From NCBI RefSeq assembly GCF_900095285.1, contig NZ_LT607734.1, forward strand, positions 558,001 to 622,000: DNA of 64,000 nucleotides. Reading direction: 5' to 3'. How positions within the stretch are numbered: position 1 is the stretch's first letter; each line of letters begins with the position of its first letter. A program made the position numbers and the translations under genes. This DNA comes from Fusobacterium gastrosuis. Lineage in GTDB: Bacteria > Fusobacteriota > Fusobacteriia > Fusobacteriales > Fusobacteriaceae. The notes below the pieces were generated by a model. It saw only the letters and a program-made list of their open reading frames with translations. It was not told where the DNA came from and did not search any database. This document shows positions 1-64,000 of the stretch, piece by piece.

Positions 1-21
1 TTTATAAAGGATATGAATTAT

Positions 22-909
22 ATGATAAAATTAATCAAACTTTTTAAAGCTTCAAATGAAATTTATATTGATATTTTAAAAGCACTAGAAAATGAATATA
101 TCAAATTTAATTTTAAAGATAATATTTATCTAAATACTCAAAAATCTTTTTTTGAAAATTTCAAAAAAAATTTTTTTTCATTACTAATGATTTCAATTTT
201 AATAGAAAGTAAAATAGATAAAAAAAGAATAATTGCCTATGGAAAAATTATTTTTTGTTTAAGAGCTATTGTAACCGCCACTGATAATATCATTGACAAT
301 GAAAATAAAGGAGTTGTCCATATTTTAAATATACCTGAAATTACTTCAAAAAATATTTTTAATACCATGCTTCATCAGCAAATTATAAATTTAGAATTAG
401 AAAGTCTAAAGGTATCTTCTTCTATATTTTCAAAAATTTTGGAAGATATATTTTTTATTGCTAAAAGTGAGGGATTAAGGGACTTAAAACTCTACAATTC
501 CTATCCTAGTTTTGAGTATATCGAAAAAAATATTCATGAAGGCATCGGAGGAAAATTACTTGAATTATCTTTAATTATTCCAATTCTAATAGAAAAAAAT
601 CCTAAATTAAATTCCTATTCCAAAGGTCTTTTTGAAATTGGTATGGCGTTACAAGCTTTGGATGATTTAACCGATATTGATGAAGATAGTTTAAATTGTA
701 AAATCAACCTTGCTACTGCTTATATTTCAGAATCTAAAACTACTGAAAATTATCTAAAAAATACTCTTGAAAGAGCTTTACAGGGATTTAAAATTTTTGA
801 AAACTTATCTTATCCGATTGATAGAACTTCTGCACTATATATATTAAAAAAACTTTTTAAGATAAGGGGTATCAATAAAAAATATCTAAATATTTTTAAA
901 ACTTTCTAA
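22..909 (+). CDS. Isoprenyl diphosphate synthase-like protein
   Basis: This all-helical protein of about 295 residues resembles the polyprenyl synthetase family, which condenses isoprenoid diphosphates using Mg-binding aspartate-rich motifs. Counting from the upstream ATG at 13, the second motif is clear (ALQALDDLTD, Asp217-218 and Asp221). The first is reduced to DNIID (Asp91 and Asp95) where DDxxD is usual. A GGKLLEL segment near residue 179 sits where chain-length synthases have GGK. ATG at 13 is only two bases from the AAAGG ribosome site, so ATG at 22 is preferred; 13 remains possible. The upstream neighbour lies outside the window. The fold assignment is moderate; the substrate and product are unknown, and a non-catalytic or terpene-synthase-like role cannot be excluded. 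Confidence 0.6.
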   Translation: MIKLIKLFKASNEIYIDILKALENEYIKFNFKDNIYLNTQKSFFENFKKNFFSLLMISILIESKIDKKRIIAYGKIIFCLRAIVTATDNIIDNENKGVVHILNIPEITSKNIFNTMLHQQIINLELESLKVSSSIFSKILEDIFFIAKSEGLRDLKLYNSYPSFEYIEKNIHEGIGGKLLELSLIIPILIEKNPKLNSYSKGLFEIGMALQALDDLTDIDEDSLNCKINLATAYISESKTTENYLKNTLERALQGFKIFENLSYPIDRTSALYILKKLFKIRGINKKYLNIFKTF

Positions 910-1021
910 AAAATGACTTTGTCAACTAAATCCTAGAACTACTCCCACTATTCTTATTACTTGATAATTTAAAAAATTCAATAATGAAAATATATTAACT
1001 TATACTTTCCTATATAATAAT

Positions 1022-1047
1022 AAAAAAAGATTGATAACTTCAATCTT
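1022..1047 (-). terminator. Terminator of the tRNA cluster
   Basis: On the minus strand, AAGATTGA and TCAATCTT form an 8-bp stem with a 5-base loop, followed directly by a run of T. It lies just past the last tRNA (Gln), so it ends the six-tRNA transcript. Confidence 0.8.
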
Positions 1048-1053
1048 ATTAAA

Positions 1054-1128
1054 TGGCTGGGGTGGCTGGATTCGAACCAACGCATAACGGAGTCAAAGTC
1101 CGTTGCCTTACCGCTTGGCGACACCCCA
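1054..1128 (-). tRNA. tRNA-Gln (anticodon TTG)
   Basis: The minus strand folds as a complete cloverleaf with a TGGGGTG/CACCCCA acceptor stem, anticodon loop CTTTGAC (anticodon TTG), a GGTTCGAATCC T-arm and an encoded CCA end. It is the last gene of the cluster and is separated from tRNA-Leu by a terminator-like hairpin. Confidence 0.95.
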
Positions 1129-1143
1129 ATATTTAGTTAAAAA

Positions 1144-1161
1144 AATAGCCTAAAGGCTATT
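1144..1161 (-). terminator. Terminator-like hairpin between tRNA-Leu and tRNA-Gln
   Basis: On the minus strand AATAGCC and GGCTATT pair with a 4-base loop and are followed by seven T residues. It has the form of an intrinsic terminator, yet tRNA-Gln lies directly downstream and no promoter fits in the remaining 15 bases. It may act as a partial terminator or a processing signal. Confidence 0.6.
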
Positions 1162-1172
1162 ATTGACTTAAA

Positions 1173-1256
1173 TGGTGCGGAGAGAGAGACTTGAACTCTC
1201 ACGTCTGGGACACTAGATCCTAAGTCTAGCGCGTCTGCCAATTCCGCCATCCCCGC
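1173..1256 (-). tRNA. tRNA-Leu (anticodon TAG)
   Basis: This is an 84-base cloverleaf with the long variable arm of class II tRNAs. The anticodon loop is CTTAGGA (anticodon TAG), the acceptor is GCGGGGA paired with TCTCCGC including one G-T pair, and the CCA end is encoded. Confidence 0.95.
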
Positions 1257-1274
1257 ATTTTTTGTAGGTATAAA

Positions 1275-1350
1275 TGGTGCGTCATACAAGATTTGAACTT
1301 GTGACAACACGATTAAAAGTCGTGTGCTCTACCTACTGAGCTAATGACGC
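1275..1350 (-). tRNA. tRNA-Lys (anticodon TTT)
   Basis: The cloverleaf has acceptor GCGTCAT, anticodon stem CACGA/TCGTG with loop CTTTTAA (anticodon TTT), and an encoded CCA. The gap to tRNA-His is only four bases, showing co-transcription. Confidence 0.95.
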
Positions 1351-1354
1351 ATAA

Positions 1355-1430
1355 TGGGGTGACTGACGGGACTTGAACCCGCGACAACCAGTGCCACAAA
1401 CTGGCGCTCTACCAACTGAACTACAGTCAC
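1355..1430 (-). tRNA. tRNA-His (anticodon GTG)
   Basis: The acceptor GTGACTG pairs with CAGTCAC, followed by discriminator C and encoded CCA. The anticodon loop TTGTGGC gives anticodon GTG. A G immediately before the 5' end (complement of base 1431) can supply the G-1 that histidyl-tRNA synthetase needs. Confidence 0.95.
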
Positions 1431-1440
1431 CATATTTTTT

Positions 1441-1516
<76 letters not shown>

Positions 1517-1523
1517 CTTTAAA

Positions 1524-1600
1524 TGGTCGGAATAGCAAGATTCGAACTTGCGACCCCCTGCTCCCAAGGCAGGTGCGCTACCGGACTGCGCTATATTCCG
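1524..1600 (-). tRNA. tRNA-Pro (anticodon TGG)
   Basis: The cloverleaf has acceptor CGGAATA/TATTCCG, anticodon stem CCTGC/GCAGG with loop CTTGGGA (anticodon TGG), and an encoded CCA. It is the first gene after the cluster promoter. Confidence 0.95.
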
Positions 1601-1623
1601 ACTTATTCATTTGGACATTTGCT

Positions 1624-1652
1624 ATTATATATTTTTTCATGCCTATTGTCAA
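1624..1652 (-). promoter_or_regulatory. Promoter of the tRNA cluster
   Basis: TTGACA and TATAAT, both perfect, are separated by 17 bases on the minus strand. Transcription would start about 15 bases before tRNA-Pro and read Pro, Gly, His, Lys, Leu, Gln. Confidence 0.9.
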
Positions 1653-1686
1653 GTAAAAATTTAAAAATATTTATCTTTTTTAAAAA

Positions 1687-1712
1687 AATAGGACTTATAC
1701 AAAAGTCCTATT
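1687..1712 (-). terminator. Terminator of the DUF2147 gene
   Basis: AATAGGACTT and AAGTCCTATT form a 10-bp stem with a 6-base loop, followed by T residues on the minus strand. The hairpin begins just after the stop codon. Confidence 0.85.
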
Positions 1713-1717
1713 TCCTA

Positions 1718-2182
1718 CTATTTGTTGTATCTTTGCCATATTTGTTTTTTACCTATAAGTCCAGCCTTATCCAAAGATCCTTTGACTGTCAATGTTCCAT
1801 CCGAGTTTAGTTGCATAAAACTATGATAAACTTTTCCGTTTTCTGGATTATAAATATTCCCATTCTTATACTTATTCTCTTTTTCATCATAAGTAAATGA
1901 ATATATAAAATCAATCCCTACTAATTTTCTTCCTCTCAAATTTTCATCTTTATTTTTTAAATCCATCTTATCTTTTCCAGCATATTCACCATCCAAATAT
2001 TTTGGTATAGTTAAATCTCTAATTATTCCATTAAATTTATCTTCTTTTGTCTTATAAATTTCAACGATAACTTGATTCCCACTATCCCCCTTTTCAGTTA
2101 TCCAATAACCAAGTACATCATCTTTAGCAGCAAATATAAAATTTGAAATTATAAAAAATATTCCTAATATAAACTTTTTCAT
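1718..2182 (-). CDS. DUF2147 family secreted protein
   Basis: This 154-residue protein begins with a signal peptide (MKKFILGIFFIISNFIFA, cut near residue 18) and is therefore exported to the periplasm or beyond. The mature part has the DUF2147 pattern: GYW near the start, a VEIYK strand, FNGII, RGRKLVG, NGNIYNPENGKVY in the middle and a final GLIGKKQIWQR. The family has a small beta-barrel look and no established function. There is a strong AAAGGAGG ribosome site before the ATG, its own terminator, and a perfect 16-bp palindrome in the promoter area, so it is probably a single-gene unit with its own control. Confidence 0.8.
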   Translation of the reverse strand: MKKFILGIFFIISNFIFAAKDDVLGYWITEKGDSGNQVIVEIYKTKEDKFNGIIRDLTIPKYLDGEYAGKDKMDLKNKDENLRGRKLVGIDFIYSFTYDEKENKYKNGNIYNPENGKVYHSFMQLNSDGTLTVKGSLDKAGLIGKKQIWQRYNK

Positions 2183-2206
2183 TTATACCTCCTTTATTTT
2201 CTATAT

Positions 2207-2222
2207 AATAACATATGTTATT
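2207..2222. promoter_or_regulatory. 16-bp palindrome upstream of the DUF2147 gene
   Basis: AATAACATATGTTATT is a perfect palindrome 25 bases before the start codon. A TTGCTT at 2227-2232 and TATATA at 2202-2207 could be a weak -35/-10 pair around it, so it may be an operator. The regulator is unknown. Confidence 0.4.
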
Positions 2223-2275
2223 TAAAAAGCAAATTAATATCTTTATAAATATATGAACTATTTTTATATAGTAAA

Positions 2276-2301
2276 AATGCATTCATTAATCTGAATGCAT
2301 T
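2276..2301 (-). terminator. Terminator after lpxD
   Basis: AATGCATTCA and TGAATGCATT form a perfect 10-bp stem with a 6-base loop, followed by TTT on the minus strand. It closes the envelope operon that ends with lpxD. Confidence 0.8.
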
Positions 2302-2308
2302 AAAAATT

Positions 2309-3304
2309 CTATTTTTCTTCTAATTTTTTTACCCTTTTCAAAAGTTCAGGCAATTTCTTCAATGAAACTTTTATTTTCAAATCTTCTTTATGGTCTACTA
2401 AAGGATAGCCTGACAAAATTTGATTAGGTTCTACATTTCCACTAACTCCTGATTTAGCCCCTACAACCACATTATCGCCTATTGTTATATGACCACTAAC
2501 TCCAACTTGCCCAGCAAGTGTCACATTATTTCCAACTGTTGTACTTCCAGCTATACCAACTTGTGAGATAATTAAACAATTTTCTCCAATAACATCATTA
2601 TGAGCAATTTGTACAAGATTATCTATCTTAGTATACTTTCTTATTATTGTATCTCCAATGGCTCCTCTATCAATGGTTGTATTAGCTCCTATTTCTACAT
2701 TATCTTCTATAACTACACTTCCTATTTGATCAATCTTTTGGTTATTTCCATTTACTTTTATAAAACCAAAACCATCCGAACCAATTACAGCTCCAGGTTG
2801 AATAACACAATTTTCTCCTATCTCTACAAATTCTCTTATACTAACATTGGAATAAATGATTGTATTACTACCTATTTTTGCACCTTCACAAATAGTAGAA
2901 TTAGGATAAATTGTAACATTATTCCCAATTTCAACATCATGTCCTATGTATACATTTTGTGCTATATTACAATTTTTCCCAATTTTAGCACTATCTTCCA
3001 GCATTTTTTCAAAAGTTTTTAAAGGTCTTTTAAAAAAGTTTAAAAGTTTTGGCATAATAATTCTAGGGTTTTCTCTTACAATTATATAACTTTTTCCAAT
3101 ATTTAAAGGCAAATCTATATCAGGAACTATTATAACTTTTGCTTCTGTTTTTTCAAGATTTTTTATAAATTTTTCATCTGCTGCAAAAGTTAAACTCTTC
3201 TCATCAGCATGAAAAAAAGAAGAGAGTTTAGAAATTTCTTCTATTTTCTCTCCTCTATATTCTGCATTGAGAAGAGTTACAATGTCATCTATTTTATAAC
3301 TCAT
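2309..3304 (-). CDS. lpxD: UDP-3-O-(3-hydroxyacyl)glucosamine N-acyltransferase LpxD
   Basis: LpxD adds the second hydroxyacyl chain, from acyl-ACP, to UDP-3-O-acyl-glucosamine in lipid A synthesis in the cytoplasm. The N-terminal uridine-binding domain covers about residues 1-100. A left-handed beta-helix follows from about 105 to 290, built of hexapeptide repeats such as IGNNVT and IGSNTI, and a charged C-terminal helix ends the protein. The catalytic histidine is seen in QIAHNDVIG (His235). The length of 331 residues is normal. It is the last gene of the tamB-bamA-skp-lpxD group, 26 bases after skp. The fabZ and lpxA genes that follow lpxD in many Gram-negatives are not here. Confidence 0.95.
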
Positions 3305-3330
3305 AACTCTCCTCCTATTTTATAATTTTA

Positions 3331-3804
3331 CTATTTTAAAGTTTCCATTGCTTTTAAAACTTTTTCAGAAATATCTTCTCCACCATAAAGAACTGCTCCA
3401 GCCTCTACAACATAGTCATATTTCCCTTCTTTAGCCACTTTATCTACTGCTTTAAGTAGAGTAGTATTTATTTTACTCATTTTATCAAATTCATCTTTTC
3501 CAAGTTTAGATTGAGCATTTTGTAAAAATCCTTGAAACTCTTGAGTTCTTTTTTCAAACGCTTTTTTCTCAGCATCTGTTAACTTATCACCTTTAGCTTG
3601 TAAAGCCACATACTCTTTTTCTAGATTTACTTCTTTCTGTCTAGCTTCATTTTCCAATTTTTTAGCTTGAGTTTCTAGACTTTGTTGAGCTTTCTTTGTT
3701 TCAGAAAAATTTGCTATTACAGCTTGTGTATCTATTACTCCTATCTTTTCAGCAAATGCTGAAGTTGCCATTAAAATTGCTGTTACTGCTAATATTTTTT
3801 TCAT
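3331..3804 (-). CDS. OmpH/Skp-like periplasmic chaperone
   Basis: Skp-type proteins hold unfolded outer-membrane proteins in the periplasm and hand them to BamA. This 157-residue protein has a signal peptide ending in TSAFA, a short beta segment (KIGVIDTQAVIANF), then a long charged coiled coil (about residues 35-115), and a C-terminal strand region (YDYVVEAGAVLYGG). That is the OmpH/Skp arrangement. A longer reading from a TTG four codons upstream runs through the GGAGG ribosome site, so the ATG at 3804 is the real start. It lies 28 bases after bamA, as in many Gram-negative genomes. Confidence 0.88.
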   Translation of the reverse strand: MKKILAVTAILMATSAFAEKIGVIDTQAVIANFSETKKAQQSLETQAKKLENEARQKEVNLEKEYVALQAKGDKLTDAEKKAFEKRTQEFQGFLQNAQSKLGKDEFDKMSKINTTLLKAVDKVAKEGKYDYVVEAGAVLYGGEDISEKVLKAMETLK

Positions 3805-3832
3805 TTTTACCTCCAAATTTTTTTATAAATAA

Positions 3833-5932
3833 TTAGAATGCTTGTCCCATATTAAAATAGAATTTCATTCCATCTTTATCCATTTTATTTCCAACTGGCC
3901 ATCCAAAGTCAAATCTTAATGGACCTATAGGTGTATTAAGTCTTAACCCAACTCCAGCTGTTGTTGCTATATTTTCTCCAAAATTCTTATTATCTCTTGT
4001 ATAATCAGGATCTCTACCATTTTGCTTCCATGATCTTCCTGCATCAGCAAAGAAAACAATTCCTAAAATATCATTTATTTGAGTTCTGTTTTCAATAGTC
4101 GCTACTACCTTTTGTGTTCCTTTAAAGAATCCACCATCATATCCTCTTAAACTATTTCCTCCACCTACCCAGAATGTTTGTGATTCTTTTGTGGTATCAG
4201 TCATAATTCCACCAACTATTTTATATGCAAATGTATTATTTTTAAAGAAACCTTTATGGTATTTTCTTAATTCCAATGTTGCATTTCCAAAATAGTCGCC
4301 TTTATATCCACCTGCATGCCCTGCTTCTATTTGGAATTTAGCATACTCTCCAGATGTAGGATTTAAGTAATTGTTTCTTGTATCATAACTAATATATGGA
4401 TAAATACTCCACATAAAGTATTTATCATCTACACCATCAATTTCTTTTGTCGCTCCTGTTGATGCTTCTTTATAATACCATTTCCCATCGCTTCCCTTTG
4501 TAAAAGCTCCATTTTTATGTTTTTCTTCTATATATTCTACTTTTCCACCTATACTCAATCTTACATTTTTACTAAGACCTTTACCTATATTGGCTCTTAA
4601 TCCTATTGTATCTACATCATAAAATAAATTACTTGTTCCATCTCCATAAGATGTTTTGTAAGCACTCCATCCCCAAGATACTCTATCAGTATTTTTTATC
4701 CATGGATCAAAAAATTCCAATGTGAATCCTGTATAATCTTTATTTGATTTTTCAAAAGTAAACCCAAATTCTTGTCCTTTACCTTTCCAGTTAGAATCTT
4801 TTAATGACAAAGTTCCCATAAGCCCTACTTCAGAACCATATGAAACAGCTCCTTGTAAAATTGCTGTTCTATCTTCATCTATAAGTAACACTAAATCTAT
4901 TCCTTCTGGATCACCAGGTATAGTTCTCGCTTCATATTTTACATTTTTAAATATTCCCAATCTCATTAAATTTTCCACAGTTGCTTCATAAGCATTATTA
5001 TCAAAAATTTGACCAGGAACTATTTCTATTTCTCTATCTATAACATAAGTTTGTGTTTTTAACACATCATCAGTAGGCTGTCTTCTATTTCCTTTTTGTT
5101 TTGTAACCATTTTCTTTACTTCTATTTTTCTTACTATTCCTTCAACTATTTGAATTGTAAGAGTTCCATCATCGCTCATAGACATATCAGCTACATTAAC
5201 TAACGTATAGCCTTTTGCTTGATATGCTCCTTGAATTTTCTCTCTATCTTCATTTAGTAAAGCATAATTTTGTACTTTTCCAACTTTTGTAGATAAAAGG
5301 GCTTCTATTTCTTCAGTACTTATTGAATTATTTCCTTTTATGACAATATTTTTTACTATTGGATTTTCTACAACATTAAATACTACTGTTGCATTTCCTT
5401 TTCCTTTAGTCACATTATGCTTAACTGATGAGAAATACCCACTAGCTAATAATTTTTTTTGTGCATCTTCTATTTTTTTTGTAGATAAGTAATCTCCTTT
5501 TTTTATTCCAACTATATCTGTAACTTCTTCAGCTGATAAACTTTTATTCCCAATTACATTTATGTTAGAAATTATTATTGTTTTATCAACACTTTCATCA
5601 TTTTGTAAGGCTTTAATTCCGTTAGCTGCTAGTAATGAACTTACATCCGCTTTTTCAAATACATTTACAACTACTTTTACACCACCATCTTGTGTTATCG
5701 GTTGTATAACAACATCATCAAAATATCCAGTAGCCTTTATCTTTTGAAAATCATCCACTGCTGCTTCTGATGAGAAAGTATTACCTTCTTTTAAACTCAT
5801 AGCAGACAGTACTACTTCCGCTGGTACTTCCTGATTGTTTACTACTTCAATATTTTTTACAGATAAATTTGCAACTGCAGCAAATATAACTGTATTAACT
5901 AGAAATAATAAGAAAACTACTACTTTTTTCAT
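3833..5932 (-). CDS. bamA: Outer-membrane protein assembly factor BamA
   Basis: BamA is the Omp85-family core of the machine that folds beta-barrel proteins into the outer membrane. The sequence has a signal peptide (about residues 1-18), then repeated POTRA domains with the typical spacing of conserved glycines (about 19-95, 115-190, 191-265 and 267-360, so probably four rather than the five of E. coli). A C-terminal barrel runs from about 370 to 699, with the loop-6 motif LRGY in GGGNSLRGYDGG and a final aromatic residue (MGQAF). The 699-residue length fits. The gene sits between tamB and skp. A possible internal promoter lies in the 59-base gap upstream. Confidence 0.95.
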   Translation of the reverse strand: MKKVVVFLLFLVNTVIFAAVANLSVKNIEVVNNQEVPAEVVLSAMSLKEGNTFSSEAAVDDFQKIKATGYFDDVVIQPITQDGGVKVVVNVFEKADVSSLLAANGIKALQNDESVDKTIIISNINVIGNKSLSAEEVTDIVGIKKGDYLSTKKIEDAQKKLLASGYFSSVKHNVTKGKGNATVVFNVVENPIVKNIVIKGNNSISTEEIEALLSTKVGKVQNYALLNEDREKIQGAYQAKGYTLVNVADMSMSDDGTLTIQIVEGIVRKIEVKKMVTKQKGNRRQPTDDVLKTQTYVIDREIEIVPGQIFDNNAYEATVENLMRLGIFKNVKYEARTIPGDPEGIDLVLLIDEDRTAILQGAVSYGSEVGLMGTLSLKDSNWKGKGQEFGFTFEKSNKDYTGFTLEFFDPWIKNTDRVSWGWSAYKTSYGDGTSNLFYDVDTIGLRANIGKGLSKNVRLSIGGKVEYIEEKHKNGAFTKGSDGKWYYKEASTGATKEIDGVDDKYFMWSIYPYISYDTRNNYLNPTSGEYAKFQIEAGHAGGYKGDYFGNATLELRKYHKGFFKNNTFAYKIVGGIMTDTTKESQTFWVGGGNSLRGYDGGFFKGTQKVVATIENRTQINDILGIVFFADAGRSWKQNGRDPDYTRDNKNFGENIATTAGVGLRLNTPIGPLRFDFGWPVGNKMDKDGMKFYFNMGQAF

Positions 5933-5961
5933 ATTTATCCTCCATTAAATTTTTATATTAC

Positions 5962-5990
5962 ATATTAGCATATTTCTTATGTTTTTTAAA
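5962..5990 (-). promoter_or_regulatory. Possible internal promoter for bamA
   Basis: On the minus strand TTTAAA and TAATAT are spaced 17 bases apart, and the -10 carries an upstream TGC (extended -10). It lies in the largest gap of the envelope operon and could give bamA-skp-lpxD separate expression. The -35 match is weak. Confidence 0.4.
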
Positions 5991-5991
5991 G

Positions 5992-7365
5992 TTAAAATGA
6001 AAATATTTCTGAGAAACTATTATATTTCTTTCTAATTTTAAAATCTATATGATAATTTCTGGCTTTTTGGTTTCTATCTTCATTCACATATCTATTCGGA
6101 ATTGTTCCAACTCCCATTCCAAAGATTTTATCATCTTTTGTCCTGTATTGCACCCCAACATCATATTCTTTAATCCCATTTTTATCCAAGGATGAATTTA
6201 TTACAGGCTCCTTAGTCGAACCCCATAATTTAGCTGTTCCGTATAAATATACCTCATCTTTATATAGTTTTTTTTCTGCTTCTACTTTCATTCCCAAATC
6301 ATATACTTCTGTATTTCTTCCTGAGTCATTGTTTCCAGCTACTCTAGAATCAATATTATACACTGAAACTTCTGGTTTTATTATTAATTTTGATAAACCT
6401 AAAACCTTTTTCACTTCTTTTGTTACAGGGTTAAAAACTGTTTTAGCAATTTGACCAGCTATGATATTTTTCATAAACATCACATAAACTCTATTTATAT
6501 CTCCATTAAAATTAACCTCTTTATTTGAATCAATTAATAAAGAATTAAAACTTCCATTTATGTTACCACTGTCAGATGACAGGGAATACATAAGTTTTTT
6601 TAATCTACCATGAACTCCAAAATTTATATCTTCTTCATCCATAGTTACTCTAGAATCAATAAATATATCCGGATTAATTTCAGGTAAATAGCTCAATCCA
6701 TCATTAAAAGAAATCAACGCTCTGTCTAAAATAAATTTATTAGTATTGACATACAAGTAGCCATTTAATATTTCAGTATTTCCTTCTATCTTATATTTCC
6801 CTTTTCCACCTGTTAATAACAAATCTGCCTCGAGTTTTCCTTTTATTTCCCCTACTGCAATATTAAAATCATCTATATCCAATACCACCGGATTTTGGGT
6901 TCTCACATTGAAATTAACTAAGTTCCATTTTTCAAAAAACTTCTCTAACTTCTTTTTACCTTCTTCTTTTTTCTTTGAATCTATTTTTTTCTTTTCATTT
7001 TCTATTTTTTTATCTTTAGTATTCAATATCTTTTTTGAAATTATTGACCACATACTTTTATAATCATTTGGAATATCATATATTATTCCATTATTTATAA
7101 GCAACTCTCCATTTAACTTTTTATTACTGATATTCATTTTTGAATCAGCAGAAATTTTTACTATTAATGGATCATTGTATTTAAGGTCTTTTGCATTAAT
7201 ATCAATTGAATAATCCATGCTATCTGTAAAATTTTTAAAATCTTTTGGTATATTTATATATCCTTTAATTTTTAAATCTCCATCATTAACTTTAGCCGTA
7301 ATTTCTTTTAATCTTACTTGATTATTCTTTAAATCAATATCAGTTTTTAAATTATTAACTTTCAC
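5992..7365 (-). CDS. tamB: TamB-like protein, C-terminal part (frameshifted gene)
   Basis: This reading frame holds the C-terminal 457 residues of a TamB/DUF490 protein: long beta-strand repeats, then the conserved end region with GVQYRTKDD and IDFKIRKKYNSFSEIFSF. TamB-type proteins form a periplasm-spanning, lipid-conducting beta-taco that works with the Omp85 system. The only start is a GTG with no ribosome site, directly after a run of seven A that breaks the frame. Reading eight A joins it in frame to the upstream 1024-residue part, giving about 1481 residues, a normal TamB size. It is therefore probably not an independent gene. Confidence 0.8.
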   Translation of the reverse strand: MKVNNLKTDIDLKNNQVRLKEITAKVNDGDLKIKGYINIPKDFKNFTDSMDYSIDINAKDLKYNDPLIVKISADSKMNISNKKLNGELLINNGIIYDIPNDYKSMWSIISKKILNTKDKKIENEKKKIDSKKKEEGKKKLEKFFEKWNLVNFNVRTQNPVVLDIDDFNIAVGEIKGKLEADLLLTGGKGKYKIEGNTEILNGYLYVNTNKFILDRALISFNDGLSYLPEINPDIFIDSRVTMDEEDINFGVHGRLKKLMYSLSSDSGNINGSFNSLLIDSNKEVNFNGDINRVYVMFMKNIIAGQIAKTVFNPVTKEVKKVLGLSKLIIKPEVSVYNIDSRVAGNNDSGRNTEVYDLGMKVEAEKKLYKDEVYLYGTAKLWGSTKEPVINSSLDKNGIKEYDVGVQYRTKDDKIFGMGVGTIPNRYVNEDRNQKARNYHIDFKIRKKYNSFSEIFSF

Positions 7366-10300
7366 ATATTTTTTTCATCACAAAAACTTAAATTATCTAT
7401 TGTCAAATATCCTTTAAGTCCATTATTATCTATTCCTACACTTAAATCAGCTTGCCCATTAATAACTTTAAGCCCTTTATCCTTTAAAATTTTATTTAAT
7501 ATAGTTAAATTTATTTGATCTTTAGATTTTAAAGTAAAATCATAATTTTTTTTATCTATATCATAGTTGCCGCTTCCTAGGACATAATTTTCAAAATACT
7601 TAAAAGATAAATTCTCTACTTTTAGACTGTGCTTATCTCCATTTAGTTTAGAATTAAATTCTGTTATATTATTTTCTTTAAAAGAAATTTTATTCGAAGT
7701 AAGAGAAACTGTATAATTTGGGTTTTCTATTTTCCCTTTCAATTTTATATTCGTAAGTAATTCTCCCTTAATTTCATCATTTTTTATATATTTTTTTAAA
7801 TCATGCAAATCAATAAGCTCATTTGAATTCAAATTTATAGTTTTATTACCAAGATTAATATCTCCTTTAAAATTAACCAAACTTTTATTTTCATCATTTT
7901 TTAATTCAAGTGATTTTAAATTTAAAACTCCATCAGAATAATTTTTTGCAGAATAAGTTGCGATCATACTTGTACTTGGAAGTATTAAATCTTTTCTTTT
8001 TCCATTTCCACTAATATTTATTTGAGAATTTATCTTTCCACCAACACCACTTAAAGAAATCTGTCCTTTTAACTTATAATCAATATCATTTTCCTTTATA
8101 TAGTTAGATACATTATCATCAAGTGTTAAAGTAGCATCTAAACTTTCACTTTGAATATCATAATTTCCTATTAATTTATTATTATTTAGTCTTAAATTAT
8201 GAAAATTTACTTTTTTATCATTTATTTTGATATTTCCTGCTAACTTGGATATTTTGTCTTGGATTAAAAGTTCAACTTCATTTATATTTACATTTACATT
8301 AGGATTTTCTAAATTTCCCTTAATAGCAGCATTGGCATCTTTTATATTAAATCCTAACTTATTGAAATCCACTTCTGTATTTGTTAAATTTTTTATATTC
8401 AATTGCAAATCACTTTCTTGCGTTGTCTTATTAATTTTCCCACTAAGTGTAAAAAAATTATTTCCCATTTTCTTTATATTTAAAATATCTTTTTCAAATC
8501 CCAGTTTTACCAAAACATCCTTTAATTTATATTTTCCATAATCTAATTCCGCTATTTTTCCATTAAATTCAACTTCTAATTCATTACTTTCATTTAATCC
8601 AAAACTATATTGTCCTGTTAAAGATTTTACATCTCCTAAATATTTTAAATTTAGTCCCTTTACATTCCCTATACCAGTAAGAACACTGTGTATTCTTTCG
8701 AATTCTCCCTTCCCCTGGAAAGAAAGTAAAATTTCTTGTCCTTTATAATATCTACGGATTTCCAAATCAGTCGAATCATAATCAAACTTAAAATCTTTTG
8801 TGACTAAATCATAATATCCCTTTGCATCAAGTGATTCATTTTTATTTTTTTCATTTTCAATTTTTATTTTATCAAAGTTTACTTTGTCTTTTTCAATGGT
8901 ATATTTTATGTTATTTTTTAATCCATAAATTGAAAAGTTTAGTTCTCCATCTCCATAAAATTTCTTTTCATTCCTATTGTAGTCTAAATTAAAATCTTTA
9001 TTATAAAATTTTAAATTCCCAGTTTCTTTTTGATAATCTGAGTCAAAATTAATGATGTTTGATTCTATTTTTGCTATAATTGACTCATCTCTATTTTCTA
9101 TCTTCGCAGAACCATTAAAATTTGGAATAAGGTCACTTGTCTTATCTAAATTTTGTATTTGAAATGAAATATCTGCTATGTTCTTGTCAACTAAAGCTTC
9201 TAAATTCATTTTTGCTGGCATATCCGCAATTTTTATAAAAATATTGGCGTCTTCAAGTTTTTTTATTCCATCTTTTACTATAAGATTTGCTTTCATTTTA
9301 TCTAAACTTATAGCCCCAATTTGAACTTTTTTTGGCTTCAAATCAAAGTTTAACCTAAATCCTTCTTCTACATCATATTGAGTTAAGAAAATAATATCTT
9401 CTATATTTATTTTTGATAAATCTAATTTACTTTCTTTCAGTGGAATTATTTTGGAAAGTTTTGCCTCATCAAGATTTTTAAACTGAACTAAAGAATAAAG
9501 TTTTCCATCTTTATACATTGCTTCCATTTGATCTTTTTCACCAAAAATTTCATAATCTATAACAGCAAAAATGTCTTCTTTATCTAACTCCACATTTACA
9601 TTTGCTTTTATTTCACTTTCTATATCACTATGATAAAAGTTAAAATTGTCTAATTTTATATAGCCTGACTTAGCTTTAGATGAAAAAATAGTGTCTATTT
9701 TCAATTCCCCATCCATTTTTTTTATTTTTGATTTACCAATTAGTTCTTTATAACTACTTAATTGTATTCCATCCAATTTTAGTTCTAAATATAAAGGTTC
9801 TTCTTTATTTTTATAAATAATTTCAATATTTTCAGGATTTGTAGATGTCTTTAATTTAGCAACTATTCCATTAGTTTGTTCAGATTCTATATTTATAAAT
9901 ATATTTTTAAAATCTTTTTCTGCAACCATACCATCTTTATTAAGCTTATAATCAACCAATAAATTAGATATATTTATCTTCTCAATGGGAATAGTTTTTG
10001 GTTTATATTTCTTTTCATTTTCCTCTTGAGAATTTTCATTACTCTCCACTTTTTTCTTATCAAGCTTTTTTTTGCCCTTAAAACTTTCTTTTATATTTAT
10101 TCCATTATCATCATTTATAATAAAAATATTAGGTGAGTTCAGATTTAATTCTTTTAATTTTAAATTTGAAATTGAGTAAATTAGTTCTGCTTCTGGAATA
10201 TCTATCATTAACCTATCTTGCTTATCATATATTTTCACTTTATTTATTTTTATTTTATTATAAGATAAATCAATATTTTCAACTTTTAAATTTATATCGA

Positions 10301-10436
10301 ACATTTTTTTTGCTATAAAACCTAAGTTATTTTCTAAATTAAAAATAAAAAAACACAATAAAATAGCTACTGCTCCAAAAGCAGTGCTAATTATCTGTGT
10401 TTTTTTAGATAATTTCTTAAAATATGACACTATCAT
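7362..10436 (-). CDS. tamB: TamB-like protein, N-terminal part (frameshifted gene)
   Basis: This 1024-residue part carries the N-terminal membrane anchor (about residues 14-32, IISTAFGAVAILLCFFIFNL), an AsmA/TamB-like first region (VENIDLSYNKIKINKVKIYD), and then many amphipathic beta-strand repeats typical of bridge-like lipid transport proteins in the envelope. A charged Lys/Glu-rich linker lies at about residues 118-145. The start has an AGGAG site six bases upstream and is 11 bases past rsmG. The frame ends at a TGA caused by the short A run at 7369-7375, and the rest of the protein continues in the next frame. Its place directly upstream of bamA fits the role of a TamB partner of the Omp85 system. 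Confidence 0.85.
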   Translation of the reverse strand: MIVSYFKKLSKKTQIISTAFGAVAILLCFFIFNLENNLGFIAKKMFDINLKVENIDLSYNKIKINKVKIYDKQDRLMIDIPEAELIYSISNLKLKELNLNSPNIFIINDDNGINIKESFKGKKKLDKKKVESNENSQEENEKKYKPKTIPIEKINISNLLVDYKLNKDGMVAEKDFKNIFINIESEQTNGIVAKLKTSTNPENIEIIYKNKEEPLYLELKLDGIQLSSYKELIGKSKIKKMDGELKIDTIFSSKAKSGYIKLDNFNFYHSDIESEIKANVNVELDKEDIFAVIDYEIFGEKDQMEAMYKDGKLYSLVQFKNLDEAKLSKIIPLKESKLDLSKINIEDIIFLTQYDVEEGFRLNFDLKPKKVQIGAISLDKMKANLIVKDGIKKLEDANIFIKIADMPAKMNLEALVDKNIADISFQIQNLDKTSDLIPNFNGSAKIENRDESIIAKIESNIINFDSDYQKETGNLKFYNKDFNLDYNRNEKKFYGDGELNFSIYGLKNNIKYTIEKDKVNFDKIKIENEKNKNESLDAKGYYDLVTKDFKFDYDSTDLEIRRYYKGQEILLSFQGKGEFERIHSVLTGIGNVKGLNLKYLGDVKSLTGQYSFGLNESNELEVEFNGKIAELDYGKYKLKDVLVKLGFEKDILNIKKMGNNFFTLSGKINKTTQESDLQLNIKNLTNTEVDFNKLGFNIKDANAAIKGNLENPNVNVNINEVELLIQDKISKLAGNIKINDKKVNFHNLRLNNNKLIGNYDIQSESLDATLTLDDNVSNYIKENDIDYKLKGQISLSGVGGKINSQINISGNGKRKDLILPSTSMIATYSAKNYSDGVLNLKSLELKNDENKSLVNFKGDINLGNKTINLNSNELIDLHDLKKYIKNDEIKGELLTNIKLKGKIENPNYTVSLTSNKISFKENNITEFNSKLNGDKHSLKVENLSFKYFENYVLGSGNYDIDKKNYDFTLKSKDQINLTILNKILKDKGLKVINGQADLSVGIDNNGLKGYLTIDNLSFCDEKNM
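7369..7375 (-). other. Frameshift site in tamB (run of seven A)
   Basis: The minus strand has GATG followed by seven A and TATGTGA. As written, the upstream frame stops at TGA two codons later. With eight A the reading is D-E-K-K-Y-V-K-V-N-N and continues through the downstream part to its natural end. Confidence 0.8.
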
Positions 10437-10447
10437 TCATACTCCTA

Positions 10448-11146
10448 CTAAAGTGGTTTTTTTAATGGAATTCCTATTTTTCTAGGATATTTTTTATCAG
10501 TTTTTTTCTCTTTATATATTTCTATTACCAATCTTTCTTCATTTGAATATGGCAAATTAAATTTATATTGCTTTAGTATTTTTGAAGATAATACTTTTAG
10601 AGCATTTTCTGCTGTAACAACTTCTTCTGTTCCCACCATTTTTTGTGGTAAAAATCTCCCATGGACTTTAATAAAAGGAATTTCATATTCAAGTATAACT
10701 GATAAATTTGATACCCCTCTACATAAGCCTAAATCATATATCTCTCTTCTATTTTCTACAACCTCTTCTGCTCTTCCACAAATAATTTCAACATTTTTTA
10801 AATCTAATTCTTCCTTTACAAGTTCCAAAAATTTTGTTTTTTTCTGAATAGAATCTAAAAGTGTAAATTCTTTATCAGGATTAAAAATAGCTAACATCAT
10901 TCCTGGAAAGCCTGCTCCTGTTCCAATATCTATAATTTTCTTATCTTCATCTCTTATTAAAGTTTGTAAAAGTAGCGAATCAACAAAATGTTTTTCTATT
11001 ATGTCCTTTTCATTTCTAATAGCTGTTATATTAGTATGACTATTATAATCCTGTAAAAGTTGTAAATATTTTAAAGACTTATTTATTTTTTCTTCATCAT
11101 AGACTACATTTATTTTTTTCAAAGCAATCTCAAAATATTCTTTCAC
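10448..11146 (-). CDS. rsmG: 16S rRNA 7-methylguanosine methyltransferase RsmG
   Basis: RsmG (GidB) methylates N7 of G527 (E. coli numbering) in 16S rRNA with S-adenosylmethionine. The SAM-binding loop is seen as IDIGTGAGFPGMMLAI at about residues 90-105, followed by LLDS and a conserved CRGVSNLSVILEY region. The length of 232 residues is usual. It starts two bases after the mnmG stop, the classical gidA-gidB pair. A basic C-terminal tail (KKYPRKIGIPLKKPL) is the family's typical end. Confidence 0.95.
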   Translation of the reverse strand: MKEYFEIALKKINVVYDEEKINKSLKYLQLLQDYNSHTNITAIRNEKDIIEKHFVDSLLLQTLIRDEDKKIIDIGTGAGFPGMMLAIFNPDKEFTLLDSIQKKTKFLELVKEELDLKNVEIICGRAEEVVENRREIYDLGLCRGVSNLSVILEYEIPFIKVHGRFLPQKMVGTEEVVTAENALKVLSSKILKQYKFNLPYSNEERLVIEIYKEKKTDKKYPRKIGIPLKKPL

Positions 11147-11148
11147 TT

Positions 11149-13050
11149 CTAATTTCCTTTCATTTTTAAATAAATTAAAATAGCTTGTATATCTGCTGGC
11201 GATACTCCTGAAATTCTGCTTGCTTGTCCTATATTTATAGGTTTTATTTTTTTTAATTTATCTTTAGCTTCTTTAGGTATTGTTGTTAAATCGTCATAAT
11301 CAATATCGTTAGGAATTTTTTTATTTTCCATAGCTTTATGCTTCTCTATCATTTTTAAAGATCTTTCTATATATCCTTCATACTTCACACATACCTCTAC
11401 TTGATATTCCGTATCAAAATTATATTTTGATATATTGATATCTTTTAACTCTTCAGATATGTATTTTATATCTTCAAATTTTACTTCAGGTCTTCTTAAA
11501 AGCTCAATTAAGGTTGTTCCATCTTTGATTGGAGTTTCTCCTCTTTTAAGTAAAATTTCATTAACCTTTGGATTACTTGGTCCAACACTCGTTTTTAATA
11601 ATACTTCTTTTATTTCTTCAACATCTTTTCTTTTTTGTTCAACTTTTTTATAATCTTCTTCTGATATTAAACCCAGTTCATACCCTATTTTACTAAGTCT
11701 TAAATCGGCATTATCTTCTCTTAAATAAAGCCTATACTCACTTCTGGCTGTAAACATTCTATAAGGTTCATTTGTCCCTTTGGAAACCAAATCATCAATC
11801 AATGTTCCTATATATGAATCTGCTCTATCCAAAATCAAAGGCTCTTCACCTTTTATTTTTTTTACAGCATTTATACCTGCCATTAATCCTTGAGCTCCAG
11901 CTTCTTCATACCCAGATGTTCCATTAATTTGCCCAGCTAAAAATAGGTTATTAATAGTTCTGCTTTCTAAACTATATTTTATTTCTTCAGGTGGGACATA
12001 GTCATATTCTATGGCATATGCGTATCTCATAACTTTCACATTCTCAAAGCCTTGAATTTTTCTTAGCATTTTCTCTTGAACATCCACCGGCAAAGAAGAT
12101 GACATTCCCCCAATATAAATTTCATTTGTATTATATCCTTCTCTTTCAAGAAATAAATGATGTTGATTTTTATCTGGATATCTGTAAACTTTATCTTCTA
12201 TTGATGGACAATATCTTGGTCCCAAACCTTGAATTTGCCCATTAAACATCGGAGATCTTTCTTTATTCGCTTTTATTATCCCATGAACTTCTTCATTAGT
12301 GTGTGCTATATAGCAAGAAATTTGTTTTCTACTACGGATCCATTCATCAGTTGTTCTATTTGAAAATTTTAAAACTTGTTTTATCTCTCCTGGTTGTTCC
12401 TCTAGGACAGAAAAATCTATAGTTCTTGCATCCACTCTCGCAGGTGTCCCAGTTTTAAATCTTCCTAGTTTTAAACCATTTTTCTCCATTGATAAAGGTA
12501 GGTCTTCTGAAGATAACTCCCCCATTCTTCCAGCTTTAAAATTTGTTTCCCCTATATGAATAAGTCCTCTTAAAAAAGTTCCAGTAGCTAGTACAACTGC
12601 TTTAGCTTTATATTCTAAACCTTCTCTTATCTTTATACCTTTTATTACCTTATTTCCATTTTCTTCTTCCACAACAAGTTCTTTAACCATACCTTGTATT
12701 ACAGATAAATTTGCTGTATTTTCTAGAGTATTTTTCATTTCTCTTGCATAGGCAACTTTATCTGCCTGTGCTCTTAAAGACCTTACTGCAGGTCCTTTTT
12801 TGGTGTTCAAAACTCTTATTTGAATAAATGTTTTATCTATGTTTCTTCCCATTTCTCCACCAAGAGCATCAATCTCTCTAGCAAGATGAGATTTTGCAGG
12901 CCCTCCTAATGATGGATTACATGACATCACTCCTATATTATCCAAAGATATTGTAAAAATTGCTGTATTCATCCCCATTCTAGCAGCTGCTAATGCGGCT
13001 TCACAGCCTGCATGTCCTGCTCCTACAACTATAACATCATAATTTTGCAT
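11149..13050 (-). CDS. mnmG: tRNA modification enzyme MnmG (first copy, canonical type)
   Basis: MnmG with MnmE makes the carboxymethylaminomethyl or aminomethyl group on wobble uridine 34 of several tRNAs. The 633-residue sequence has the FAD-binding [17 protein letters not shown], the conserved cysteine segments [14 protein letters not shown] and [11 protein letters not shown], the signature [16 protein letters not shown], and the C-terminal helical MnmE-binding end with [13 protein letters not shown]. An ATG five codons upstream precedes the GGAGG site, so the start at 13050 is chosen. It is followed by rsmG. A second, more divergent mnmG lies beside mnmE at 57864. Confidence 0.93.
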
Positions 13051-13064
13051 TTTTCCTCCACTCA

Positions 13065-13721
13065 TTAAACAAGTTCTTCAAAAGAATGAGCCGTTTTTTT
13101 ATCTGTAATTATAAGTAAAGTATCCCCTTCTTCTACTACCGTTGTAGCTACTGGATTAGGCAAAAAAGTATCATCTTTTTTCTTTATTCCAACAACATTT
13201 GATTTATATTTATTTCTTATATCTGATTCAATCAAACTTTTATTCCAAAAAATAGATAAAGCCTTTACTTCAACTAAAATAAAATCTTCTGTAAATTTTA
13301 AATACTCCACTATATTTGTATCCATAGATAGTTCTGCTATTTTTCGTCCCATGTATTCTTCAGGGTAAACTATCTTTGTTGCTCCCACTTTCATTAAAAC
13401 TTCACCATGCTTTTTCGTTGATGCTTTTGCGATAATTTTTTTTACTCCCAAGTCTTTTAAATTTAATGTTATCATTACACTTGGTTCTATTTCCGCCATA
13501 CAAACAAAAGCAATATCATAATTTTCAGCTCCCAAATCCTTTAATAATTTTATATCTGTTGCATCACCAATTACAGCATTTGTTAGCACATTATTATTTA
13601 TGCATTCTTGTACAAGCTCTTCATTTACTTCTATTCCTAATACATCTTTATCTGCATCATATAAAGTCTGAGCAACACCTCTTCCAAATCTCCCCAAGCC
13701 TATTACTAAATATTGCTTCAT
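13065..13721 (-). CDS. ktrA: Potassium uptake regulatory subunit KtrA/TrkA
   Basis: This 218-residue cytoplasmic protein has one RCK_N domain with the nucleotide-binding [13 protein letters not shown] (about residues 6-18) and the acidic end of the second strand ([11 protein letters not shown]). A C-terminal RCK_C domain (about 135-218) follows. Such octameric rings gate KtrB-type potassium channels in response to nucleotides. One RCK domain per chain, rather than two as in E. coli TrkA, favours the Ktr type. It is 30 bases downstream of the membrane subunit and 15 bases before the mnmG start. Confidence 0.9.
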
Positions 13722-13751
13722 TTTTTTCTCCTTATCCTACCCATTTTCTCC

Positions 13752-15110
13752 TTACCCTACTAAAATATCTTCCTTTGGAAATTTTAAAGAACTTTTTTTC
13801 TTTTGCTCTGTAAAAGCTAATGCAATTGTCATCGGTCCTAATCTTCCTACAAACATCGTAAATATTATTAACAATCTAGATAGAGTTCCTAACTGAGAAG
13901 TTACATTTAAACTAAGACCAACTGTTGCAAAAGCAGATATAACTTCGTAGAGAATTCTTTCTATAGGAAGGTCTTCTAAAGTTAATAGTATTATAGTTAA
14001 AATCATAATATATGCAAGAGAGATTATAATTATTGCTAATGCTTTATTCATCGTTTCCCAATCTATTCTTCTATTAAAAATCTCTATATGCTCTTTAGAT
14101 TTTAAAATTCCTCTGACATAGTATATTATTATGGCAAAAGTTGTTGTTTTTATTCCACCACCAGTTGAACCGGGAGATGCCCCAATAAACATCAAAATAT
14201 ATGAAATAAAAATTGTAGCTGGTCTAAGTTCTACCAAACTAATCGTATTAAAACCTGCTGTTCTAAGTGTAACACTTTGAAAAAATGATGCTATAATCTT
14301 ATCTATAAGTGTTAGATTCCCAATGGTATCGTTATTTGAGTACTCAAAAATAAAGAACATTAACATTCCAATAAATGTTAATAACATTCCCATTTTTAAA
14401 CTCAGTTTAGCCGTTAAATTAAATCTATTTTTCCCTTTTCTTATAACAAAAATAAAAGAATTTATAACTGCAAATCCCATTCCACCTAAAATTATTAAAT
14501 ATGCTATTGCTAAACTGACTACTTCATTTGCTCGAAAACTTTCTAAACTATCACTAAATAATGCAAAGCCTGCATTACAAAAAGCCGAAATAGAATGAAA
14601 AATCCCATAAAAAATTGCAGTTTTTATAGGCATTGTCTTATTAAATTCACAAAATAATATTCCTGCCCCAACAATTTCTATTAAAAATACCGTTATAGAT
14701 AAACTTTTAATAAAATTGATTACCTCTCCACTATTTTCAGAGTTCCTCTCTTCTTTCAATAATTCTCGTGTGTTAAAACTCATTTTCTTCCCAACAATTA
14801 CAAAGAACATAGTAGAAAATGTCATTACTCCCAGCCCACCAAGCTGTATAAAAAATAAAATTATACTTAACCCTGTATTTGAAAAGGTTTGACTTATATC
14901 TACAACTGAAAGTCCTGTTACACATATAGCTGAAACTACTGTAAATAATGATTCTATTACTGTCACACTTCTGCCTTCCTTAAGTGAAAATGGAAGTTTT
15001 AATAGGATTGTTCCAACTATAATTGCAAATAAAAACCCTGAAATTAGTTTTCTTGATGCTGATAATTCTTCCCAGCTTTTTAAATATTTATTCTTAGTTA
15101 TTTTTTTCAT
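13752..15110 (-). CDS. ktrB: Potassium uptake membrane subunit KtrB/TrkH
   Basis: This 452-residue integral membrane protein belongs to the Trk/Ktr/HKT family, which imports K+ together with Na+ or H+. The four pore-loop segments are visible: CVTGLSVVDI, CNAGFALFSD, TAGFNTISL and FATVGLSLNV, each with the selectivity glycine. GASPGSTGGGIKTTT forms the conserved intramembrane region of the third repeat. The length fits KtrB. It forms a two-gene unit with the RCK subunit directly downstream. Confidence 0.9.
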   Translation of the reverse strand: MKKITKNKYLKSWEELSASRKLISGFLFAIIVGTILLKLPFSLKEGRSVTVIESLFTVVSAICVTGLSVVDISQTFSNTGLSIILFFIQLGGLGVMTFSTMFFVIVGKKMSFNTRELLKEERNSENSGEVINFIKSLSITVFLIEIVGAGILFCEFNKTMPIKTAIFYGIFHSISAFCNAGFALFSDSLESFRANEVVSLAIAYLIILGGMGFAVINSFIFVIRKGKNRFNLTAKLSLKMGMLLTFIGMLMFFIFEYSNNDTIGNLTLIDKIIASFFQSVTLRTAGFNTISLVELRPATIFISYILMFIGASPGSTGGGIKTTTFAIIIYYVRGILKSKEHIEIFNRRIDWETMNKALAIIIISLAYIMILTIILLTLEDLPIERILYEVISAFATVGLSLNVTSQLGTLSRLLIIFTMFVGRLGPMTIALAFTEQKKKSSLKFPKEDILVG

Positions 15111-15130
15111 AATAATTCTCCAAACTAATA

Positions 15131-16498
15131 TTACGCACTGTTCTTTTCATTGTCCAAATAATTCAAATGGGCTATTTCTTTTTTTATTAAAAAATATGTA
15201 ATAATAGTTGATAAAGTATCTGCCACTGGCGTTGCATACCAAATTCCCATTAAACCGAATAACTTAGCTAAAATAAATACTGATGGAATCATGAATAAAA
15301 TTTGTCTTGAAGAACTTATTAAAAAACTCATTTTAGGTTTCCCTATTGCTTGAAAGTATATAGATGATATTATTTGAAAACCTATAATTGGAAAAGCTAA
15401 TGTATAAATTTTTAAACCATATATAGCTAAATTCTCTAACTCTTTACTGTCCGTAAATATTCTAACTAGATGAGCTGATAAAAATCTTGTAGATAAAAAA
15501 CCTAGCATACAAATTGTGCTTGCCATAAATATAGCTTTAAACATAGTTTCCTTCACTCTTTTATATTGCTTTGCACCATAATTGTATCCTAAAATCGGTA
15601 AAATTCCTTGATTTATTCCAAAAATTGGCATTGACATAAAAGTTATTATTGATTGGATTACCGCCATTGCTCCTATTGACATGTCTCCACCATACTGCTT
15701 TAAAACTTTATTTAATGAATATGTTACCAAACTAAATCCTATTTGTATTGCAAATGCAGAACTCCCTGATACACATATTTCCTTTGTTTTTTCCAAGCTA
15801 AATTTTACATATTTCGTATGAAGTTTCATCTTACTTAAATTTGATTTGAAATAATAAACTGTCCATATGGCTGAAACATATTGCGATATTATAGTTGCTA
15901 TTGCAGCTCCCTTAACCCCCATATTAAAATAGAATATAAATATTGGGTCAAGCACTATATTTGTAATTGCACCTATAAGTAAGGTTGTCATTGACATTTT
16001 TGGGCTACCATCTGATCTTATTGCCGCATTCAAAGTATTCCCTACAATAACTGCTGGCGCACCAAAATTTAAATACCACAAATATGATTTAGCATAAGGA
16101 AAAGTAAACTCACTGCCGCCTAACATAAGAATAATTTTATCCATAAATAAAAAAATTAATACTAGTATTACAAAAGAGATAATTCCTGCAAAAAATACAG
16201 CTACTCCTAAATATTCTTCTGCTTCTTCTCTTTTTTTTCTTCCTAATCTAAGAGATATACAAGCAGCTGCTCCTATTCCTATTAATAATGCAAATGAAAA
16301 AATCAATATCACTATTGGAAAAGTTATTCCCACTCCTGTTATTCCCAAATGCCCTATATCTTTTATATTCCCAATATAAATTCGATCAACAACATTGTAT
16401 AATGCATTCACTAACATCCCAACTATTGCAGGAAGAGAAAATTTTATAAGTAACTTTGTGATACTTTCCGTTTCCATAAAGTTATGTTTATTTTCCAT
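15131..16498 (-). CDS. MATE family efflux transporter
   Basis: This 455-residue protein has about twelve hydrophobic segments arranged as two repeated MatE halves. The first begins with SITKLLIKFSLPAIVGMLVNALYNVVDRIYIG, of which VVDRIYIG is the typical first-repeat signature. MATE proteins export cationic drugs or metabolites in exchange for Na+ or H+. The substrate cannot be told from the sequence. It lies 16 bases after the ClC gene and 20 bases before ktrB, in the same direction, so it is probably co-transcribed. Confidence 0.9.
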   Translation of the reverse strand: MENKHNFMETESITKLLIKFSLPAIVGMLVNALYNVVDRIYIGNIKDIGHLGITGVGITFPIVILIFSFALLIGIGAAACISLRLGRKKREEAEEYLGVAVFFAGIISFVILVLIFLFMDKIILMLGGSEFTFPYAKSYLWYLNFGAPAVIVGNTLNAAIRSDGSPKMSMTTLLIGAITNIVLDPIFIFYFNMGVKGAAIATIISQYVSAIWTVYYFKSNLSKMKLHTKYVKFSLEKTKEICVSGSSAFAIQIGFSLVTYSLNKVLKQYGGDMSIGAMAVIQSIITFMSMPIFGINQGILPILGYNYGAKQYKRVKETMFKAIFMASTICMLGFLSTRFLSAHLVRIFTDSKELENLAIYGLKIYTLAFPIIGFQIISSIYFQAIGKPKMSFLISSSRQILFMIPSVFILAKLFGLMGIWYATPVADTLSTIITYFLIKKEIAHLNYLDNEKNSA

Positions 16499-16514
16499 TG
16501 TGCACCATTCCCTT

Positions 16515-18107
16515 CTATTCAGTAGTCGCTCTCTTTAATATTTCCTCTTTTGTTTCAGGTATTTTTTCTTCTGATAACAAAATTACTAATATATCTCCGC
16601 CTTTTATAATTGATCTTCCATTTGGAATAAATTCAACTTCATTTCTTATAATTGAAACAACTAATGTTCCTTCTGGAAAAGAAAGATCTGCTATAAATTT
16701 TCCATCCAACTCTGACTCAGCCATAACTGGAATTTTTACGATTGTCTTTCTTTTATTTTTTTCATCTGTTTTATTGGTATCGTCTTTTTTCATTCTATCA
16801 TACAAAATATCATAAATAGGATGCTGACCTAAAAGTTCAGTAGTATAGAATGCTACTATTGAAACCGTTGCTATAGCTAATAAAAGATGAAAACTTCCTG
16901 TCATTTCTAATATCAATATAGCACCAGTAATTGGTGCTCTAACTACAGATACAAAGTATGCAGCCATTCCTAATACAACAAAATGAACTGTAAAATCATT
17001 TCCAGTTAACCAAATAATATCTACTGTTTCTCCAAAAATTTTACCTATTATAGCCCCCAACACTAACATTGGTAAAAATATTCCACCAGCAAATCCTGTT
17101 GCATAAGAAATAGAAGTAAACAAAAGTTTTAATATAAATATCACTATAAGTACAGTAATTAATTCTTTTTTATGAACTAAACTTTCTGCCAAGTGATGAC
17201 CACCACCTGTCACTTCTGGAAATACAACACATAACGAAAATGAAATTGTCATTACAGTTACTATCTTTATAGATCTATGCACATTGACTTTATTAAATAC
17301 ATCCTGTGTTTTTATTAACATATATGTGAATAACTTCCCAAAAAATGCTATTATAAGCCCAAACACTACATACATAATAAATTGAAAATAAGGATTCAAG
17401 TCTAATGGATACTTTATCGCAATATTAAATGCTGTTTGTACCCCAAAAAATCTTCTTCCTACAAAATCTGCAGCTATACTAGATAAAAATATACATATTA
17501 AAAGTTTCCCACTCAAATATCTGTGTATTTCTTCTATACTGAACATTACTCCTGCCATTGGAGCTCCAAAAGCTCCAGCCAATCCAGCACTTGCTCCACT
17601 AGTTATAAGATAATTTCTATCTTTAATATCTCTTTTAAATATTTTAGCTAATCCATATCCTAGATATGACCCAAGCTGAACCGATGGTCCTTCTCTTCCT
17701 AAAGAAAGCCCAGCTCCTATTCCTAGCACTCCTGCTAAAAATTTTGAAATTAGCTCTTGAAACCAATTTTTATAATCTATTCTTCCTAGTATTAAACCTT
17801 TTACTTGAGGTATTCCACTTCCTGAAGTTTTAGGATATTTTCTATATAAATAATCCACTACAAACCCAACCATAATAAAAATTAACCATAGTTTAAAAAG
17901 AGATAATGGTTTCCCTAGATGTAAATCATAACCTGCAAGTATAAATAATTTTTCTTTTAAATGAGAAATTATCTCTAAACACCATCTATAAAGTGATACA
18001 ATAAATCCTGTCCCTATCCCTACAAATAAGCAAAGTAAGTATAATTTACCATTGTTTTTTGACATCTTTTTTAATAATATTGATTCCGTATTATAGTTTT
18101 CCTCCAT
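16515..18107 (-). CDS. ClC chloride transporter with C-terminal TrkA_C domain
   Basis: This 530-residue membrane protein carries the ClC signatures GSGIPQVKG, GREGPSVQLG and GGIFLPMLVLGA. The external gating glutamate (in GREGP) is present, and so is the internal glutamate region (SIEEIH), which suggests a Cl-/H+ antiporter rather than a channel. After the membrane part, residues of about 455-525 form a TrkA_C (RCK_C) ligand-binding domain (EGTLVVSIIRNEVEFIPNG), a fusion known in some bacterial ClCs. It is the first gene of the long minus-strand series with the potassium uptake genes, suggesting a link to ion balance. Confidence 0.92.
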   Translation of the reverse strand: MEENYNTESILLKKMSKNNGKLYLLCLFVGIGTGFIVSLYRWCLEIISHLKEKLFILAGYDLHLGKPLSLFKLWLIFIMVGFVVDYLYRKYPKTSGSGIPQVKGLILGRIDYKNWFQELISKFLAGVLGIGAGLSLGREGPSVQLGSYLGYGLAKIFKRDIKDRNYLITSGASAGLAGAFGAPMAGVMFSIEEIHRYLSGKLLICIFLSSIAADFVGRRFFGVQTAFNIAIKYPLDLNPYFQFIMYVVFGLIIAFFGKLFTYMLIKTQDVFNKVNVHRSIKIVTVMTISFSLCVVFPEVTGGGHHLAESLVHKKELITVLIVIFILKLLFTSISYATGFAGGIFLPMLVLGAIIGKIFGETVDIIWLTGNDFTVHFVVLGMAAYFVSVVRAPITGAILILEMTGSFHLLLAIATVSIVAFYTTELLGQHPIYDILYDRMKKDDTNKTDEKNKRKTIVKIPVMAESELDGKFIADLSFPEGTLVVSIIRNEVEFIPNGRSIIKGGDILVILLSEEKIPETKEEILKRATTE

Positions 18108-18142
18108 AAAAATTGCTCCTCAAATATCTTCATTATCTTAAT

Positions 18143-18171
18143 ATTATAAGACTTTTTATAAATATAGTCAA
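18143..18171 (-). promoter_or_regulatory. Promoter upstream of the ClC gene
   Basis: TTGACT and TATAAT are spaced 17 bases apart on the minus strand, 36 bases before the ClC start. No clear terminator is seen from here to lpxD, so this may drive a transcript of about 16 kb. Confidence 0.8.
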
Positions 18172-18211
18172 GAGTTGAACAAGCTAATTTAGCTTATTTC
18201 CATTATTTTCT

Positions 18212-18856
18212 CTAACAAATCGTTCCTGCCCCAACGCTCAAATCCTCATTATATTCAAAAATTGTTTGTATAGCTATAGTAATTCCTTTGACTAAAATTT
18301 CGATTCCCATACTTCCAGTATTATTTTTATATACAACTTGCTCAGGTAAATATGGTATATGAATAAATCCTGATTTTTTATCCTTAAACTTTGTTTCTAA
18401 TAAATATCTAACGCCATAAAACACATGATTACAAACAAAAGTCCCTGCAGTATTAGAAATAGATACAGGTATTCCTGCTTTTTGAATTTCTTTTAACATA
18501 GCTTTAATTGGTAAGTTAGAAAAATATGCATCCTTTCCATTCTCAAATATTTTTTTATCTATTGGTTGATTTCCCTCATTATCAGGAATTCTGTAATCAT
18601 CTATATTTATAGCTACTCTTTCTATTGAAATATCTGTTCTACCTCCAGCCTGACCTATTGACAGAATATAATCTGGATTATAAGCATTTATTTCATCTTC
18701 TATTTTTTTTATAGATTTTTTCCAAACTGTAGGGATTTCTAAAATTTTTACTTCATTTTCTCCAATTTTCTTAGGTAATAATTTTATTACCTCCAAAGCT
18801 GGATTTATTTTTTCGCCACCAAAAGGATCAAATCCTGTAACAAGTATTTTTTTCAT
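18212..18856 (-). CDS. pcp: Pyrrolidone-carboxylate peptidase (pyroglutamyl peptidase I)
   Basis: Pcp removes N-terminal pyroglutamate from peptides in the cytoplasm. The catalytic triad of family C15 is visible: glutamate in [16 protein letters not shown], cysteine in [15 protein letters not shown] and histidine in [11 protein letters not shown]. The N-terminus [15 protein letters not shown] is the family signature. The length of 214 residues is typical. It has its own promoter. It fits a peptide- and glutamate-fermenting lifestyle, together with the divergently placed glutaminase gene. Confidence 0.96.
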
Positions 18857-18897
18857 TTCTACTCTCCTTTTATTACTAATTTTATCTATTTTTATAA

Positions 18898-18926
18898 AGT
18901 ATATTTAATATATATTTTTTTGTAAA
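18898..18926 (-). promoter_or_regulatory. Promoter of pcp
   Basis: TTTACA and TATACT are separated by 17 bases on the minus strand, 42 bases before the pcp start codon. Confidence 0.7.
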
Positions 18927-19015
18927 GTTTTTTATACATTTACAAAAAATTGTTTTTATATATGCAATTAGCTTTATATTATTTATACAATCTATTATTA
19001 TTCTTAATAATACTA

Positions 19016-19044
19016 TTGACTTTATTTTTAAAAAACCATATAAT
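19016..19044 (+). promoter_or_regulatory. Promoter of glsA
   Basis: TTGACT and TATAAT with a 17-base spacer point towards glsA. The predicted leader is about 65 bases and begins with the repeated TATGTATT/GTATATGTATT stretch. No riboswitch-like structure was recognised. Confidence 0.8.
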
Positions 19045-19115
19045 TATTGCAAATAATGTATTTAGTATAGAATATATGTATTTATTCGGTATATGTATTC
19101 TAAAAGGTGGTTAAA

Positions 19116-20030
19116 ATGAAAGATTTGTTGGAAAGTTTAATTAAAAGAAATCAAATTTACACTAATGAGGGAACTGTAGCTAATTATATTCCGGAATTAG
19201 ATAAAGCTGATAAAAATGCTTTAGGAATTTTTGTTACAACAATAGATGGTCAGGAATATTTTGCTGGAGATTATAATTATAAATTTACAATTCAAAGTAT
19301 TTCAAAAGTAATATCGCTTATGTTAGCTATTTTAGACAATGGTGAAGAATATGTTTTTTCAAAAGTAGGAATGGAACCTAGTGGTGATCCCTTTAATTCA
19401 ATAAGAAAATTAGAAACTTCTAGCAGGAAAAAACCATATAATCCTATGATTAATGCTGGAGCAATAGCAGTGGCATCCATGATTAAAGGCAAATGTGAGC
19501 AAGAAAAATTCAACAGATTACTTAATTTTACTAAACTTATTACAGAAGATGATTCATTAGATTTAAACTATAAAATTTATTGTGGAGAGGCTGAAACAGG
19601 CTTTAAAAATGCTGCAATGGCATACTTTTTGAAAGGTGAAGGAATTATTGAAAACGATGTAAAAGAAGCTCTTAATATTTATTTTAAACAATGCTCCATC
19701 GAAGGGACTGCACAAACTATTTCAAAATTAGCCAAATTTTTGGCAAATGATGGTGTTCTTTCAAATGGTGAAAGAATTATTTCAACAAGAATTGCAAAAA
19801 TTATAAAAACTCTTATGGTCACTTGTGGAATGTATGATAGTTCAGGAGAATTTGCAGTTAGAGTCGGACTTCCATCAAAAAGTGGTGTAGGTGGTGGAAT
19901 CTGTACAGTTGTTCCTGGGAAAATGGGAATTGGTGTATTTGGTCCCGCACTTGATAAAAAAGGTAATTCTCTTGCTGGAGTACATCTTTTAGAAGATCTT
20001 TCCAATGAATTAGGTTTAAATATTTTTTAA
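19116..20030 (+). CDS. glsA: Glutaminase
   Basis: This 304-residue enzyme hydrolyses glutamine to glutamate and ammonia in the cytoplasm. It belongs to the serine-dependent beta-lactamase-like glutaminases. The Ser-x-x-Lys dyad is in QSISKVISL (Ser61, Lys64), and the conserved NPMINAGAIA, GYCAE-like CGEAE and GVGGGICTVVPGKMGIGVF segments are present. A GTG three codons earlier lies within the AGGTGG ribosome site, so the ATG at 19116 is the start. It is followed by a sodium:amino-acid symporter 41 bases downstream, which probably brings in the substrate or a related amino acid. Confidence 0.95.
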   Translation: MKDLLESLIKRNQIYTNEGTVANYIPELDKADKNALGIFVTTIDGQEYFAGDYNYKFTIQSISKVISLMLAILDNGEEYVFSKVGMEPSGDPFNSIRKLETSSRKKPYNPMINAGAIAVASMIKGKCEQEKFNRLLNFTKLITEDDSLDLNYKIYCGEAETGFKNAAMAYFLKGEGIIENDVKEALNIYFKQCSIEGTAQTISKLAKFLANDGVLSNGERIISTRIAKIIKTLMVTCGMYDSSGEFAVRVGLPSKSGVGGGICTVVPGKMGIGVFGPALDKKGNSLAGVHLLEDLSNELGLNIF

Positions 20031-20071
20031 AAATTTAATTTTAAATTTATATAAATATAAAAGGAGGTGAA

Positions 20072-21517
20072 GTGGCTATTGCATTTTGCAAAAAGCCCAC
20101 ACATATGTCTGCTGTTATTAGTTTAGTCAACACCTTAAATACTTATCTTTGGTCTTATATTCTTATCGCACTTTTAATATTTCTAGGTGCATTTTTTACT
20201 TTTAAATCTGGATTTATTCAATTTAGACTTTTTGGTGATATGTTTGCTCTTATTACAGGTAAATTAAATTCATTAAAAGATGGAGAAGCGAATTTAAAAG
20301 GACAAGTTTCTTCTTTTCAATCTTTTTGTATAAGCGTTGCATCTCATGTTGGAACTGGAAATCTTGCCGGTGTTGCTATCGCTGTTGCCACTGGTGGACC
20401 TGGAGCACTTTTTTGGATGTGGTTAATCGCTTTACTTGGTGGAGCTACAAGTTTAGTAGAAAATACTCTTGCTCAAGTTTATAAAGAAAAAGATGGTGAT
20501 GGATTTAGAGGAGGACCTGCTTATTATATCGAAAAAGCTTTAGGTCAAAAAGCACTTGGAAAATTTTTCTCAATTATTGTACTATTAACTTTTGCTTTTG
20601 CATTTAATACTATCCAAGCTAATACTATCGCTCAAGCTTTTGAAACTTCATTTAACATGGATGTTAAAATTGGTGGAGCTATAATTGCAGCTCTTACTGC
20701 CGCTGTTATATTTGGCGGTGTTCACAGAATTGCAAAATTTTCTGGAACTGTTGTTCCTGTAATGTCAATAGCTTATGTTATTGTTGCTATTTTTGTTCTT
20801 GCTGTAAACATAACAAAATTACCTAGTTTATTTGTATTAATCATAGAGAGTGCCTTTGGTATGAAACAAGTTGTTGGTGGGACTTTAGGATTCACTATAT
20901 TACAAGGAGTTAAAAGAGGTCTTTATTCAAATGAAGCCGGAATGGGATCTGCTCCTAACGCAGCTGCTACATCTAATGTTTCTCACCCTGTTAAACAAGG
21001 TTTATTGCAAGCATTTGGTGTTTTTGTTGATACAATCTTAATTTGTAGTGCTACTGGATTTATAGTTCTTCTTTATCCTGAATATAATACAATAGGTTTA
21101 AAAGGTATTCAATTAACACAAGTAGCTCTTTCTCACTCAGTTGGAGCTTGGGGAACTCACTTCATAACTTTCTGTATATTTTTATTTGCTTTTAGCTCTG
21201 TTATAGGGAATTATTACTATGGTGAAGTTAATTTAGAATTCTTGTTAAAAAATAAAATAATCATGTTTATATTTAGAGTGCTTGTTGTCATATTTGTTTA
21301 TATAGGCTCTATTATCCCATTAGGATTAGTTTGGGATGTAGGAGATGCATTTATGGGAATCATGGCATTGATAAATATTGTTGTTATAGCTTTACTTAGT
21401 CCACTTGCTATGACTATTATAAAAGACTATTATACACAAAGAAAAGATGGAAAAAATCCTGTATTCTATGCAAAAAATATTCCAAACTTAAAAAATACCG
21501 AATGTTGGAATGATTAA
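20072..21517 (+). CDS. Sodium:alanine/glycine (AGCS) family symporter
   Basis: This protein of up to 481 residues has about eleven membrane segments and the AGCS features SHVGTGNLAGVAIAVATGGPGALFWMW, GGPAYYIEKALG and GLYSNEAGMGSAPNAAATS. AGCS members import alanine, glycine or glutamine with Na+. Pairing with glsA makes glutamine a reasonable guess, but the substrate is not proven. The start is either GTG at 20072, four bases after AGGAGG, or ATG at 20105, which has no clear ribosome site; the GTG is preferred. A strong terminator follows. Confidence 0.92.
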   Translation: MAIAFCKKPTHMSAVISLVNTLNTYLWSYILIALLIFLGAFFTFKSGFIQFRLFGDMFALITGKLNSLKDGEANLKGQVSSFQSFCISVASHVGTGNLAGVAIAVATGGPGALFWMWLIALLGGATSLVENTLAQVYKEKDGDGFRGGPAYYIEKALGQKALGKFFSIIVLLTFAFAFNTIQANTIAQAFETSFNMDVKIGGAIIAALTAAVIFGGVHRIAKFSGTVVPVMSIAYVIVAIFVLAVNITKLPSLFVLIIESAFGMKQVVGGTLGFTILQGVKRGLYSNEAGMGSAPNAAATSNVSHPVKQGLLQAFGVFVDTILICSATGFIVLLYPEYNTIGLKGIQLTQVALSHSVGAWGTHFITFCIFLFAFSSVIGNYYYGEVNLEFLLKNKIIMFIFRVLVVIFVYIGSIIPLGLVWDVGDAFMGIMALINIVVIALLSPLAMTIIKDYYTQRKDGKNPVFYAKNIPNLKNTECWND

Positions 21518-21528
21518 AAAAATTTTTT

Positions 21529-21552
21529 AGTGGTCTAAATGACCACTTTTTT
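21529..21552 (+). terminator. Terminator of the glsA-symporter operon
   Basis: AGTGGTC and GACCACT pair across a 5-base loop and are followed by six T residues. Confidence 0.88.
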
Positions 21553-21613
21553 ATTGCTTTTATTTATTTCTTATTATAAAATATATAAAATTTAATTATA
21601 GGAGAAGATAAAT

Positions 21614-22775
21614 ATGACTAAATCAATGGCTACTATTTGTATTCACGGAAAAAAAGAGAGAAAAAATGTTGATAATACGGGTGCTGTGAGTTTTCCAATT
21701 TTTCAAAGTGCTACTTTTGTTCATCCAGAATTTGGTAAAAGTACTGGTTTTGATTATTCAAGATTACAAAATCCAACAAGAGAAGAACTAGAAAGAATAG
21801 TTGCCGACTTAGAAAATGGAATTGATGCTCTTGCGTTTTCAAGTGGAATGTCAGCTATCCATGCGTTAATAGATACATTATCTCCTGGAGATCATATCAT
21901 TGCAACAGACGATTTATATGGCGGTTCTACAAGACTTCTTATGAATATAGCAAATAAAAATGGAATAAAAATTACTTTTGTCGCTACAGATAAAATAGAA
22001 AATATAAAAAAAGAATTAAGAGAAAATACAAAATTAATATTTCTTGAAACTCCAACTAATCCTATGATGCAAGTTACTGATATCAAATCTGTTGTTGAGC
22101 TAGCTCATAAACATAATTGCATAGTTGCTGTTGATAATACTTTTTTAACACCTTATTTTCAAAGACCTTTAGATTTAGGAGCTGATGTCGTAATACACAG
22201 TGGAACTAAATATTTAGCAGGGCATAATGATACTCTTGCTGGATTTTTAGTTACAAATTGTAAAAAATGCAGTGAGAAGTTTAGATATATTATAAAAACA
22301 ACTGGAGCCTGTCTTGCCCCTTTTGATTCATGGCTTGTATTAAGAGGTATAAAAACTTTACATATTCGTATGGAACAACATCAAAAAAATGCCGTAGAAA
22401 TAGTTAAATGGTTAAACAACCAAAAAGCTATTACAAATGTTTACTATCCTGGACTTGAAAATAATTCAGCTCTTGAAATTTCAAAAAAAACAAAGTTCAG
22501 GTTTCGGAGCTATGATTTCTTTCCACGTTGATACTGAAGCGAGAACAAAACATATTCTAAAAAATATAAAGTTAATTAAGTTTGCAGAAAGTTTAGGTGG
22601 GGTCGAAAGTTTGATCACTTATCCTATGTACCAAACTCATGCAGATGTACCACTTGAAGATAGACTTGCAAGAGGTGTTAATGAGAGATTATTAAGATTT
22701 TCTGTTGGAATAGAAGATGTAAAAGATTTAATTGCAGACTTAGATTATGCTATTAATTTAAGTTTTGGGAGGTAA
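21614..22775 (+). pseudogene. Trans-sulfuration family PLP lyase, broken by a one-base frameshift
   Basis: The joined product would be about 386 residues of the Cys/Met-metabolism PLP family (cystathionine gamma-synthase, cystathionine lyase, methionine gamma-lyase). SSGMSAIHALIDTL, the PLP-phosphate region, and the Schiff-base lysine in IHSGTKYLAGHND are intact in the first frame. The frame is lost at a run of eight A (22483-22490), where the first frame would end at 22531 as FRSYDFFPR. Reading seven A continues as KKQSSGFGAMISFHVD and runs to the natural C-terminus LRFSVGIEDVKDLIADLD. It ends four bases before a second C-S lyase gene. The specific reaction cannot be assigned. It may be a true mutation, a slippage-rescued gene or a sequencing error. 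Confidence 0.82.
22483..22490 (+). other. Frameshift site in the C-S lyase gene (run of eight A)
   Basis: TC followed by eight A and CAAAG gives codons TCA-AAA-AAA-ACA. With seven A the codons become TCA-AAA-AAA-CAA, restoring the conserved GFGAMISF region. Confidence 0.8.
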
Positions 22776-22778
22776 ATT

Positions 22779-23945
22779 ATGTCAAAATATAATTTTAATA
22801 AAATAATTAACCGAAAAAATAGTGGAAGTTTAAAATATGATTTTGCAGTTGAAAGGGGAATGCCTAAAGATGTATTACCACTTTGGGTTGCTGATATGGA
22901 TTTTAAAACTGCTGACCCTATTTTAAAAACTCTTAAAAATGCTGTTGAACATGGAATTTTTGGGTATAACGAAGTTAAAAGGCCATATTTTTCTGCTATA
23001 CAAAACTGGTACAAAAAATACTTCAATTTTGAATTAAAAGAAGAATGGCTTTTGAAAACTCCTGGGGTTGTGTTTGCTTTAGCTATGGCTGTAAAAGCTT
23101 TCAGTAATAAAAATGATGGAGTTTTAATACAAGAGCCTGTCTACTATCCATTTAGAGAAGTTATAGAAGTTAATGAAAGAAAAGTTATTAATAATAAACT
23201 CATCTTAAAAAATGGAAAATATGAAATTGATTTTGAAAATTTTGAAAATTTGATTGTAGAAAACAATATTAAATTATTTTTACTATGTAATCCCCATAAT
23301 CCAGTTGGAAGAGCTTGGACTAAGGAAGAGCTAATTAAAATGGGAGAAATTTGTCTAAAACATAATGTAATGATTGTTAGTGATGAAATACATTGTGATT
23401 TCGTATTTAATAGTGATCATAAACTTTTCATTTCATTAAAACCTGAATTTGAAAAAATATCTATGATTTGTACGGCTCCAAGTAAAACATTTAATTTAGC
23501 TGGTTTACAAATTTCAAACATTTTTATTCCAGATAAAATTAATAGAAATAAATTTAAAAATGAAATAAATAAAAGTGGATATAGTCAACTAAATTCTTTA
23601 GGCTTAGTTGCTTGTCAAGCTGCTTATGAACATGGTGAAGAATGGCTTTCAGAATTAAAAAAATATTTGATAGATAACTTAAACTTTGTGAGAACTTATT
23701 TAAAAGAAAATTTACCTAAAATCCATCTAATTGAACCTGAAGCAACTTATTTGGTATGGCTTGATTTTAGAGAATTAGGTTCCCCTGATGAAGTTAATAA
23801 TAAAATAGTTAATGATGCAAAACTTTGGCTTGACAGAGGTGAAATGTTTGGTGAGTCCGGGGCAGGTTTTCAAAGAATTAATATTGCTTGTCCTAGAGCT
23901 ACTTTAAAGGAAGCTTTAGATAGACTTAAAAAAGTTTTCAGTTAA
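22779..23945 (+). CDS. PatB/MalY-type aminotransferase, putative C-S beta-lyase
   Basis: This 388-residue fold-type I PLP enzyme matches the MalY/PatB group, which cleaves cystathionine or cysteine by beta-elimination to give pyruvate, ammonia and a thiol or H2S. Signatures are LPLWVADMDF near residue 36, TPGVVFALAMAVKAF, NPHNPVGRAW, SDEIHCDF and the PLP lysine in APSKTFNLAG. The final GFQRINIACPRATLKEAL is also typical. It follows the frameshifted lyase at four bases, so the two form an operon for sulfur amino-acid breakdown. Fusobacteria are known H2S producers through such enzymes; the substrate of this one is not shown by sequence. Confidence 0.88.
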   Translation: MSKYNFNKIINRKNSGSLKYDFAVERGMPKDVLPLWVADMDFKTADPILKTLKNAVEHGIFGYNEVKRPYFSAIQNWYKKYFNFELKEEWLLKTPGVVFALAMAVKAFSNKNDGVLIQEPVYYPFREVIEVNERKVINNKLILKNGKYEIDFENFENLIVENNIKLFLLCNPHNPVGRAWTKEELIKMGEICLKHNVMIVSDEIHCDFVFNSDHKLFISLKPEFEKISMICTAPSKTFNLAGLQISNIFIPDKINRNKFKNEINKSGYSQLNSLGLVACQAAYEHGEEWLSELKKYLIDNLNFVRTYLKENLPKIHLIEPEATYLVWLDFRELGSPDEVNNKIVNDAKLWLDRGEMFGESGAGFQRINIACPRATLKEALDRLKKVFS

Positions 23946-23976
23946 ATTTTATGCAGTAATACTGTCTGTGTATAAA

Positions 23977-24020
23977 AAAATGGCATTAAAATAAGAATTT
24001 TCACATTTTAATGCCATTTT
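23977..24020. terminator. Bidirectional terminator between the patB-like gene and citF
   Basis: AAAATGGCATTAAAAT and ATTTTAATGCCATTTT form a perfect 16-bp stem with a 12-base loop, with T-rich sequence on both sides. It separates the two convergent operons. Confidence 0.88.
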
Positions 24021-24025
24021 TATTT

Positions 24026-25576
24026 TTACTCTTTTATTTTTTTGATAACATCAATTATAGAACCATCTCTATATTCAACTATACCAACTATTTCATCAGT
24101 AAATTCTATTGCTTCTGGTTTTCCAGTTAATTTTTCTGCTAACTCTTTCATCTCATGTATAGTTTTTAAATTCAAACCTGCTTTAGTGAATCTATCTATT
24201 AAATCTTGTCTTCTAGGATTTACAACTATTCCATAATCGGTACAAATAACATCAACTGCTTCTCCCGGTGTACATACAGTCGTTACTTTATCAACAATTA
24301 TTGGAATTCTTGCTCTCATAAGTGGAGCTAAGATAACACTCATCTTTGCACCAACAGCTGTATCTTGATGTCCTCCAACAGCTTCATTTATAACTCCATT
24401 TGACTTTGTCATAACATTTACATTAAAATCTGTATCTATTTCTAATGCCCCTAACATAACAAAATCTAAATTATTTACTGCTGGACCTGGTGTGTTTGGA
24501 TTTGCATAAAATGATGCACTTATTTCATAATGTTTAGGATTTACTGCTATTGATCTTGCTGCATCCAAATCGAATGATTGTGTATCAAATAGTGCATCCA
24601 TTAATCCTTGTTCATGCAAGTCTACTAATGGACCAGTTATTCCTCCAATCCCTAATGATGCTTTTATTCCTTGTTTAATCATTTCCTCTTTTAAATATTT
24701 TGTAACAGCTAAACTTGCTCCACCAGCACCAGTTTGGTAAACAAATCCATCTTTAAAATATCCTGAATGAATCATGGCATCAAAAGCGTTCTTAGCTATC
24801 AATAAATCTCTTGGATTTTTTGTTTCTCTAACAGCACCAGAAACTATTTTTTTAGGATCTCCTATGCTTTCAACAACTACAACTGCATCAACCATTGTTT
24901 GATCAATACTTGCTGGTAAATTTGGGAATGGAACTAAATTATCAGTTACAGCAATAACATAATCCGCATATTGAGCATCAACTTTTGCATATCCTAATGA
25001 ACCACAAGCACTTTTCCCAGTTCTTCCATTCATATTTCCCATTTCATCACAACTAGGTGCTGCTAAAAATGTAACATCTATATGAAGTTCCCCATCTTCA
25101 ACTGCTCTCGCTCTACCACCATGACTTCTTATGACAACTGGTTTTTTTAAAATTCCTTTAGAAATTTCATCTCCTAATGGTGAACGAAGCCCACTTGATT
25201 GAATTCCAGTTACAACACCACTTTTTATGTGCCCAATAACTGGTTCATGACAAGTTCCTAAAGAACTTGGTGCCAATGTAATATCTTTAATTCCCATCTT
25301 AGCTATTGTATCTAACACCATATTTACAACAGCATCTCCATTTCTCATATGGTGATGGAAAGATATAGTCATTCCATCTTTTAACCCAGATTTTTTTATA
25401 GCTTCCTCTAAAGTTTCAATGATTTTTTTCTCTTGTTGAACCCTCATTCTTAATTTTGCCCCTGCTTTTTTCTTTTCAGGTTTTATTGCATCTACACCTT
25501 TAAATGGAACTAATTCTCCAAACCCTTCTATATATTCAGGGATTTCTCTTCCAACTGCATTAACATTATATTTCAT
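24026..25576 (-). CDS. citF: Citrate lyase alpha subunit (citrate:acetyl-ACP transferase)
   Basis: CitF transfers citrate onto the acyl carrier subunit, releasing acetate, the first step of anaerobic citrate cleavage. The 516-residue sequence matches the family throughout: NAVGREIPEYIEGFGELVPF at the start, the FHHHMRNGD and TLAPSSLG segments, and SHGGRARAVEDGELHIDV. The catalytic-region glutamate is probably in NEAVGGHQDTAVGAK. The start overlaps the citE stop (TAATG). It is the last gene of the citrate operon and ends at the shared terminator. Confidence 0.96.
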   Translation of the reverse strand: MKYNVNAVGREIPEYIEGFGELVPFKGVDAIKPEKKKAGAKLRMRVQQEKKIIETLEEAIKKSGLKDGMTISFHHHMRNGDAVVNMVLDTIAKMGIKDITLAPSSLGTCHEPVIGHIKSGVVTGIQSSGLRSPLGDEISKGILKKPVVIRSHGGRARAVEDGELHIDVTFLAAPSCDEMGNMNGRTGKSACGSLGYAKVDAQYADYVIAVTDNLVPFPNLPASIDQTMVDAVVVVESIGDPKKIVSGAVRETKNPRDLLIAKNAFDAMIHSGYFKDGFVYQTGAGGASLAVTKYLKEEMIKQGIKASLGIGGITGPLVDLHEQGLMDALFDTQSFDLDAARSIAVNPKHYEISASFYANPNTPGPAVNNLDFVMLGALEIDTDFNVNVMTKSNGVINEAVGGHQDTAVGAKMSVILAPLMRARIPIIVDKVTTVCTPGEAVDVICTDYGIVVNPRRQDLIDRFTKAGLNLKTIHEMKELAEKLTGKPEAIEFTDEIVGIVEYRDGSIIDVIKKIKE

Positions 25577-26469
25577 TATTCAGCCTCCCTATAAACCCCA
25601 CTGGCTTTTGCTAATTCTAATACTCTATATGCTCTTGTTATGATTGGTCCATCAACCATTCTTCCATCTACACTTATAACTCCAGAACCTTTTGCTTCAG
25701 CTTCTTTAGCTCCATTTATAATTCTAATTGATTTCTCAATTTCTTTTTGAGTTGGAGTATATACTTCATGTACTATTTGAACTTGCTTAGGATGAATACA
25801 TGATTTTCCATCAAACCCTAAATCTTTAATAAATTGTACTTCTTCTCTGAAACCTTCCAAATTATTTACATCTGCATAAACAGTATCAAAGCAATAAATT
25901 CCAGCATTTCTTGCTGCTAAAACTATTGCTTCTCTTGCATAGTACAGTTCCCAACCATGCTTACTTCTAGTAGTTTTCAAGTTAGTTACATAGTCTTCTG
26001 CTCCTAAAGCTATCCCCATCATTCTTGGACTTGCAAGTGCTATTTCTTTTGCATTTAAAACTCCTGTTGCAGACTCAATAGCTGCCATTATTAGCGTTTC
26101 TCCTTCTCTGCCACATTCTTTTTCTGCCTCAGTTATAAGTCTATCTACTTCGATAATTTCTGCGGCCGTATCAGTTTTAGGTAATCTTATAACTTGTACT
26201 CCAGCTTTTACTGCTGCCTTTATATCGTGCTTTCCAAATGGAGTGTCCAATCCATTTACTCTTACAACAGTTTCTGTTTTTCCATAATCTATTGTTTTTA
26301 ATGCTTCATATACTAAAAATCTTGCAGCATCTTTTTGATTTACACTTGTTGCATCTTCTAGGTCTATCATTATTGAATCTGGACCATATATATGAGCATC
26401 TGTTATCATACCTGGGTTATTTGCAGGTAAAAACATCATTGTTCTTCTTAATCTATCTTTTACTGCCAT
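25576..26469 (-). CDS. citE: Citrate lyase beta subunit (citryl-ACP lyase)
   Basis: CitE cleaves citryl-ACP to acetyl-ACP and oxaloacetate. This 297-residue TIM-barrel protein of the HpcH/HpaI family has RRTMMFLPANNPGM at the start, MIDLEDATSVNQKD (metal-binding Glu/Asp), RVNGLDTPFG, and the ALGAEDYVTNL and GKSCIHPKQV motifs. It lies nine bases after citD and overlaps citF by one base. Confidence 0.96.
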   Translation of the reverse strand: MAVKDRLRRTMMFLPANNPGMITDAHIYGPDSIMIDLEDATSVNQKDAARFLVYEALKTIDYGKTETVVRVNGLDTPFGKHDIKAAVKAGVQVIRLPKTDTAAEIIEVDRLITEAEKECGREGETLIMAAIESATGVLNAKEIALASPRMMGIALGAEDYVTNLKTTRSKHGWELYYAREAIVLAARNAGIYCFDTVYADVNNLEGFREEVQFIKDLGFDGKSCIHPKQVQIVHEVYTPTQKEIEKSIRIINGAKEAEAKGSGVISVDGRMVDGPIITRAYRVLELAKASGVYREAE

Positions 26470-26478
26470 TTTTTCCTC

Positions 26479-26763
26479 CTAAAATTTGAAATCAGTTGAT
26501 TCTGCCGCTCTAAATATTGCAGCTTTTGTTCTTGCTCTAAGAGCATAGTCTAATGCCCCTTTGTCAACAACTTTTATAATAGCATTTTTTACCCCTAACT
26601 CTTCAGCAGTTTTTGTCACTGTCGCTATTATTTGTTTCCCAAATTGTCTTTTAACAGAGCTTGTTAAATCAATTACTATTCCACCTTCTTGAGCAGGCTC
26701 AACAGTTATCATAGCATCACTAGATTCCATTGTTCCAGCAATACCTACAGTCTTTAAAAGCAT
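26479..26763 (-). CDS. citD: Citrate lyase acyl carrier protein (gamma subunit)
   Basis: CitD carries the 2'-(5''-phosphoribosyl)-3'-dephospho-CoA arm of citrate lyase. The 94-residue protein has the attachment region AGTMESSDAMITVEP, with the modified serine expected at Ser14 of the ESSD segment. The length is normal. It is nine bases before citE. Confidence 0.95.
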   Translation of the reverse strand: MLLKTVGIAGTMESSDAMITVEPAQEGGIVIDLTSSVKRQFGKQIIATVTKTAEELGVKNAIIKVVDKGALDYALRARTKAAIFRAAESTDFKF

Positions 26764-26772
26764 ATTTACCTC

Positions 26773-27288
26773 CTATTTTAAAATCTTTATTTGACATATT
26801 TCCATAATAGCAAGTGCTTTTTTATGGCTTTCTTCAGTTACACCAGCACAAGCTTTACTATCAACTATTATTTTTGCTTCTGGTAAGAAGCTTTTTATGA
26901 GTATCACATTGGACACTACACAAATATCTGTACAAAGTCCTATAATTTCTATACTTTCTATTTTTTTATTTTTATCCAAATCTGAAAGGTATTTAGCTAA
27001 ATCAAGCGAAGCAAAATTTTTCTTTTCAAAAATTTTACATCCACTTTTATAAATTCCATCTCTAATTTTCCAACCTTCACTTCCTTTTTTACAATGAATA
27101 ATCGGAAGATTATTTCCTTCAAGTGTTTTTAGATAATTATCATCATGCGTATCCATAGTAAATACTACTTCACCATCAAATTCATCAATTTTATTTTTCA
27201 CATAAGGAAGAATTTTTACAGCTTCTTCTGTTCCTAAACTTCCATCTATAAAATCATTTTGAATATCTATAACGACTAATATTTTCAT
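26773..27288 (-). CDS. Isochorismatase-family cysteine hydrolase (nicotinamidase-like)
   Basis: This 171-residue protein belongs to the isochorismatase/nicotinamidase family. The catalytic Asp is in DIQNDFIDG (Asp8), the Lys is probably in FEKKNFAS, and the nucleophile Cys is in GLCTDICVVSNV. TMDTHDDNYLKTLEG gives the Asp and His that bind metal in nicotinamidases, so a nicotinamidase-type amidase is the best guess. It lies inside the citrate operon, nine bases upstream of citD and five bases after citG, which is unusual. A role in citrate lyase or its CoA-derived prosthetic group is only speculation. Confidence 0.8.
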   Translation of the reverse strand: MKILVVIDIQNDFIDGSLGTEEAVKILPYVKNKIDEFDGEVVFTMDTHDDNYLKTLEGNNLPIIHCKKGSEGWKIRDGIYKSGCKIFEKKNFASLDLAKYLSDLDKNKKIESIEIIGLCTDICVVSNVILIKSFLPEAKIIVDSKACAGVTEESHKKALAIMEICQIKILK

Positions 27289-27293
27289 TTATA

Positions 27294-28172
27294 TCACCTC
27301 ATTATAAAATACATAAATAATGTCAAAATTAATAAATCTGCACTTCCTCCAGGGCTTATATTTTTTTCTACAAACTTTCTATTCAAAGTTTCCATATCTT
27401 CTCTTATAAATTTTTCTTTATCATTTAGTCCTTCATACATGTATTTTTTAAATATATAAAGACTTTCTCGTTGCATATCTTTCAATGTTTCAATATCTGA
27501 TCTATTTATTATGTTTGTATCATCCAACATAGCAATGTAATAAAATAAAAGTAAAATACAAGCTGTTTCTAAATCTAAATAATTTATAAAATACAATAAT
27601 TTTTTTATTCCATCATTTAAGACAAGTTCATATCCTGAAAGAGCCAGTCCTCTAGCTCCTTTAATTCCATATTTTTTAAATATTTTTTCACCACTTGTAT
27701 TGTCAATTTTTTCTCCTAGTTCAATTTCAAGTGGTTTACATACTTTCTTAATCTGTTCTACCAAATCGTCTAATGTAAAATTCTCTTTTTCTTTTAAAGA
27801 AGCAGCTAAAATACTTATTAATATCCCCATAGAAAATATAGTTCCCTTATGAGTATTAATCCCCTCTGTTGCTTTAAACATATTTTGTTCTGCTTCTTTT
27901 CCTAAAGACCTTAAATTTAAAAAGAATTCTTCCTCATCTAGCTTATGTATATCTCTATAATCATAGCAATCTTTAAAATATTTTTTTAATGAGAAAGCAG
28001 ATTTTTCAAATGTAAAGTAATCCATATCTCTATGTGAACCATTTGAATATCTTGTTACTAAACCAGCTTTTGGTGATATACTAACCTCATATATAAGAGC
28101 TTTTACTGCTTTTTTAGAAACTATTTCAGAATTTATATTTTTATCTATTATACTTTTTAAATCACATTCCAT
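27294..28172 (-). CDS. citG: Triphosphoribosyl-dephospho-CoA synthase CitG
   Basis: CitG makes the precursor of the citrate lyase prosthetic group from ATP and dephospho-CoA. The 292-residue protein has the family pattern: ALIYEVSISPKAGLVTRYSNGSHRDMDYFTFEKSA near residues 26-60, GINTHKGTIFSMG around 122, and the C-terminal ISPGGSADLLILTLFMY. The matching transferase CitX and the ligase CitC are not found in this window, neither fused nor separate. The start codon touches the oadB stop. Confidence 0.93.
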   Translation of the reverse strand: MECDLKSIIDKNINSEIVSKKAVKALIYEVSISPKAGLVTRYSNGSHRDMDYFTFEKSAFSLKKYFKDCYDYRDIHKLDEEEFFLNLRSLGKEAEQNMFKATEGINTHKGTIFSMGILISILAASLKEKENFTLDDLVEQIKKVCKPLEIELGEKIDNTSGEKIFKKYGIKGARGLALSGYELVLNDGIKKLLYFINYLDLETACILLLFYYIAMLDDTNIINRSDIETLKDMQRESLYIFKKYMYEGLNDKEKFIREDMETLNRKFVEKNISPGGSADLLILTLFMYFIMR

Positions 28173-29290
28173 TATTTAAACACCGCTAATAAAACTCCAG
28201 CTGCTATTGCCGATCCAATAACTCCTGCAACATTTGGTCCCATTGCATGCATCAATAAGAAATTCGATGGATTTTCTTCTTGTCCTACTCTTTGAACTAC
28301 CCTTGCTGCCATAGGTACAGCAGAAACTCCGGCTGCTCCTATCATAGGATTTATTTTACCACCTGTCAATTTGCACATTATTTTCCCAAAAATTACTCCA
28401 CCTGCAGTTCCACATCCAAAAGCAAATAATCCCATTAATATAATTTTAATTGTGTTTAATGATAAAAATGTATCTGCATTTGTTGTTGCTCCGACTGTTG
28501 TTCCTAAACAAATAGTTATTATATATAACATTGCGCCTTTAGCATGTTCTACTAAATTAGGAACTTGCCCTGATTCTTTTAATAAATTTCCTAGCATTAA
28601 CATTCCTACAAGAGGAGCCGCTGAAGGTATTAAAAGAGTTATTAATATTGTAACCATTATAGGGAATATTATTTTTTCTCTTTGACTTACAGTTCTTAAT
28701 TGAACCATTTTTATAGCTCTTTCTTCTTTTGTAGTTAAAAGTTTTATTATTGGTGGTTGAATAACAGGTACTAGAGCCATATATGAATAAGCTGCAACAG
28801 CTATTGGTCCTAAAAGTTCTGGTGCTAATTTAGATGTTAAATATATTGCTGTAGGCCCATCTGCTCCTCCAATTATACCAATTGAAGCTGCTTGCTTTCC
28901 AGTTAAGCCCATAGCAATTGATCCTATAAAAGCAGCAAAAATTCCAAATTGAGCTGCTGCACCTAAAAGTAGACTTTTAGGATTTGCTATTAATGGCCCG
29001 AAATCTGTACTTGCTCCTATTGCTAAAAATATCATTGGAGGATATATACCTAATTTTACTCCTTGATATAGATAATAAAGTAATCCTCCCTTTTCCATTA
29101 TACCTTCATTTGGTACACCAGGTAAGTTTACAAGCAACATACCAAAAGATATTGGTAATAATAGATATGGTTCATATCCTTTAGCAATTGCAAGATATAA
29201 AAGTATTAGAGCTACAATTATCATTATTACTTGATTTAATGATATCATTGAAAGCCCTGTTGTATTGTATAGTGTCAATAAAAGTTCCAC
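28172..29290 (-). CDS. oadB: Oxaloacetate decarboxylase beta subunit (sodium pump)
   Basis: This 372-residue membrane protein is the subunit that decarboxylates carboxybiotin and exports Na+. Conserved segments are [43 protein letters not shown], with the key Asp in [19 protein letters not shown], and [16 protein letters not shown] near the C-terminus. Because the same subunit type serves methylmalonyl-CoA and glutaconyl-CoA decarboxylases, the assignment to oxaloacetate rests on the citrate operon context and the oadA gene. Confidence 0.92.
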
Positions 29291-29300
29291 AACTTACCTC

Positions 29301-29669
29301 CTAAGCGATTTTTACTAATATTGTTCCGTCATTTACTGTATCACCTTTAGTAACACCAACTTCAACAACAGTTCCAGAATATGGAGATAATATTGGATTT
29401 TCCATTTTCATTGCTTCTAAAACTACCAGTTCATCACCTTCAGATACTGTATCTCCTACTGCTACAGATATGCTTAGAATTACTCCTTGCATTGGAGCTT
29501 CAACATTTTTTCCTTCTGTTGAAGTTACTTTTGTAGCAGCTTTAGGAGCTTCCATAACTGAAGTTGCTTCATTTTTTTCATTAACTATGCTACCCTGTTT
29601 TTCTGAAACATCTTCCAATTCAACCTCATATACTTTTTCTCCAATTTTTAATTTATATACCTTTATCAC
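29301..29669 (-). CDS. Biotin carrier subunit of the sodium-pumping decarboxylase
   Basis: This 122-residue protein has a small N-terminal domain (about 1-30), a short flexible linker rich in Ala, Thr and Lys (about 35-55), and a C-terminal biotinyl domain with the biotin attachment lysine in VLEAMKMENPI. In the best-studied oxaloacetate decarboxylases the biotin domain is fused to the alpha subunit. Here it is a free-standing carrier, as in methylmalonyl-CoA decarboxylase. It would move the carboxyl group from OadA to OadB. Confidence 0.9.
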   Translation of the reverse strand: MIKVYKLKIGEKVYEVELEDVSEKQGSIVNEKNEATSVMEAPKAATKVTSTEGKNVEAPMQGVILSISVAVGDTVSEGDELVVLEAMKMENPILSPYSGTVVEVGVTKGDTVNDGTILVKIA

Positions 29670-29683
29670 AAATATTCCTCCTA

Positions 29684-30040
29684 TTATACTTCTCTAATAT
29701 AGTTTATTCTTATATTATTATGCCCAAATTCTTCTGCTGCATGTATACTAGCTGTTAAAATTGCTAAACGCACTTTCTCATCATCAATCTTATTTTTTAA
29801 ATTTTCAAACTGATATACAGGTTGACTTTTAACAACAGTTTGAATCTTTTCTTCTTGTTTCTTTTTATTTATTGTTTTTTTTGTTTCTTCTGCTCCACCA
29901 AATTTGGCAACTATTTTTAATAGACTTAAACTCATACTTATAAGTAAAAGTATGGCAAAAACTATTGTCATACTGACAGCTGTTATATACAGTGAATCTG
30001 CCAAAGTTACTACATTGTTTCCAAATATAATATTCTTCAT
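29684..30040 (-). CDS. oadG: Oxaloacetate decarboxylase gamma subunit
   Basis: This 118-residue protein has one membrane helix near the N-terminus (SLYITAVSMTIVFAILLLISMSL) and a charged cytoplasmic tail. That is the form of OadG, which anchors the alpha subunit to the membrane and aids assembly. The C-terminal ILTASIHAAEEFGHNNIRINYIREV resembles the tail seen in decarboxylase gamma/delta chains. It lies between oadA and the biotin carrier with short gaps. Confidence 0.85.
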   Translation of the reverse strand: MKNIIFGNNVVTLADSLYITAVSMTIVFAILLLISMSLSLLKIVAKFGGAEETKKTINKKKQEEKIQTVVKSQPVYQFENLKNKIDDEKVRLAILTASIHAAEEFGHNNIRINYIREV

Positions 30041-30051
30041 ATTACTCCTTC

Positions 30052-31458
30052 TTAAAAGAAAACATTAATTTCTTTTACAACTCTTGTTTCTGCTACATTC
30101 TCATTTTCTTTCTTTTCATTCATATACTTTCCCGTTAAATATTCTTTCGCAACTTGAGGGAATAGTGCATAAGTTAAGACATCCTCTTCAGTTCTTGCAA
30201 AATCCTTACTCTCTTCTTTTAATTTTTCAAATTCTGGAGCTATTAAGTCTGCTGGTCTTCCAGTAAACGCTTCTTGCTTTCCAATAATTTTTTCTTTTAT
30301 ATCATCAGCTATTGGCACTGGTGATTTTCCATATAATCCTTTTACATAATCTTTTATTTCATTTGGAACCATTTTATAACGAGAGCCTGTAAGTACATTA
30401 AATACTGCTTGTGTTCCTACCATTTGGCTAAGTGGTGTAACCAATGGTGGATATCCTAAATCTGCTCTTACTCTTGGTATTTCTTTTAGCACTTCTTCAT
30501 ATTTATGCTCAGCTTTTTGTGCTTTTAATTGAGATAAAAGATTTGATAACATTCCACCTGGCAACTGATATTCAACAATACTAGGCTCTGTCATTAATGC
30601 TTGTGGATTTAATGTTCCATTTTGTAAATATTTTGCTCTTATAGGCTTAAAATACTCTGCAATTTCTTTTAATATCTCTAAGTCAAATCCAGTTTCTCTG
30701 TCTGTTCCTGCTAAAGCACGAACAATGCTTTCTGTTGCTGGTTGTGATGTTCCTCCTGCAAATGGAGAAATTGCAGTATCAATAATATCAGCTCCTGCTT
30801 CAATTGCCTTTATATATGTCATGCTAGCAAGTCCTGCTGTTGCATGTGTATGAACTTCTACTGGAACTTTTAAAACAGATTTTAGTTCTTTTACTAATTC
30901 ATAAGCAACTTCTGGCAATAAAATTCCTGACATATCTTTTATTGCAATAGAGTCTGCTCCTATTTTTTCCATTTCCAATGCAAGATTTTTATAATATTCA
31001 ATCGTATGAACAGGACTTATAGTATAACTTAAAGCTAATTGAGCATGTCCTCCATATTTTTTAGTCGCTTCACAAGCTGCTTTTAAATTACGAACATCAT
31101 TTAAAGCATCAAATATACGGATAATATCTATTCCATTTTCTATAGATTTTTTTACAAATTTTTCAACTATATCATCTGCATAATGTCTGTATCCTAATAA
31201 ATTTTGACCTCTTAAAAGCATTTGTAATTTTGTATTTTTTGCTCTTTTTCTTATTTCTCTTAATCTTTCCCAAGGATCTTCTTTCAAAAATCTTACTGCA
31301 GCGTCAAATGTTGCTCCTCCCCACATCTCTAATGAATGGTATCCTACTTTATCCAATGTTTCAATTATTGGTAACATTTCAGCAGTAGTCATACGAGTAG
31401 CTATAAGAGATTGATGCCCATCTCTTAAACAAGTTTCCATTACTTTAATTTTTTCCAT
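30052..31458 (-). CDS. oadA: Oxaloacetate decarboxylase alpha subunit (carboxyltransferase)
   Basis: The 468-residue protein transfers the carboxyl group of oxaloacetate to biotin, giving pyruvate. It has the TIM-barrel carboxyltransferase domain with metal-binding Asp in ETCLRDGHQSL and His pair in VEVHTHATAG, the active-site lysine in AIKDMSG, and the PYC_OADA domain (about 290-440). The C-terminal biotinyl domain of typical OadA is absent; a separate carrier gene follows two genes later. A stable hairpin lies in the 80-base gap from citS. Confidence 0.95.
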   Translation of the reverse strand: MEKIKVMETCLRDGHQSLIATRMTTAEMLPIIETLDKVGYHSLEMWGGATFDAAVRFLKEDPWERLREIRKRAKNTKLQMLLRGQNLLGYRHYADDIVEKFVKKSIENGIDIIRIFDALNDVRNLKAACEATKKYGGHAQLALSYTISPVHTIEYYKNLALEMEKIGADSIAIKDMSGILLPEVAYELVKELKSVLKVPVEVHTHATAGLASMTYIKAIEAGADIIDTAISPFAGGTSQPATESIVRALAGTDRETGFDLEILKEIAEYFKPIRAKYLQNGTLNPQALMTEPSIVEYQLPGGMLSNLLSQLKAQKAEHKYEEVLKEIPRVRADLGYPPLVTPLSQMVGTQAVFNVLTGSRYKMVPNEIKDYVKGLYGKSPVPIADDIKEKIIGKQEAFTGRPADLIAPEFEKLKEESKDFARTEEDVLTYALFPQVAKEYLTGKYMNEKKENENVAETRVVKEINVFF

Positions 31459-31484
31459 TTTACTATCTCCTTTCTAATAACATT

Positions 31485-31517
31485 AAGATTGGCAACGATT
31501 AACATCGTGCCAATCTT
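31485..31517 (-). promoter_or_regulatory. Hairpin between citS and oadA
   Basis: AAGATTGGCAACGAT pairs with ATCGTGCCAATCTT (one bulged base, 4-base loop), 26 bases before oadA. No T run follows on the minus strand, so it is more likely an RNA processing or partial attenuation element that sets the ratio of symporter to enzyme genes than a full terminator. Confidence 0.5.
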
Positions 31518-31538
31518 ATTTTAAATTATTATTAAGTA

Positions 31539-32927
31539 TTAAGCAAATATTCCAAACAATACTGAACCTAGTATAAGCATCATAGCTCCTCCTATACGAG
31601 AAGATATTTGAGCAAATGACATAAGTTCCATTCTATCTGCTGCTCCTAAAACTGCAACATCTCCAGCTCCTCCTCTGTTAGCCATACAAAGTCCTGCTGT
31701 AATTGCTGCTTCAACCGGATAAAATTTCATCTTTTTAGCCACTAACATTATAAATCCAACTGCTCCAAATACAATTGCTAATGCTATTAATAAATTAGCT
31801 GGGCTTAATGCTGCGAATATTTCATTAACATCTGTTGTAAACCCAACTGCTGTCATTAATATCCAAATTGTATGTTTTGAAAATAAATTTTGCATTCTTT
31901 TTGCTCCAGCTTTTATTTTATCAGGAACAAGATTTAATATATTTAACATCATAACTATCAATATTAAAAAAGCTAAACGATGAATTTCAAATGAGAATCC
32001 TAATTTTTCCCATAACTCACCTAGTATATGTGCTACACCAAATAACATTCCTGTTAGTACAAATGCTGCAACTGTATCTCCCATATCAGCTTTGATTTCA
32101 ACTTCTTTATCTTTTATAGCTTCCTTAGAATCATCTATTATTAAAGCACCATTTCCTGTTAAACTAGGTTTTGCATCTCCTAATTTTTTTAATAAAGCAC
32201 CAGTTAGGATAGCTATAACATTAGCTATTGTTAAAATAGAAATTGCAAATGCAAACCATTCGCTTGCAGGTCTACCTGTTTTCGAAGACCACATTTCTGA
32301 CATTGGTATTGCTCCTGCCCCAGTTCCTCCACCCATTATTGGAAGTACATAGTTCATCATTACATCTACTGGAGTTTTCCCAAATATTAATCCTACTCCT
32401 ATTCCTCCTATACTTGCTCCAACTACTCCTATTATAATTAATGGAATATATCCACTAATAGATTTAATTAATGTTTTTCTGTCAACTGTTATAACTGCTC
32501 CCATTATTAAAGCAGGTATAAACATTTCTAAGAAGTTAACTGGCTGTTTATTATAAAAAACATCTGTAGCTTTTAGTAAAGTTTCAGGGATTAAACCATA
32601 AGTCCCGAATGCTGCTGCTGCAAAAAATACTAAAACAGTTCCTCCACCAATATACTCATCCCAGAAAGGTATTCTATCTCCAATCTCACCAAATAAAATT
32701 CCAAATACTGCCAAAACTGAAAATACCATTAAAAAGTTTGTTCTTAAGAATCCAGCTTGTTTTGGTACCATAGTTTCAACACCATCAACAACTACTTTCA
32801 TCTCACCATAAGGTACATATACAATGATTAATGTCAATATTAACATTGCTAAAAATATAGGGAAATTTAATCCTCCCCATTTGAACTCTCTTGGATCAAA
32901 TAATTCTTTAAAATTCTTTTTTGCCAT
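31539..32927 (-). CDS. citS: Citrate:sodium symporter (2-hydroxycarboxylate transporter family)
   Basis: This 462-residue membrane protein is a member of the 2HCT family, which imports citrate or related hydroxy acids with Na+ or in exchange. The two family GG loops are visible: GGGTGAGAIPMSEMW and ANRGGAGDVAVLGAADRM, and the inner sequence NYVLPIMGGG is typical. The position at the head of the citrate lyase and oxaloacetate decarboxylase genes makes citrate the likely substrate. The promoter and an operator palindrome lie directly upstream. Confidence 0.92.
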   Translation of the reverse strand: MAKKNFKELFDPREFKWGGLNFPIFLAMLILTLIIVYVPYGEMKVVVDGVETMVPKQAGFLRTNFLMVFSVLAVFGILFGEIGDRIPFWDEYIGGGTVLVFFAAAAFGTYGLIPETLLKATDVFYNKQPVNFLEMFIPALIMGAVITVDRKTLIKSISGYIPLIIIGVVGASIGGIGVGLIFGKTPVDVMMNYVLPIMGGGTGAGAIPMSEMWSSKTGRPASEWFAFAISILTIANVIAILTGALLKKLGDAKPSLTGNGALIIDDSKEAIKDKEVEIKADMGDTVAAFVLTGMLFGVAHILGELWEKLGFSFEIHRLAFLILIVMMLNILNLVPDKIKAGAKRMQNLFSKHTIWILMTAVGFTTDVNEIFAALSPANLLIALAIVFGAVGFIMLVAKKMKFYPVEAAITAGLCMANRGGAGDVAVLGAADRMELMSFAQISSRIGGAMMLILGSVLFGIFA

Positions 32928-32946
32928 AATTCCTCCTTAAATTTTA

Positions 32947-32965
32947 TGTATACAGTATACTGTAT
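32947..32965. promoter_or_regulatory. Operator upstream of citS
   Basis: ATACAGTATACTGTAT (32950-32965) is a perfect 16-bp palindrome. Together with the preceding bases it gives TGTATACAGTATAC, which matches 13 of 14 bases of the site in the promoter of the GntR-type regulator gene. It lies just past the predicted transcription start of citS. Confidence 0.7.
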
Positions 32966-32979
32966 TCTAAGTATTAACT

Positions 32980-33008
32980 ATATTATTATTATTTTTCAAA
33001 ATTGTCAA
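32980..33008 (-). promoter_or_regulatory. Promoter of the citrate operon
   Basis: A perfect TTGACA and TAATAT are spaced 17 bases apart on the minus strand, between the regulator stop codon and citS. The operator lies about 15 bases downstream of the -10, a position suited to repression. Confidence 0.82.
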
Positions 33009-33015
33009 CATTTAT

Positions 33016-33681
33016 TTATATAGCACTATTATTGAACACAAGATTTTTGAAAACTACATCTCTTGATTTTAGCAAATGTTCTCTATTTATCTTAAATGCT
33101 TTCTTTTTGTCTTTATTTTTTATTGCTTCCAGTATTTCTAAATGTTCTTGATAAGCTTCTTTTAATCTTGTTTCATCTGTTAAACAAAGAACTCTAAATT
33201 TTTTTGTATATTGATTTATATTAGTGATTAATTTTGCTACATGATATAAACCTGATAATTCATATAATTCTTTATTAAATTCTGAAAAGAAATTTATTAT
33301 TTCATCTATACTTTTATTTTCATCCATAGCTTTTTTTGTTTTTTCAAAATTTCTCTCTATTTTTTTTAAATTAATTTTATCTTTATTCATAATTTCTTCT
33401 AAAATTAAATTTTCTAAAACTATTCTAATTTCATAAACTTGTCTTATATCTTCTTTTGTTACAAACTTTACTGTAACTCCACCTTTTTCAGAATTATCAA
33501 CCAACCCCTCTAGTTCCAACATTCTCAATGCTTCCCTTATCGGAGTTCTACTCACTTCAAATTTTTTCGCATATTCAAGCTCAACTATTTTCGTTCCAGC
33601 TTTTATCTTCCCGCTTATAATCATTTCTTTTAAGTTATCGTATACCTGCTCTCTTATTGACTTATTTTTCGTGATTTCCAT
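33016..33681 (-). CDS. GntR-family regulator (FCD type) of the citrate operon
   Basis: This 221-residue protein has an N-terminal winged helix (about 5-75), with the GntR signature IREQVYDNLKEMIISGKIKAGTKI followed by EVSRTPIREALRMLELEGLV. A helical FCD ligand-binding domain (about 80-215) follows. Such regulators sense small organic acids. It is directly upstream of citS in the same direction, and both its own promoter and the citS promoter carry the same TGTATACAG-type site. It is therefore most likely the citrate-responsive regulator, comparable in role to CitO of enterococci. Whether it activates or represses is not shown. Confidence 0.9.
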   Translation of the reverse strand: MEITKNKSIREQVYDNLKEMIISGKIKAGTKIVELEYAKKFEVSRTPIREALRMLELEGLVDNSEKGGVTVKFVTKEDIRQVYEIRIVLENLILEEIMNKDKINLKKIERNFEKTKKAMDENKSIDEIINFFSEFNKELYELSGLYHVAKLITNINQYTKKFRVLCLTDETRLKEAYQEHLEILEAIKNKDKKKAFKINREHLLKSRDVVFKNLVFNNSAI

Positions 33682-33704
33682 GAACCCTCCCCCTTTACCT
33701 AAAC

Positions 33705-33733
33705 ATTGTACTACATTTGTATCCTGTATACAA
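33705..33733 (-). promoter_or_regulatory. Promoter and operator of the GntR-type regulator gene
   Basis: On the minus strand TTGTAT and TACAAT are spaced 17 bases apart. The -35 lies inside the inverted repeat TTGTAT-n5-ATACAA (33717-33733), which contains TGTATACAGGATAC, the same site as in front of citS with one change. Autoregulation is likely. Confidence 0.7.
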
Positions 33734-33767
33734 TATTTTTTTATTATTTTTTTATATCTAGAATATA

Positions 33768-33800
33768 AAAAGGAGTTATATCTATCTTATAACTCCTTTT
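33768..33800 (-). terminator. Terminator of the Bax-like gene
   Basis: AAAAGGAGTTATA and TATAACTCCTTTT form a 13-bp stem with a 7-base loop, followed by T-rich sequence on the minus strand, six bases past the stop codon. Confidence 0.85.
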
Positions 33801-33806
33801 CATATT

Positions 33807-34499
33807 TTAATCATGTTTTTGTAAATCATTCTTCTTAATAATTTGCGTTAATCTTTGCTCATACACATTTTTTACTTCTGAATAATTTCCTAATAGTTTT
33901 ACTAACTCTATCGAATCTTTTCCACTGTTGATTCCACCTCTTAAATGGACATAGCTCTTATGTCTTGATAAAGTCATTATGTAATCTTCAACTGAATCCT
34001 CTAAACTTTCATATTTTTTATAAAAATCTTTTGCTCCAACTTTTACTGCTCTTACAGGGTCTTTTAAAGTTGAACGCATCCCAAATAAATTATTTCCTTC
34101 TATTGCAACTTTTGATCTTCCCCATCCACTCTCTAAAGATGCCTGTGCAAGTATAAATGATGTTGGTGGAATTATCATTTTATTAAGTAAATCGTCTATT
34201 TTAGATGTTTTAACATTGTATTTAGAATACATTTCTTCTAAATATTCTTTTTCTTTCTCTTCTAAATTTTCTTTTTCTAATAAGCTTTCTACATATTCTC
34301 TCTCTTTGTTTATAGCTGATTTTATTTTATCTATTACCGGAATAAGAGTTTCAATGAAGACTTGTTTCTTACCTTTATTTTTTACTTTTTGTAAATCTTT
34401 TGCTTGGGTTATAATTATAGTATTTTTACCTTGGTCTAATATATTAGAATAAGAAAGTAGGGACATACATAGGAAAATTCCAAGTAAATATTTTTTCAT
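33807..34499 (-). CDS. Bax-like exported glucosaminidase (GH73 family)
   Basis: The 230-residue protein starts with a signal peptide (MKKYLLGIFLCMSLLSYS) and has a charged helical stretch (about 60-100), followed by a mannosyl-glycoprotein endo-beta-N-acetylglucosaminidase-like domain. The core motif ILAQASLESGWGRSKVAIEGNNLFGMR contains the probable catalytic glutamate (SLESGWG). Later FYKKYESLEDSVEDYIMTLSRHKSY is the usual second conserved part. This matches Bax-type proteins of Gram-negatives, expected to cut peptidoglycan glycan strands in the periplasm. It is a single-gene unit with its own promoter and terminator. Confidence 0.88.
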   Translation of the reverse strand: MKKYLLGIFLCMSLLSYSNILDQGKNTIIITQAKDLQKVKNKGKKQVFIETLIPVIDKIKSAINKEREYVESLLEKENLEEKEKEYLEEMYSKYNVKTSKIDDLLNKMIIPPTSFILAQASLESGWGRSKVAIEGNNLFGMRSTLKDPVRAVKVGAKDFYKKYESLEDSVEDYIMTLSRHKSYVHLRGGINSGKDSIELVKLLGNYSEVKNVYEQRLTQIIKKNDLQKHD

Positions 34500-34534
34500 A
34501 TATACTCCTCCTTTTATTTTATTAGAGTTTAATC

Positions 34535-34563
34535 ATTCTAACATATTTGTCACGATATTGCAA
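34535..34563 (-). promoter_or_regulatory. Promoter of the Bax-like gene
   Basis: TTGCAA and TAGAAT are separated by 17 bases on the minus strand, and the -10 has an upstream TGT (extended -10). The same TGTTAGAAT core appears in front of the initiator gene and the AEC remnant. Confidence 0.65.
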
Positions 34564-34573
34564 GGCTTTGCAA

Positions 34574-34599
34574 AAAAGAGCTGATATCTCAGCTCTTTT
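34574..34599 (-). terminator. Terminator of the ABC importer operon
   Basis: AAAAGAGCTGA and TCAGCTCTTTT form an 11-bp stem with a 4-base loop, followed by further T residues on the minus strand. Confidence 0.88.
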
Positions 34600-34602
34600 C
34601 TA

Positions 34603-34932
34603 TCACTTATTATTAATTTCTTCATACCATATATCCGAATTATTAATTGCTTCTTTCACAAAAAAATTAATATTTTTGGATGGTAATTCTTTTTCTATAA
34701 CTTTATTATCTGAAGTTTTTATAAAAATAACATTATTTATACCTTTTGATACCGCCATTGCTTTTTTATTGGCTTCTAATACTTTATAAGCTTCTCCATT
34801 TATACTATATTTAATAGAAGTTGAGTTATTATTTTCAATCAAAAGCTCATGTCTTTTTCCTGTTACAAAAAGTGCAATTGAAATCAAGAATAATATAATT
34901 ATAATTAGCAATATTTTTCCTATTTTTTTCAT
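34603..34932 (-). CDS. Small membrane-anchored protein of unknown function in ABC operon
   Basis: This 109-residue protein has one hydrophobic segment near the N-terminus (residues 7-24, ILLIIIILFLISIALFVT) and a hydrophilic domain that would face the periplasm, beginning GKRHELLIENN. I recall a small uncharacterised family (DUF6672) with this layout, but the match is from memory. It overlaps the start of the operon's second permease stop by four bases and ends at the operon terminator. It is therefore probably an accessory part of the importer. No catalytic motif is seen. Confidence 0.65.
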   Translation of the reverse strand: MKKIGKILLIIIILFLISIALFVTGKRHELLIENNNSTSIKYSINGEAYKVLEANKKAMAVSKGINNVIFIKTSDNKVIEKELPSKNINFFVKEAINNSDIWYEEINNK

Positions 34933-36047
34933 TCACTCACCTTCTTATTAAGTTCTAAAGTCATAGCTTTCTCTCTTTCTTGATCCTTTTCTATTTTTCT
35001 TCGCCATTCATACATTATAAGAACCAAAGCAATTATACCATATGATACAAATACTCTAAAATATTCTCCAATTTGAGCTGACCCCATCAGTTCCTTTCCA
35101 GCCGTCGGTGCTAAAATAAACATCATATGAAATAAAATAACTCCACTTATAGCATTTGGAATTGACGCTTTAGCTACTGATGCTCCACCTATAAGTAAAG
35201 CTGCAACAGAGAACATACCTATTTGTTCATGTGAATTATATGTATTCATTGTTCCAAAATTTTGTAAATATATTATTTGCCCAAATCCGGCCAAAACAGT
35301 TGAAATTACAATTGAATATACTCTTATTTTATTTACTTCAATTCCAGCTGATTTAGATACTTCCATATCCTGACCTACAGCTCTCATATCTTGTCCTAAT
35401 TTAGTTTTTCTAAACCAGATTACAAATAAACATAGTAATATAATAAGAATTATTGTCAGTACTGGAATATTATATTTTGAAATTTGAAATGAAAAAGTTT
35501 TATCTAAACTACCTGCTATTTCAGAAAGATCTACTGTGTTTCTAACACCTCTTCCGGAAGATAGCAATATGTTTGTATTTTTTATAGGTATTAAGCGACC
35601 CATAAAATATAAAACTATTAATTGATAAACCCCATTGATAAAATATCCTAGCATCATTGAAGTTATCATTTCTCTACCTTTAGCCCTATTTAAAACAATC
35701 CCTCCTAAATATCCTAATAACATAGAAAGAGGTATAGATAAAATCATTGCTAAAAATACACCTTGTAATCCCATTATATGCCAGTCTGATATAAAAATCA
35801 AAGCAAGTTGACCAGCCATGGCTCCAAGAACTATTCCAAAATTTAATCCCATTCCAGCTACTATTGGAATAAGAAGTGATAAGACCAAAAATAAATTTCT
35901 AGAAATTCTCAGAATCATTTCATTAGCTATATAACTTAAACTCAAACCAGAAAGTGGCAAAGTTATCAAAATTACTGTTGCCATTAAGATAGGAACACTA
36001 TTATTTATTAAAAAATTTTTAATTTTATTATCCACGAGTGCCACCAT
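34929..36047 (-). CDS. ABC transporter permease (second)
   Basis: This 372-residue membrane protein belongs to the BPD_transp_2/LivM-RbsC-like group of sugar, nucleoside and amino-acid permeases. It has about eight to ten membrane segments and the cytoplasmic coupling region around LGQDMRAVGQDMEVSKSAGIEVNKIRV, which contacts the ATPase. GMGLNFGIVLGAMAGQLALI near the N-terminus resembles the first permease, showing that the two are paralogues. The start overlaps the first permease by 20 bases. Confidence 0.88.
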   Translation of the reverse strand: MVALVDNKIKNFLINNSVPILMATVILITLPLSGLSLSYIANEMILRISRNLFLVLSLLIPIVAGMGLNFGIVLGAMAGQLALIFISDWHIMGLQGVFLAMILSIPLSMLLGYLGGIVLNRAKGREMITSMMLGYFINGVYQLIVLYFMGRLIPIKNTNILLSSGRGVRNTVDLSEIAGSLDKTFSFQISKYNIPVLTIILIILLCLFVIWFRKTKLGQDMRAVGQDMEVSKSAGIEVNKIRVYSIVISTVLAGFGQIIYLQNFGTMNTYNSHEQIGMFSVAALLIGGASVAKASIPNAISGVILFHMMFILAPTAGKELMGSAQIGEYFRVFVSYGIIALVLIMYEWRRKIEKDQEREKAMTLELNKKVSE

Positions 36048-37056
36048 CCTTTCTAGTTAATGCATAAAGTATCATTCCATTTGATATTATAATTCTCAAA
36101 GTTTCAGACATATCTGTTTGAATTATCGCATTCATTACAGTCGGAGTCATAGTAAGTATTCCTTGAAATAAAAATGTTCCTATAATTACATTCCAAATAT
36201 TAGTTCTGTTTACTGCCGCTCCTCCTATTAAAATTGCCGCTATAGCTGGAAAAGCCATATTAAATGGTGCAAGATATAACTGTATAAAACCAAAACTTTG
36301 TTGATACACTATAATTCCTATCGCTGCAACTACTGTTGATAATATTACAGACTGTATTCTACTCTTATCTATATCTATTCCTGTTGCTTTTGCAAATTTA
36401 TCATTTTTTCCAACAGTACTCATAGCTAGACCTGATTTTGTTTTGAAAAATATCCAAACTATAATAGCAAAAATTAAGAAAAATAAAATTTCTCCGACAG
36501 GAATAGTTTCAGCTAATTTCCCAAATGGTTTATTTAAAACATCTTGCCAATATTTTTCAATACTTATTGTTGTTCTTAATCCTGAGCCACCATAAGCCCA
36601 AATCATATCTGCTCTTGTAAACGGTAAAATTAACCACATTATACACATAAAGGCAACCGAAGAAAAACCAATATAAGTTGCTATCATCATTTCAGATCCC
36701 TTTACTTTATTTAAAATATATCCGTAAACATATCCAAAAATTATAGCAAAAGGTATTGCAACTGCTATTGCAGCTCCAAATCCTAACCAACCTTCTAACC
36801 CTAACTGTACACTAATTAAGGCTCCAAGAAGACCTGCTTCTATTCCTAATGGCATTCCAAAATTTAATCCTGTACCAGACTCTATCATAGGCATAAGCGA
36901 AAGTACTAACAATGCATTCATTCCAAATCTTACAAAAGTATCTGAAAGTGCAACTGATAGAGGTATCCCAACAAATGGGGCTATAATATAAGTAGAAAAA
37001 AGAAATATTGATATTATAAGCCTAGGCCAGCCTATTTTTTGTATTATTTTATTCAT
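36028..37056 (-). CDS. ABC transporter permease (first)
   Basis: This 342-residue membrane protein of the BPD_transp_2 family pairs with the permease downstream. It carries the matching GTGLNFGMPLGIEAGLLGALI segment and the coupling region TKSGLAMSTVGKNDKFAKATGIDIDKSRI. It overlaps the ATPase gene by four bases and the second permease by 20, so the membrane part is a heterodimer made in a fixed ratio. The substrate is unknown. Confidence 0.88.
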   Translation of the reverse strand: MNKIIQKIGWPRLIISIFLFSTYIIAPFVGIPLSVALSDTFVRFGMNALLVLSLMPMIESGTGLNFGMPLGIEAGLLGALISVQLGLEGWLGFGAAIAVAIPFAIIFGYVYGYILNKVKGSEMMIATYIGFSSVAFMCIMWLILPFTRADMIWAYGGSGLRTTISIEKYWQDVLNKPFGKLAETIPVGEILFFLIFAIIVWIFFKTKSGLAMSTVGKNDKFAKATGIDIDKSRIQSVILSTVVAAIGIIVYQQSFGFIQLYLAPFNMAFPAIAAILIGGAAVNRTNIWNVIIGTFLFQGILTMTPTVMNAIIQTDMSETLRIIISNGMILYALTRKDGGTRG

Positions 37057-38639
37057 TTTTCCCCCTCCTTTACACCCACCATAAGTTTACCAAATTCTAA
37101 TATATCTGCTGTTGGAGGTAAAATTCCCTCAACTTTTCCTTCATTAATTATTGCAATTCTATCACAAATACTCCTTAACTCCTCAATTTCTGAAGAAGTT
37201 ACAACAATAGTTGTTCCTTTTTCTTTGTTATATTCTTTTAAGGTATCTAGAACCAATTGCTTTGCTCCTATATCAATACCTCTTGTTGGTTCTGATACAA
37301 ATAAAAGTTCAGGTTCCATTGTAAATGCTTTTGCCATACAAACCTTTTGTTGATTTCCTCCACTTAATTCCAATACTTTTTGTTTTTCACTCATACATTT
37401 AATTTCTAATTTTTCTATATATTTCTTGGCATTATCTGTTACAGACTTATCATCTATAACATTAAATAATCCAAATAATTTTTTAAAAAATTGTCTTTTT
37501 ATTTCCATAGTTGGGTAGGCAATATTTCTTTCTATACTTTCGTCTAATAAAAGCCCCACTCCTTTTCTATCTTCTGAAACAAAAAATATTCCTTTATTAA
37601 GTGGTTCTTTTGGATTGTTTAAACCCAGATTTTCAGATTTATATAAGACCTCTCCACCTGCTTTACAAAGTCCCATTATCCCATTTGCTATTCCAATTTT
37701 ACCTTGACCTGCCATACCACCTAATCCTAAAATTTCACCTTTTCTTATTTCTAAGGTCAAATCTTTTACAGTTTCTCCTGGCATATCCACCCATAAATTT
37801 TTTATTTCTAATATATTTTCTTTTACTAAATCATCTTTTTTCTTATCTCCAGAAGATAAATTTACTTTTCTTCCTATCATCCATTCTGTTATTTCATTTA
37901 CATTTGTTGATTTAATTGCAACTGTGTTAATTAAATTCCCATCTCTTAAAACAGTTACTTTATCTGAAACTTTCATAATTTCATCTAATCTATGAGTTAT
38001 AAAAATTATTGCTATTCCTTTTTCAGATAATTTTTTCATCGTACTTAAAAGTATTTTTGCTTCTTCTTCTGTTAAAACAGCTGTTGGTTCATCTAAAACT
38101 AGAAGTTTTGTCTTTTCTCTTTCTATTTCACGAGCAATTTCTGTAAATTGTTTATATGCAACAGACATTTCATTTATTTGCTCTTTTCCTGTCATGTCTA
38201 TTCCTAATTTTGATATGGCTTCTGTCGCTCTTTCTAGATTTTGATTCTTATCTATTCTGTTCAAATCATTTCCTAAAAGCATTTCTGTTATTGATTTTTT
38301 TGTAGATTCTCTATTTAAAACTATATTTTCATTTACTTCAAATCCAGGAATTAAAGAAAATTCTTGGTGCACCATTCCAATTCCTGCTTCAAGAGCATCA
38401 AAAGGTGATAAAAAATTAACTTCTTTACCATCAAAATAAATTTTACCATTATAGCCACCAGTTTCTTTTATGACATCCATTCCAAATATAATTTTCATGA
38501 GGGTAGATTTACCAGCTCCATTTTCACCGACTAGCCCTAATATTTCTCCAGCTTTCAATTCAAGATTGACATCTTTTAAAACTGTATTTTCACCAAAAGA
38601 TTTTGAAAGATTTTCTATCTTCAGTAATATCTCTTCCAT
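37053..38639 (-). CDS. Sugar/nucleoside-type ABC transporter ATPase (two ABC domains)
   Basis: The 528-residue protein has two nucleotide-binding domains. In the first, Walker A is GENGAGKST and Walker B is LLVLDEPT, while the signature is altered (MSVAYKQ). In the second, Walker A is degenerate (GMAGQGKIG), the signature LSGGNQQKV is intact, and LLFVSEPTRGID replaces the usual Walker B. This asymmetry is normal for the RbsA/YufO type. It lies 54 bases after the binding-protein gene, behind a terminator-like hairpin. Confidence 0.93.
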   Translation of the reverse strand: MEEILLKIENLSKSFGENTVLKDVNLELKAGEILGLVGENGAGKSTLMKIIFGMDVIKETGGYNGKIYFDGKEVNFLSPFDALEAGIGMVHQEFSLIPGFEVNENIVLNRESTKKSITEMLLGNDLNRIDKNQNLERATEAISKLGIDMTGKEQINEMSVAYKQFTEIAREIEREKTKLLVLDEPTAVLTEEEAKILLSTMKKLSEKGIAIIFITHRLDEIMKVSDKVTVLRDGNLINTVAIKSTNVNEITEWMIGRKVNLSSGDKKKDDLVKENILEIKNLWVDMPGETVKDLTLEIRKGEILGLGGMAGQGKIGIANGIMGLCKAGGEVLYKSENLGLNNPKEPLNKGIFFVSEDRKGVGLLLDESIERNIAYPTMEIKRQFFKKLFGLFNVIDDKSVTDNAKKYIEKLEIKCMSEKQKVLELSGGNQQKVCMAKAFTMEPELLFVSEPTRGIDIGAKQLVLDTLKEYNKEKGTTIVVTSSEIEELRSICDRIAIINEGKVEGILPPTADILEFGKLMVGVKEGEK

Positions 38640-38660
38640 ATTTTCTCCTTTAAAAAAATA

Positions 38661-38684
38661 AAGGGAGGGAACTAACCCTCCCTT
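38661..38684 (-). terminator. Attenuator-like terminator between the binding protein and ATPase genes
   Basis: AAGGGAGGG and CCCTCCCTT pair with a 6-base loop and are followed on the minus strand by TATTTTTTT, then the ribosome site of the ATPase gene. Partial termination here would make much more binding protein than transporter. Confidence 0.8.
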
Positions 38685-38692
38685 AAATTATA

Positions 38693-39934
38693 TTAATTTT
38701 TAAGATTAAGGTATTTTTTTGGAACTTCAACTTTATCCATGTTTAAATATCCTTTTCCAAATATGTATGTATCTTGGAATAACATAAAGATATTATCTTT
38801 TTCTACACCATTACCATCAACATAAACAGTTCCATTCCAATTAGCTCCTGGAGTATATTTTGTATAAGATTTTATTACTTCACTTAAATCATTTAAAGCT
38901 ATTCCTTCTTCAATTGATCTAATTGCTAAATCTACACCAGCTTGAACTGATGCAAATCCATAAGAATATGCCCATGTTCCCATTCTTCCAGCTCCTCCAG
39001 CTTTAACTACTTCTGCTTCAACTTTTTCAAGTATTTTTGGCCAATTTCCTTTTTCTTCATCAGTAAATTCGATTCCTAATGCTCCTGGGTATCCCATTGT
39101 TGGAGAAGGTAAATCAGCTTCTATAAAGAAACCTCCATGTGCTGCAATTTGTTTCAATAAAGGTTCTGTTTGAGCGTCATTAGTTGCAAAAAATGCTACA
39201 TTTTTACCATATTTATTTATCCAGTTAGGAACTTGTTCCAATATAAATTGTTGAGCTCCTGGAACTCCAACATCACTAACAGGATCTGGAGCTGACATTT
39301 CTATATATTCCATTCCTAAATCTTCTGCAGTTGCTTTCATTATTGTTCTTCTTCTTGCTATTGTTTCATATCCTAAATGTCTAGGGAAAGAGATGTGCAT
39401 AAATTTATCTGCTCCTAAATCTTTTGCAGCTTTAACCATTAAATATCCTCTTGAGAAAAAGTCAGGATTTATTTCTACATCTGCTACTTGCCCAATCATT
39501 TCTGGATCTTCATGTGGATTATTAACTATCAATTTTATATCAGGTCTTTTTTCTCTTATTGCTTTAAATGCAGCGTAAGTTCCAGGAACTCCTTCAGCTG
39601 TAAAAATAGCTTTCATATCAGGATCATCTGCTAATGAAACCATTTGAGAAATTGTTGTTTCTTGTTCTTGCATAAAGTTATCAGGAATTGTTACATGAGT
39701 AATTTTTCCTCCATCTTTTACCAAACCATATTCAGCTATCACAGCTTCAGCTCCACGGAAGTTATCTTCAGATTGAGAAACTGTTGTTGTTATAACACCT
39801 ATATGGTAATTTTTGTTTTCAACAGCTTGTTCTGTTTTTGTTTCTTGAGCTTCAACTGGAGCTTCTTTTTTTCCACAAGCCACAAATAAAGTTGAAGCAG
39901 CTAATAGTCCAATTGCTAATTTTCTTAAATTCAT
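38693..39934 (-). CDS. DUF3798 substrate-binding lipoprotein
   Basis: This 413-residue protein has a lipoprotein signal peptide (MNLRKLAIGLLAASTLFVAC, modified Cys20) followed by an acidic linker. The rest is a periplasmic-binding-like fold (YHIGVITTTVSQSEDNFRGAEAVIAEYG near residue 42), which I match to the DUF3798 family. It would deliver a ligand to the importer encoded downstream. The ligand is unknown; the BMP-like operon form points to nucleosides or sugars. An ATG four codons upstream lies before the ribosome site, so the start at 39934 is chosen. Confidence 0.82.
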   Translation of the reverse strand: MNLRKLAIGLLAASTLFVACGKKEAPVEAQETKTEQAVENKNYHIGVITTTVSQSEDNFRGAEAVIAEYGLVKDGGKITHVTIPDNFMQEQETTISQMVSLADDPDMKAIFTAEGVPGTYAAFKAIREKRPDIKLIVNNPHEDPEMIGQVADVEINPDFFSRGYLMVKAAKDLGADKFMHISFPRHLGYETIARRRTIMKATAEDLGMEYIEMSAPDPVSDVGVPGAQQFILEQVPNWINKYGKNVAFFATNDAQTEPLLKQIAAHGGFFIEADLPSPTMGYPGALGIEFTDEEKGNWPKILEKVEAEVVKAGGAGRMGTWAYSYGFASVQAGVDLAIRSIEEGIALNDLSEVIKSYTKYTPGANWNGTVYVDGNGVEKDNIFMLFQDTYIFGKGYLNMDKVEVPKKYLNLKN

Positions 39935-39973
39935 ACTCTCCTCCATAATAAAAAATGTTTAAATTTTAATTAT

Positions 39974-39998
39974 ATCTGTTTCATTTTTTTAAACAGAT
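39974..39998. promoter_or_regulatory. Inverted repeat in the leader of the ABC operon
   Basis: ATCTGTTT and AAACAGAT form a perfect 8-bp inverted repeat with a 9-base gap, about 10-30 bases after the predicted transcription start. It could be an operator or a small leader hairpin. Confidence 0.4.
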
Positions 39999-40012
39999 TA
40001 TTTATTTTTGTT

Positions 40013-40041
40013 ATTATATTCCCATATTCTTTATGTGTCAA
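40013..40041 (-). promoter_or_regulatory. Promoter of the DUF3798 ABC importer operon
   Basis: A perfect TTGACA and TATAAT with a 17-base spacer lie on the minus strand, about 80 bases before the lipoprotein start. Confidence 0.88.
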
Positions 40042-40154
40042 GCATTTTTTTTAAAATAAATTTATTTTTTGATATTTTATTAGACAAATTCAGTATACTA
40101 TTTGACCTTCTTCTTTTTTGGGATAAATACCTTTAGGTTTTTAATCTCTTTATA

Positions 40155-40163
40155 TGTTAGAAT
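40155..40163 (+). promoter_or_regulatory. Extended -10 element before the AEC remnant
   Basis: TGTTAGAAT (TGn plus TAGAAT) lies 24 bases before a GGAGG ribosome site. No good -35 is seen. Confidence 0.4.
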
Positions 40164-40196
40164 TTGCACTTAATGAAAATATTATTGGAGGTTTTT

Positions 40197-40938
40197 ATAT
40201 TTAATTTAGAACAATTGAAAGTTATTACAGATGAGAAATTTTTATCTGCAATTTTTTCTACAATTTTTATTATTTTAGTAGGGTATTATTTAAGAAAAAG
40301 AAATATTGTTAATGAACAAGCTTCTAAAGCTTTAGGTTCTATTTTACTTAGTGCTAAATAGAGGTAATATAAAAGATATTTTCTTTAATCCGATTGTTAT
40401 TGCAACATTTTTAGGATTATTTTTATGGTTATTCCAAGCAAATATGCCACAAATAGGTCTACCTATAAAAGATATTAAAACAGGCGAAATATTAATTAAA
40501 AATTTCTCAATATTTAGAATCGATAAAACTTTACCGTGGGTATTTGCCGGTTTAAAATATTTGGCTAGCCTATCTTCTCCACTTGCTTGGCTTGCAATAG
40601 GTATGACACTTGCAGCAATATCGTTAGAGCAAGCTATAAAAGAAAAATTAACATTAGTTTATGGATTTTATAAATTACTTATTATTCCAGCAATCTTCTT
40701 TATATTATTAATATGTTTAAATAAATTTGGAATAAAATTTTCATATGAAGCGATAGCTGCAATAGTAATAATGCTTGCTACACCACCTGCAAATGTCGTT
40801 GTTACATATACAATAAAATTTGAAAAAGAAGCTGTGCTATCTTCTAATTTATCTCTTGTAACAAGTGTGATGTCAATATTTGCAATAATATTATGGATAA
40901 TTATTTTAGCTATATCAAATGGAATGGGAATAATATAA
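40197..40938 (+). pseudogene. AEC (auxin efflux carrier) family permease remnant
   Basis: The first part (up to 40361) encodes an N-terminal membrane segment of an AEC permease (FSTIFIILVGYYLRKRNIVNEQASKALG). It then stops at TAG. The second part (from 40351, other frame) encodes about 195 residues of the C-terminal membrane domain (LAWLAIGMTLAAISLEQAI, MLATPPANVVVTYTIKFEKEAVLSSNLSLVTSVMSI). Compared with family length, roughly a hundred or more residues are missing at the join, with a frame change. The codon after the GGAGG site is ATA where an ATG is expected, so the start is also lost. It is a decayed gene. Confidence 0.82.
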
Positions 40939-40944
40939 AAAAAT

Positions 40945-40971
40945 AAGGATGAGTTTTTATATCTCATCCTT
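40945..40971. terminator. Bidirectional terminator between the AEC remnant and pheT
   Basis: AAGGATGAG and CTCATCCTT pair with a 9-base loop, with an A-rich left and a T-rich right flank, so it works in both directions for the convergent genes. Confidence 0.85.
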
Positions 40972-40986
40972 TTTCTTTTTAACTTT

Positions 40987-43377
40987 TTACTGTCTTATTT
41001 CTCCATTATACTTATCTTTTATTAAAATTAAAATATCTTTCATTGTCTTATCAATTTCTTCATCAGTTAAAGTTTTAAACTTATCTCTTAAGACTATACT
41101 CATAGCAACAGATTTTTTACCACTTTCAACTTTATCGCCTGAATAAACATCAAATATATCAATTTTTTCTATTAAATTTATTTTTTTCTTAATATCTTTT
41201 GTCATTTCCCCAACTAAAAGATTTTTATCCAAAGTAACTGCTAAATCTCTTAAAACCTCTGGATATTTACTTACGCTCTCATAATTGACTTTTATTTTCA
41301 TATATTTTAACATTTTTGTTAAATTAAATTCAGCAAAGAATACTTTTTCTCTTTTAATTCCTAATTTTTCAATTAAAACTGGATGTATTTCCCCAAATGT
41401 TCCCAATAATTCTTCACCAATTTTCAAATCTGCACTTACTCCAGGATGAAAATTATTATTTTTAGATCTCTCTAAAGAATATTTGTTAATTCCTAATTTT
41501 TCAAATAAATTTTCTACATAACCTTTTAAGTTAAAGAAATTGTATCCTTCTTTTGCTTGAAACCATAAAGTTTTTTCTGCCTTTCCAGAAAGAGCAATAG
41601 CAACCTTTAAGTCTTCTTTTGCTAAAGTTTCATTATTAAAATTACTAAAAGATTTTGCAACTTCAAAAATTTTTAAATCATTTTGATTTCTATATAAATT
41701 ATCTCTGATATTAGCAAGTAAACTATATATTAAGCTTGAACGCATTATAGCCATATCTTCACTCAACGGATTTTTTATTTCTATAATGTCATCACCTAAA
41801 TTAAATAATTCCTTAGCCTCTTTTGGAATAAAACTATAATTTATAACTTCATTTAACCCTGATTCTTTCAATATATTTCTTACTAGATTTGAAATTGTAA
41901 AATTAATATTTTCTTTTCCTGATTCTATACTAGCTTCTGGTATTTTATCTTCTATATTTTCAAAACCATACATTCTAATTACTTCTTCATATATGTCCGC
42001 TGCCCTTTGTAAATCTCCCCTATAACTAGGTGGTGTTAAAACCATTTTTGCCTCTGCATAAGATTTAATAGTAATATCCAAATTAGTCAATATTTTTCCA
42101 ACTTCATCATAGCTTAATTCTTTTCCAATAAATTTATTTAATTTTTGAAGATCTAAAGAAATTTCTACTTTTTCTGGTTTTTCAATATATCTGTCTATAG
42201 CTTCTGACAATATTTCTCCACCAGCAATTTCAGAAATTAGAGAAGCTGCTCTATCAATTACGACATCTAAGTTTTCTATGTCTAAACCTCTTTCATTTCT
42301 ATAAGAAGAATCTGTAAAAATTCCTAATTCTCTTGATGTTTTTCTAATATTATCTGGAGTAAAATATGCAACCTCTAAAAATATATTTTTTGTGTTGTTT
42401 TCTATTTGAGTTGATTTTCCACCAATTATTCCAGCTAGTGCAGTGGCTTTTACTTCATCTGCAATAACTAATTCATTATTCTTTAATTCTCTTTCAATTC
42501 CATCTAAAGTTGTCAAAATCTCTCCAGGTTTCGCCGCCCTTATACTTATGTTTCCTTGTAATTTATCAAAATCAAAAGCATGCATAGGTTGATTATATTC
42601 AAACATAACAAAGTTTGTTATATCCACTATATTATTTATTGGTTTTAATCCCATACTTCTTATTCTGTCTTTTAGCCAATTTGGAGATTCTTTCACTTCA
42701 ACATTTCTTATAATTCTACCCATATATCTTTTACATCTATCTTTATCTTCTATGTTGACTTTTATTAATGAATTTACTGATTCAATAGCCTCATTTAACT
42801 CTATTACAGGATATTTTACCTTTCTTCCGTAGTAAGCCGCAATTTCTCTTGCTATCCCTATATGTGATAAACAATCAGGCCTATTAGGTGTTATTTCTAG
42901 TTCAAAAATAACATCGTTTAAATTTAAATATTCCCTGTATTCTTTACCTATTGGTGCTTCCTCAGGGAGAATAATAATACCACTCTTATCTTCTCCTATT
43001 CCTAATTCTACTTCTGAGCACAACATTCCTTGTGATTCTATATCTCTTATTTTATTCTTTTTTATTTTAAAATCTCCAGGTAAAACAGCACCTACTGTAG
43101 CAACAACAACTTTGTCATGAAGTTTATGATTTGTAGCTCCACAAACTATTTGTAATGGTTCTTCTAATCCTACATCAACTTTTAATAAAGTTAGTTTATC
43201 TGCATTTGGATGTCTATCAAACTCTATAATTTTACCAATGACAACTTTATTTAGATGTTTTCCTTGTACTTCTATAGCCTCTACTTCTTGCCCTATCATT
43301 GTAAGAGCATTAGCTAATTCTTCTATATTTTCTTTTATATCTACATATTGTTTTAGCCAATTTAACGAAATTAACAT
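40987..43377 (-). CDS. pheT: Phenylalanyl-tRNA synthetase beta subunit
   Basis: This 796-residue subunit includes an N-terminal EMAP-like tRNA-binding domain (about 40-150, VVIGKIIEFDRHPNADKLTLLKVDVG), the B3/B4 editing domain (about 205-390, with NIVDITNFVMFEYNQPMHAFD and the following IRAAKPGE), and the B5 DNA-binding-like fold (about 405-480). A catalytic-like core and the C-terminal anticodon-binding FDX-ACB domain (YPEVLRDLAVTLDKN) complete it. Length and order are those of bacterial PheT. It follows pheS by 36 bases. Confidence 0.97.
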   Translation of the reverse strand: MLISLNWLKQYVDIKENIEELANALTMIGQEVEAIEVQGKHLNKVVIGKIIEFDRHPNADKLTLLKVDVGLEEPLQIVCGATNHKLHDKVVVATVGAVLPGDFKIKKNKIRDIESQGMLCSEVELGIGEDKSGIIILPEEAPIGKEYREYLNLNDVIFELEITPNRPDCLSHIGIAREIAAYYGRKVKYPVIELNEAIESVNSLIKVNIEDKDRCKRYMGRIIRNVEVKESPNWLKDRIRSMGLKPINNIVDITNFVMFEYNQPMHAFDFDKLQGNISIRAAKPGEILTTLDGIERELKNNELVIADEVKATALAGIIGGKSTQIENNTKNIFLEVAYFTPDNIRKTSRELGIFTDSSYRNERGLDIENLDVVIDRAASLISEIAGGEILSEAIDRYIEKPEKVEISLDLQKLNKFIGKELSYDEVGKILTNLDITIKSYAEAKMVLTPPSYRGDLQRAADIYEEVIRMYGFENIEDKIPEASIESGKENINFTISNLVRNILKESGLNEVINYSFIPKEAKELFNLGDDIIEIKNPLSEDMAIMRSSLIYSLLANIRDNLYRNQNDLKIFEVAKSFSNFNNETLAKEDLKVAIALSGKAEKTLWFQAKEGYNFFNLKGYVENLFEKLGINKYSLERSKNNNFHPGVSADLKIGEELLGTFGEIHPVLIEKLGIKREKVFFAEFNLTKMLKYMKIKVNYESVSKYPEVLRDLAVTLDKNLLVGEMTKDIKKKINLIEKIDIFDVYSGDKVESGKKSVAMSIVLRDKFKTLTDEEIDKTMKDILILIKDKYNGEIRQ

Positions 43378-43413
43378 TTTTTCTCCTCCAGAATTATCTC
43401 TTATTTAAGTTTC

Positions 43414-44430
43414 TTATTTGAATTGTTTTAAAAATCTCATATCATTTTCAAAAAATGCTCTTAAATCTCCAATTCCATGTCTTAACATTGTAATTCTCTC
43501 AATTCCCAACCCAAAAGCAAAACCATTTACTTCTTCAGGATCAAAACCTACATATTTTAAAACCTCAGGATCTACCATACCACAACCCATTATTTCTAAC
43601 CAACCACTATCTTTACATAACCTACATCCTTTTCCATGACAAATATTACACTCTACATCCATTTCTGCACTTGGTTCTGTAAACGGGAAAAAATGTGGTC
43701 TAAATCTAACTTTTCTGTCCCCAAAAACTTCTTTAACAAAATGAGTTAAAATTCCTTTTAAATCAGCAAAAGATATATCTTTTCCTATAACTAGTCCTTC
43801 CATTTGATGAAACATAGGAGTATGAGAGATATCATAATCTGGTCTATAAACTTTTCCTGGACAAATCATTCTAAGTGGAGCATTATTTTCTAACATATAT
43901 CTAATTTGTACAGGAGATGTTTGAGTTCTTAATAAAACAGAATCATTGATATAAAATGTATCTGTTAGATCTCTTGATGGGTGAGTTTTAGGAATGTTTA
44001 ATGCATCAAAATTATACTCAACCTTTTCAATTTCTGGTCCGTCAACAATATCAAATCCCATTTTTATAAATATATCTTTTATAAAATTCATGGTTTCGTT
44101 AACTGGATGTATAGTCCCACCTATACATTTTACACCAGGTAAACTTATATCTACAATTTCTGATTCTAATTTTTTATTTAATTCTTTTTCTTTCAGTTCT
44201 AAATTCTTTTTCTCTATCAAATCAATAATAAAATCCTTTGTTTCATTTATAATCTGTCCCATCTTAGGTCTTTCTTCACTAGACAAATCTTTCATTTTTT
44301 TTGATAACTCTGTAAATACTCCCTTTTTCCCCATGTAATTAACTCTTAAATCTTCTAAAGATTGTAAAGAAGTATTTTCTTTTATAGCTTTCTCAATATT
44401 TTCTTTAATTTTTAGAATTTCTTCTTTCAT
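43414..44430 (-). CDS. pheS: Phenylalanyl-tRNA synthetase alpha subunit
   Basis: This 338-residue catalytic subunit has an N-terminal coiled coil (about 1-90) and a class II synthetase core. Motif 2 is seen in MICPGKVYRPDYDISHTPMFHQMEGLVI and motif 3 in GFAFGLGIERITMLRHGI. The phenylalanine-pocket region FRPHFFPFTEPSAEMDV is intact. The four cysteines in CNICHGKGCRLCKDSGW form the small zinc-like loop present in many PheS proteins. It precedes pheT. Confidence 0.97.
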   Translation of the reverse strand: MKEEILKIKENIEKAIKENTSLQSLEDLRVNYMGKKGVFTELSKKMKDLSSEERPKMGQIINETKDFIIDLIEKKNLELKEKELNKKLESEIVDISLPGVKCIGGTIHPVNETMNFIKDIFIKMGFDIVDGPEIEKVEYNFDALNIPKTHPSRDLTDTFYINDSVLLRTQTSPVQIRYMLENNAPLRMICPGKVYRPDYDISHTPMFHQMEGLVIGKDISFADLKGILTHFVKEVFGDRKVRFRPHFFPFTEPSAEMDVECNICHGKGCRLCKDSGWLEIMGCGMVDPEVLKYVGFDPEEVNGFAFGLGIERITMLRHGIGDLRAFFENDMRFLKQFK

Positions 44431-44456
44431 TTTTCCCCCAATAAAAATTATTGAAT

Positions 44457-44915
44457 TTATATTCTTTTATGAAAAAATTGTATTTCTTCATCTTTAATAT
44501 AAATTATACCATATTTCCCGTTTTCCGCTGCACCTGGATTAAATAAGTAAAAATCATCAAAATTTTCTAAAACTTCTTTATGAGTATGCCCAAAAACCCC
44601 TATTTTTGCATCCACTTCTTGAACCATATTTTTTAGATTATTTAGATTTGTTTTTACTCCATATAAATGACCATGAGTCATGAAAATTTTTATATTTTCA
44701 ATGTTTAAAATTTTAGTTAAACCATAGTTCTTTTCAAAAAAATCACAATTTCCATTCACTATGTAAAATTCACTGTTATATATATAGGAAAGTTCTTCAA
44801 TATCTCTTAATCCATCTCCAGTATATATTACAATATCGGGATTTTCAATTTCATAAATTTTTAAAACTTTATCAAAATGACCATGACTATCTGATAAAAC
44901 TAAAATTTTTTTCAT
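44457..44915 (-). CDS. YfcE/MJ0936-type metallophosphodiesterase
   Basis: This 152-residue protein has all five calcineurin-like metal motifs: DSHGH, GDG in YTGDGLRD, GNCD, THGH and GHTH. Such small enzymes hydrolyse phosphodiesters with Mn2+; the natural substrate is unknown. It lies seven bases after gyrA and 26 before pheS, in the same direction. Confidence 0.9.
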   Translation of the reverse strand: MKKILVLSDSHGHFDKVLKIYEIENPDIVIYTGDGLRDIEELSYIYNSEFYIVNGNCDFFEKNYGLTKILNIENIKIFMTHGHLYGVKTNLNNLKNMVQEVDAKIGVFGHTHKEVLENFDDFYLFNPGAAENGKYGIIYIKDEEIQFFHKRI

Positions 44916-44922
44916 TTTTCAC

Positions 44923-47379
44923 CTATTCTTCGTCAATCTCTTCTTCTTTTTTTATTTTTGTTATAGAAGCAACTTTTTCTTCTTCAGCAACTTTCATAAC
45001 TCTTACTCCTTGAGTTGCTCTACCAAAACGAGAAATGGCATCCATAGACATTCTTATAACAACACCATTAGATGTTATACAAATTAACTCTTCATCATCT
45101 AAAGCTTCCAAAACAGATACAACATTTCCAGTTTTTTCAGTGCACTTAATATTTTTTACACCTTTTCCACCTCGATTGTATTGTGGATACTCATCTAATC
45201 TTGTTCTTTTTCCATATCCATTTTCTGTTATAGTAAATATATCAGTTTCAGGATTTTTTATTAACATTGCTGATACAACTTCATCATCATCTCTTAAAGT
45301 TATTGCCTTAACTCCCATAGTATTTCTACCAGTTGCTCTTATTATATCTGCAGAAAATCTAGTACAATATCCTTTTTTTGTTGCAATTAATATTTCTTCT
45401 TTCTCAACTTCTTCAATTAAACCAGAATAAATTATGTCATCATCTTCTTTTAATTTAATCGATATTAATCCAGAACTATTAATATTTTTAAATTCCCCTA
45501 AGGAAGTCTTTTTGATAAGACCATTTTTTGTTATAAACACAATTTCTTTTTCTGGATTAAATTCTTTTATTACAATAGTATCTCTTACTTTTTCTCCTTC
45601 AGAAATATTTATTATATTTCCTATTAATCTACCTCTTGATTGTTTAGATAAATCTGGAATTTCATAAGCTTTTATATTATATACTTTTCCTTTATCTGTG
45701 AAAATCATCATAGTATCTAAAGTAGAAGCTGAAATTATTTTTTCTGCAAAGTCATCTTCTATTGTATTTAGTCCTGATACTCCTTTTCCACCTCTTCTTT
45801 GAGCTTTATATTTATTTGCTTCTATTCTCTTTATATAACCTTTATTTGTGTAAGTTATTATAATTTCTTCATCTTTTATTAAGTCTTCTGGAAGAATTTC
45901 CATTCTCTCTTCTTCAATTGTAGTTCTTCTCTCATCAGAATATTTTTCTTTTATATCTAATAATTCTTTTTTCATTATTTCATATACTTTTGCTTCATCT
46001 TCCAAAATTTCTTTTAATTCAACTATTAGTTTTTCGATTTCTTGATATTCTAAGTCTATTTTTTCCCTTTCAAGACCTGTTAATCTTTGCAGTTTCATAT
46101 CCAAAATAGATCTAGCCTGTATATCTGAAAATCCATATTTTTCTATCAATTGTTCTCTTGCCACAGTTCCATCTGAAGATGCCCTAATAAGCTCTATTAT
46201 TCTATCAATATTTGTTAATGCTATTTGATATCCTTTTAATATATGAGCCCTTTTTTCTGCCTTGTCCAAATCAAATTTAGTTCTTCTTGTTATAACATCA
46301 AATCTATGTTTTATATATTCAACAAGCATCTCTTTTAAATTTAATATTCTAGGAACATTATTGACTAAGGAAAGCATTATAACTCCAAATGTAGATTGAA
46401 GTTCTGTGTATTTATACAATTTATTTAAAACAAGTTCAGGTTCTTCCCCTTTTTTTATTTCAATAACAATTCTTATTCCTTCTCTATTTGATTCATCTCT
46501 TAGGTCTGAAATTTCAGTTAATTTTTTTTCACGAGCAAGATTAGCTATTTTTTCAATAAGTGAAGCTTTATTTAATTGATAAGGAATTTCAGTTATAATT
46601 ATATTTGCTTTTCCATTTTTTTGTTCCTCTATATTAACTTTTCCTCTTACTTTTATTTTTCCTCTACCAGTTTTATATGCTTCTATTATTCCAGCTCTAC
46701 CATCAATTATAGCCCCTGTTGGAAAATCAGGACCCTTTATATAATTTGTTAACTCTAAAATATCTATATCTTTATTCTCTATTACTGCCAAAGTTCCGTC
46801 TACTAATTCTCCTAAATTATGAGGAGGGATATTAGTTGCCATACCAACAGCAATTCCTGTTGCACCATTTAGCAAAAGATTTGGTAATTTAGCAGGCAAT
46901 ACCACTGGTTCATCCAAAGAATCATCAAAGTTTTTTCTGAAATCTATCGTATCCTTATCTATGTCTTCTAATAATTCATTAGTTATTTTTGCCATTCTTG
47001 CTTCAGTATATCTCATTGCTGCAGCAGAATCTCCATCTATTGAACCAAAATTTCCATGTCCTTCAACTAATAAATATCTATAATTAAAATCTTGAGCCAT
47101 TCTAACCATACTTCCATAAACTGGAGCATCACCATGTGGATGATACTTTCCCAGAACTTCTCCTACTATTCTTGCAGATTTTTTAAAAGGTTTATCATTA
47201 GTCATTCCAAGTTCATTCATAGCAAAAAGTATTCTTCGATGAACCGGTTTTAAGCCATCTCTTATATCAGGTAAAGCACGACTGATAATAACACTCATAG
47301 AATAATCTAAATACGATTCCTTCAATTCTTCTTCTATATACCTATTATTTATATTTGTAGATTCAATTAAATTTGACAT
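44923..47379 (-). CDS. gyrA: DNA gyrase subunit A
   Basis: The 818-residue subunit cuts and rejoins DNA. The active tyrosine is in [14 protein letters not shown], and the GyrA box [10 protein letters not shown] at the start of the C-terminal wrapping domain identifies it as gyrase rather than topoisomerase IV. Six beta-pinwheel blades follow (for example [38 protein letters not shown]). In the quinolone region [17 protein letters not shown], the positions equal to E. coli Ser83 and Asp87 are Ala85 and Gly89. It is ten bases after gyrB. Confidence 0.97.
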
Positions 47380-47388
47380 TTTTTACTC

Positions 47389-49302
47389 CTATATATCAAT
47401 ATTTTTTACATATTCAGCATGTTCTTCTATAAATTCTCTTCTAGGTTCTACCTTATCTCCCATAAGTTTATCAAATAATATATCTGCCTCTCTTGCATTA
47501 TCTATTGAAACTTTTAGAAGCATTCTTCCCATAGGATCCATTGTAGTTTCCCATAGTTGTTCAGGATTCATTTCTCCTAATCCTTTATATCTTTGAATAT
47601 TATATTTTTTATTTTCATCATTCATTTTAGATAATATTTCTTTTAATTCATTATCATTGTATGCATATATTATTTGTTTTCCCGAACTAACTTTATAAAG
47701 AGGTGGACAAGCTATATATATATTTCCAGCATAAATTAAATCTATCATATATCTATATAAGAATGTTAATATTAAGGTTCTTATATGGGCACCATCAACA
47801 TCGGCGTCTGTCATAAGAATTATCTTTCCATATCTTAATTTTGAGATATCGAATGTTTCACCTATATTAGTTCCAAAAGCTGTCACCATAGCTCTAATTT
47901 CTGAACTTTCTAAAGATTTATGTAATCCCGCTTTTTCAACATTTATTATTTTTCCTCTAAGAGGCAATATAGCTTGATTATATCTATCTCTTCCCTGCTT
48001 TGCAGAACCTCCAGCTGAATCTCCTTCAACTATGAATAATTCACATTCTTCTGGTTTTTTTGAAGAACAATCAGCTAATTTCCCAGGAAGTGATCCAACT
48101 TCAAGAGGTGATTTTCTCAAAACTGCTTCTCTTGCTCTTTGAGCTGCTTCTCTTGCTTTTTTGGAATTCAATATTTTTTCAACTATAAGTTTTGTTACAG
48201 CTGGGTTGTCTTCTAAAAATATTTTTAAACTACTTGAAACTATATTATTAACTATTCCAACAATTTCAGAGTTTCCTAATTTTCCTTTTGTTTGTCCTTC
48301 AAACTGTGGCTGTGGAACTTTAGTTGAAACTATCCCTATCAATCCTTCTCTTATGTCATTTCCCATTAATTTTCCATCTTTATCTTTAATTAATCCTTGA
48401 GCTTTTCCTACATCATTTATAACTTTTGTAAGAGCTGTTCTGAATCCTTGAACATGAGTTCCACCTTCATGAGTATTTATATTATTTACAAATGAATATA
48501 CAGTTTCATTTTGTGAAGTATTATATGTAAATGTAACTTCAACACCAACATTATCCTGTTTTCCTATTGTAAAAAATGGTTTTTCTATTATTTTTTGAGT
48601 TTCTTTTGTTATCTCTTCTAAAAAATCTAAAAGTCCTCCATCATATTTGTATACTTCTTCTTTTTTTTCTGATTTTCTTAAGTCAGATAAAACTATTGTT
48701 AAACCACTATTTAAATATGCCAATTCTTTTAATCTATTTGACAAGGTAAAGTAATTATATACAAGTGTTTCAAAAATTAAATGATCAGCTTTGAATCTTA
48801 CAGTAGTTCCATGTTCATTTGTTTCCCCAATTACTTTTACATCCTCTTCTGGTTTTCCTCTATTATATTTTTGATAATATACAGATCCATTTCTTCTAAC
48901 TTCTACTTCCGTCCATTCAGAAAGAGCATTTACTACTGAAACTCCAACACCATGTAATCCACCTGAAACAGTATAATTATCATTTTCAAATTTTCCTCCA
49001 GCATGCAGTACTGTTAAAACAATTTCTAATGCTGATTTTCCATATTTAGGATGTATGTCTGTTGGAATTCCTCTACCATTATCTATTACTTCAATAATAT
49101 TATCTGGAAGAATACTCACTTCTATCTTATCACAATGACCTGCTAACGCTTCATCAACTGAGTTATCTACTATTTCCCAAACTAAATGATGAAGACCTCT
49201 TTCAGAAGTAGTTCCAATATACATTCCCGGTCTTTTTCTAACAGCTTCTAATCCCTCTAGAACTGTTATGTTCTGTGCTTCATATTTATTATTTTCACTC
49301 AT
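47389..49302 (-). CDS. gyrB: DNA gyrase subunit B
   Basis: The 637-residue subunit binds ATP and carries the Toprim domain. The GHKL ATPase motifs are [17 protein letters not shown] and [16 protein letters not shown]. The Toprim motifs are [15 protein letters not shown] and [15 protein letters not shown]. The C-terminal [21 protein letters not shown] is typical. An ATG eight codons upstream lies before the GGAGG ribosome site, so the start at 49302 is used. Gyrase loosens DNA ahead of forks and belongs to the classical origin cluster. Confidence 0.97.
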
Positions 49303-49332
49303 TTTTTCCTCCAAATAAAAAAACATTAAAAA

Positions 49333-49605
49333 TTATTTTATATTTATATCATCAATAATAAAATCAAAAAATGAATTTATTTTTTCTAAAATTTTATTTT
49401 TATTAGTATACATATGATGTCTTATAATTGAATTTTTTACAGATATAAAAAGTTGATTTCCTCTTATATAGTTTATATTAACTTCTTCCGAAAAATTTTC
49501 AAAAATTTCAGTTTTTTTTAGTTCAATCAAAGATACTTTAAGTTGTGGGTTACTTTCTATCTCTATTTTTATTATATCTTGAATTTTATCAACTTTTATC
49601 AACAA
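49333..49605 (-). CDS. Short DciA-like (DUF721) protein
   Basis: This 90-residue protein matches the DUF721/DciA pattern: a conserved strand IRGNQLFISVKNSIIRHHMY, then NKNKILEKINSFF and the end FIIDDINIK, corresponding to the KH-like core of DciA. DciA proteins load or help the replicative helicase DnaB in bacteria without DnaC or DnaI. It overlaps the recF end by 17 bases and precedes gyrB by 30. The same place next to recF and gyrB is held by DUF721 genes in other bacteria. The identification is by pattern only. Confidence 0.7.
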   Translation of the reverse strand: MLIKVDKIQDIIKIEIESNPQLKVSLIELKKTEIFENFSEEVNINYIRGNQLFISVKNSIIRHHMYTNKNKILEKINSFFDFIIDDINIK

Positions 49606-50689
49606 AAACTCCTCCTTTTTTTATATAAAAATTTTGAGAATCTATTTTTAATTTATCAGTTGAACTAATCAAAACTTGTATATCTTTTTTGTGTAAATAT
49701 TCTAAGATAGAAGTTCTTCTTTCTTCATCAAAATAAGAAGTTATATCATCAATAATAATAATTGGATTTTCCTTTTTATTTTTCTTTACTATATCTATTT
49801 CTGAAAGTTTCAATGCAAATATTATTGATTTTTTTTCTCCTTGTGATGCATTAACTTTTACTTCATAATTATTCAATAAAAATTTAAAATCGTCTTTATG
49901 CGGCCCTACTAAAGAAAATTTATATTTCATTTCTCTAAATTTTTTTTCTATTAATTCTTTTTTTAATTCTTCCTCTATATCTTCTATTTTTAATTTAGAT
50001 AATTTATAGGAAGAATTTTCATACTTTATACTCAATTCTTGTTCTGAATTAAAAAGTTTTCTATAAAGTAAATTTAACATTATTGAAAGACTCTTAATAT
50101 ATTCTATTCTTGAATATATTATTCTCGCCCCATATTTTATAAACTCTTGTTCATAAATTTCATATTCAGGATTCTTTACTAAATTTTCTTTTAAGTACTT
50201 ATTTCTTATTTTTAAAATTCTATTATAATTTTTTAAATTTTCTAAATATCCTCTATCAATTTGAGATATTTCAATATCAAGAAAATCTCTTCTATTTTTA
50301 GGCGAACCATTTATTAATATTATATCTTCTGGTATATATGCAATTACATTTACTTTTCCATAAAAATCTGTTTGATTTATTTTTTTTTTATTAAAAAAAA
50401 ATTCCTTTTTTGAGTTTAAAATATTCTCATATCTAACTGCTATATTATTTCTTGTTATATTATCTTCATATTCTATATTTGATAATATACTATTTTCATT
50501 GTACTTTATAATCTCTGATGATTTTCTAGTCCTAAAACTAATCCCAGTCGAATTAAAATATATAGCTTCAAGAATACTTGTTTTTCCTTGTGCATTTTTA
50601 CCATAAAAAACATTTATTTTACTTGATAAATTTATAGAAGTATTTTCTAAATTTCTAAAATTAAAAAATTTTATATTTAATATTTTCAA
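49589..50689 (-). CDS. recF: DNA replication and repair protein RecF
   Basis: This 366-residue SMC-like ATPase helps load RecA at single-strand gaps and stalled forks. Walker A is YGKNAQGKTSILEAIY (about residues 29-44), the signature is NASQGEKKSIIFALKLSEI, and the Walker B region is NPIIIIDDITSYFDEER. The N-terminal LNIKFFNFRNLENTSINL is standard. It is 16 bases after yaaA and overlaps the DciA-like gene. The usual neighbour dnaN is missing. Confidence 0.95.
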   Translation of the reverse strand: MKILNIKFFNFRNLENTSINLSSKINVFYGKNAQGKTSILEAIYFNSTGISFRTRKSSEIIKYNENSILSNIEYEDNITRNNIAVRYENILNSKKEFFFNKKKINQTDFYGKVNVIAYIPEDIILINGSPKNRRDFLDIEISQIDRGYLENLKNYNRILKIRNKYLKENLVKNPEYEIYEQEFIKYGARIIYSRIEYIKSLSIMLNLLYRKLFNSEQELSIKYENSSYKLSKLKIEDIEEELKKELIEKKFREMKYKFSLVGPHKDDFKFLLNNYEVKVNASQGEKKSIIFALKLSEIDIVKKNKKENPIIIIDDITSYFDEERRTSILEYLHKKDIQVLISSTDKLKIDSQNFYIKKGGVFVDKS

Positions 50690-50705
50690 TACTTCACCTC
50701 AATTT

Positions 50706-50921
50706 TTATTCTAAAATAAATATTTTATCAAAAACTTCTATTTTATACTCAGGGTATAATTTTCTTCCCCTTCTTATTTCAATTTCCCCATTTACTTTTA
50801 CTTTTCCATCTAAAATTAAATCTTTTGCATCTGAGCCACTATCACATATACTTACCCATTTTAAAAATTGGTCAAGCTTTATGAATTCTGTAGATATTTT
50901 TATCTTTTCAATTTTTTTCAT
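50706..50921 (-). CDS. yaaA: S4-domain RNA-binding protein YaaA
   Basis: The 71-residue protein has an S4-like fold: KLDQFLKWVSICDSGSDAKDLILDGKVKVNGEIEIRRGRKLYPEYKIEV. It is the small S4 protein that lies just before recF in many Firmicutes-type origin regions. A longer reading frame begins 14 codons upstream but lacks a ribosome site; AAGGAAGTG stands before the ATG at 50921. Confidence 0.9.
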   Translation of the reverse strand: MKKIEKIKISTEFIKLDQFLKWVSICDSGSDAKDLILDGKVKVNGEIEIRRGRKLYPEYKIEVFDKIFILE

Positions 50922-50953
50922 AAAACACTTCCTTTTACAAAATTCTATTTTAT

Positions 50954-50962
50954 AGTATAACA
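50954..50962 (-). promoter_or_regulatory. Extended -10 promoter of yaaA-recF-gyrBA
   Basis: TGTTATACT (TGn plus TATACT) lies on the minus strand, 33 bases before the yaaA start. The -35 is poor. It follows the terminator of the initiator gene and could drive the yaaA to pheT series. Confidence 0.5.
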
Positions 50963-51031
50963 TAAATTAAGAAACTTTTCCTAAGTTTTTAAATTTTATT
51001 TGAAAATATATATTCATATAAACATAAAAAT

Positions 51032-51058
51032 AAAGGAGACTTAAAAAAGTCTCTCTTT
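51032..51058 (-). terminator. Terminator of the initiator gene
   Basis: AAAGAGAGACTT and AAGTCTCCTTT pair across a short loop with one mismatch and are followed by TATTTTTATG on the minus strand. The stop codon of the initiator gene lies in the stem. Confidence 0.8.
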
Positions 51059-52913
51059 ATTTTTCATATTCGTTTTTTATAATTTCTTTTATATTGTTTG
51101 TTATCATTTTATAATAAATATCTTTGGAAGTATTCTTTATCGTGTATATATCCTCTTTAGTCATGTTATTTGTTTGCATCATTATTTTTACTGCTTTTTC
51201 TTCTATTTCAAGTTTAGTTAATTCGTCAAATTTTTCTAATATATCAAATATAGTTTCTTCTTTTTTTTGAACTTGATTAATAATAACTTTTTCTTCCATT
51301 TCTATTTCATCAATATTATTTTTTATTAAAGGCTTTGTTTTTTTATTTTTGTCAGTATACACAATTCCATTTTCTTTAATTATGTTTGTTCCACCAACTT
51401 TATTTATATATCTCTTTCTAGCCTGATTAATTTGTGCTTTATCTTTTAATCCTTTACCTTTATTTACATTTTCAAATAAATTCAAATTAGGATTTCCTTT
51501 TTTAATAGTCTTCTTAATAGTTTTTAAAATACTGTTTATATAAGTAACAAGAGTTGAAGATATGTCATTATCCAAATCTAATAAAATATTTAAAACTCTT
51601 CTTAAAATTTCTTCTCCATCTTTTACATATATATCATTTATTTTATTTTCAACTCTCTTATTCCATTTAGAATATATTTTGGTATTCAATTTTATTTTTT
51701 CTATAAGTTCTTCTATGCTATCTTCATCTGCTATCTCTGCGGTTGTATCTATTTCTATTTCATCACCATTATTTAATATTTCTCTATGAATATTTTTTTC
51801 CTTAGACTTATTAATAAATTCAGATGTATGACAATCTCCATCTCTTTCTTTATTAAATATATAGTATATATAATAAGTTTCTTCATCTTTATAGTAAGTT
51901 TCTTCATAATTTTTTATATATCCCATTTCTTTTAAAACATCAAAAGCTTTTAAAATTCTTGTAAGAACTGGTTTCATTCTATTAAGTCTGTAAGTTTTAA
52001 GACCTGCCTTTGTTTCCCTGAAAGTATATTGCTCTATTTTTAAAGGAATAATTGCAGCTATTGTTCTTACATTTATTTCTCCATCAATAGCTCCATACCT
52101 TATTTTACTTATATATTTATATATTCTAGATGCAATTGGATCTTTTGTCATTATTTCTAATAAATTTTTAGTATTATATTTTATATATCTTTTAGATTTT
52201 ATTTTGTTAACTATATTCTTATCCAAATACACTTTATAAAATATTTTTTTTCCAATTTTTAACTTTTGATAAGTTAAAAGTTTAAATTCTTTATCTTCAA
52301 ATTGGTTTTCTCCAAATTTTGTATGATTTGAAATTTCAAACTGATATTGAGTATTTTTTAAATTTTTTAAAGCTTGCTCAACTTTTGAATAATAAGTTCT
52401 GTTCATTTTATTTCCTAAAAAGTTCACTATAAAATCTGAAATTTCAAATTCTATAACTGCTTCCTCTTCATCTTTTTTTCTCTTTTCAAGATACATTGAT
52501 ATTAAAAACATATATATTTTTTCTTCAAAAATAGAGGGCTGAAAAACTTTATCATTTTTATCTTTAGGGATAAGTGTACTATACATAGTCACTCCTAAAT
52601 CCTCAAACTTATATTTAAAATTTATTTTTTTATTTTGTTTTTGAGGAGTAAAAAAAGGAAAAACTATCATTTCTACTGGAATATTTATATAATTTTCTTT
52701 TAAATTAAGATAATTTCCAGTATTAGTAATTAAAATTTCTTGTACTTCTATATCAGGAACTTCATTTGAAACTATTTCTAAATTTTTTACCTTTTCAAAA
52801 TTTAAAATATCATTTGCTAAAGAACCAGTTTTAGAAATTTCAAAACTGTCTACTTCTATTTTTTCAACTTTATTTTCATTATTTTCTAAAAAATTATCAG
52901 ATTTTTTTTTCAT
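51057..52913 (-). CDS. RPA-family (plasmid-type) replication initiator at the origin locus
   Basis: This 618-residue protein matches the replication initiator protein A family known from plasmids and phages. After an acidic N-terminal segment (about 1-75), the first winged helix begins near 83 (VFPFFTPQKQNKKINFKYKF) with VIEFEISDFIVNFLG and YYSKVEQALKNLKNTQY to about 195. The second winged helix is at about 250-355 (DPIASRIYKYISKIR, VLTRILKAFDVLKEMGYIK). The C-terminal 260 residues are charged, coiled and unassigned. ATG at 52913 has an AAAGGTGG site; a longer start at 52934 lacks one. The gene stands where dnaA lies in classical origin clusters, transcribed away from the AT-rich repeats. Function as a chromosomal initiator is inference. 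Confidence 0.8.
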   Translation of the reverse strand: MKKKSDNFLENNENKVEKIEVDSFEISKTGSLANDILNFEKVKNLEIVSNEVPDIEVQEILITNTGNYLNLKENYINIPVEMIVFPFFTPQKQNKKINFKYKFEDLGVTMYSTLIPKDKNDKVFQPSIFEEKIYMFLISMYLEKRKKDEEEAVIEFEISDFIVNFLGNKMNRTYYSKVEQALKNLKNTQYQFEISNHTKFGENQFEDKEFKLLTYQKLKIGKKIFYKVYLDKNIVNKIKSKRYIKYNTKNLLEIMTKDPIASRIYKYISKIRYGAIDGEINVRTIAAIIPLKIEQYTFRETKAGLKTYRLNRMKPVLTRILKAFDVLKEMGYIKNYEETYYKDEETYYIYYIFNKERDGDCHTSEFINKSKEKNIHREILNNGDEIEIDTTAEIADEDSIEELIEKIKLNTKIYSKWNKRVENKINDIYVKDGEEILRRVLNILLDLDNDISSTLVTYINSILKTIKKTIKKGNPNLNLFENVNKGKGLKDKAQINQARKRYINKVGGTNIIKENGIVYTDKNKKTKPLIKNNIDEIEMEEKVIINQVQKKEETIFDILEKFDELTKLEIEEKAVKIMMQTNNMTKEDIYTIKNTSKDIYYKMITNNIKEIIKNEYEK

Positions 52914-52945
52914 TTTTCCACCTTTTAAAATCATAAATTAAAAAA

Positions 52946-52974
52946 ATTCTAACACAATTTATGTATATATTCAA
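52946..52974 (-). promoter_or_regulatory. Promoter of the initiator gene
   Basis: TTGAAT and TAGAAT are spaced 17 bases apart on the minus strand, with an upstream TGT before the -10. The first TGTATATATT element of the repeat region (52962 on) overlaps the spacer and -35, so the initiator may control its own gene. Confidence 0.65.
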
Positions 52975-53495
52975 TAATATTTTTTTCTTTTTTATTTCAT
53001 TAAAATTCATATAGTTTTTTCATTTTCATATTAAAAAGTGTTCAAAATAAATATTTTTTATTTGTATATGATAAATAATAAGCTTCTATATTTTTTCTTT
53101 ATTGAATTTCAAATAAAATATTTTATTATTTTTTTTATTTAATGAAAATTCTAGCTTTTTTATATGTACATAAATAAAAATATTTTTTTCTTCTTTTAAA
53201 TCAAAATAAAAAAATAAACTTAAGAAAAAATTTAAGAAAATTAATATATTTTAAATTTGTATATGACTAAAAATAAAATTTAATTTTAAAATTTATTCTA
53301 TTTAAAATAAAAAAATAAAACATATTAAAAAAAATATAGAATATTTTTAATTTAAAAATATGTATACTAACAAAAATAGTTAATATTTAATTAAATACTT
53401 TTTTCTATTTATTTTTAATAAATTTTTAATTATTAATTTTTATTAAAAATCACTACATTAAACTTAATATACTAAATAAACATTTACAGAAATTA
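52961..53495. repeat. Origin-region tandem repeat, copy A
   Basis: This is the first copy of the duplicated unit. TGTATAT/TGTACAT/TGTATAC elements begin at 52962, 53063, 53165, 53258 and 53361, all in the same direction and followed by AATAAAAAT-like runs. The conserved CTTAAG(A)nTTTAAG stretch starts at 53219. The remaining part up to 53640 is AT-rich filler with little match to copy B. Confidence 0.8.
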
Positions 53496-53640
53496 TTCTA
53501 AAATATTTTTCTATAAAAAATTGTATTATAAAATAATATTTAAAAATAAAAATTACATAATCAATCATAAAAAAATATTTTTAATAATAATTAAAGCAAA
53601 TATAGCAAAATTTATAAAATATTTTAATTAACTTTAAAAT

Positions 53641-54176
53641 ATGTATATATTCAATAATATTTTCATATTTTTTCTTCCGTTGAAATCTCTATATTTTTTC
53701 TTTATTAATAAAAAAAGAGATTTAAAATAAACAATTTATTATTTGTATATAATAAATAATAAACTTCTATATTTTTTACTTATTGAATTTAAAGTAAAAT
53801 ATTTCACCATTTTTTTTTACTTAATGAAAATATTAATTTTTTATATGTACATAGATAAAAATATTTTTTTCTTTTTTTAAATCAAAATAAAAAAAATAAA
53901 CTTAAGAAAAAATTTAAGAAAATTAATGTATTTTAATTTGTATATAATTAAAAATAAATTTTAACTTTAAAATTCATTTTAATTTTAATAAAAAAAATAT
54001 AGATTACTTTAAAAAATATTTTAAATTATTAATCTAAAAATATGTATATAAAGAAAAATAAAAATTTTAAATTTTTATATTTTTTATTATTAATTTTAAA
54101 GAGTTTTTTTATTATTAACTTTTATTAAAAATCTATACATTATACTAATATACTAAATAAACAATTACAGATAAAA
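53641..54176. repeat. Origin-region tandem repeat, copy B
   Basis: This second copy matches copy A at offsets of 680-682 bases. The elements begin at 53642, 53744, 53846, 53939 and 54042. The CTTAAG stretch recurs at 53901, and AATATACTAAATAAACA, found at 53466 in copy A, recurs at 54147. Copies differ by scattered substitutions and small indels, so the duplication is not recent or is free to drift between the elements. Confidence 0.8.
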
Positions 54177-54241
54177 TTTTTCTTTAACTTTTCTACTATA
54201 AATATTATGAAGTGAAATAAATATAGCTAAGAAATAAAAAC

Positions 54242-54270
54242 TTGACAAATAAAAAAAAAAAATGTAAACT
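54242..54270 (+). promoter_or_regulatory. Promoter of rpmH
   Basis: TTGACA and TAAACT are separated by 17 bases, ahead of the GGAGG site and rpmH start. The -10 matches only four of six bases. Confidence 0.6.
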
Positions 54271-54307
54271 TATAAACTGAATATAGCAATCTTTTGGAGG
54301 TGAAAAA

Positions 54308-54442
54308 ATGAAAAGAACATTCCAACCAAATCAAAGAAAAAGAAAAAAAGATCATGGGTTTAGATCAAGAATGGCAACAAAAAACGGAAGAAAAGTTTTA
54401 AAAAGAAGAAGAGTAAAAGGAAGAGCTAAATTATCTGCATAA
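54308..54442 (+). CDS. rpmH: 50S ribosomal protein L34
   Basis: This 44-residue basic protein begins [19 protein letters not shown] and ends in [16 protein letters not shown], the unmistakable L34 sequence. GGAGG lies six bases before the ATG. It is the first gene to the right of the AT-rich region, the usual place of rpmH beside oriC, and is followed by its own terminator-like hairpin before rnpA. Confidence 0.98.
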
Positions 54443-54445
54443 AAC

Positions 54446-54473
54446 CCGGTGAATAAAAAACACCGGTTTTTTT
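54446..54473 (+). terminator. Terminator-like hairpin between rpmH and rnpA
   Basis: CCGGTG and CACCGG pair with a 9-base loop, followed by seven T. It would reduce read-through so that L34 is made in excess over RnpA. Confidence 0.8.
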
Positions 54474-54498
54474 ACCTTTTCAATTTTTAGGAGAAAAA

Positions 54499-54843
54499 AT
54501 GAATACCTTAAAAAAAAATAGAGAGTTTCAAAATATATATAACTTAGGAAAAAAATGTTTTGGCAATTACTCTCTTATTTTTTTTAATAAAAATAATTTA
54601 GAAAATAGTAGATTTGGTTTTGTAGCCAGTAAAAAAACTGGTAAAGCTCATTGTAGAAATAGAATAAAAAGATTATTTAGAGAATATATAAGATTAAATT
54701 TAGAAAATTTTAATGATAATTATGATATTATTTTAGTTGGAAAAAAAAATCTAGGGGACAATATAGATATAATTAAATATATAGATATAGAAAAGGATCT
54801 TAATAAAATTTTTAAAATAGCTAAAATCTTAAAAGGAAAATAA
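54499..54843 (+). CDS. rnpA: Ribonuclease P protein component
   Basis: This 114-residue basic protein supports the RNA subunit in tRNA 5' maturation. The family RNR motif is in KKTGKAHCRNRIKRLFREYIR (about residues 50-70), preceded by FGFVASKK. The length is normal. An AGGAG site lies eight bases before the start. It is followed by yidD after ten bases. Confidence 0.93.
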   Translation: MNTLKKNREFQNIYNLGKKCFGNYSLIFFNKNNLENSRFGFVASKKTGKAHCRNRIKRLFREYIRLNLENFNDNYDIILVGKKNLGDNIDIIKYIDIEKDLNKIFKIAKILKGK

Positions 54844-54853
54844 AGGAAAATAG

Positions 54854-55078
54854 ATGAGATTTATCTTATTAAATGTAATAAAAATTTATCAAAAATTTAT
54901 ATCCCCTATTTTCCCAGGAAAATGTAGATTTTATCCTACATGTTCAGCTTATACTTATCAAGCAATAGAAGAATATGGATGTATAAAAGGTTTATATTTA
55001 GGAATAAAAAGAATTTTAAAATGTCATCCATTTAATGAAGGAGGATATGATCCTCTACCTAAAAAAAATCAAAAGTAA
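54854..55078 (+). CDS. yidD: Membrane protein insertion efficiency factor YidD
   Basis: The 74-residue protein has the conserved core [19 protein letters not shown], with cysteines at about 24, 30 and 43, and [14 protein letters not shown] near the end. The N-terminal hydrophobic helix sits at the membrane. YidD assists YidC, whose gene follows 12 bases downstream. Confidence 0.95.
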
Positions 55079-55090
55079 TTAGGAGGCTAA

Positions 55091-55708
55091 ATGAAATATA
55101 TTTATGGACTGTTAGTAAGTTTTATAGAATTTTTATTAAAATCAGTAGACAATGTTGTGGGAAATTTTGGTTTATCAATAATTATAGTAACAATAATAAT
55201 AAAAATATTATTACTTCCTCTTACAATAAAACAAGATAAATCTATGAAAGCAATGAAAAAGCTTCAACCACAGTTAGATGAAATAAAAAAGAAATATGCA
55301 AATGATAAACAAATGTTAAATATAAAAACAATGGAACTTTACAAAGAAAATAAAGTTAATCCTGCTGGTGGATGTTTACCAATACTTATTCAATTACCAA
55401 TTTTATGGGCTTTATTTGGAGTTTTAAGAGGTGGAATAGTTCCAGTTGATTCAACTTTTTTATGGATGAAGCTTGCAGAGCCTGATCAATTTTATATTTT
55501 ACCATTACTAAATGGTGCAATATCTTTTGTACAACAGAAATTAATGGGAACTTCAGATAATCCACAAATGAAAAATATGATGTATATGTTCCCAATAATG
55601 ATGATTTTTATTTCATATAAAATGCCAGCTGGTCTTCAAATTTATTGGTTAACATCAAGTTTAGCAGCTGTTGTTCAACAATATTTTATAATGAAAAAAG
55701 GAGCTTAA
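55091..55708 (+). CDS. yidC: Membrane protein insertase YidC (short Oxa1 type)
   Basis: The 205-residue protein covers the conserved five-helix Oxa1/YidC core: LSIIIVTIIIKILLLPLTIKQDKSMKAM, the cytoplasmic hairpin KLQPQLDEIKKKYAND, NPAGGCLPILIQLPILWALF and the C-terminal helices with QIYWLTSSLAAVVQQY. It inserts membrane proteins with or without Sec. The large periplasmic P1 domain seen in most outer-membrane bacteria is missing, so the form resembles that of Firmicutes. The stop is one base from the jag start. Confidence 0.93.
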   Translation: MKYIYGLLVSFIEFLLKSVDNVVGNFGLSIIIVTIIIKILLLPLTIKQDKSMKAMKKLQPQLDEIKKKYANDKQMLNIKTMELYKENKVNPAGGCLPILIQLPILWALFGVLRGGIVPVDSTFLWMKLAEPDQFYILPLLNGAISFVQQKLMGTSDNPQMKNMMYMFPIMMIFISYKMPAGLQIYWLTSSLAAVVQQYFIMKKGA

Positions 55709-55709
55709 T

Positions 55710-56462
55710 ATGGATAAAACAATAGAAATAAAAGCTATTGATAAAGAAAAAGCTTTAGAAAGAGCGTTAAAAGTATTAGGAATTTCTTTAACAGATAATG
55801 AAGAAGTAGAAATAATAGAAAAAATAAGCCCTAAGAAAAAATTATTTGGTTTATTAGGAACAGAGTCAGGGCTTTATGAAATATGTATAAAATCAAAAAT
55901 AAAAAATGAAGAAAAAAAAGCAGAAAAAGTTGAAAAGAAGAATGTAAATACAATTGAAAATTTTTCTAAAGAAAATACAAGAAAAGAAGAAAAATTAGAA
56001 ATAAAAAAAGATGTTAAAGAAAAAGATGAAAAAGAAATTGAAATAATAGAAAAAACAAAAATTCTTCTTGAAAAAATGAGTTTAAATTTTGAAATTGAAA
56101 TAAAAAAATTGAAAGAAAAATCTTATGTTGTTAACTTAATAGGTGAAGATAATGCAATTATAATAGGACAAAAAGGTAAAACATTGAATTCTTTTGAATA
56201 CTTATTGAACTCATTAGTAAAAGATTGTAGAATTGAAGTTGATGTTGAAAAATTTAAAGAAAAAAGAAATGAAACTTTAAGGGCTCTAGCTAAAAAAATG
56301 GCAGAAAAAGTATTAAAAACAAATAAAACAGTAAGACTTAATGCTATGCCGCCTAGAGAAAGAAAAATAATTCATGAAGTAGTGAATAAATATCCTAATT
56401 TAGATACTTATAGTGAAGGTAGAGATCCTAAGAGATATATAGTTATAAAGAAAAAGAAATAA
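55710..56462 (+). CDS. jag: RNA-binding protein KhpB/Jag
   Basis: The 250-residue protein has a Jag_N domain (about 4-50, with KKLFGLLG), a very charged Lys/Glu linker (65-112), a KH domain (113-180) with [20 protein letters not shown], and an R3H domain (184-249) with [13 protein letters not shown]. Together with KhpA it binds RNA and affects cell shape in other bacteria. It lies between yidC and mnmE as in many origin clusters. Confidence 0.93.
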
Positions 56463-56476
56463 AAAGAGGTGGAATT

Positions 56477-57847
56477 ATGTTATTAGATACTATTGCTGCT
56501 ATATCTACTCCAAGAGGAGAAGGTGGAATAAGTATAGTAAGAATATCAGGTTCTGAATCTCTGGAAATACTTGAAAAAATATTTAAACCTAAAAGTGGAA
56601 AAGCTATAAAAGAATTAAAAAATTATAGTATTAATTATGGTTATATTTTTGATAATATGAATGTAGTTGATGAAGTTTTAGTTAGTATTATGAAAGCTCC
56701 TAATACATACACAAGAGAAGACATAGTTGAAATAAATTGTCATGGTGGATTTTTAATAACTGAAAAAGTATTAGAAATAGTTCTAAAAAATGGAGCAAGA
56801 ATAGCTGAAGTTGGAGAATTTACTAAAAGAGCTTTTTTAAATGGAAGAATAGATTTAACCCAAGCTGAGGCTATAAGTGATATTATACATGGAAAGACAG
56901 AGAAATCTCTGTCTTTATCTTTAAATCAGCTTAGAGGAGATTTAAGAGAAAAAATAGAAAATATAAAGAAATCAATTTTAGATTTAGCAGCACATATAAA
57001 TGTAGTTTTAGATTATCCAGAAGAAGGAATAGAAGATCCTATTCCAGAAAATTTAATTTATAATTTAAAGAAAGCTTCAACTGAAGTAGAAGATTTAATT
57101 TTATCCTATGATAAAGGTAAAATTATAAAAGATGGAATAAAAACTGCAATAATTGGGAAGCCTAATGTGGGTAAATCGAGTATATTAAATTCTTTACTGA
57201 GAGAAGAAAGAGCAATTGTAACTCAAATACCGGGAACAACTAGAGATATAATCGAAGAAGTAATAAATATAAATGGTATACCACTTATTTTAGTTGATAC
57301 TGCTGGAATTAGAAATACTGATGATATTGTTGAAAATATCGGAGTAAATAAATCTAAAGAATTGATAAATAAAGCAGATTTAATTTTATATGTTGTAGAT
57401 ACATCAAGAGATTTAGAGGAAGAGGATTTTAAAATTCATGAATTTATAAACAATGATAAAGTTATAGGAATTTTAAATAAAATAGATATAAAGAAAGATA
57501 TAGATTTATCTAAATTAAATAAAGTAGAAAAGTGGATTGAAATATCTGCAACTGCTAATATAGGAATTGAAAATTTAGAAGAAAAAATTTATAAATATAT
57601 AATTGATGAAAAGGTTGACGATAGTTCACAAAAATTAATAATAACTAATGTTAGACATAAATCAGCATTAGAAAAAACAAATATGGCTTTAAATAATATT
57701 TTTGAAACTGTAAAAGCAGGTCTTCCAATGGATTTAATGGCAGTAGATATAAAAGATGCACTTGATTCTTTAGGTGAAGTTACAGGAGAAATTTCAAGTG
57801 AAGATTTACTTGATCATATTTTTAGTAATTTTTGTGTAGGAAAATAA
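56477..57847 (+). CDS. mnmE: tRNA modification GTPase MnmE
   Basis: The 456-residue GTPase works with MnmG on wobble uridine 34. The N-terminal folate-binding domain (1-118, [22 protein letters not shown]) is followed by a helical part and the G domain (about 218-375): G1 [10 protein letters not shown]2 TTRDI, G3 DTAG, G4 NKID. The C-terminal CVGK keeps the essential cysteine. It is followed by the second mnmG after 16 bases. Confidence 0.96.
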
Positions 57848-57863
57848 TGAAATAGAGGGAATT

Positions 57864-59738
57864 ATGAAAGATTATGATGTAATAGTAGTAGGAGCAGGGC
57901 ATGCAGGGGTTGAAGCAGCTTTTGCAGCTGCAAGATTAGGACAAAAAGTTGGACTTATAACTTTGTATTTAGATACAATCTCTATGATGTCTTGTAATCC
58001 ATCAATCGGTGGACCAGGAAAAAGTAATTTAGTTACGGAAATAGATATTTTAGGTGGAGAAATGGGAAAACATACAGATGAGTATAATCTTCAACTAAAG
58101 GATCTGAATGTCAGTAAAGGACCAGCTGCTAGAATAACAAGAGGTCAAGCGGATAAATATTTATATAGAAGAAAAATGAGAGAAAAACTTGAACAAAATG
58201 AAAATATAAGTTTGATTCAAGATTGTGTTGAAGAAATATTAGTAGAAGAATTTAATGGTATAAGTTCATATAATAAAAAAGTTGTAGGTGTTAAAACTAG
58301 ATTAGGTATTATTTATAATACCAAAACAGTTGTTTTAGCAACAGGAACATTTTTAAAGGGAAAAATTGTAATAGGAGATATAACTTATTCAGCTGGAAGA
58401 CAAGGAGAAGGTTCAGCTGAAAAATTATCTGATAATTTAAGAGAATTAGGAATAAAAATAGAAAGATATCAAACTGCAACACCTCCAAGAATAGATAGAA
58501 AAACTATTAATTTTTCTGAACTAGAAGAACTAAAAGGAGAAGAGTATCCAAGATATTTTTCTGTATTTACTAAAAAAGAAAAGAATCAAACAGTGCCTAC
58601 TTGGCTTACATACACATCAGAAAAAACAATAGAAGTTGTGCAAGAAATGATGAAATACTCCCCAATTGTGAGTGGAATGATAGATACTCATGGTCCTAGA
58701 CATTGTCCATCAATAGATAGAAAGGTTTTAAATTTTCCTGAAAAAGTTAAACATCAAATATTTTTAGAACTAGAATCACAAAATTCAGATGAAATTTATG
58801 TAAATGGACTTACAACAGCAATGCCAGCTTTTGTACAAGAAGCAATTTTAAAAACTATAAAAGGCTTAGAAAATGCAAAAATAATGCGTCATGGTTATGC
58901 AGTAGAATATGATTATGCACCAGCCAGTCAACTTTATCCAAGTTTAGAAAATAAAAAAATATCTGGACTTTTTTTCTCTGGACAAATAAATGGAACTTCT
59001 GGGTATGAAGAGGCAGCTGCACAAGGTTTTATAGCAGGAGTAAATGCTGCTCGTAAGATTCAAAATGAGAGTCCAATTATTATTGATAGATCAGAAGCTT
59101 ATATTGGAGTTTTAATAGATGATTTAATTCATAAAAAAACTCCAGAACCATATAGAGTCCTTCCATCAAGAGCAGAATATAGAATTACTTTAAGATATGA
59201 TAATGCTTTTATGAGATTGTTTGATAAGGTAAAAGAAATAGGAATTTTATCAAAAGAAAAAATAGATTTTCTAGAAAAATCTATATCGGATGTGTATACG
59301 GAAATAAATAATTTAAAAAATGTTTCTGTCAGTATGAATGAAGCTAATAAATTTTTAGAAAGCCTAAATTTAGAAGAAAGATTTGCAAAAGGTATCAAGG
59401 CAAGTGATATTTTAAAAATAAAAGATGTGAGCTATGATAAATTAAGAGAATTTTTAGATTTAAATGACTATGAAACTTTTGTAAAAAATCAAATAGAAAC
59501 TATGATTAAATATGAAATATTTATTGAAAGAGAAAATAAACAGATAGAAAAATTTAAAAAATTAGAAAATATGTATATACCTGAAAATATAAATTATAAT
59601 GAAATAAAAGGAATATCCAATATTGCTCGTGCTGGACTTAATGAAGTAAGACCACTTTCTATTGGAGAGGCAACAAGAATAAGTGGAGTTACTTCAAATG
59701 ATATAACACTTATTATTGCTCATATGAATATTAAATAA
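57864..59738 (+). CDS. mnmG: MnmG-family enzyme (second, divergent copy beside mnmE)
   Basis: This 624-residue protein has the MnmG layout: FAD loop GAGHAGVEAAFAAARLG, cysteine segments SCNPSIGGPGKSNL and GPRHCPSIDRK, and a helical C-terminus with RISGVTSNDITLI. It differs from the first copy in key places: QTATPPRIDRKTINFS replaces KTGTPxR, and LKDLNVSKGPAARITRGQADKYLYRR replaces the usual LNxxKGPAVRxxRAQAD. Both cysteines remain. Being next to mnmE suggests a working partner, but it may have a specialised tRNA set or reaction. It is the last gene of the rpmH series. Confidence 0.88.
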   Translation: MKDYDVIVVGAGHAGVEAAFAAARLGQKVGLITLYLDTISMMSCNPSIGGPGKSNLVTEIDILGGEMGKHTDEYNLQLKDLNVSKGPAARITRGQADKYLYRRKMREKLEQNENISLIQDCVEEILVEEFNGISSYNKKVVGVKTRLGIIYNTKTVVLATGTFLKGKIVIGDITYSAGRQGEGSAEKLSDNLRELGIKIERYQTATPPRIDRKTINFSELEELKGEEYPRYFSVFTKKEKNQTVPTWLTYTSEKTIEVVQEMMKYSPIVSGMIDTHGPRHCPSIDRKVLNFPEKVKHQIFLELESQNSDEIYVNGLTTAMPAFVQEAILKTIKGLENAKIMRHGYAVEYDYAPASQLYPSLENKKISGLFFSGQINGTSGYEEAAAQGFIAGVNAARKIQNESPIIIDRSEAYIGVLIDDLIHKKTPEPYRVLPSRAEYRITLRYDNAFMRLFDKVKEIGILSKEKIDFLEKSISDVYTEINNLKNVSVSMNEANKFLESLNLEERFAKGIKASDILKIKDVSYDKLREFLDLNDYETFVKNQIETMIKYEIFIERENKQIEKFKKLENMYIPENINYNEIKGISNIARAGLNEVRPLSIGEATRISGVTSNDITLIIAHMNIK

Positions 59739-59821
59739 GTCTTGAAATAAAGAATATTTAGGGAAATTTTTATTTACTTAAATATGAAAATATCATATAA
59801 TTTATAATCAATTATATTTTA

Positions 59822-59851
59822 GAAAAGGAAGTTTTAAAAGGCTTCTTTTTT
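59822..59851 (+). terminator. Probable terminator after the second mnmG
   Basis: A short imperfect hairpin (AAAAGGAAG with CTTCTTTT, one bulged base, 8-10-base loop) is followed by T residues. Confidence 0.5.
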
Positions 59852-59878
59852 ATTTTAAATAATTTAAAATAATAAAAA

Positions 59879-59914
59879 GGTGTTGCATTGATTAAAAATT
59901 AATCTGTCAACACC
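59879..59914 (-). terminator. Terminator of the GltS-like symporter gene
   Basis: GGTGTTG pairs with CAACACC, with an inner GATTAA/TTAATC stem, and is followed on the minus strand by TTTTTATTATTT. Confidence 0.8.
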
Positions 59915-59955
59915 AAAAAGTATATATTAAATATTTTTATATATTAAAGTATAAT

Positions 59956-61317
59956 CTAATTTTCTTTTAATAAAAGTTTACTTGATATTATAGCAGCTAC
60001 AGAAAATAAAATACCTAATATAAATGTAAAAGTCATTCCAAAGAAAAGTCCTTTAGTTAATAAAAGTGTTAAAATTATATTTAAAAATACAAAATAAACT
60101 ATACTTGTAATAGTATATGAAAGAGAATAATTCGCCAGAACAGGACTTTTAAAATCAGGATCACATATTCTTAGCAAAAGTATTCCTGTTAAAAATACAC
60201 CAGTAGCCATACCAAAAGTAGAAATCGTATATTCAAACCAATAATCTTTTATAAAAAATTTACACATATAAAATAAAAATAAAGTTGTTATAATAAAGCC
60301 AACAATAACTATGAATAAAATTGGAACTAAGTAAGTGAACACAGCTTTTATAGGTAAACTAGCAATAGCAGCAGTAACTGCAAATTCTGTAAGACTTCCC
60401 GATATTCTTGATTTTGTATTACTATCAATTAAGAAATCTATTTTTAATTTTCTAAATATTTTCCATACTATAAACATTATAATCATAGCATAAGCCCAAA
60501 TAGAAATTTGATTAAGTACAGGGATTTTATGTATTTTTATAAAATTTTGTAATAATGATGAAATTAAGCAAACTCCAAAAATAATCGCAGTATGGAATGC
60601 TAAAGTATCAATCGATGATGTTAGAGTAGTTTCCCTTCCAAGTTTAGGTTGTTTTTCAATATCTTTAACAAAACCTATTTTAAAACTTTCAGGAATATCT
60701 CCAGGTTTTTTAAGGATAGCTGTAAAATTTTTTCTTGAAGCAATATTAATTAAAAGCATACCAATTAAAATTCCTCCAACCAAACCAAAAGTTGCTGTTG
60801 TAGTTGCCACTCCTTGAGCTATTTCCCAGAAATCTAAGTTTGAACTTTGTAACATATTTCCTAATAGACCGGCAGTGCCATGTCCTCCAACAAAACCAAT
60901 TCCTAATTCCCAACCAAAAGTCTTATATAAATTATAATTTGGAAAAATATATTGTGCAGAAAAACCAACTGCAAATTGAAGCATGGCAATAGCAATTCCA
61001 ATAAAAGCTAGAGGTAGTATATTTTTCATAGATTTTTTTTCAGATGAGCTTTTTAATCCAAGAGGAACAGAAGCAACTATTGGAACAATTAAAACCCCTG
61101 GAATTAAAGAAAATATTTTTAACCATTCTTCAGGAATTTTTATTATATTAAAACAAATAGGTCCTAATATAAGAAGTAAAAATCCACCTATTACCGAAGC
61201 AGGAATAAAAGTAGTCTGGAAAAATTTTATTTTAGCCCTTAAAAAAGTTCCTAAAATTAGAAATAACCCTAATAATCCTAAAGAATTTAATAAATCCATA
61301 AAAATTTTGCTAGTCAT
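59956..61317 (-). CDS. GltS-like sodium:glutamate symporter family protein
   Basis: This 453-residue protein has ten or more membrane segments and two half-repeats. The GltS-type motif GFVGGHGTAGLLGNML is in the first half. A charged loop (about 205-235) links the halves, and GSLTEFAVTAAIASLPIKAV leads the second. Family members import glutamate with Na+. It lies 38 bases after the M20 hydrolase gene, suggesting that it carries the substrate or product of that enzyme. ATG at 61317 follows AAGGAG by eight bases; a GTG three codons upstream touches the site. Confidence 0.82.
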   Translation of the reverse strand: MTSKIFMDLLNSLGLLGLFLILGTFLRAKIKFFQTTFIPASVIGGFLLLILGPICFNIIKIPEEWLKIFSLIPGVLIVPIVASVPLGLKSSSEKKSMKNILPLAFIGIAIAMLQFAVGFSAQYIFPNYNLYKTFGWELGIGFVGGHGTAGLLGNMLQSSNLDFWEIAQGVATTTATFGLVGGILIGMLLINIASRKNFTAILKKPGDIPESFKIGFVKDIEKQPKLGRETTLTSSIDTLAFHTAIIFGVCLISSLLQNFIKIHKIPVLNQISIWAYAMIIMFIVWKIFRKLKIDFLIDSNTKSRISGSLTEFAVTAAIASLPIKAVFTYLVPILFIVIVGFIITTLFLFYMCKFFIKDYWFEYTISTFGMATGVFLTGILLLRICDPDFKSPVLANYSLSYTITSIVYFVFLNIILTLLLTKGLFFGMTFTFILGILFSVAAIISSKLLLKEN

Positions 61318-61355
61318 ACATATCACTCCTTAATTAAAATATTTTATTTTTAAAA

Positions 61356-62540
61356 TTAATTTAATCTATCAAAAATTAATTTACAAAGAGTTTTTATTCC
61401 TATTTTTAATGAAGCTTCATCTGCCATAAACTCTGGACTATGTAAAGTACATCTTCCTTTATTAAAATTACTTTCAGTTCCTAACCATATAAAAACAGAT
61501 GGAATTTTTTTAGTAATAAAGGAAAAATCTTCTCCAGCTGGCAATGGATTAGACTGTATAATTACATTTTCTTTCCCTAAAATTTCAGTTAGAGATTTTA
61601 TAGCTAATTCAGATAAAGCAGGATCATTATATACAAAATCATAACCATTTTGATAATTAAGTTTTGCAGTACATTCATAGGCACTAGCAATATCTTCAAC
61701 CATTTTTTTAAGTCTTTCTCTTATCATATCAGCATTTTCAGTAGAGAATGTTCTAACTGTTCCTTCAAGTTTTACATAATCAGCTAATACATTATATCTA
61801 TTACCACCTGCCATTTTTCCTATTGTGATAACTGCTGTTTGATTGGGAGGCATATTTCTACTTATTATACTTTGTATACTTGTAATAATATTTCCAGCTA
61901 CAACTATTGTATCTCTTCCTTCTGCTGGCAATGAAGCATGGCTACTTTTTCCAAAAATTTCTATATCTATTCTATCTGATCTTGAAGTTGCAGCACCAGA
62001 TTTAATAGCTACACTACCTGTTGGAATTCCTAAGACATGTAAGGCATAAGCTTCATCAACTTTTGGATTTTCAAGCAAACCTTCAGCTATCATTCCTTTA
62101 GAGCCTCCAATAGGGGAAGCTTCTTCACTAGGTTGAAACATAAATTTTACATTTCCATTAAGTTTATCTTTAAAATATGATAATACATAGGAAGTTCCTA
62201 ATAATATTGAAGTATGCATATCATGTCCACAAGCATGCATAATATTTTTATTTTTAGAAGTAAAAGGCAAGTCATTTATTTCATTTATAGGAAGAGCATC
62301 CATATCACCTCTTAATAAAATAGTTTTTTTCTTGCTATTTCCTATTAAGTTTGCAATAATCCCATATCCATTAACATTTTTTATTATTTCAACAGGAAGT
62401 TTTTTTAATTTTTCAACAACCTTTTCAGAGGTTCTCTTTTCATTTCCACTTAATTCAGGATGTGAATGAATATCTCTTCTAAATTCAATAATTTCATCAA
62501 TATATTTATCAATTATTTTTTCTATTTCTCTAAAATCCAT
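61356..62540 (-). CDS. M20-family amidohydrolase (N-acyl-amino-acid or peptide hydrolase)
   Basis: This 394-residue dizinc hydrolase has the M20D signatures RRDIHSHPELSGNE, LRGDMDALPI, MHACGHDMHTS (metal Cys, His), PSEEASPIGGSKGMI (catalytic Glu), YALHVLG and, near the end, LPAGEDFSF and LHSPEF. A lid/dimerisation domain lies at about residues 185-300. Members remove acyl groups from amino acids (hippurate hydrolase, aminoacylase) or cut small conjugates. GGAGG precedes the ATG at 62540. It heads the operon with the GltS-like symporter. Confidence 0.92.
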   Translation of the reverse strand: MDFREIEKIIDKYIDEIIEFRRDIHSHPELSGNEKRTSEKVVEKLKKLPVEIIKNVNGYGIIANLIGNSKKKTILLRGDMDALPINEINDLPFTSKNKNIMHACGHDMHTSILLGTSYVLSYFKDKLNGNVKFMFQPSEEASPIGGSKGMIAEGLLENPKVDEAYALHVLGIPTGSVAIKSGAATSRSDRIDIEIFGKSSHASLPAEGRDTIVVAGNIITSIQSIISRNMPPNQTAVITIGKMAGGNRYNVLADYVKLEGTVRTFSTENADMIRERLKKMVEDIASAYECTAKLNYQNGYDFVYNDPALSELAIKSLTEILGKENVIIQSNPLPAGEDFSFITKKIPSVFIWLGTESNFNKGRCTLHSPEFMADEASLKIGIKTLCKLIFDRLN

Positions 62541-62578
62541 AGTTACCTCCATAATTTAAGAAATTTTAATTAAATAAC

Positions 62579-62597
62579 GACATATTTAACGACAATA
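62579..62597. promoter_or_regulatory. Left arm of the mirrored operator pair
   Basis: GACATATTTAACGACAATA lies just past the predicted transcription start of the M20 gene. It matches the reverse complement of the right arm at 17 of 19 bases. Confidence 0.6.
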
Positions 62598-62609
62598 TAT
62601 ATTTATTGT

Positions 62610-62638
62610 ATTATATCTTTATATATTTTTATTGTCAA
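62610..62638 (-). promoter_or_regulatory. Promoter of the M20-GltS operon
   Basis: A perfect TTGACA and TATAAT with a 17-base spacer lie on the minus strand. The -35 lies inside the right arm of the mirrored operator pair. Confidence 0.85.
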
Positions 62639-62648
62639 TAAATATGTC
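62630..62648. promoter_or_regulatory. Right arm of the mirrored operator pair
   Basis: TATTGTCAATAAATATGTC is the near-exact reverse complement of the element at 62579-62597, 51 bases away centre to centre. It covers the -35 of the M20 operon promoter. Confidence 0.6.
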
Positions 62649-62683
62649 TAAAAATATTTTAAAATTTTCTTTTAAAAAATATG

Positions 62684-62692
62684 TGATATAAT
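62684..62692 (+). promoter_or_regulatory. Extended -10 promoter of the divergent regulator gene
   Basis: TGATATAAT (TGn plus TATAAT) lies 30 bases before the start codon, with no clear -35. Confidence 0.5.
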
Positions 62693-62722
62693 TAAAATAT
62701 AATAATTTGAAAGGAAAATTAT

Positions 62723-63922
62723 ATGATAAAGTTAGCTATTTTAACTCCCAAAAATTCTTATGAAAAAATAAAAAGTTCTTTAAAAGGAATTGAGTGTGAA
62801 ATAAAATATATATTTTATAATAATCTTTATGATTTAGAAGATTTGTATTTGAAAAATGCTCAAAAGTATGATGGACTTATTACAAGTGGACCTATTGGTT
62901 TTGAAATAATAAAAAATAGTGTAAGTTTATTTACACCTTTATACCACTTTGATATTTCAAAAGGTGATTTATATAAATATCTATTTAATATTTTAAAAGA
63001 AAATCCAAAAATAGACTTTTCAAGAGTTTACATCGATTTTATTTCTCCTGAAAAAAAAGAATATTGGTTTCAAGATATTTTTAAAAAAGAAGAAGAACCA
63101 ATTTTTTATAAAATAGATTTTTCTAATAAAAATTTATATGAAACATTAAAAAATAATTATATTAATTTAAAAAGAGAAAATAGAATAGATATAGTTCTTA
63201 CAAGAATAAGTAATATGGTTAAATTTTTAAAAAAAGAAAAAATTTCATTTGATTTTTTATTTCCTTCTGAAGAAAATATAAAGAATACAGTTCAAGAAGT
63301 TATAAAAGATATAAAAATTTTAAAGTCAGAAAAAAAACAAATAATTTTTGGGAAAATTTTATTAAACAAAGTTGAAGAAGATATTGAAGAAGAAATTCAT
63401 TCAATTTCTAAAAATTGTATAGTAAAAGTTTCAGATAAAGATTTAGAAATTTTAATGATATATGAAGATTTTGTAAACTCTAATATAGCTTTAAATTTAA
63501 AAAAGAAATTAAAAGAAAAATTTTTTTCTGGTTGGGGAAAAGGAAATTATATTAATGAAGCAAGGTATAATGCAGAGAAAGCGTATCAAAAAAATAAAGA
63601 AACTGATTCAGAACTTATATATTTAGTATCTACCAATTCAGAGATAATATTAACTGAAATAGATAATGAAAAAAAGAAAAATATTGAAATAATAGAGAAA
63701 TTAAAGGAACTAAATATAACAAAGCAAAATTCAGAAAAACTTATAGAGATGTTTCAAATAAGAGAGAAGGTAAGTTGTGCAAGTTTAGCTAATTATTTGA
63801 GCATATCCGAAAGAACAGCAAATAGATTATTATTAAAACTTGAAGAAAATAATTTAGCTATTTCAGAGTTAATAAAAATAAATAGAGGAAGACCTAAAAA
63901 ATTATATCAATTTTATTTTTAA
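62723..63922 (+). CDS. Unrecognised transcriptional regulator with C-terminal winged helix
   Basis: I do not recognise the family firmly. The 399-residue protein begins like a sensor fold (MIKLAILTPKNSYEKI, then YDGLITSGPIGFEIIKN, similar in form to PrpR-type or GAF-like input domains). A middle part includes FFSGWGKGNYINEARYNAEKAYQKN and ELIYLVSTNSEIILTEID, reminiscent of degenerate GGDEF-like regulators. A C-terminal helix-turn-helix (about 345-395) reads VSCASLANYLSISERTANRLLLKLEENNLAI, then a basic NRGRPKKLYQF tail. It is divergent from the M20-GltS operon and shares a control region with mirrored operators, so local control of that operon is likely. Confidence 0.65.
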   Translation: MIKLAILTPKNSYEKIKSSLKGIECEIKYIFYNNLYDLEDLYLKNAQKYDGLITSGPIGFEIIKNSVSLFTPLYHFDISKGDLYKYLFNILKENPKIDFSRVYIDFISPEKKEYWFQDIFKKEEEPIFYKIDFSNKNLYETLKNNYINLKRENRIDIVLTRISNMVKFLKKEKISFDFLFPSEENIKNTVQEVIKDIKILKSEKKQIIFGKILLNKVEEDIEEEIHSISKNCIVKVSDKDLEILMIYEDFVNSNIALNLKKKLKEKFFSGWGKGNYINEARYNAEKAYQKNKETDSELIYLVSTNSEIILTEIDNEKKKNIEIIEKLKELNITKQNSEKLIEMFQIREKVSCASLANYLSISERTANRLLLKLEENNLAISELIKINRGRPKKLYQFYF

Positions 63923-64000
63923 AATAATATTAAGTATGAATTTTTAGTTGAAAAAATTAATTATTTTTATAAAAATAAGAGAGATTAAAAAGACTTCAGC

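What the first reader, a model, noticed from the sequence alone, without database searches (positions are those of the whole stretch)
51057..54307. Plasmid-type initiator in the place of dnaA at an oriC-like locus
The order pheT-pheS-gyrA-gyrB-recF-yaaA / AT-rich gap / rpmH-rnpA-yidD-yidC-jag-mnmE-mnmG is that of a classical bacterial origin, where dnaA and dnaN would stand. The sequence instead shows a 618-residue protein with two winged helices of the RPA initiator type, transcribed away from a repeated AT-rich region. I infer that the chromosome may be replicated from this site by a captured Rep protein, alone or together with DnaA encoded elsewhere. No plasmid partner genes (par, mob) are near, so simple plasmid integration looks old.
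Basis: partly seen in the sequence, partly recalled or inferred. Interest (0 to 1): 0.92.

Follow-up and report, generated by a model that had tools for sequence, protein, structure and literature searches.

The report
Plasmid initiator replaces DnaA at oriC
In 61 examined genomes of one bacterial family (that of Fusobacterium) no gene for DnaA, the near-universal starter of chromosome copying, was detected, and in 56 of them a full-length plasmid-type initiator gene was found, nearly always beside the gene next to which related families keep dnaA, where it likely starts copying of the main chromosome from the repeats beside it.

Summary
The 618-residue protein (51057-52913, minus) is a plasmid-type RPA initiator: Pfam PF10134 above its cut-off, and a predicted double winged helix whose best solved matches are RctB (Vibrio chromosome 2), RepE and Pi. 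It diverges from rpmH across a 10% G+C gap with ten same-strand copies of TGTAYANNNNNAWWAATA. DnaA's C-terminal domain was detected in 0 of 61 genomes of the window's family and in 36 of 37 others of the phylum; the RPA protein in 59 of 61 and 1 of 37. In sister families dnaA occupies the same slot, followed by yaaA-recF. The repeat recurs in 29 of 29 gaps examined (146 against 1 by strand, 0.17 expected) and clusters around the origin in 5 of 5 genomes. GC skew changes sign here and at the locus in three other genomes. Related genes lie on Haliovirga and Ilyobacter plasmids. Best reading: a captured plasmid Rep replaced DnaA in the family's ancestor and likely initiates the main chromosome. 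Binding and initiation are untested. Databases already name it 'replication initiator protein A'; no passage I saw says that DnaA is missing here.

The parts
51057..52913 (-). RPA-type initiator gene, 618 aa from the ATG behind GGTGG (625 aa from an upstream ATG at 52934)
   Evidence: predicted double winged helix in residues ~45-360
52914..54307 (.). divergent RPA-rpmH gap, 10% G+C, putative replication origin; GC skew changes sign here
52962..52979 (+). iteron 1, TGTATATATTCAATAATA; overlaps a promoter-like site of the initiator gene
   Evidence: promoter scan as a whole at chance level
53063..53080 (+). iteron 2
53165..53182 (+). iteron 3
53258..53275 (+). iteron 4
53361..53378 (+). iteron 5
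53642..53659 (+). iteron 6 (duplicate of 1)
53744..53761 (+). iteron 7 (duplicate of 2)
53846..53863 (+). iteron 8 (duplicate of 3)
53939..53956 (+). iteron 9 (duplicate of 4)
54043..54060 (+). iteron 10 (duplicate of 5)
52960..54178 (.). two ~540-bp arms of an imperfect tandem duplication, offset 680-682 bp, each carrying five iterons
   Evidence: families D1-D5
54308..54442 (+). rpmH, divergent neighbour of the initiator in the family and of dnaA in sister families
50706..50963 (-). yaaA (S4 domain), follows RPA here and dnaA in sister families
49589..50689 (-). recF
49333..49605 (-). DciA-like ORF, candidate DnaB helicase operator
   Evidence: PF05258, E 9e-5, 23.1 bits, just below its cut-off of 24
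51035..51054 (.). bidirectional terminator-like hairpin behind the initiator gene

Best explanation
The 618-residue protein is a plasmid-type RPA initiator by profile and predicted fold, it stands where sister families keep dnaA, and it likely starts replication of the main chromosome in place of DnaA. Proposed mechanism: RPA monomers would bind the same-strand iterons (TGTAYA-N4-(C/T)-AWWAATA) through their two winged helices, from one face of the helix (recurrent spacings near 93, 104 and 116 bp, about 9, 10 and 11 turns), and open the 10% G+C DNA of the gap; DnaB would be loaded with help of DciA (gene next to recF); the iteron over a promoter-like site of the rep gene would give autorepression, and the extra sites within about 50 kb of the origin would titrate or handcuff the initiator. 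Inferred history: a plasmid rep gene of the type now on Haliovirga and Ilyobacter plasmids replaced dnaA in the ancestor of Fusobacteriaceae. Shown here: profile match, predicted fold, position, DnaA not detected, iteron conservation, skew. Inferred: binding, unwinding, helicase loading, autorepression, titration, sole-initiator role.
Against: No experiment. Pfam RPA is met at E<=0.1 by only 18 of 29 members of A1, so membership by profile is marginal. No iteron has been shown to bind this protein; ~102-bp spacing is far wider than the ~20 bp usual for plasmid iterons (recalled). PDB sequence searches found no initiator; the fold evidence rests on a predicted model (pLDDT 78.5, pTM 0.76), Foldseek TM-scores are only 0.37-0.46 over the query, and a first full-length model was poor (pLDDT 58). 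recF sits directly behind RPA in only 20 of 56 genomes. 5 of 61 family genomes lack a full-length chromosomal copy; G060 (76% complete) shows another gene upstream of yaaA and in G051 the stretch upstream of yaaA is also not RPA. Skew is not a clean two-arm pattern in every genome: in G038 four samples from 2.03-2.43 Mb are positive against it, with smaller exceptions in G025, G037 and the own genome. Skew shows where forks start, not which protein starts them.
Confidence: 0.87

Rival explanations
1. The protein is only a remnant of an old plasmid integration or a regulator; the chromosome is started at the same gap by an unrecognised mechanism without DnaA (for example PriA/recombination-dependent starts).
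For: No binding or genetic data; dnaA-lacking free-living cyanobacteria and symbionts are reported (PMC7198777, passages).
Against: One gene kept across 14 genera, beside rpmH in 52 of 56, with long invariant stretches and a conserved same-strand iteron array absent from the sister origins examined, is not what a remnant would show. The own genome's skew points to one main origin here.
Confidence: 0.06
2. RPA works together with a strongly diverged DnaA that profile searches miss.
For: Many iteron plasmids also need DnaA (PMC4980987, passages).
Against: Domain IV profile finds 0 of 61 while finding 36 of 37 outside the family; full-length DnaA profile gives at most 36.9 bits, all partial AAA+ matches; the one PF00308 hit of the own genome looks like a phage DnaC-type loader; no exact DnaA box in 29 of 29 gaps, boxes with one mismatch in 5 of 29.
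Confidence: 0.05
3. The TGTAYA repeats belong to another protein (nucleoid, segregation or partition factor, parS-like), not to the initiator. This can be true alongside an RPA-driven origin.
For: Sites also scatter through genes within about 50 kb on both sides of the origin, as segregation sites do.
Against: The densest, same-strand array is directly upstream of the rep gene, the place of iterons in rep-iteron plasmids; three related plasmid rep genes carry their own, different repeats there; in Ilyobacter 37 of 37 sites are on the chromosome and none on its two RPA plasmids. RctB also binds sites far from ori2 (PMC6090056, passage).
Confidence: 0.12
4. Assembly or annotation artefact, or a plasmid mistaken for the chromosome.
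For: One public record of an F. vincentii chromosome is labelled a plasmid.
Against: The gene lies next to rpmH, rnpA or recF in many separate assemblies, among them single contigs of 1.7-4 Mb.
Confidence: 0.01

Closest known systems
RctB/ori2 of Vibrio cholerae chromosome 2 (and other iteron chromids)
   Same: Double winged-helix initiator (best fold match); origin with initiator iterons; further initiator sites at a distance that titrate (literature passages)
   Different: RctB runs a secondary chromosome in a cell whose main chromosome uses DnaA; here the gene sits at the main chromosome's origin locus and no DnaA was detected. Sequence searches of the PDB did not return RctB.
Iteron-plasmid Reps: RepE (F), Pi (R6K), RepA (pPS10), TrfA (RK2)
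   Same: Two winged helices in the same order by prediction, gene beside direct repeats and AT-rich DNA; one relative touches Pfam TrfA weakly (E 0.0058)
   Different: Longer protein with further C-terminal parts; repeats mostly 93-116 bp apart in the window; no DnaA detected in the cell
RPA initiators of Fusobacteriota plasmids (Haliovirga pHIC, Ilyobacter pILYOP01/02)
   Same: Homologous (about 31-41% identity), with repeats upstream; pHIC and pILYOP02 have ParA next to rep
   Different: Plasmid-borne, each with its own repeat sequence; the likely Haliovirga genome G062 keeps DnaA on its chromosome
DnaA/oriC of sister Fusobacteriota families
   Same: Same place: divergent from rpmH, followed by yaaA-recF
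   Different: AAA+ initiator and DnaA boxes instead of RPA and iterons; no significant similarity between the proteins
DnaA-free cyanobacteria and symbionts
   Same: No dnaA
   Different: The dnaA-lacking free-living cyanobacteria studied in PMC7198777 replicate from multiple origins; here a candidate substitute initiator and one main skew origin are present

Membership tests
RPA, replication initiator protein A (Pfam PF10134) | Profile match over the curated cut-off | tested here: met
   32.1 bits against 27; but only 18 of 29 relatives match at E<=0.1
Double winged-helix iteron Rep initiators (RepE/Pi/RctB type) | WH1-WH2 fold in this order | tested here: met
Double winged-helix iteron Rep initiators (RepE/Pi/RctB type) | Array of same-strand direct repeats beside the rep gene | tested here: met
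   10 in the window; 29 of 29 gaps examined, 146 against 1
Double winged-helix iteron Rep initiators (RepE/Pi/RctB type) | Binding to iterons and strand opening | not testable with these tools
   needs biochemistry
DnaA | AAA+ domain III and helix-turn-helix domain IV (PF00308, PF08299) | tested here: not met
   Only RPA listed by Pfam at E<=10; no significant alignment to a sister DnaA
DnaA-dependent oriC | Cluster of DnaA boxes | tested here: not met
   0 with up to 1 mismatch in the window gap; family gaps: no exact box in 29 of 29, boxes with one mismatch in 5 of 29, 1-3 each
Chromosomal origin (of either type) | GC-skew sign change at the locus | tested here: met
   4 of 4 genomes sampled, with local exceptions elsewhere
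Chromosomal origin (of either type) | Copy-number peak in growing cells | not testable with these tools
   no reads available
Chromid or secondary chromosome | Separate replicon beside a DnaA-run chromosome | tested here: not met
   Single 1.8-Mb contig with rpmH and gyrase genes; no DnaA detected

The most novel reading that the evidence does not exclude
An entire bacterial family has exchanged the universal initiator: a plasmid took over oriC. In Fusobacteriaceae a captured iteron-Rep displaced DnaA gene-for-gene, is the only initiator of the main chromosome, and evolved a chromosome-scale control of its own, an 18-bp iteron set phased by helical turns at the origin and sown over the surrounding ~100 kb as a titration or handcuffing system in place of DnaA-ATP control.
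Probability: 0.72. Interest if true: 0.95.

Novelty: new variant of a known kind. Interest (0 to 1): 0.9.

Why it matters
DnaA is treated as the universal bacterial initiator; a 2020 paper says that outside cyanobacteria no free-living species without dnaA had been reported (PMC7198777, passages). Here a whole family (marine Ilyobacter, oral Fusobacterium and others) appears to have replaced it by a plasmid-type initiator while keeping one main skew origin. [quoted passage not shown] nucleatum origin in 2007 (PMC1924603, passage), and means that oriC predictors based on DnaA boxes, and drugs aimed at DnaA, would miss these bacteria.

Tried and rejected
Rejected: a hidden DnaA; remnant of integration; DnaA boxes as the gap's repeats; RNA elements near the locus (no Rfam family at gathering score in 49000-56000). 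The first full-length fold was too poor to search with. The promoter scan is at chance level (35 against 37 expected), so the promoter over iteron 1 is only suggestive. Four iteron-like matches at 523.7-527.2 kb lie among genes that read like pilus/secretion genes and were not pursued. Par and mob genes were not searched for.

Choices that shape the counts. The iteron pattern was found in the window (position 11 left free so that all ten window sites match) and then applied unchanged to 28 other gaps, after the anchor TGTAYA alone had been counted and aligned in the same gaps; the window's ten sites are not independent evidence. Of the 56 full-length chromosomal loci 28 gaps, plus one named F. 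vincentii record, were used; the others were not held with rpmH in the locus, or (L055) nearly identical to one used. Searches use a stricter pattern (C or T at that position) for four genomes and the wider one for the own genome. Reversed control patterns gave 8 matches in the own genome and 0 (G037), 7 (G038), 1 (G041) and 11 (G028) in the others, so the total for G038 (12) is little above control; their positions are not listed, so clustering of controls was not tested. The sister gaps of three of seven genomes are cut by contig ends.

Literature: ten searches. Seen as passages only: PMC1924603, PMC535925, PMC13342612, PMC5109545, PMC4070872, PMC10782964, PMC11853086, PMC11380691, PMC6090056, PMC4980987, PMC5333043; passages, abstract and outline: PMC7198777; abstract and outline only: PMC11711613. 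No passage or listing I saw states that Fusobacteriaceae lack DnaA; only open-licence papers are held, so it may be in print elsewhere.
Full report
What was checked. The window is bases 558001-622000 of a 1,816,688-bp single-contig genome. The finding's ORF, its neighbours and the AT-rich gap are as described. The protein meets Pfam RPA (PF10134) above its cut-off; it is the only RPA hit in the genome at E<=10.

DnaA not detected. Bac_DnaA_C (PF08299) is found in 0 of 61 genomes of the window's family and in 36 of 37 other genomes of the phylum; the one miss, G086, is 82% complete. In the own genome nothing reaches E 10. A profile of eight sister DnaAs matches in 20 of 61 family genomes, but with at most 36.9 bits and only short pieces, none reaching the C-terminal domain. 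The single weak PF00308 hit of the own genome is a 272-aa protein that also matches AAA and IstB and looks like a phage DnaC-type loader.

Replacement in place. The window protein has relatives in 59 of 61 family genomes and in 1 of 37 others. That one, G062, is likely Haliovirga abyssi (2.43-Mb first contig plus a copy at the very start of a second contig, like the 297,551-bp plasmid pHIC, where the gene stands next to parA-parB); it has DnaA on its first contig. 56 of 61 family genomes have a full-length chromosomal copy; 49 are divergent from rpmH within 3 kb, 3 more across a contig start, 4 have rpmH on another contig; recF follows directly in 20 of 56. The five without: G039 and G045 end just past yaaA, G051 and G056 have pieces at contig ends (G051's stretch upstream of yaaA is not RPA), G060 (76% complete) has only a 34%-identical copy and another gene upstream of yaaA. 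In sister families dnaA is directly followed by yaaA in 7 of 8 held loci, with recF in 6 of 8, and is divergent from rpmH in the 4 of 7 genomes where both are held, once across a contig start. So RPA stands in dnaA's own slot. dnaN-like genes lie at 247 kb and near the contig ends in the own genome; queries with them found no dnaN in seven sister stretches or in the window.

Iterons. The window gap has ten same-strand sites in two sets of five (spacings 101, 102, 93, 103 and 102, 102, 93, 104), the second set being the 681-bp duplicate. The pattern TGTAYANNNNNAWWAATA occurs in 29 of 29 gaps examined (28 genomes and the F. vincentii record), 2-10 per gap, 146 on the strand that reads towards rpmH, 1 on the other, 0.17 expected on the plus strand; spacings near 93, 104 and 116 bp recur, though others (30, 56, 70 and 124 to 1961 bp) occur too. 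Aligned sites add information at positions 10-17 beyond the TGTAYA anchor, consensus TATGTATATNNN(C/T)AATAATA. Seven sister-family dnaA gaps have 0 on that strand and 1 on the other, and 6 of 7 carry 1-14 DnaA boxes with up to one mismatch (0.1-0.5 expected). Plasmid relatives carry their own repeats upstream of rep: ATTTTAGAAA (pHIC), TTTATCATCC (pILYOP01), CTTGCGGAGAAT (pILYOP02).

Genome-wide sites. Outside the gap, sites cluster around the origin in 5 of 5 genomes: within 50 kb 14 of 30 (G028), 4 of 6 (G037), 4 of 9 (G038), 19 of 31 (G041) and, with the wider pattern, 7 of 18 in the own genome, against 0.8, 0.4, 0.3, 1.5 and 1.0 expected. In G041, which is Ilyobacter polytropus by the lengths of its plasmids, 37 of 37 sites are on the chromosome and none on the two RPA plasmids. 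Reversed control patterns gave 0-11 matches per genome; their places are not listed.

Origin position. In the own genome seven 20-kb samples before the locus and three window pieces up to 611 kb are all negative; the piece after 612.3 kb and 9 of 10 samples from 630 kb to 1.46 Mb are positive (990 kb: -0.089); the last three, from 1.53 Mb, are negative (one only -0.028). The window itself has local stretches against the trend (19-24 kb, 60-63 kb). G038, G025 and G037 change from negative to positive at their RPA gene; exceptions elsewhere are four positive samples at 2.03-2.43 Mb in G038, two in G025 at 0.35-0.53 Mb and one at 1.75 Mb, and a mixed stretch at 0.81-1.1 Mb in G037. The own contig repeats about 30 kb at its ends (99.9% identical, one 1.7-kb length difference), so the circle is about 1.785 Mb and the antipode of the gap is near 1.504 Mb, within the mixed-skew stretch 1.48-1.52 Mb.

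History. In a tree of 61 proteins the 35 chromosomal ones form one clade (100/100); genera g1, g2, g3, g5, g6 and g8 group, g4 falls into two groups under an unresolved fork; nearest outside is a group with the second, not rpmH-linked copy of G040 and database proteins, then plasmid proteins (several long branches are flagged, so deeper order is unsure). This fits one capture in the family's ancestor and vertical descent since (inference).

Known or new. Public names for these proteins are mixed: 'replication initiator protein A' at NCBI, 'chromosomal replication initiator' (DnaA) for some relatives in UniRef and NCBI, also for the plasmid-borne Haliovirga protein. A 2007 genome paper placed the F. 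[quoted passage not shown] My ten literature searches showed no statement that the family lacks DnaA or uses a Rep. Hence a known protein kind in a new role: a new variant of a known kind.

Noticed in passing
G000 C1:1-29901 and 1785063-1816688: The two ends of the single contig repeat each other at 99.9% with one ~1.7-kb length difference: an unclosed circle, true size about 1.785 Mb; a dnaN-like gene is thereby counted twice.
   Followed up: yes
window 48866, 49395, 51344 (minus) and 55884, 59293, 61873 (plus): Iteron-like sites flanking the origin, minus-strand to the left and plus-strand to the right. Background in samples varied: 1 in 400 kb (own genome), 0 in 200 kb (G038), 8 in 200 kb (G025), 6 in 200 kb (G037), samples near the origins included.
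   Followed up: partly
L158 4745-5155 (genome G040): A second array of five iteron-like sites ~102 bp apart on the far side of the initiator gene, between it and recF.
   Followed up: no
NZ_CP084075.1 (L062): A 2.1-Mb F. vincentii replicon with rpmH, rnpA, RPA, yaaA and recF at its origin locus, evidently the chromosome, is deposited as plasmid pSB055A and sits in the plasmid collection.
   Followed up: yes
G000 C1:247095 and C1:8535: Two different beta-clamp (dnaN-like) genes, far from the origin.
   Followed up: no
gaps of L034 (~697), L040 (~581), L058 (~519), L154 (~2748): A conserved TTGGTC or TCTGTC followed by TGTACAT and an A/C-rich tail near rpmH, unlike the iterons; perhaps the rpmH promoter or a special origin site.
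   Followed up: no
G009 C6:12155-13737: A decayed RPA copy with many stops near a second intact RPA-rpmH pair (C6:16209-17459) that scores exactly like the chromosomal one on C4: duplicated origin region or contig redundancy.
   Followed up: no
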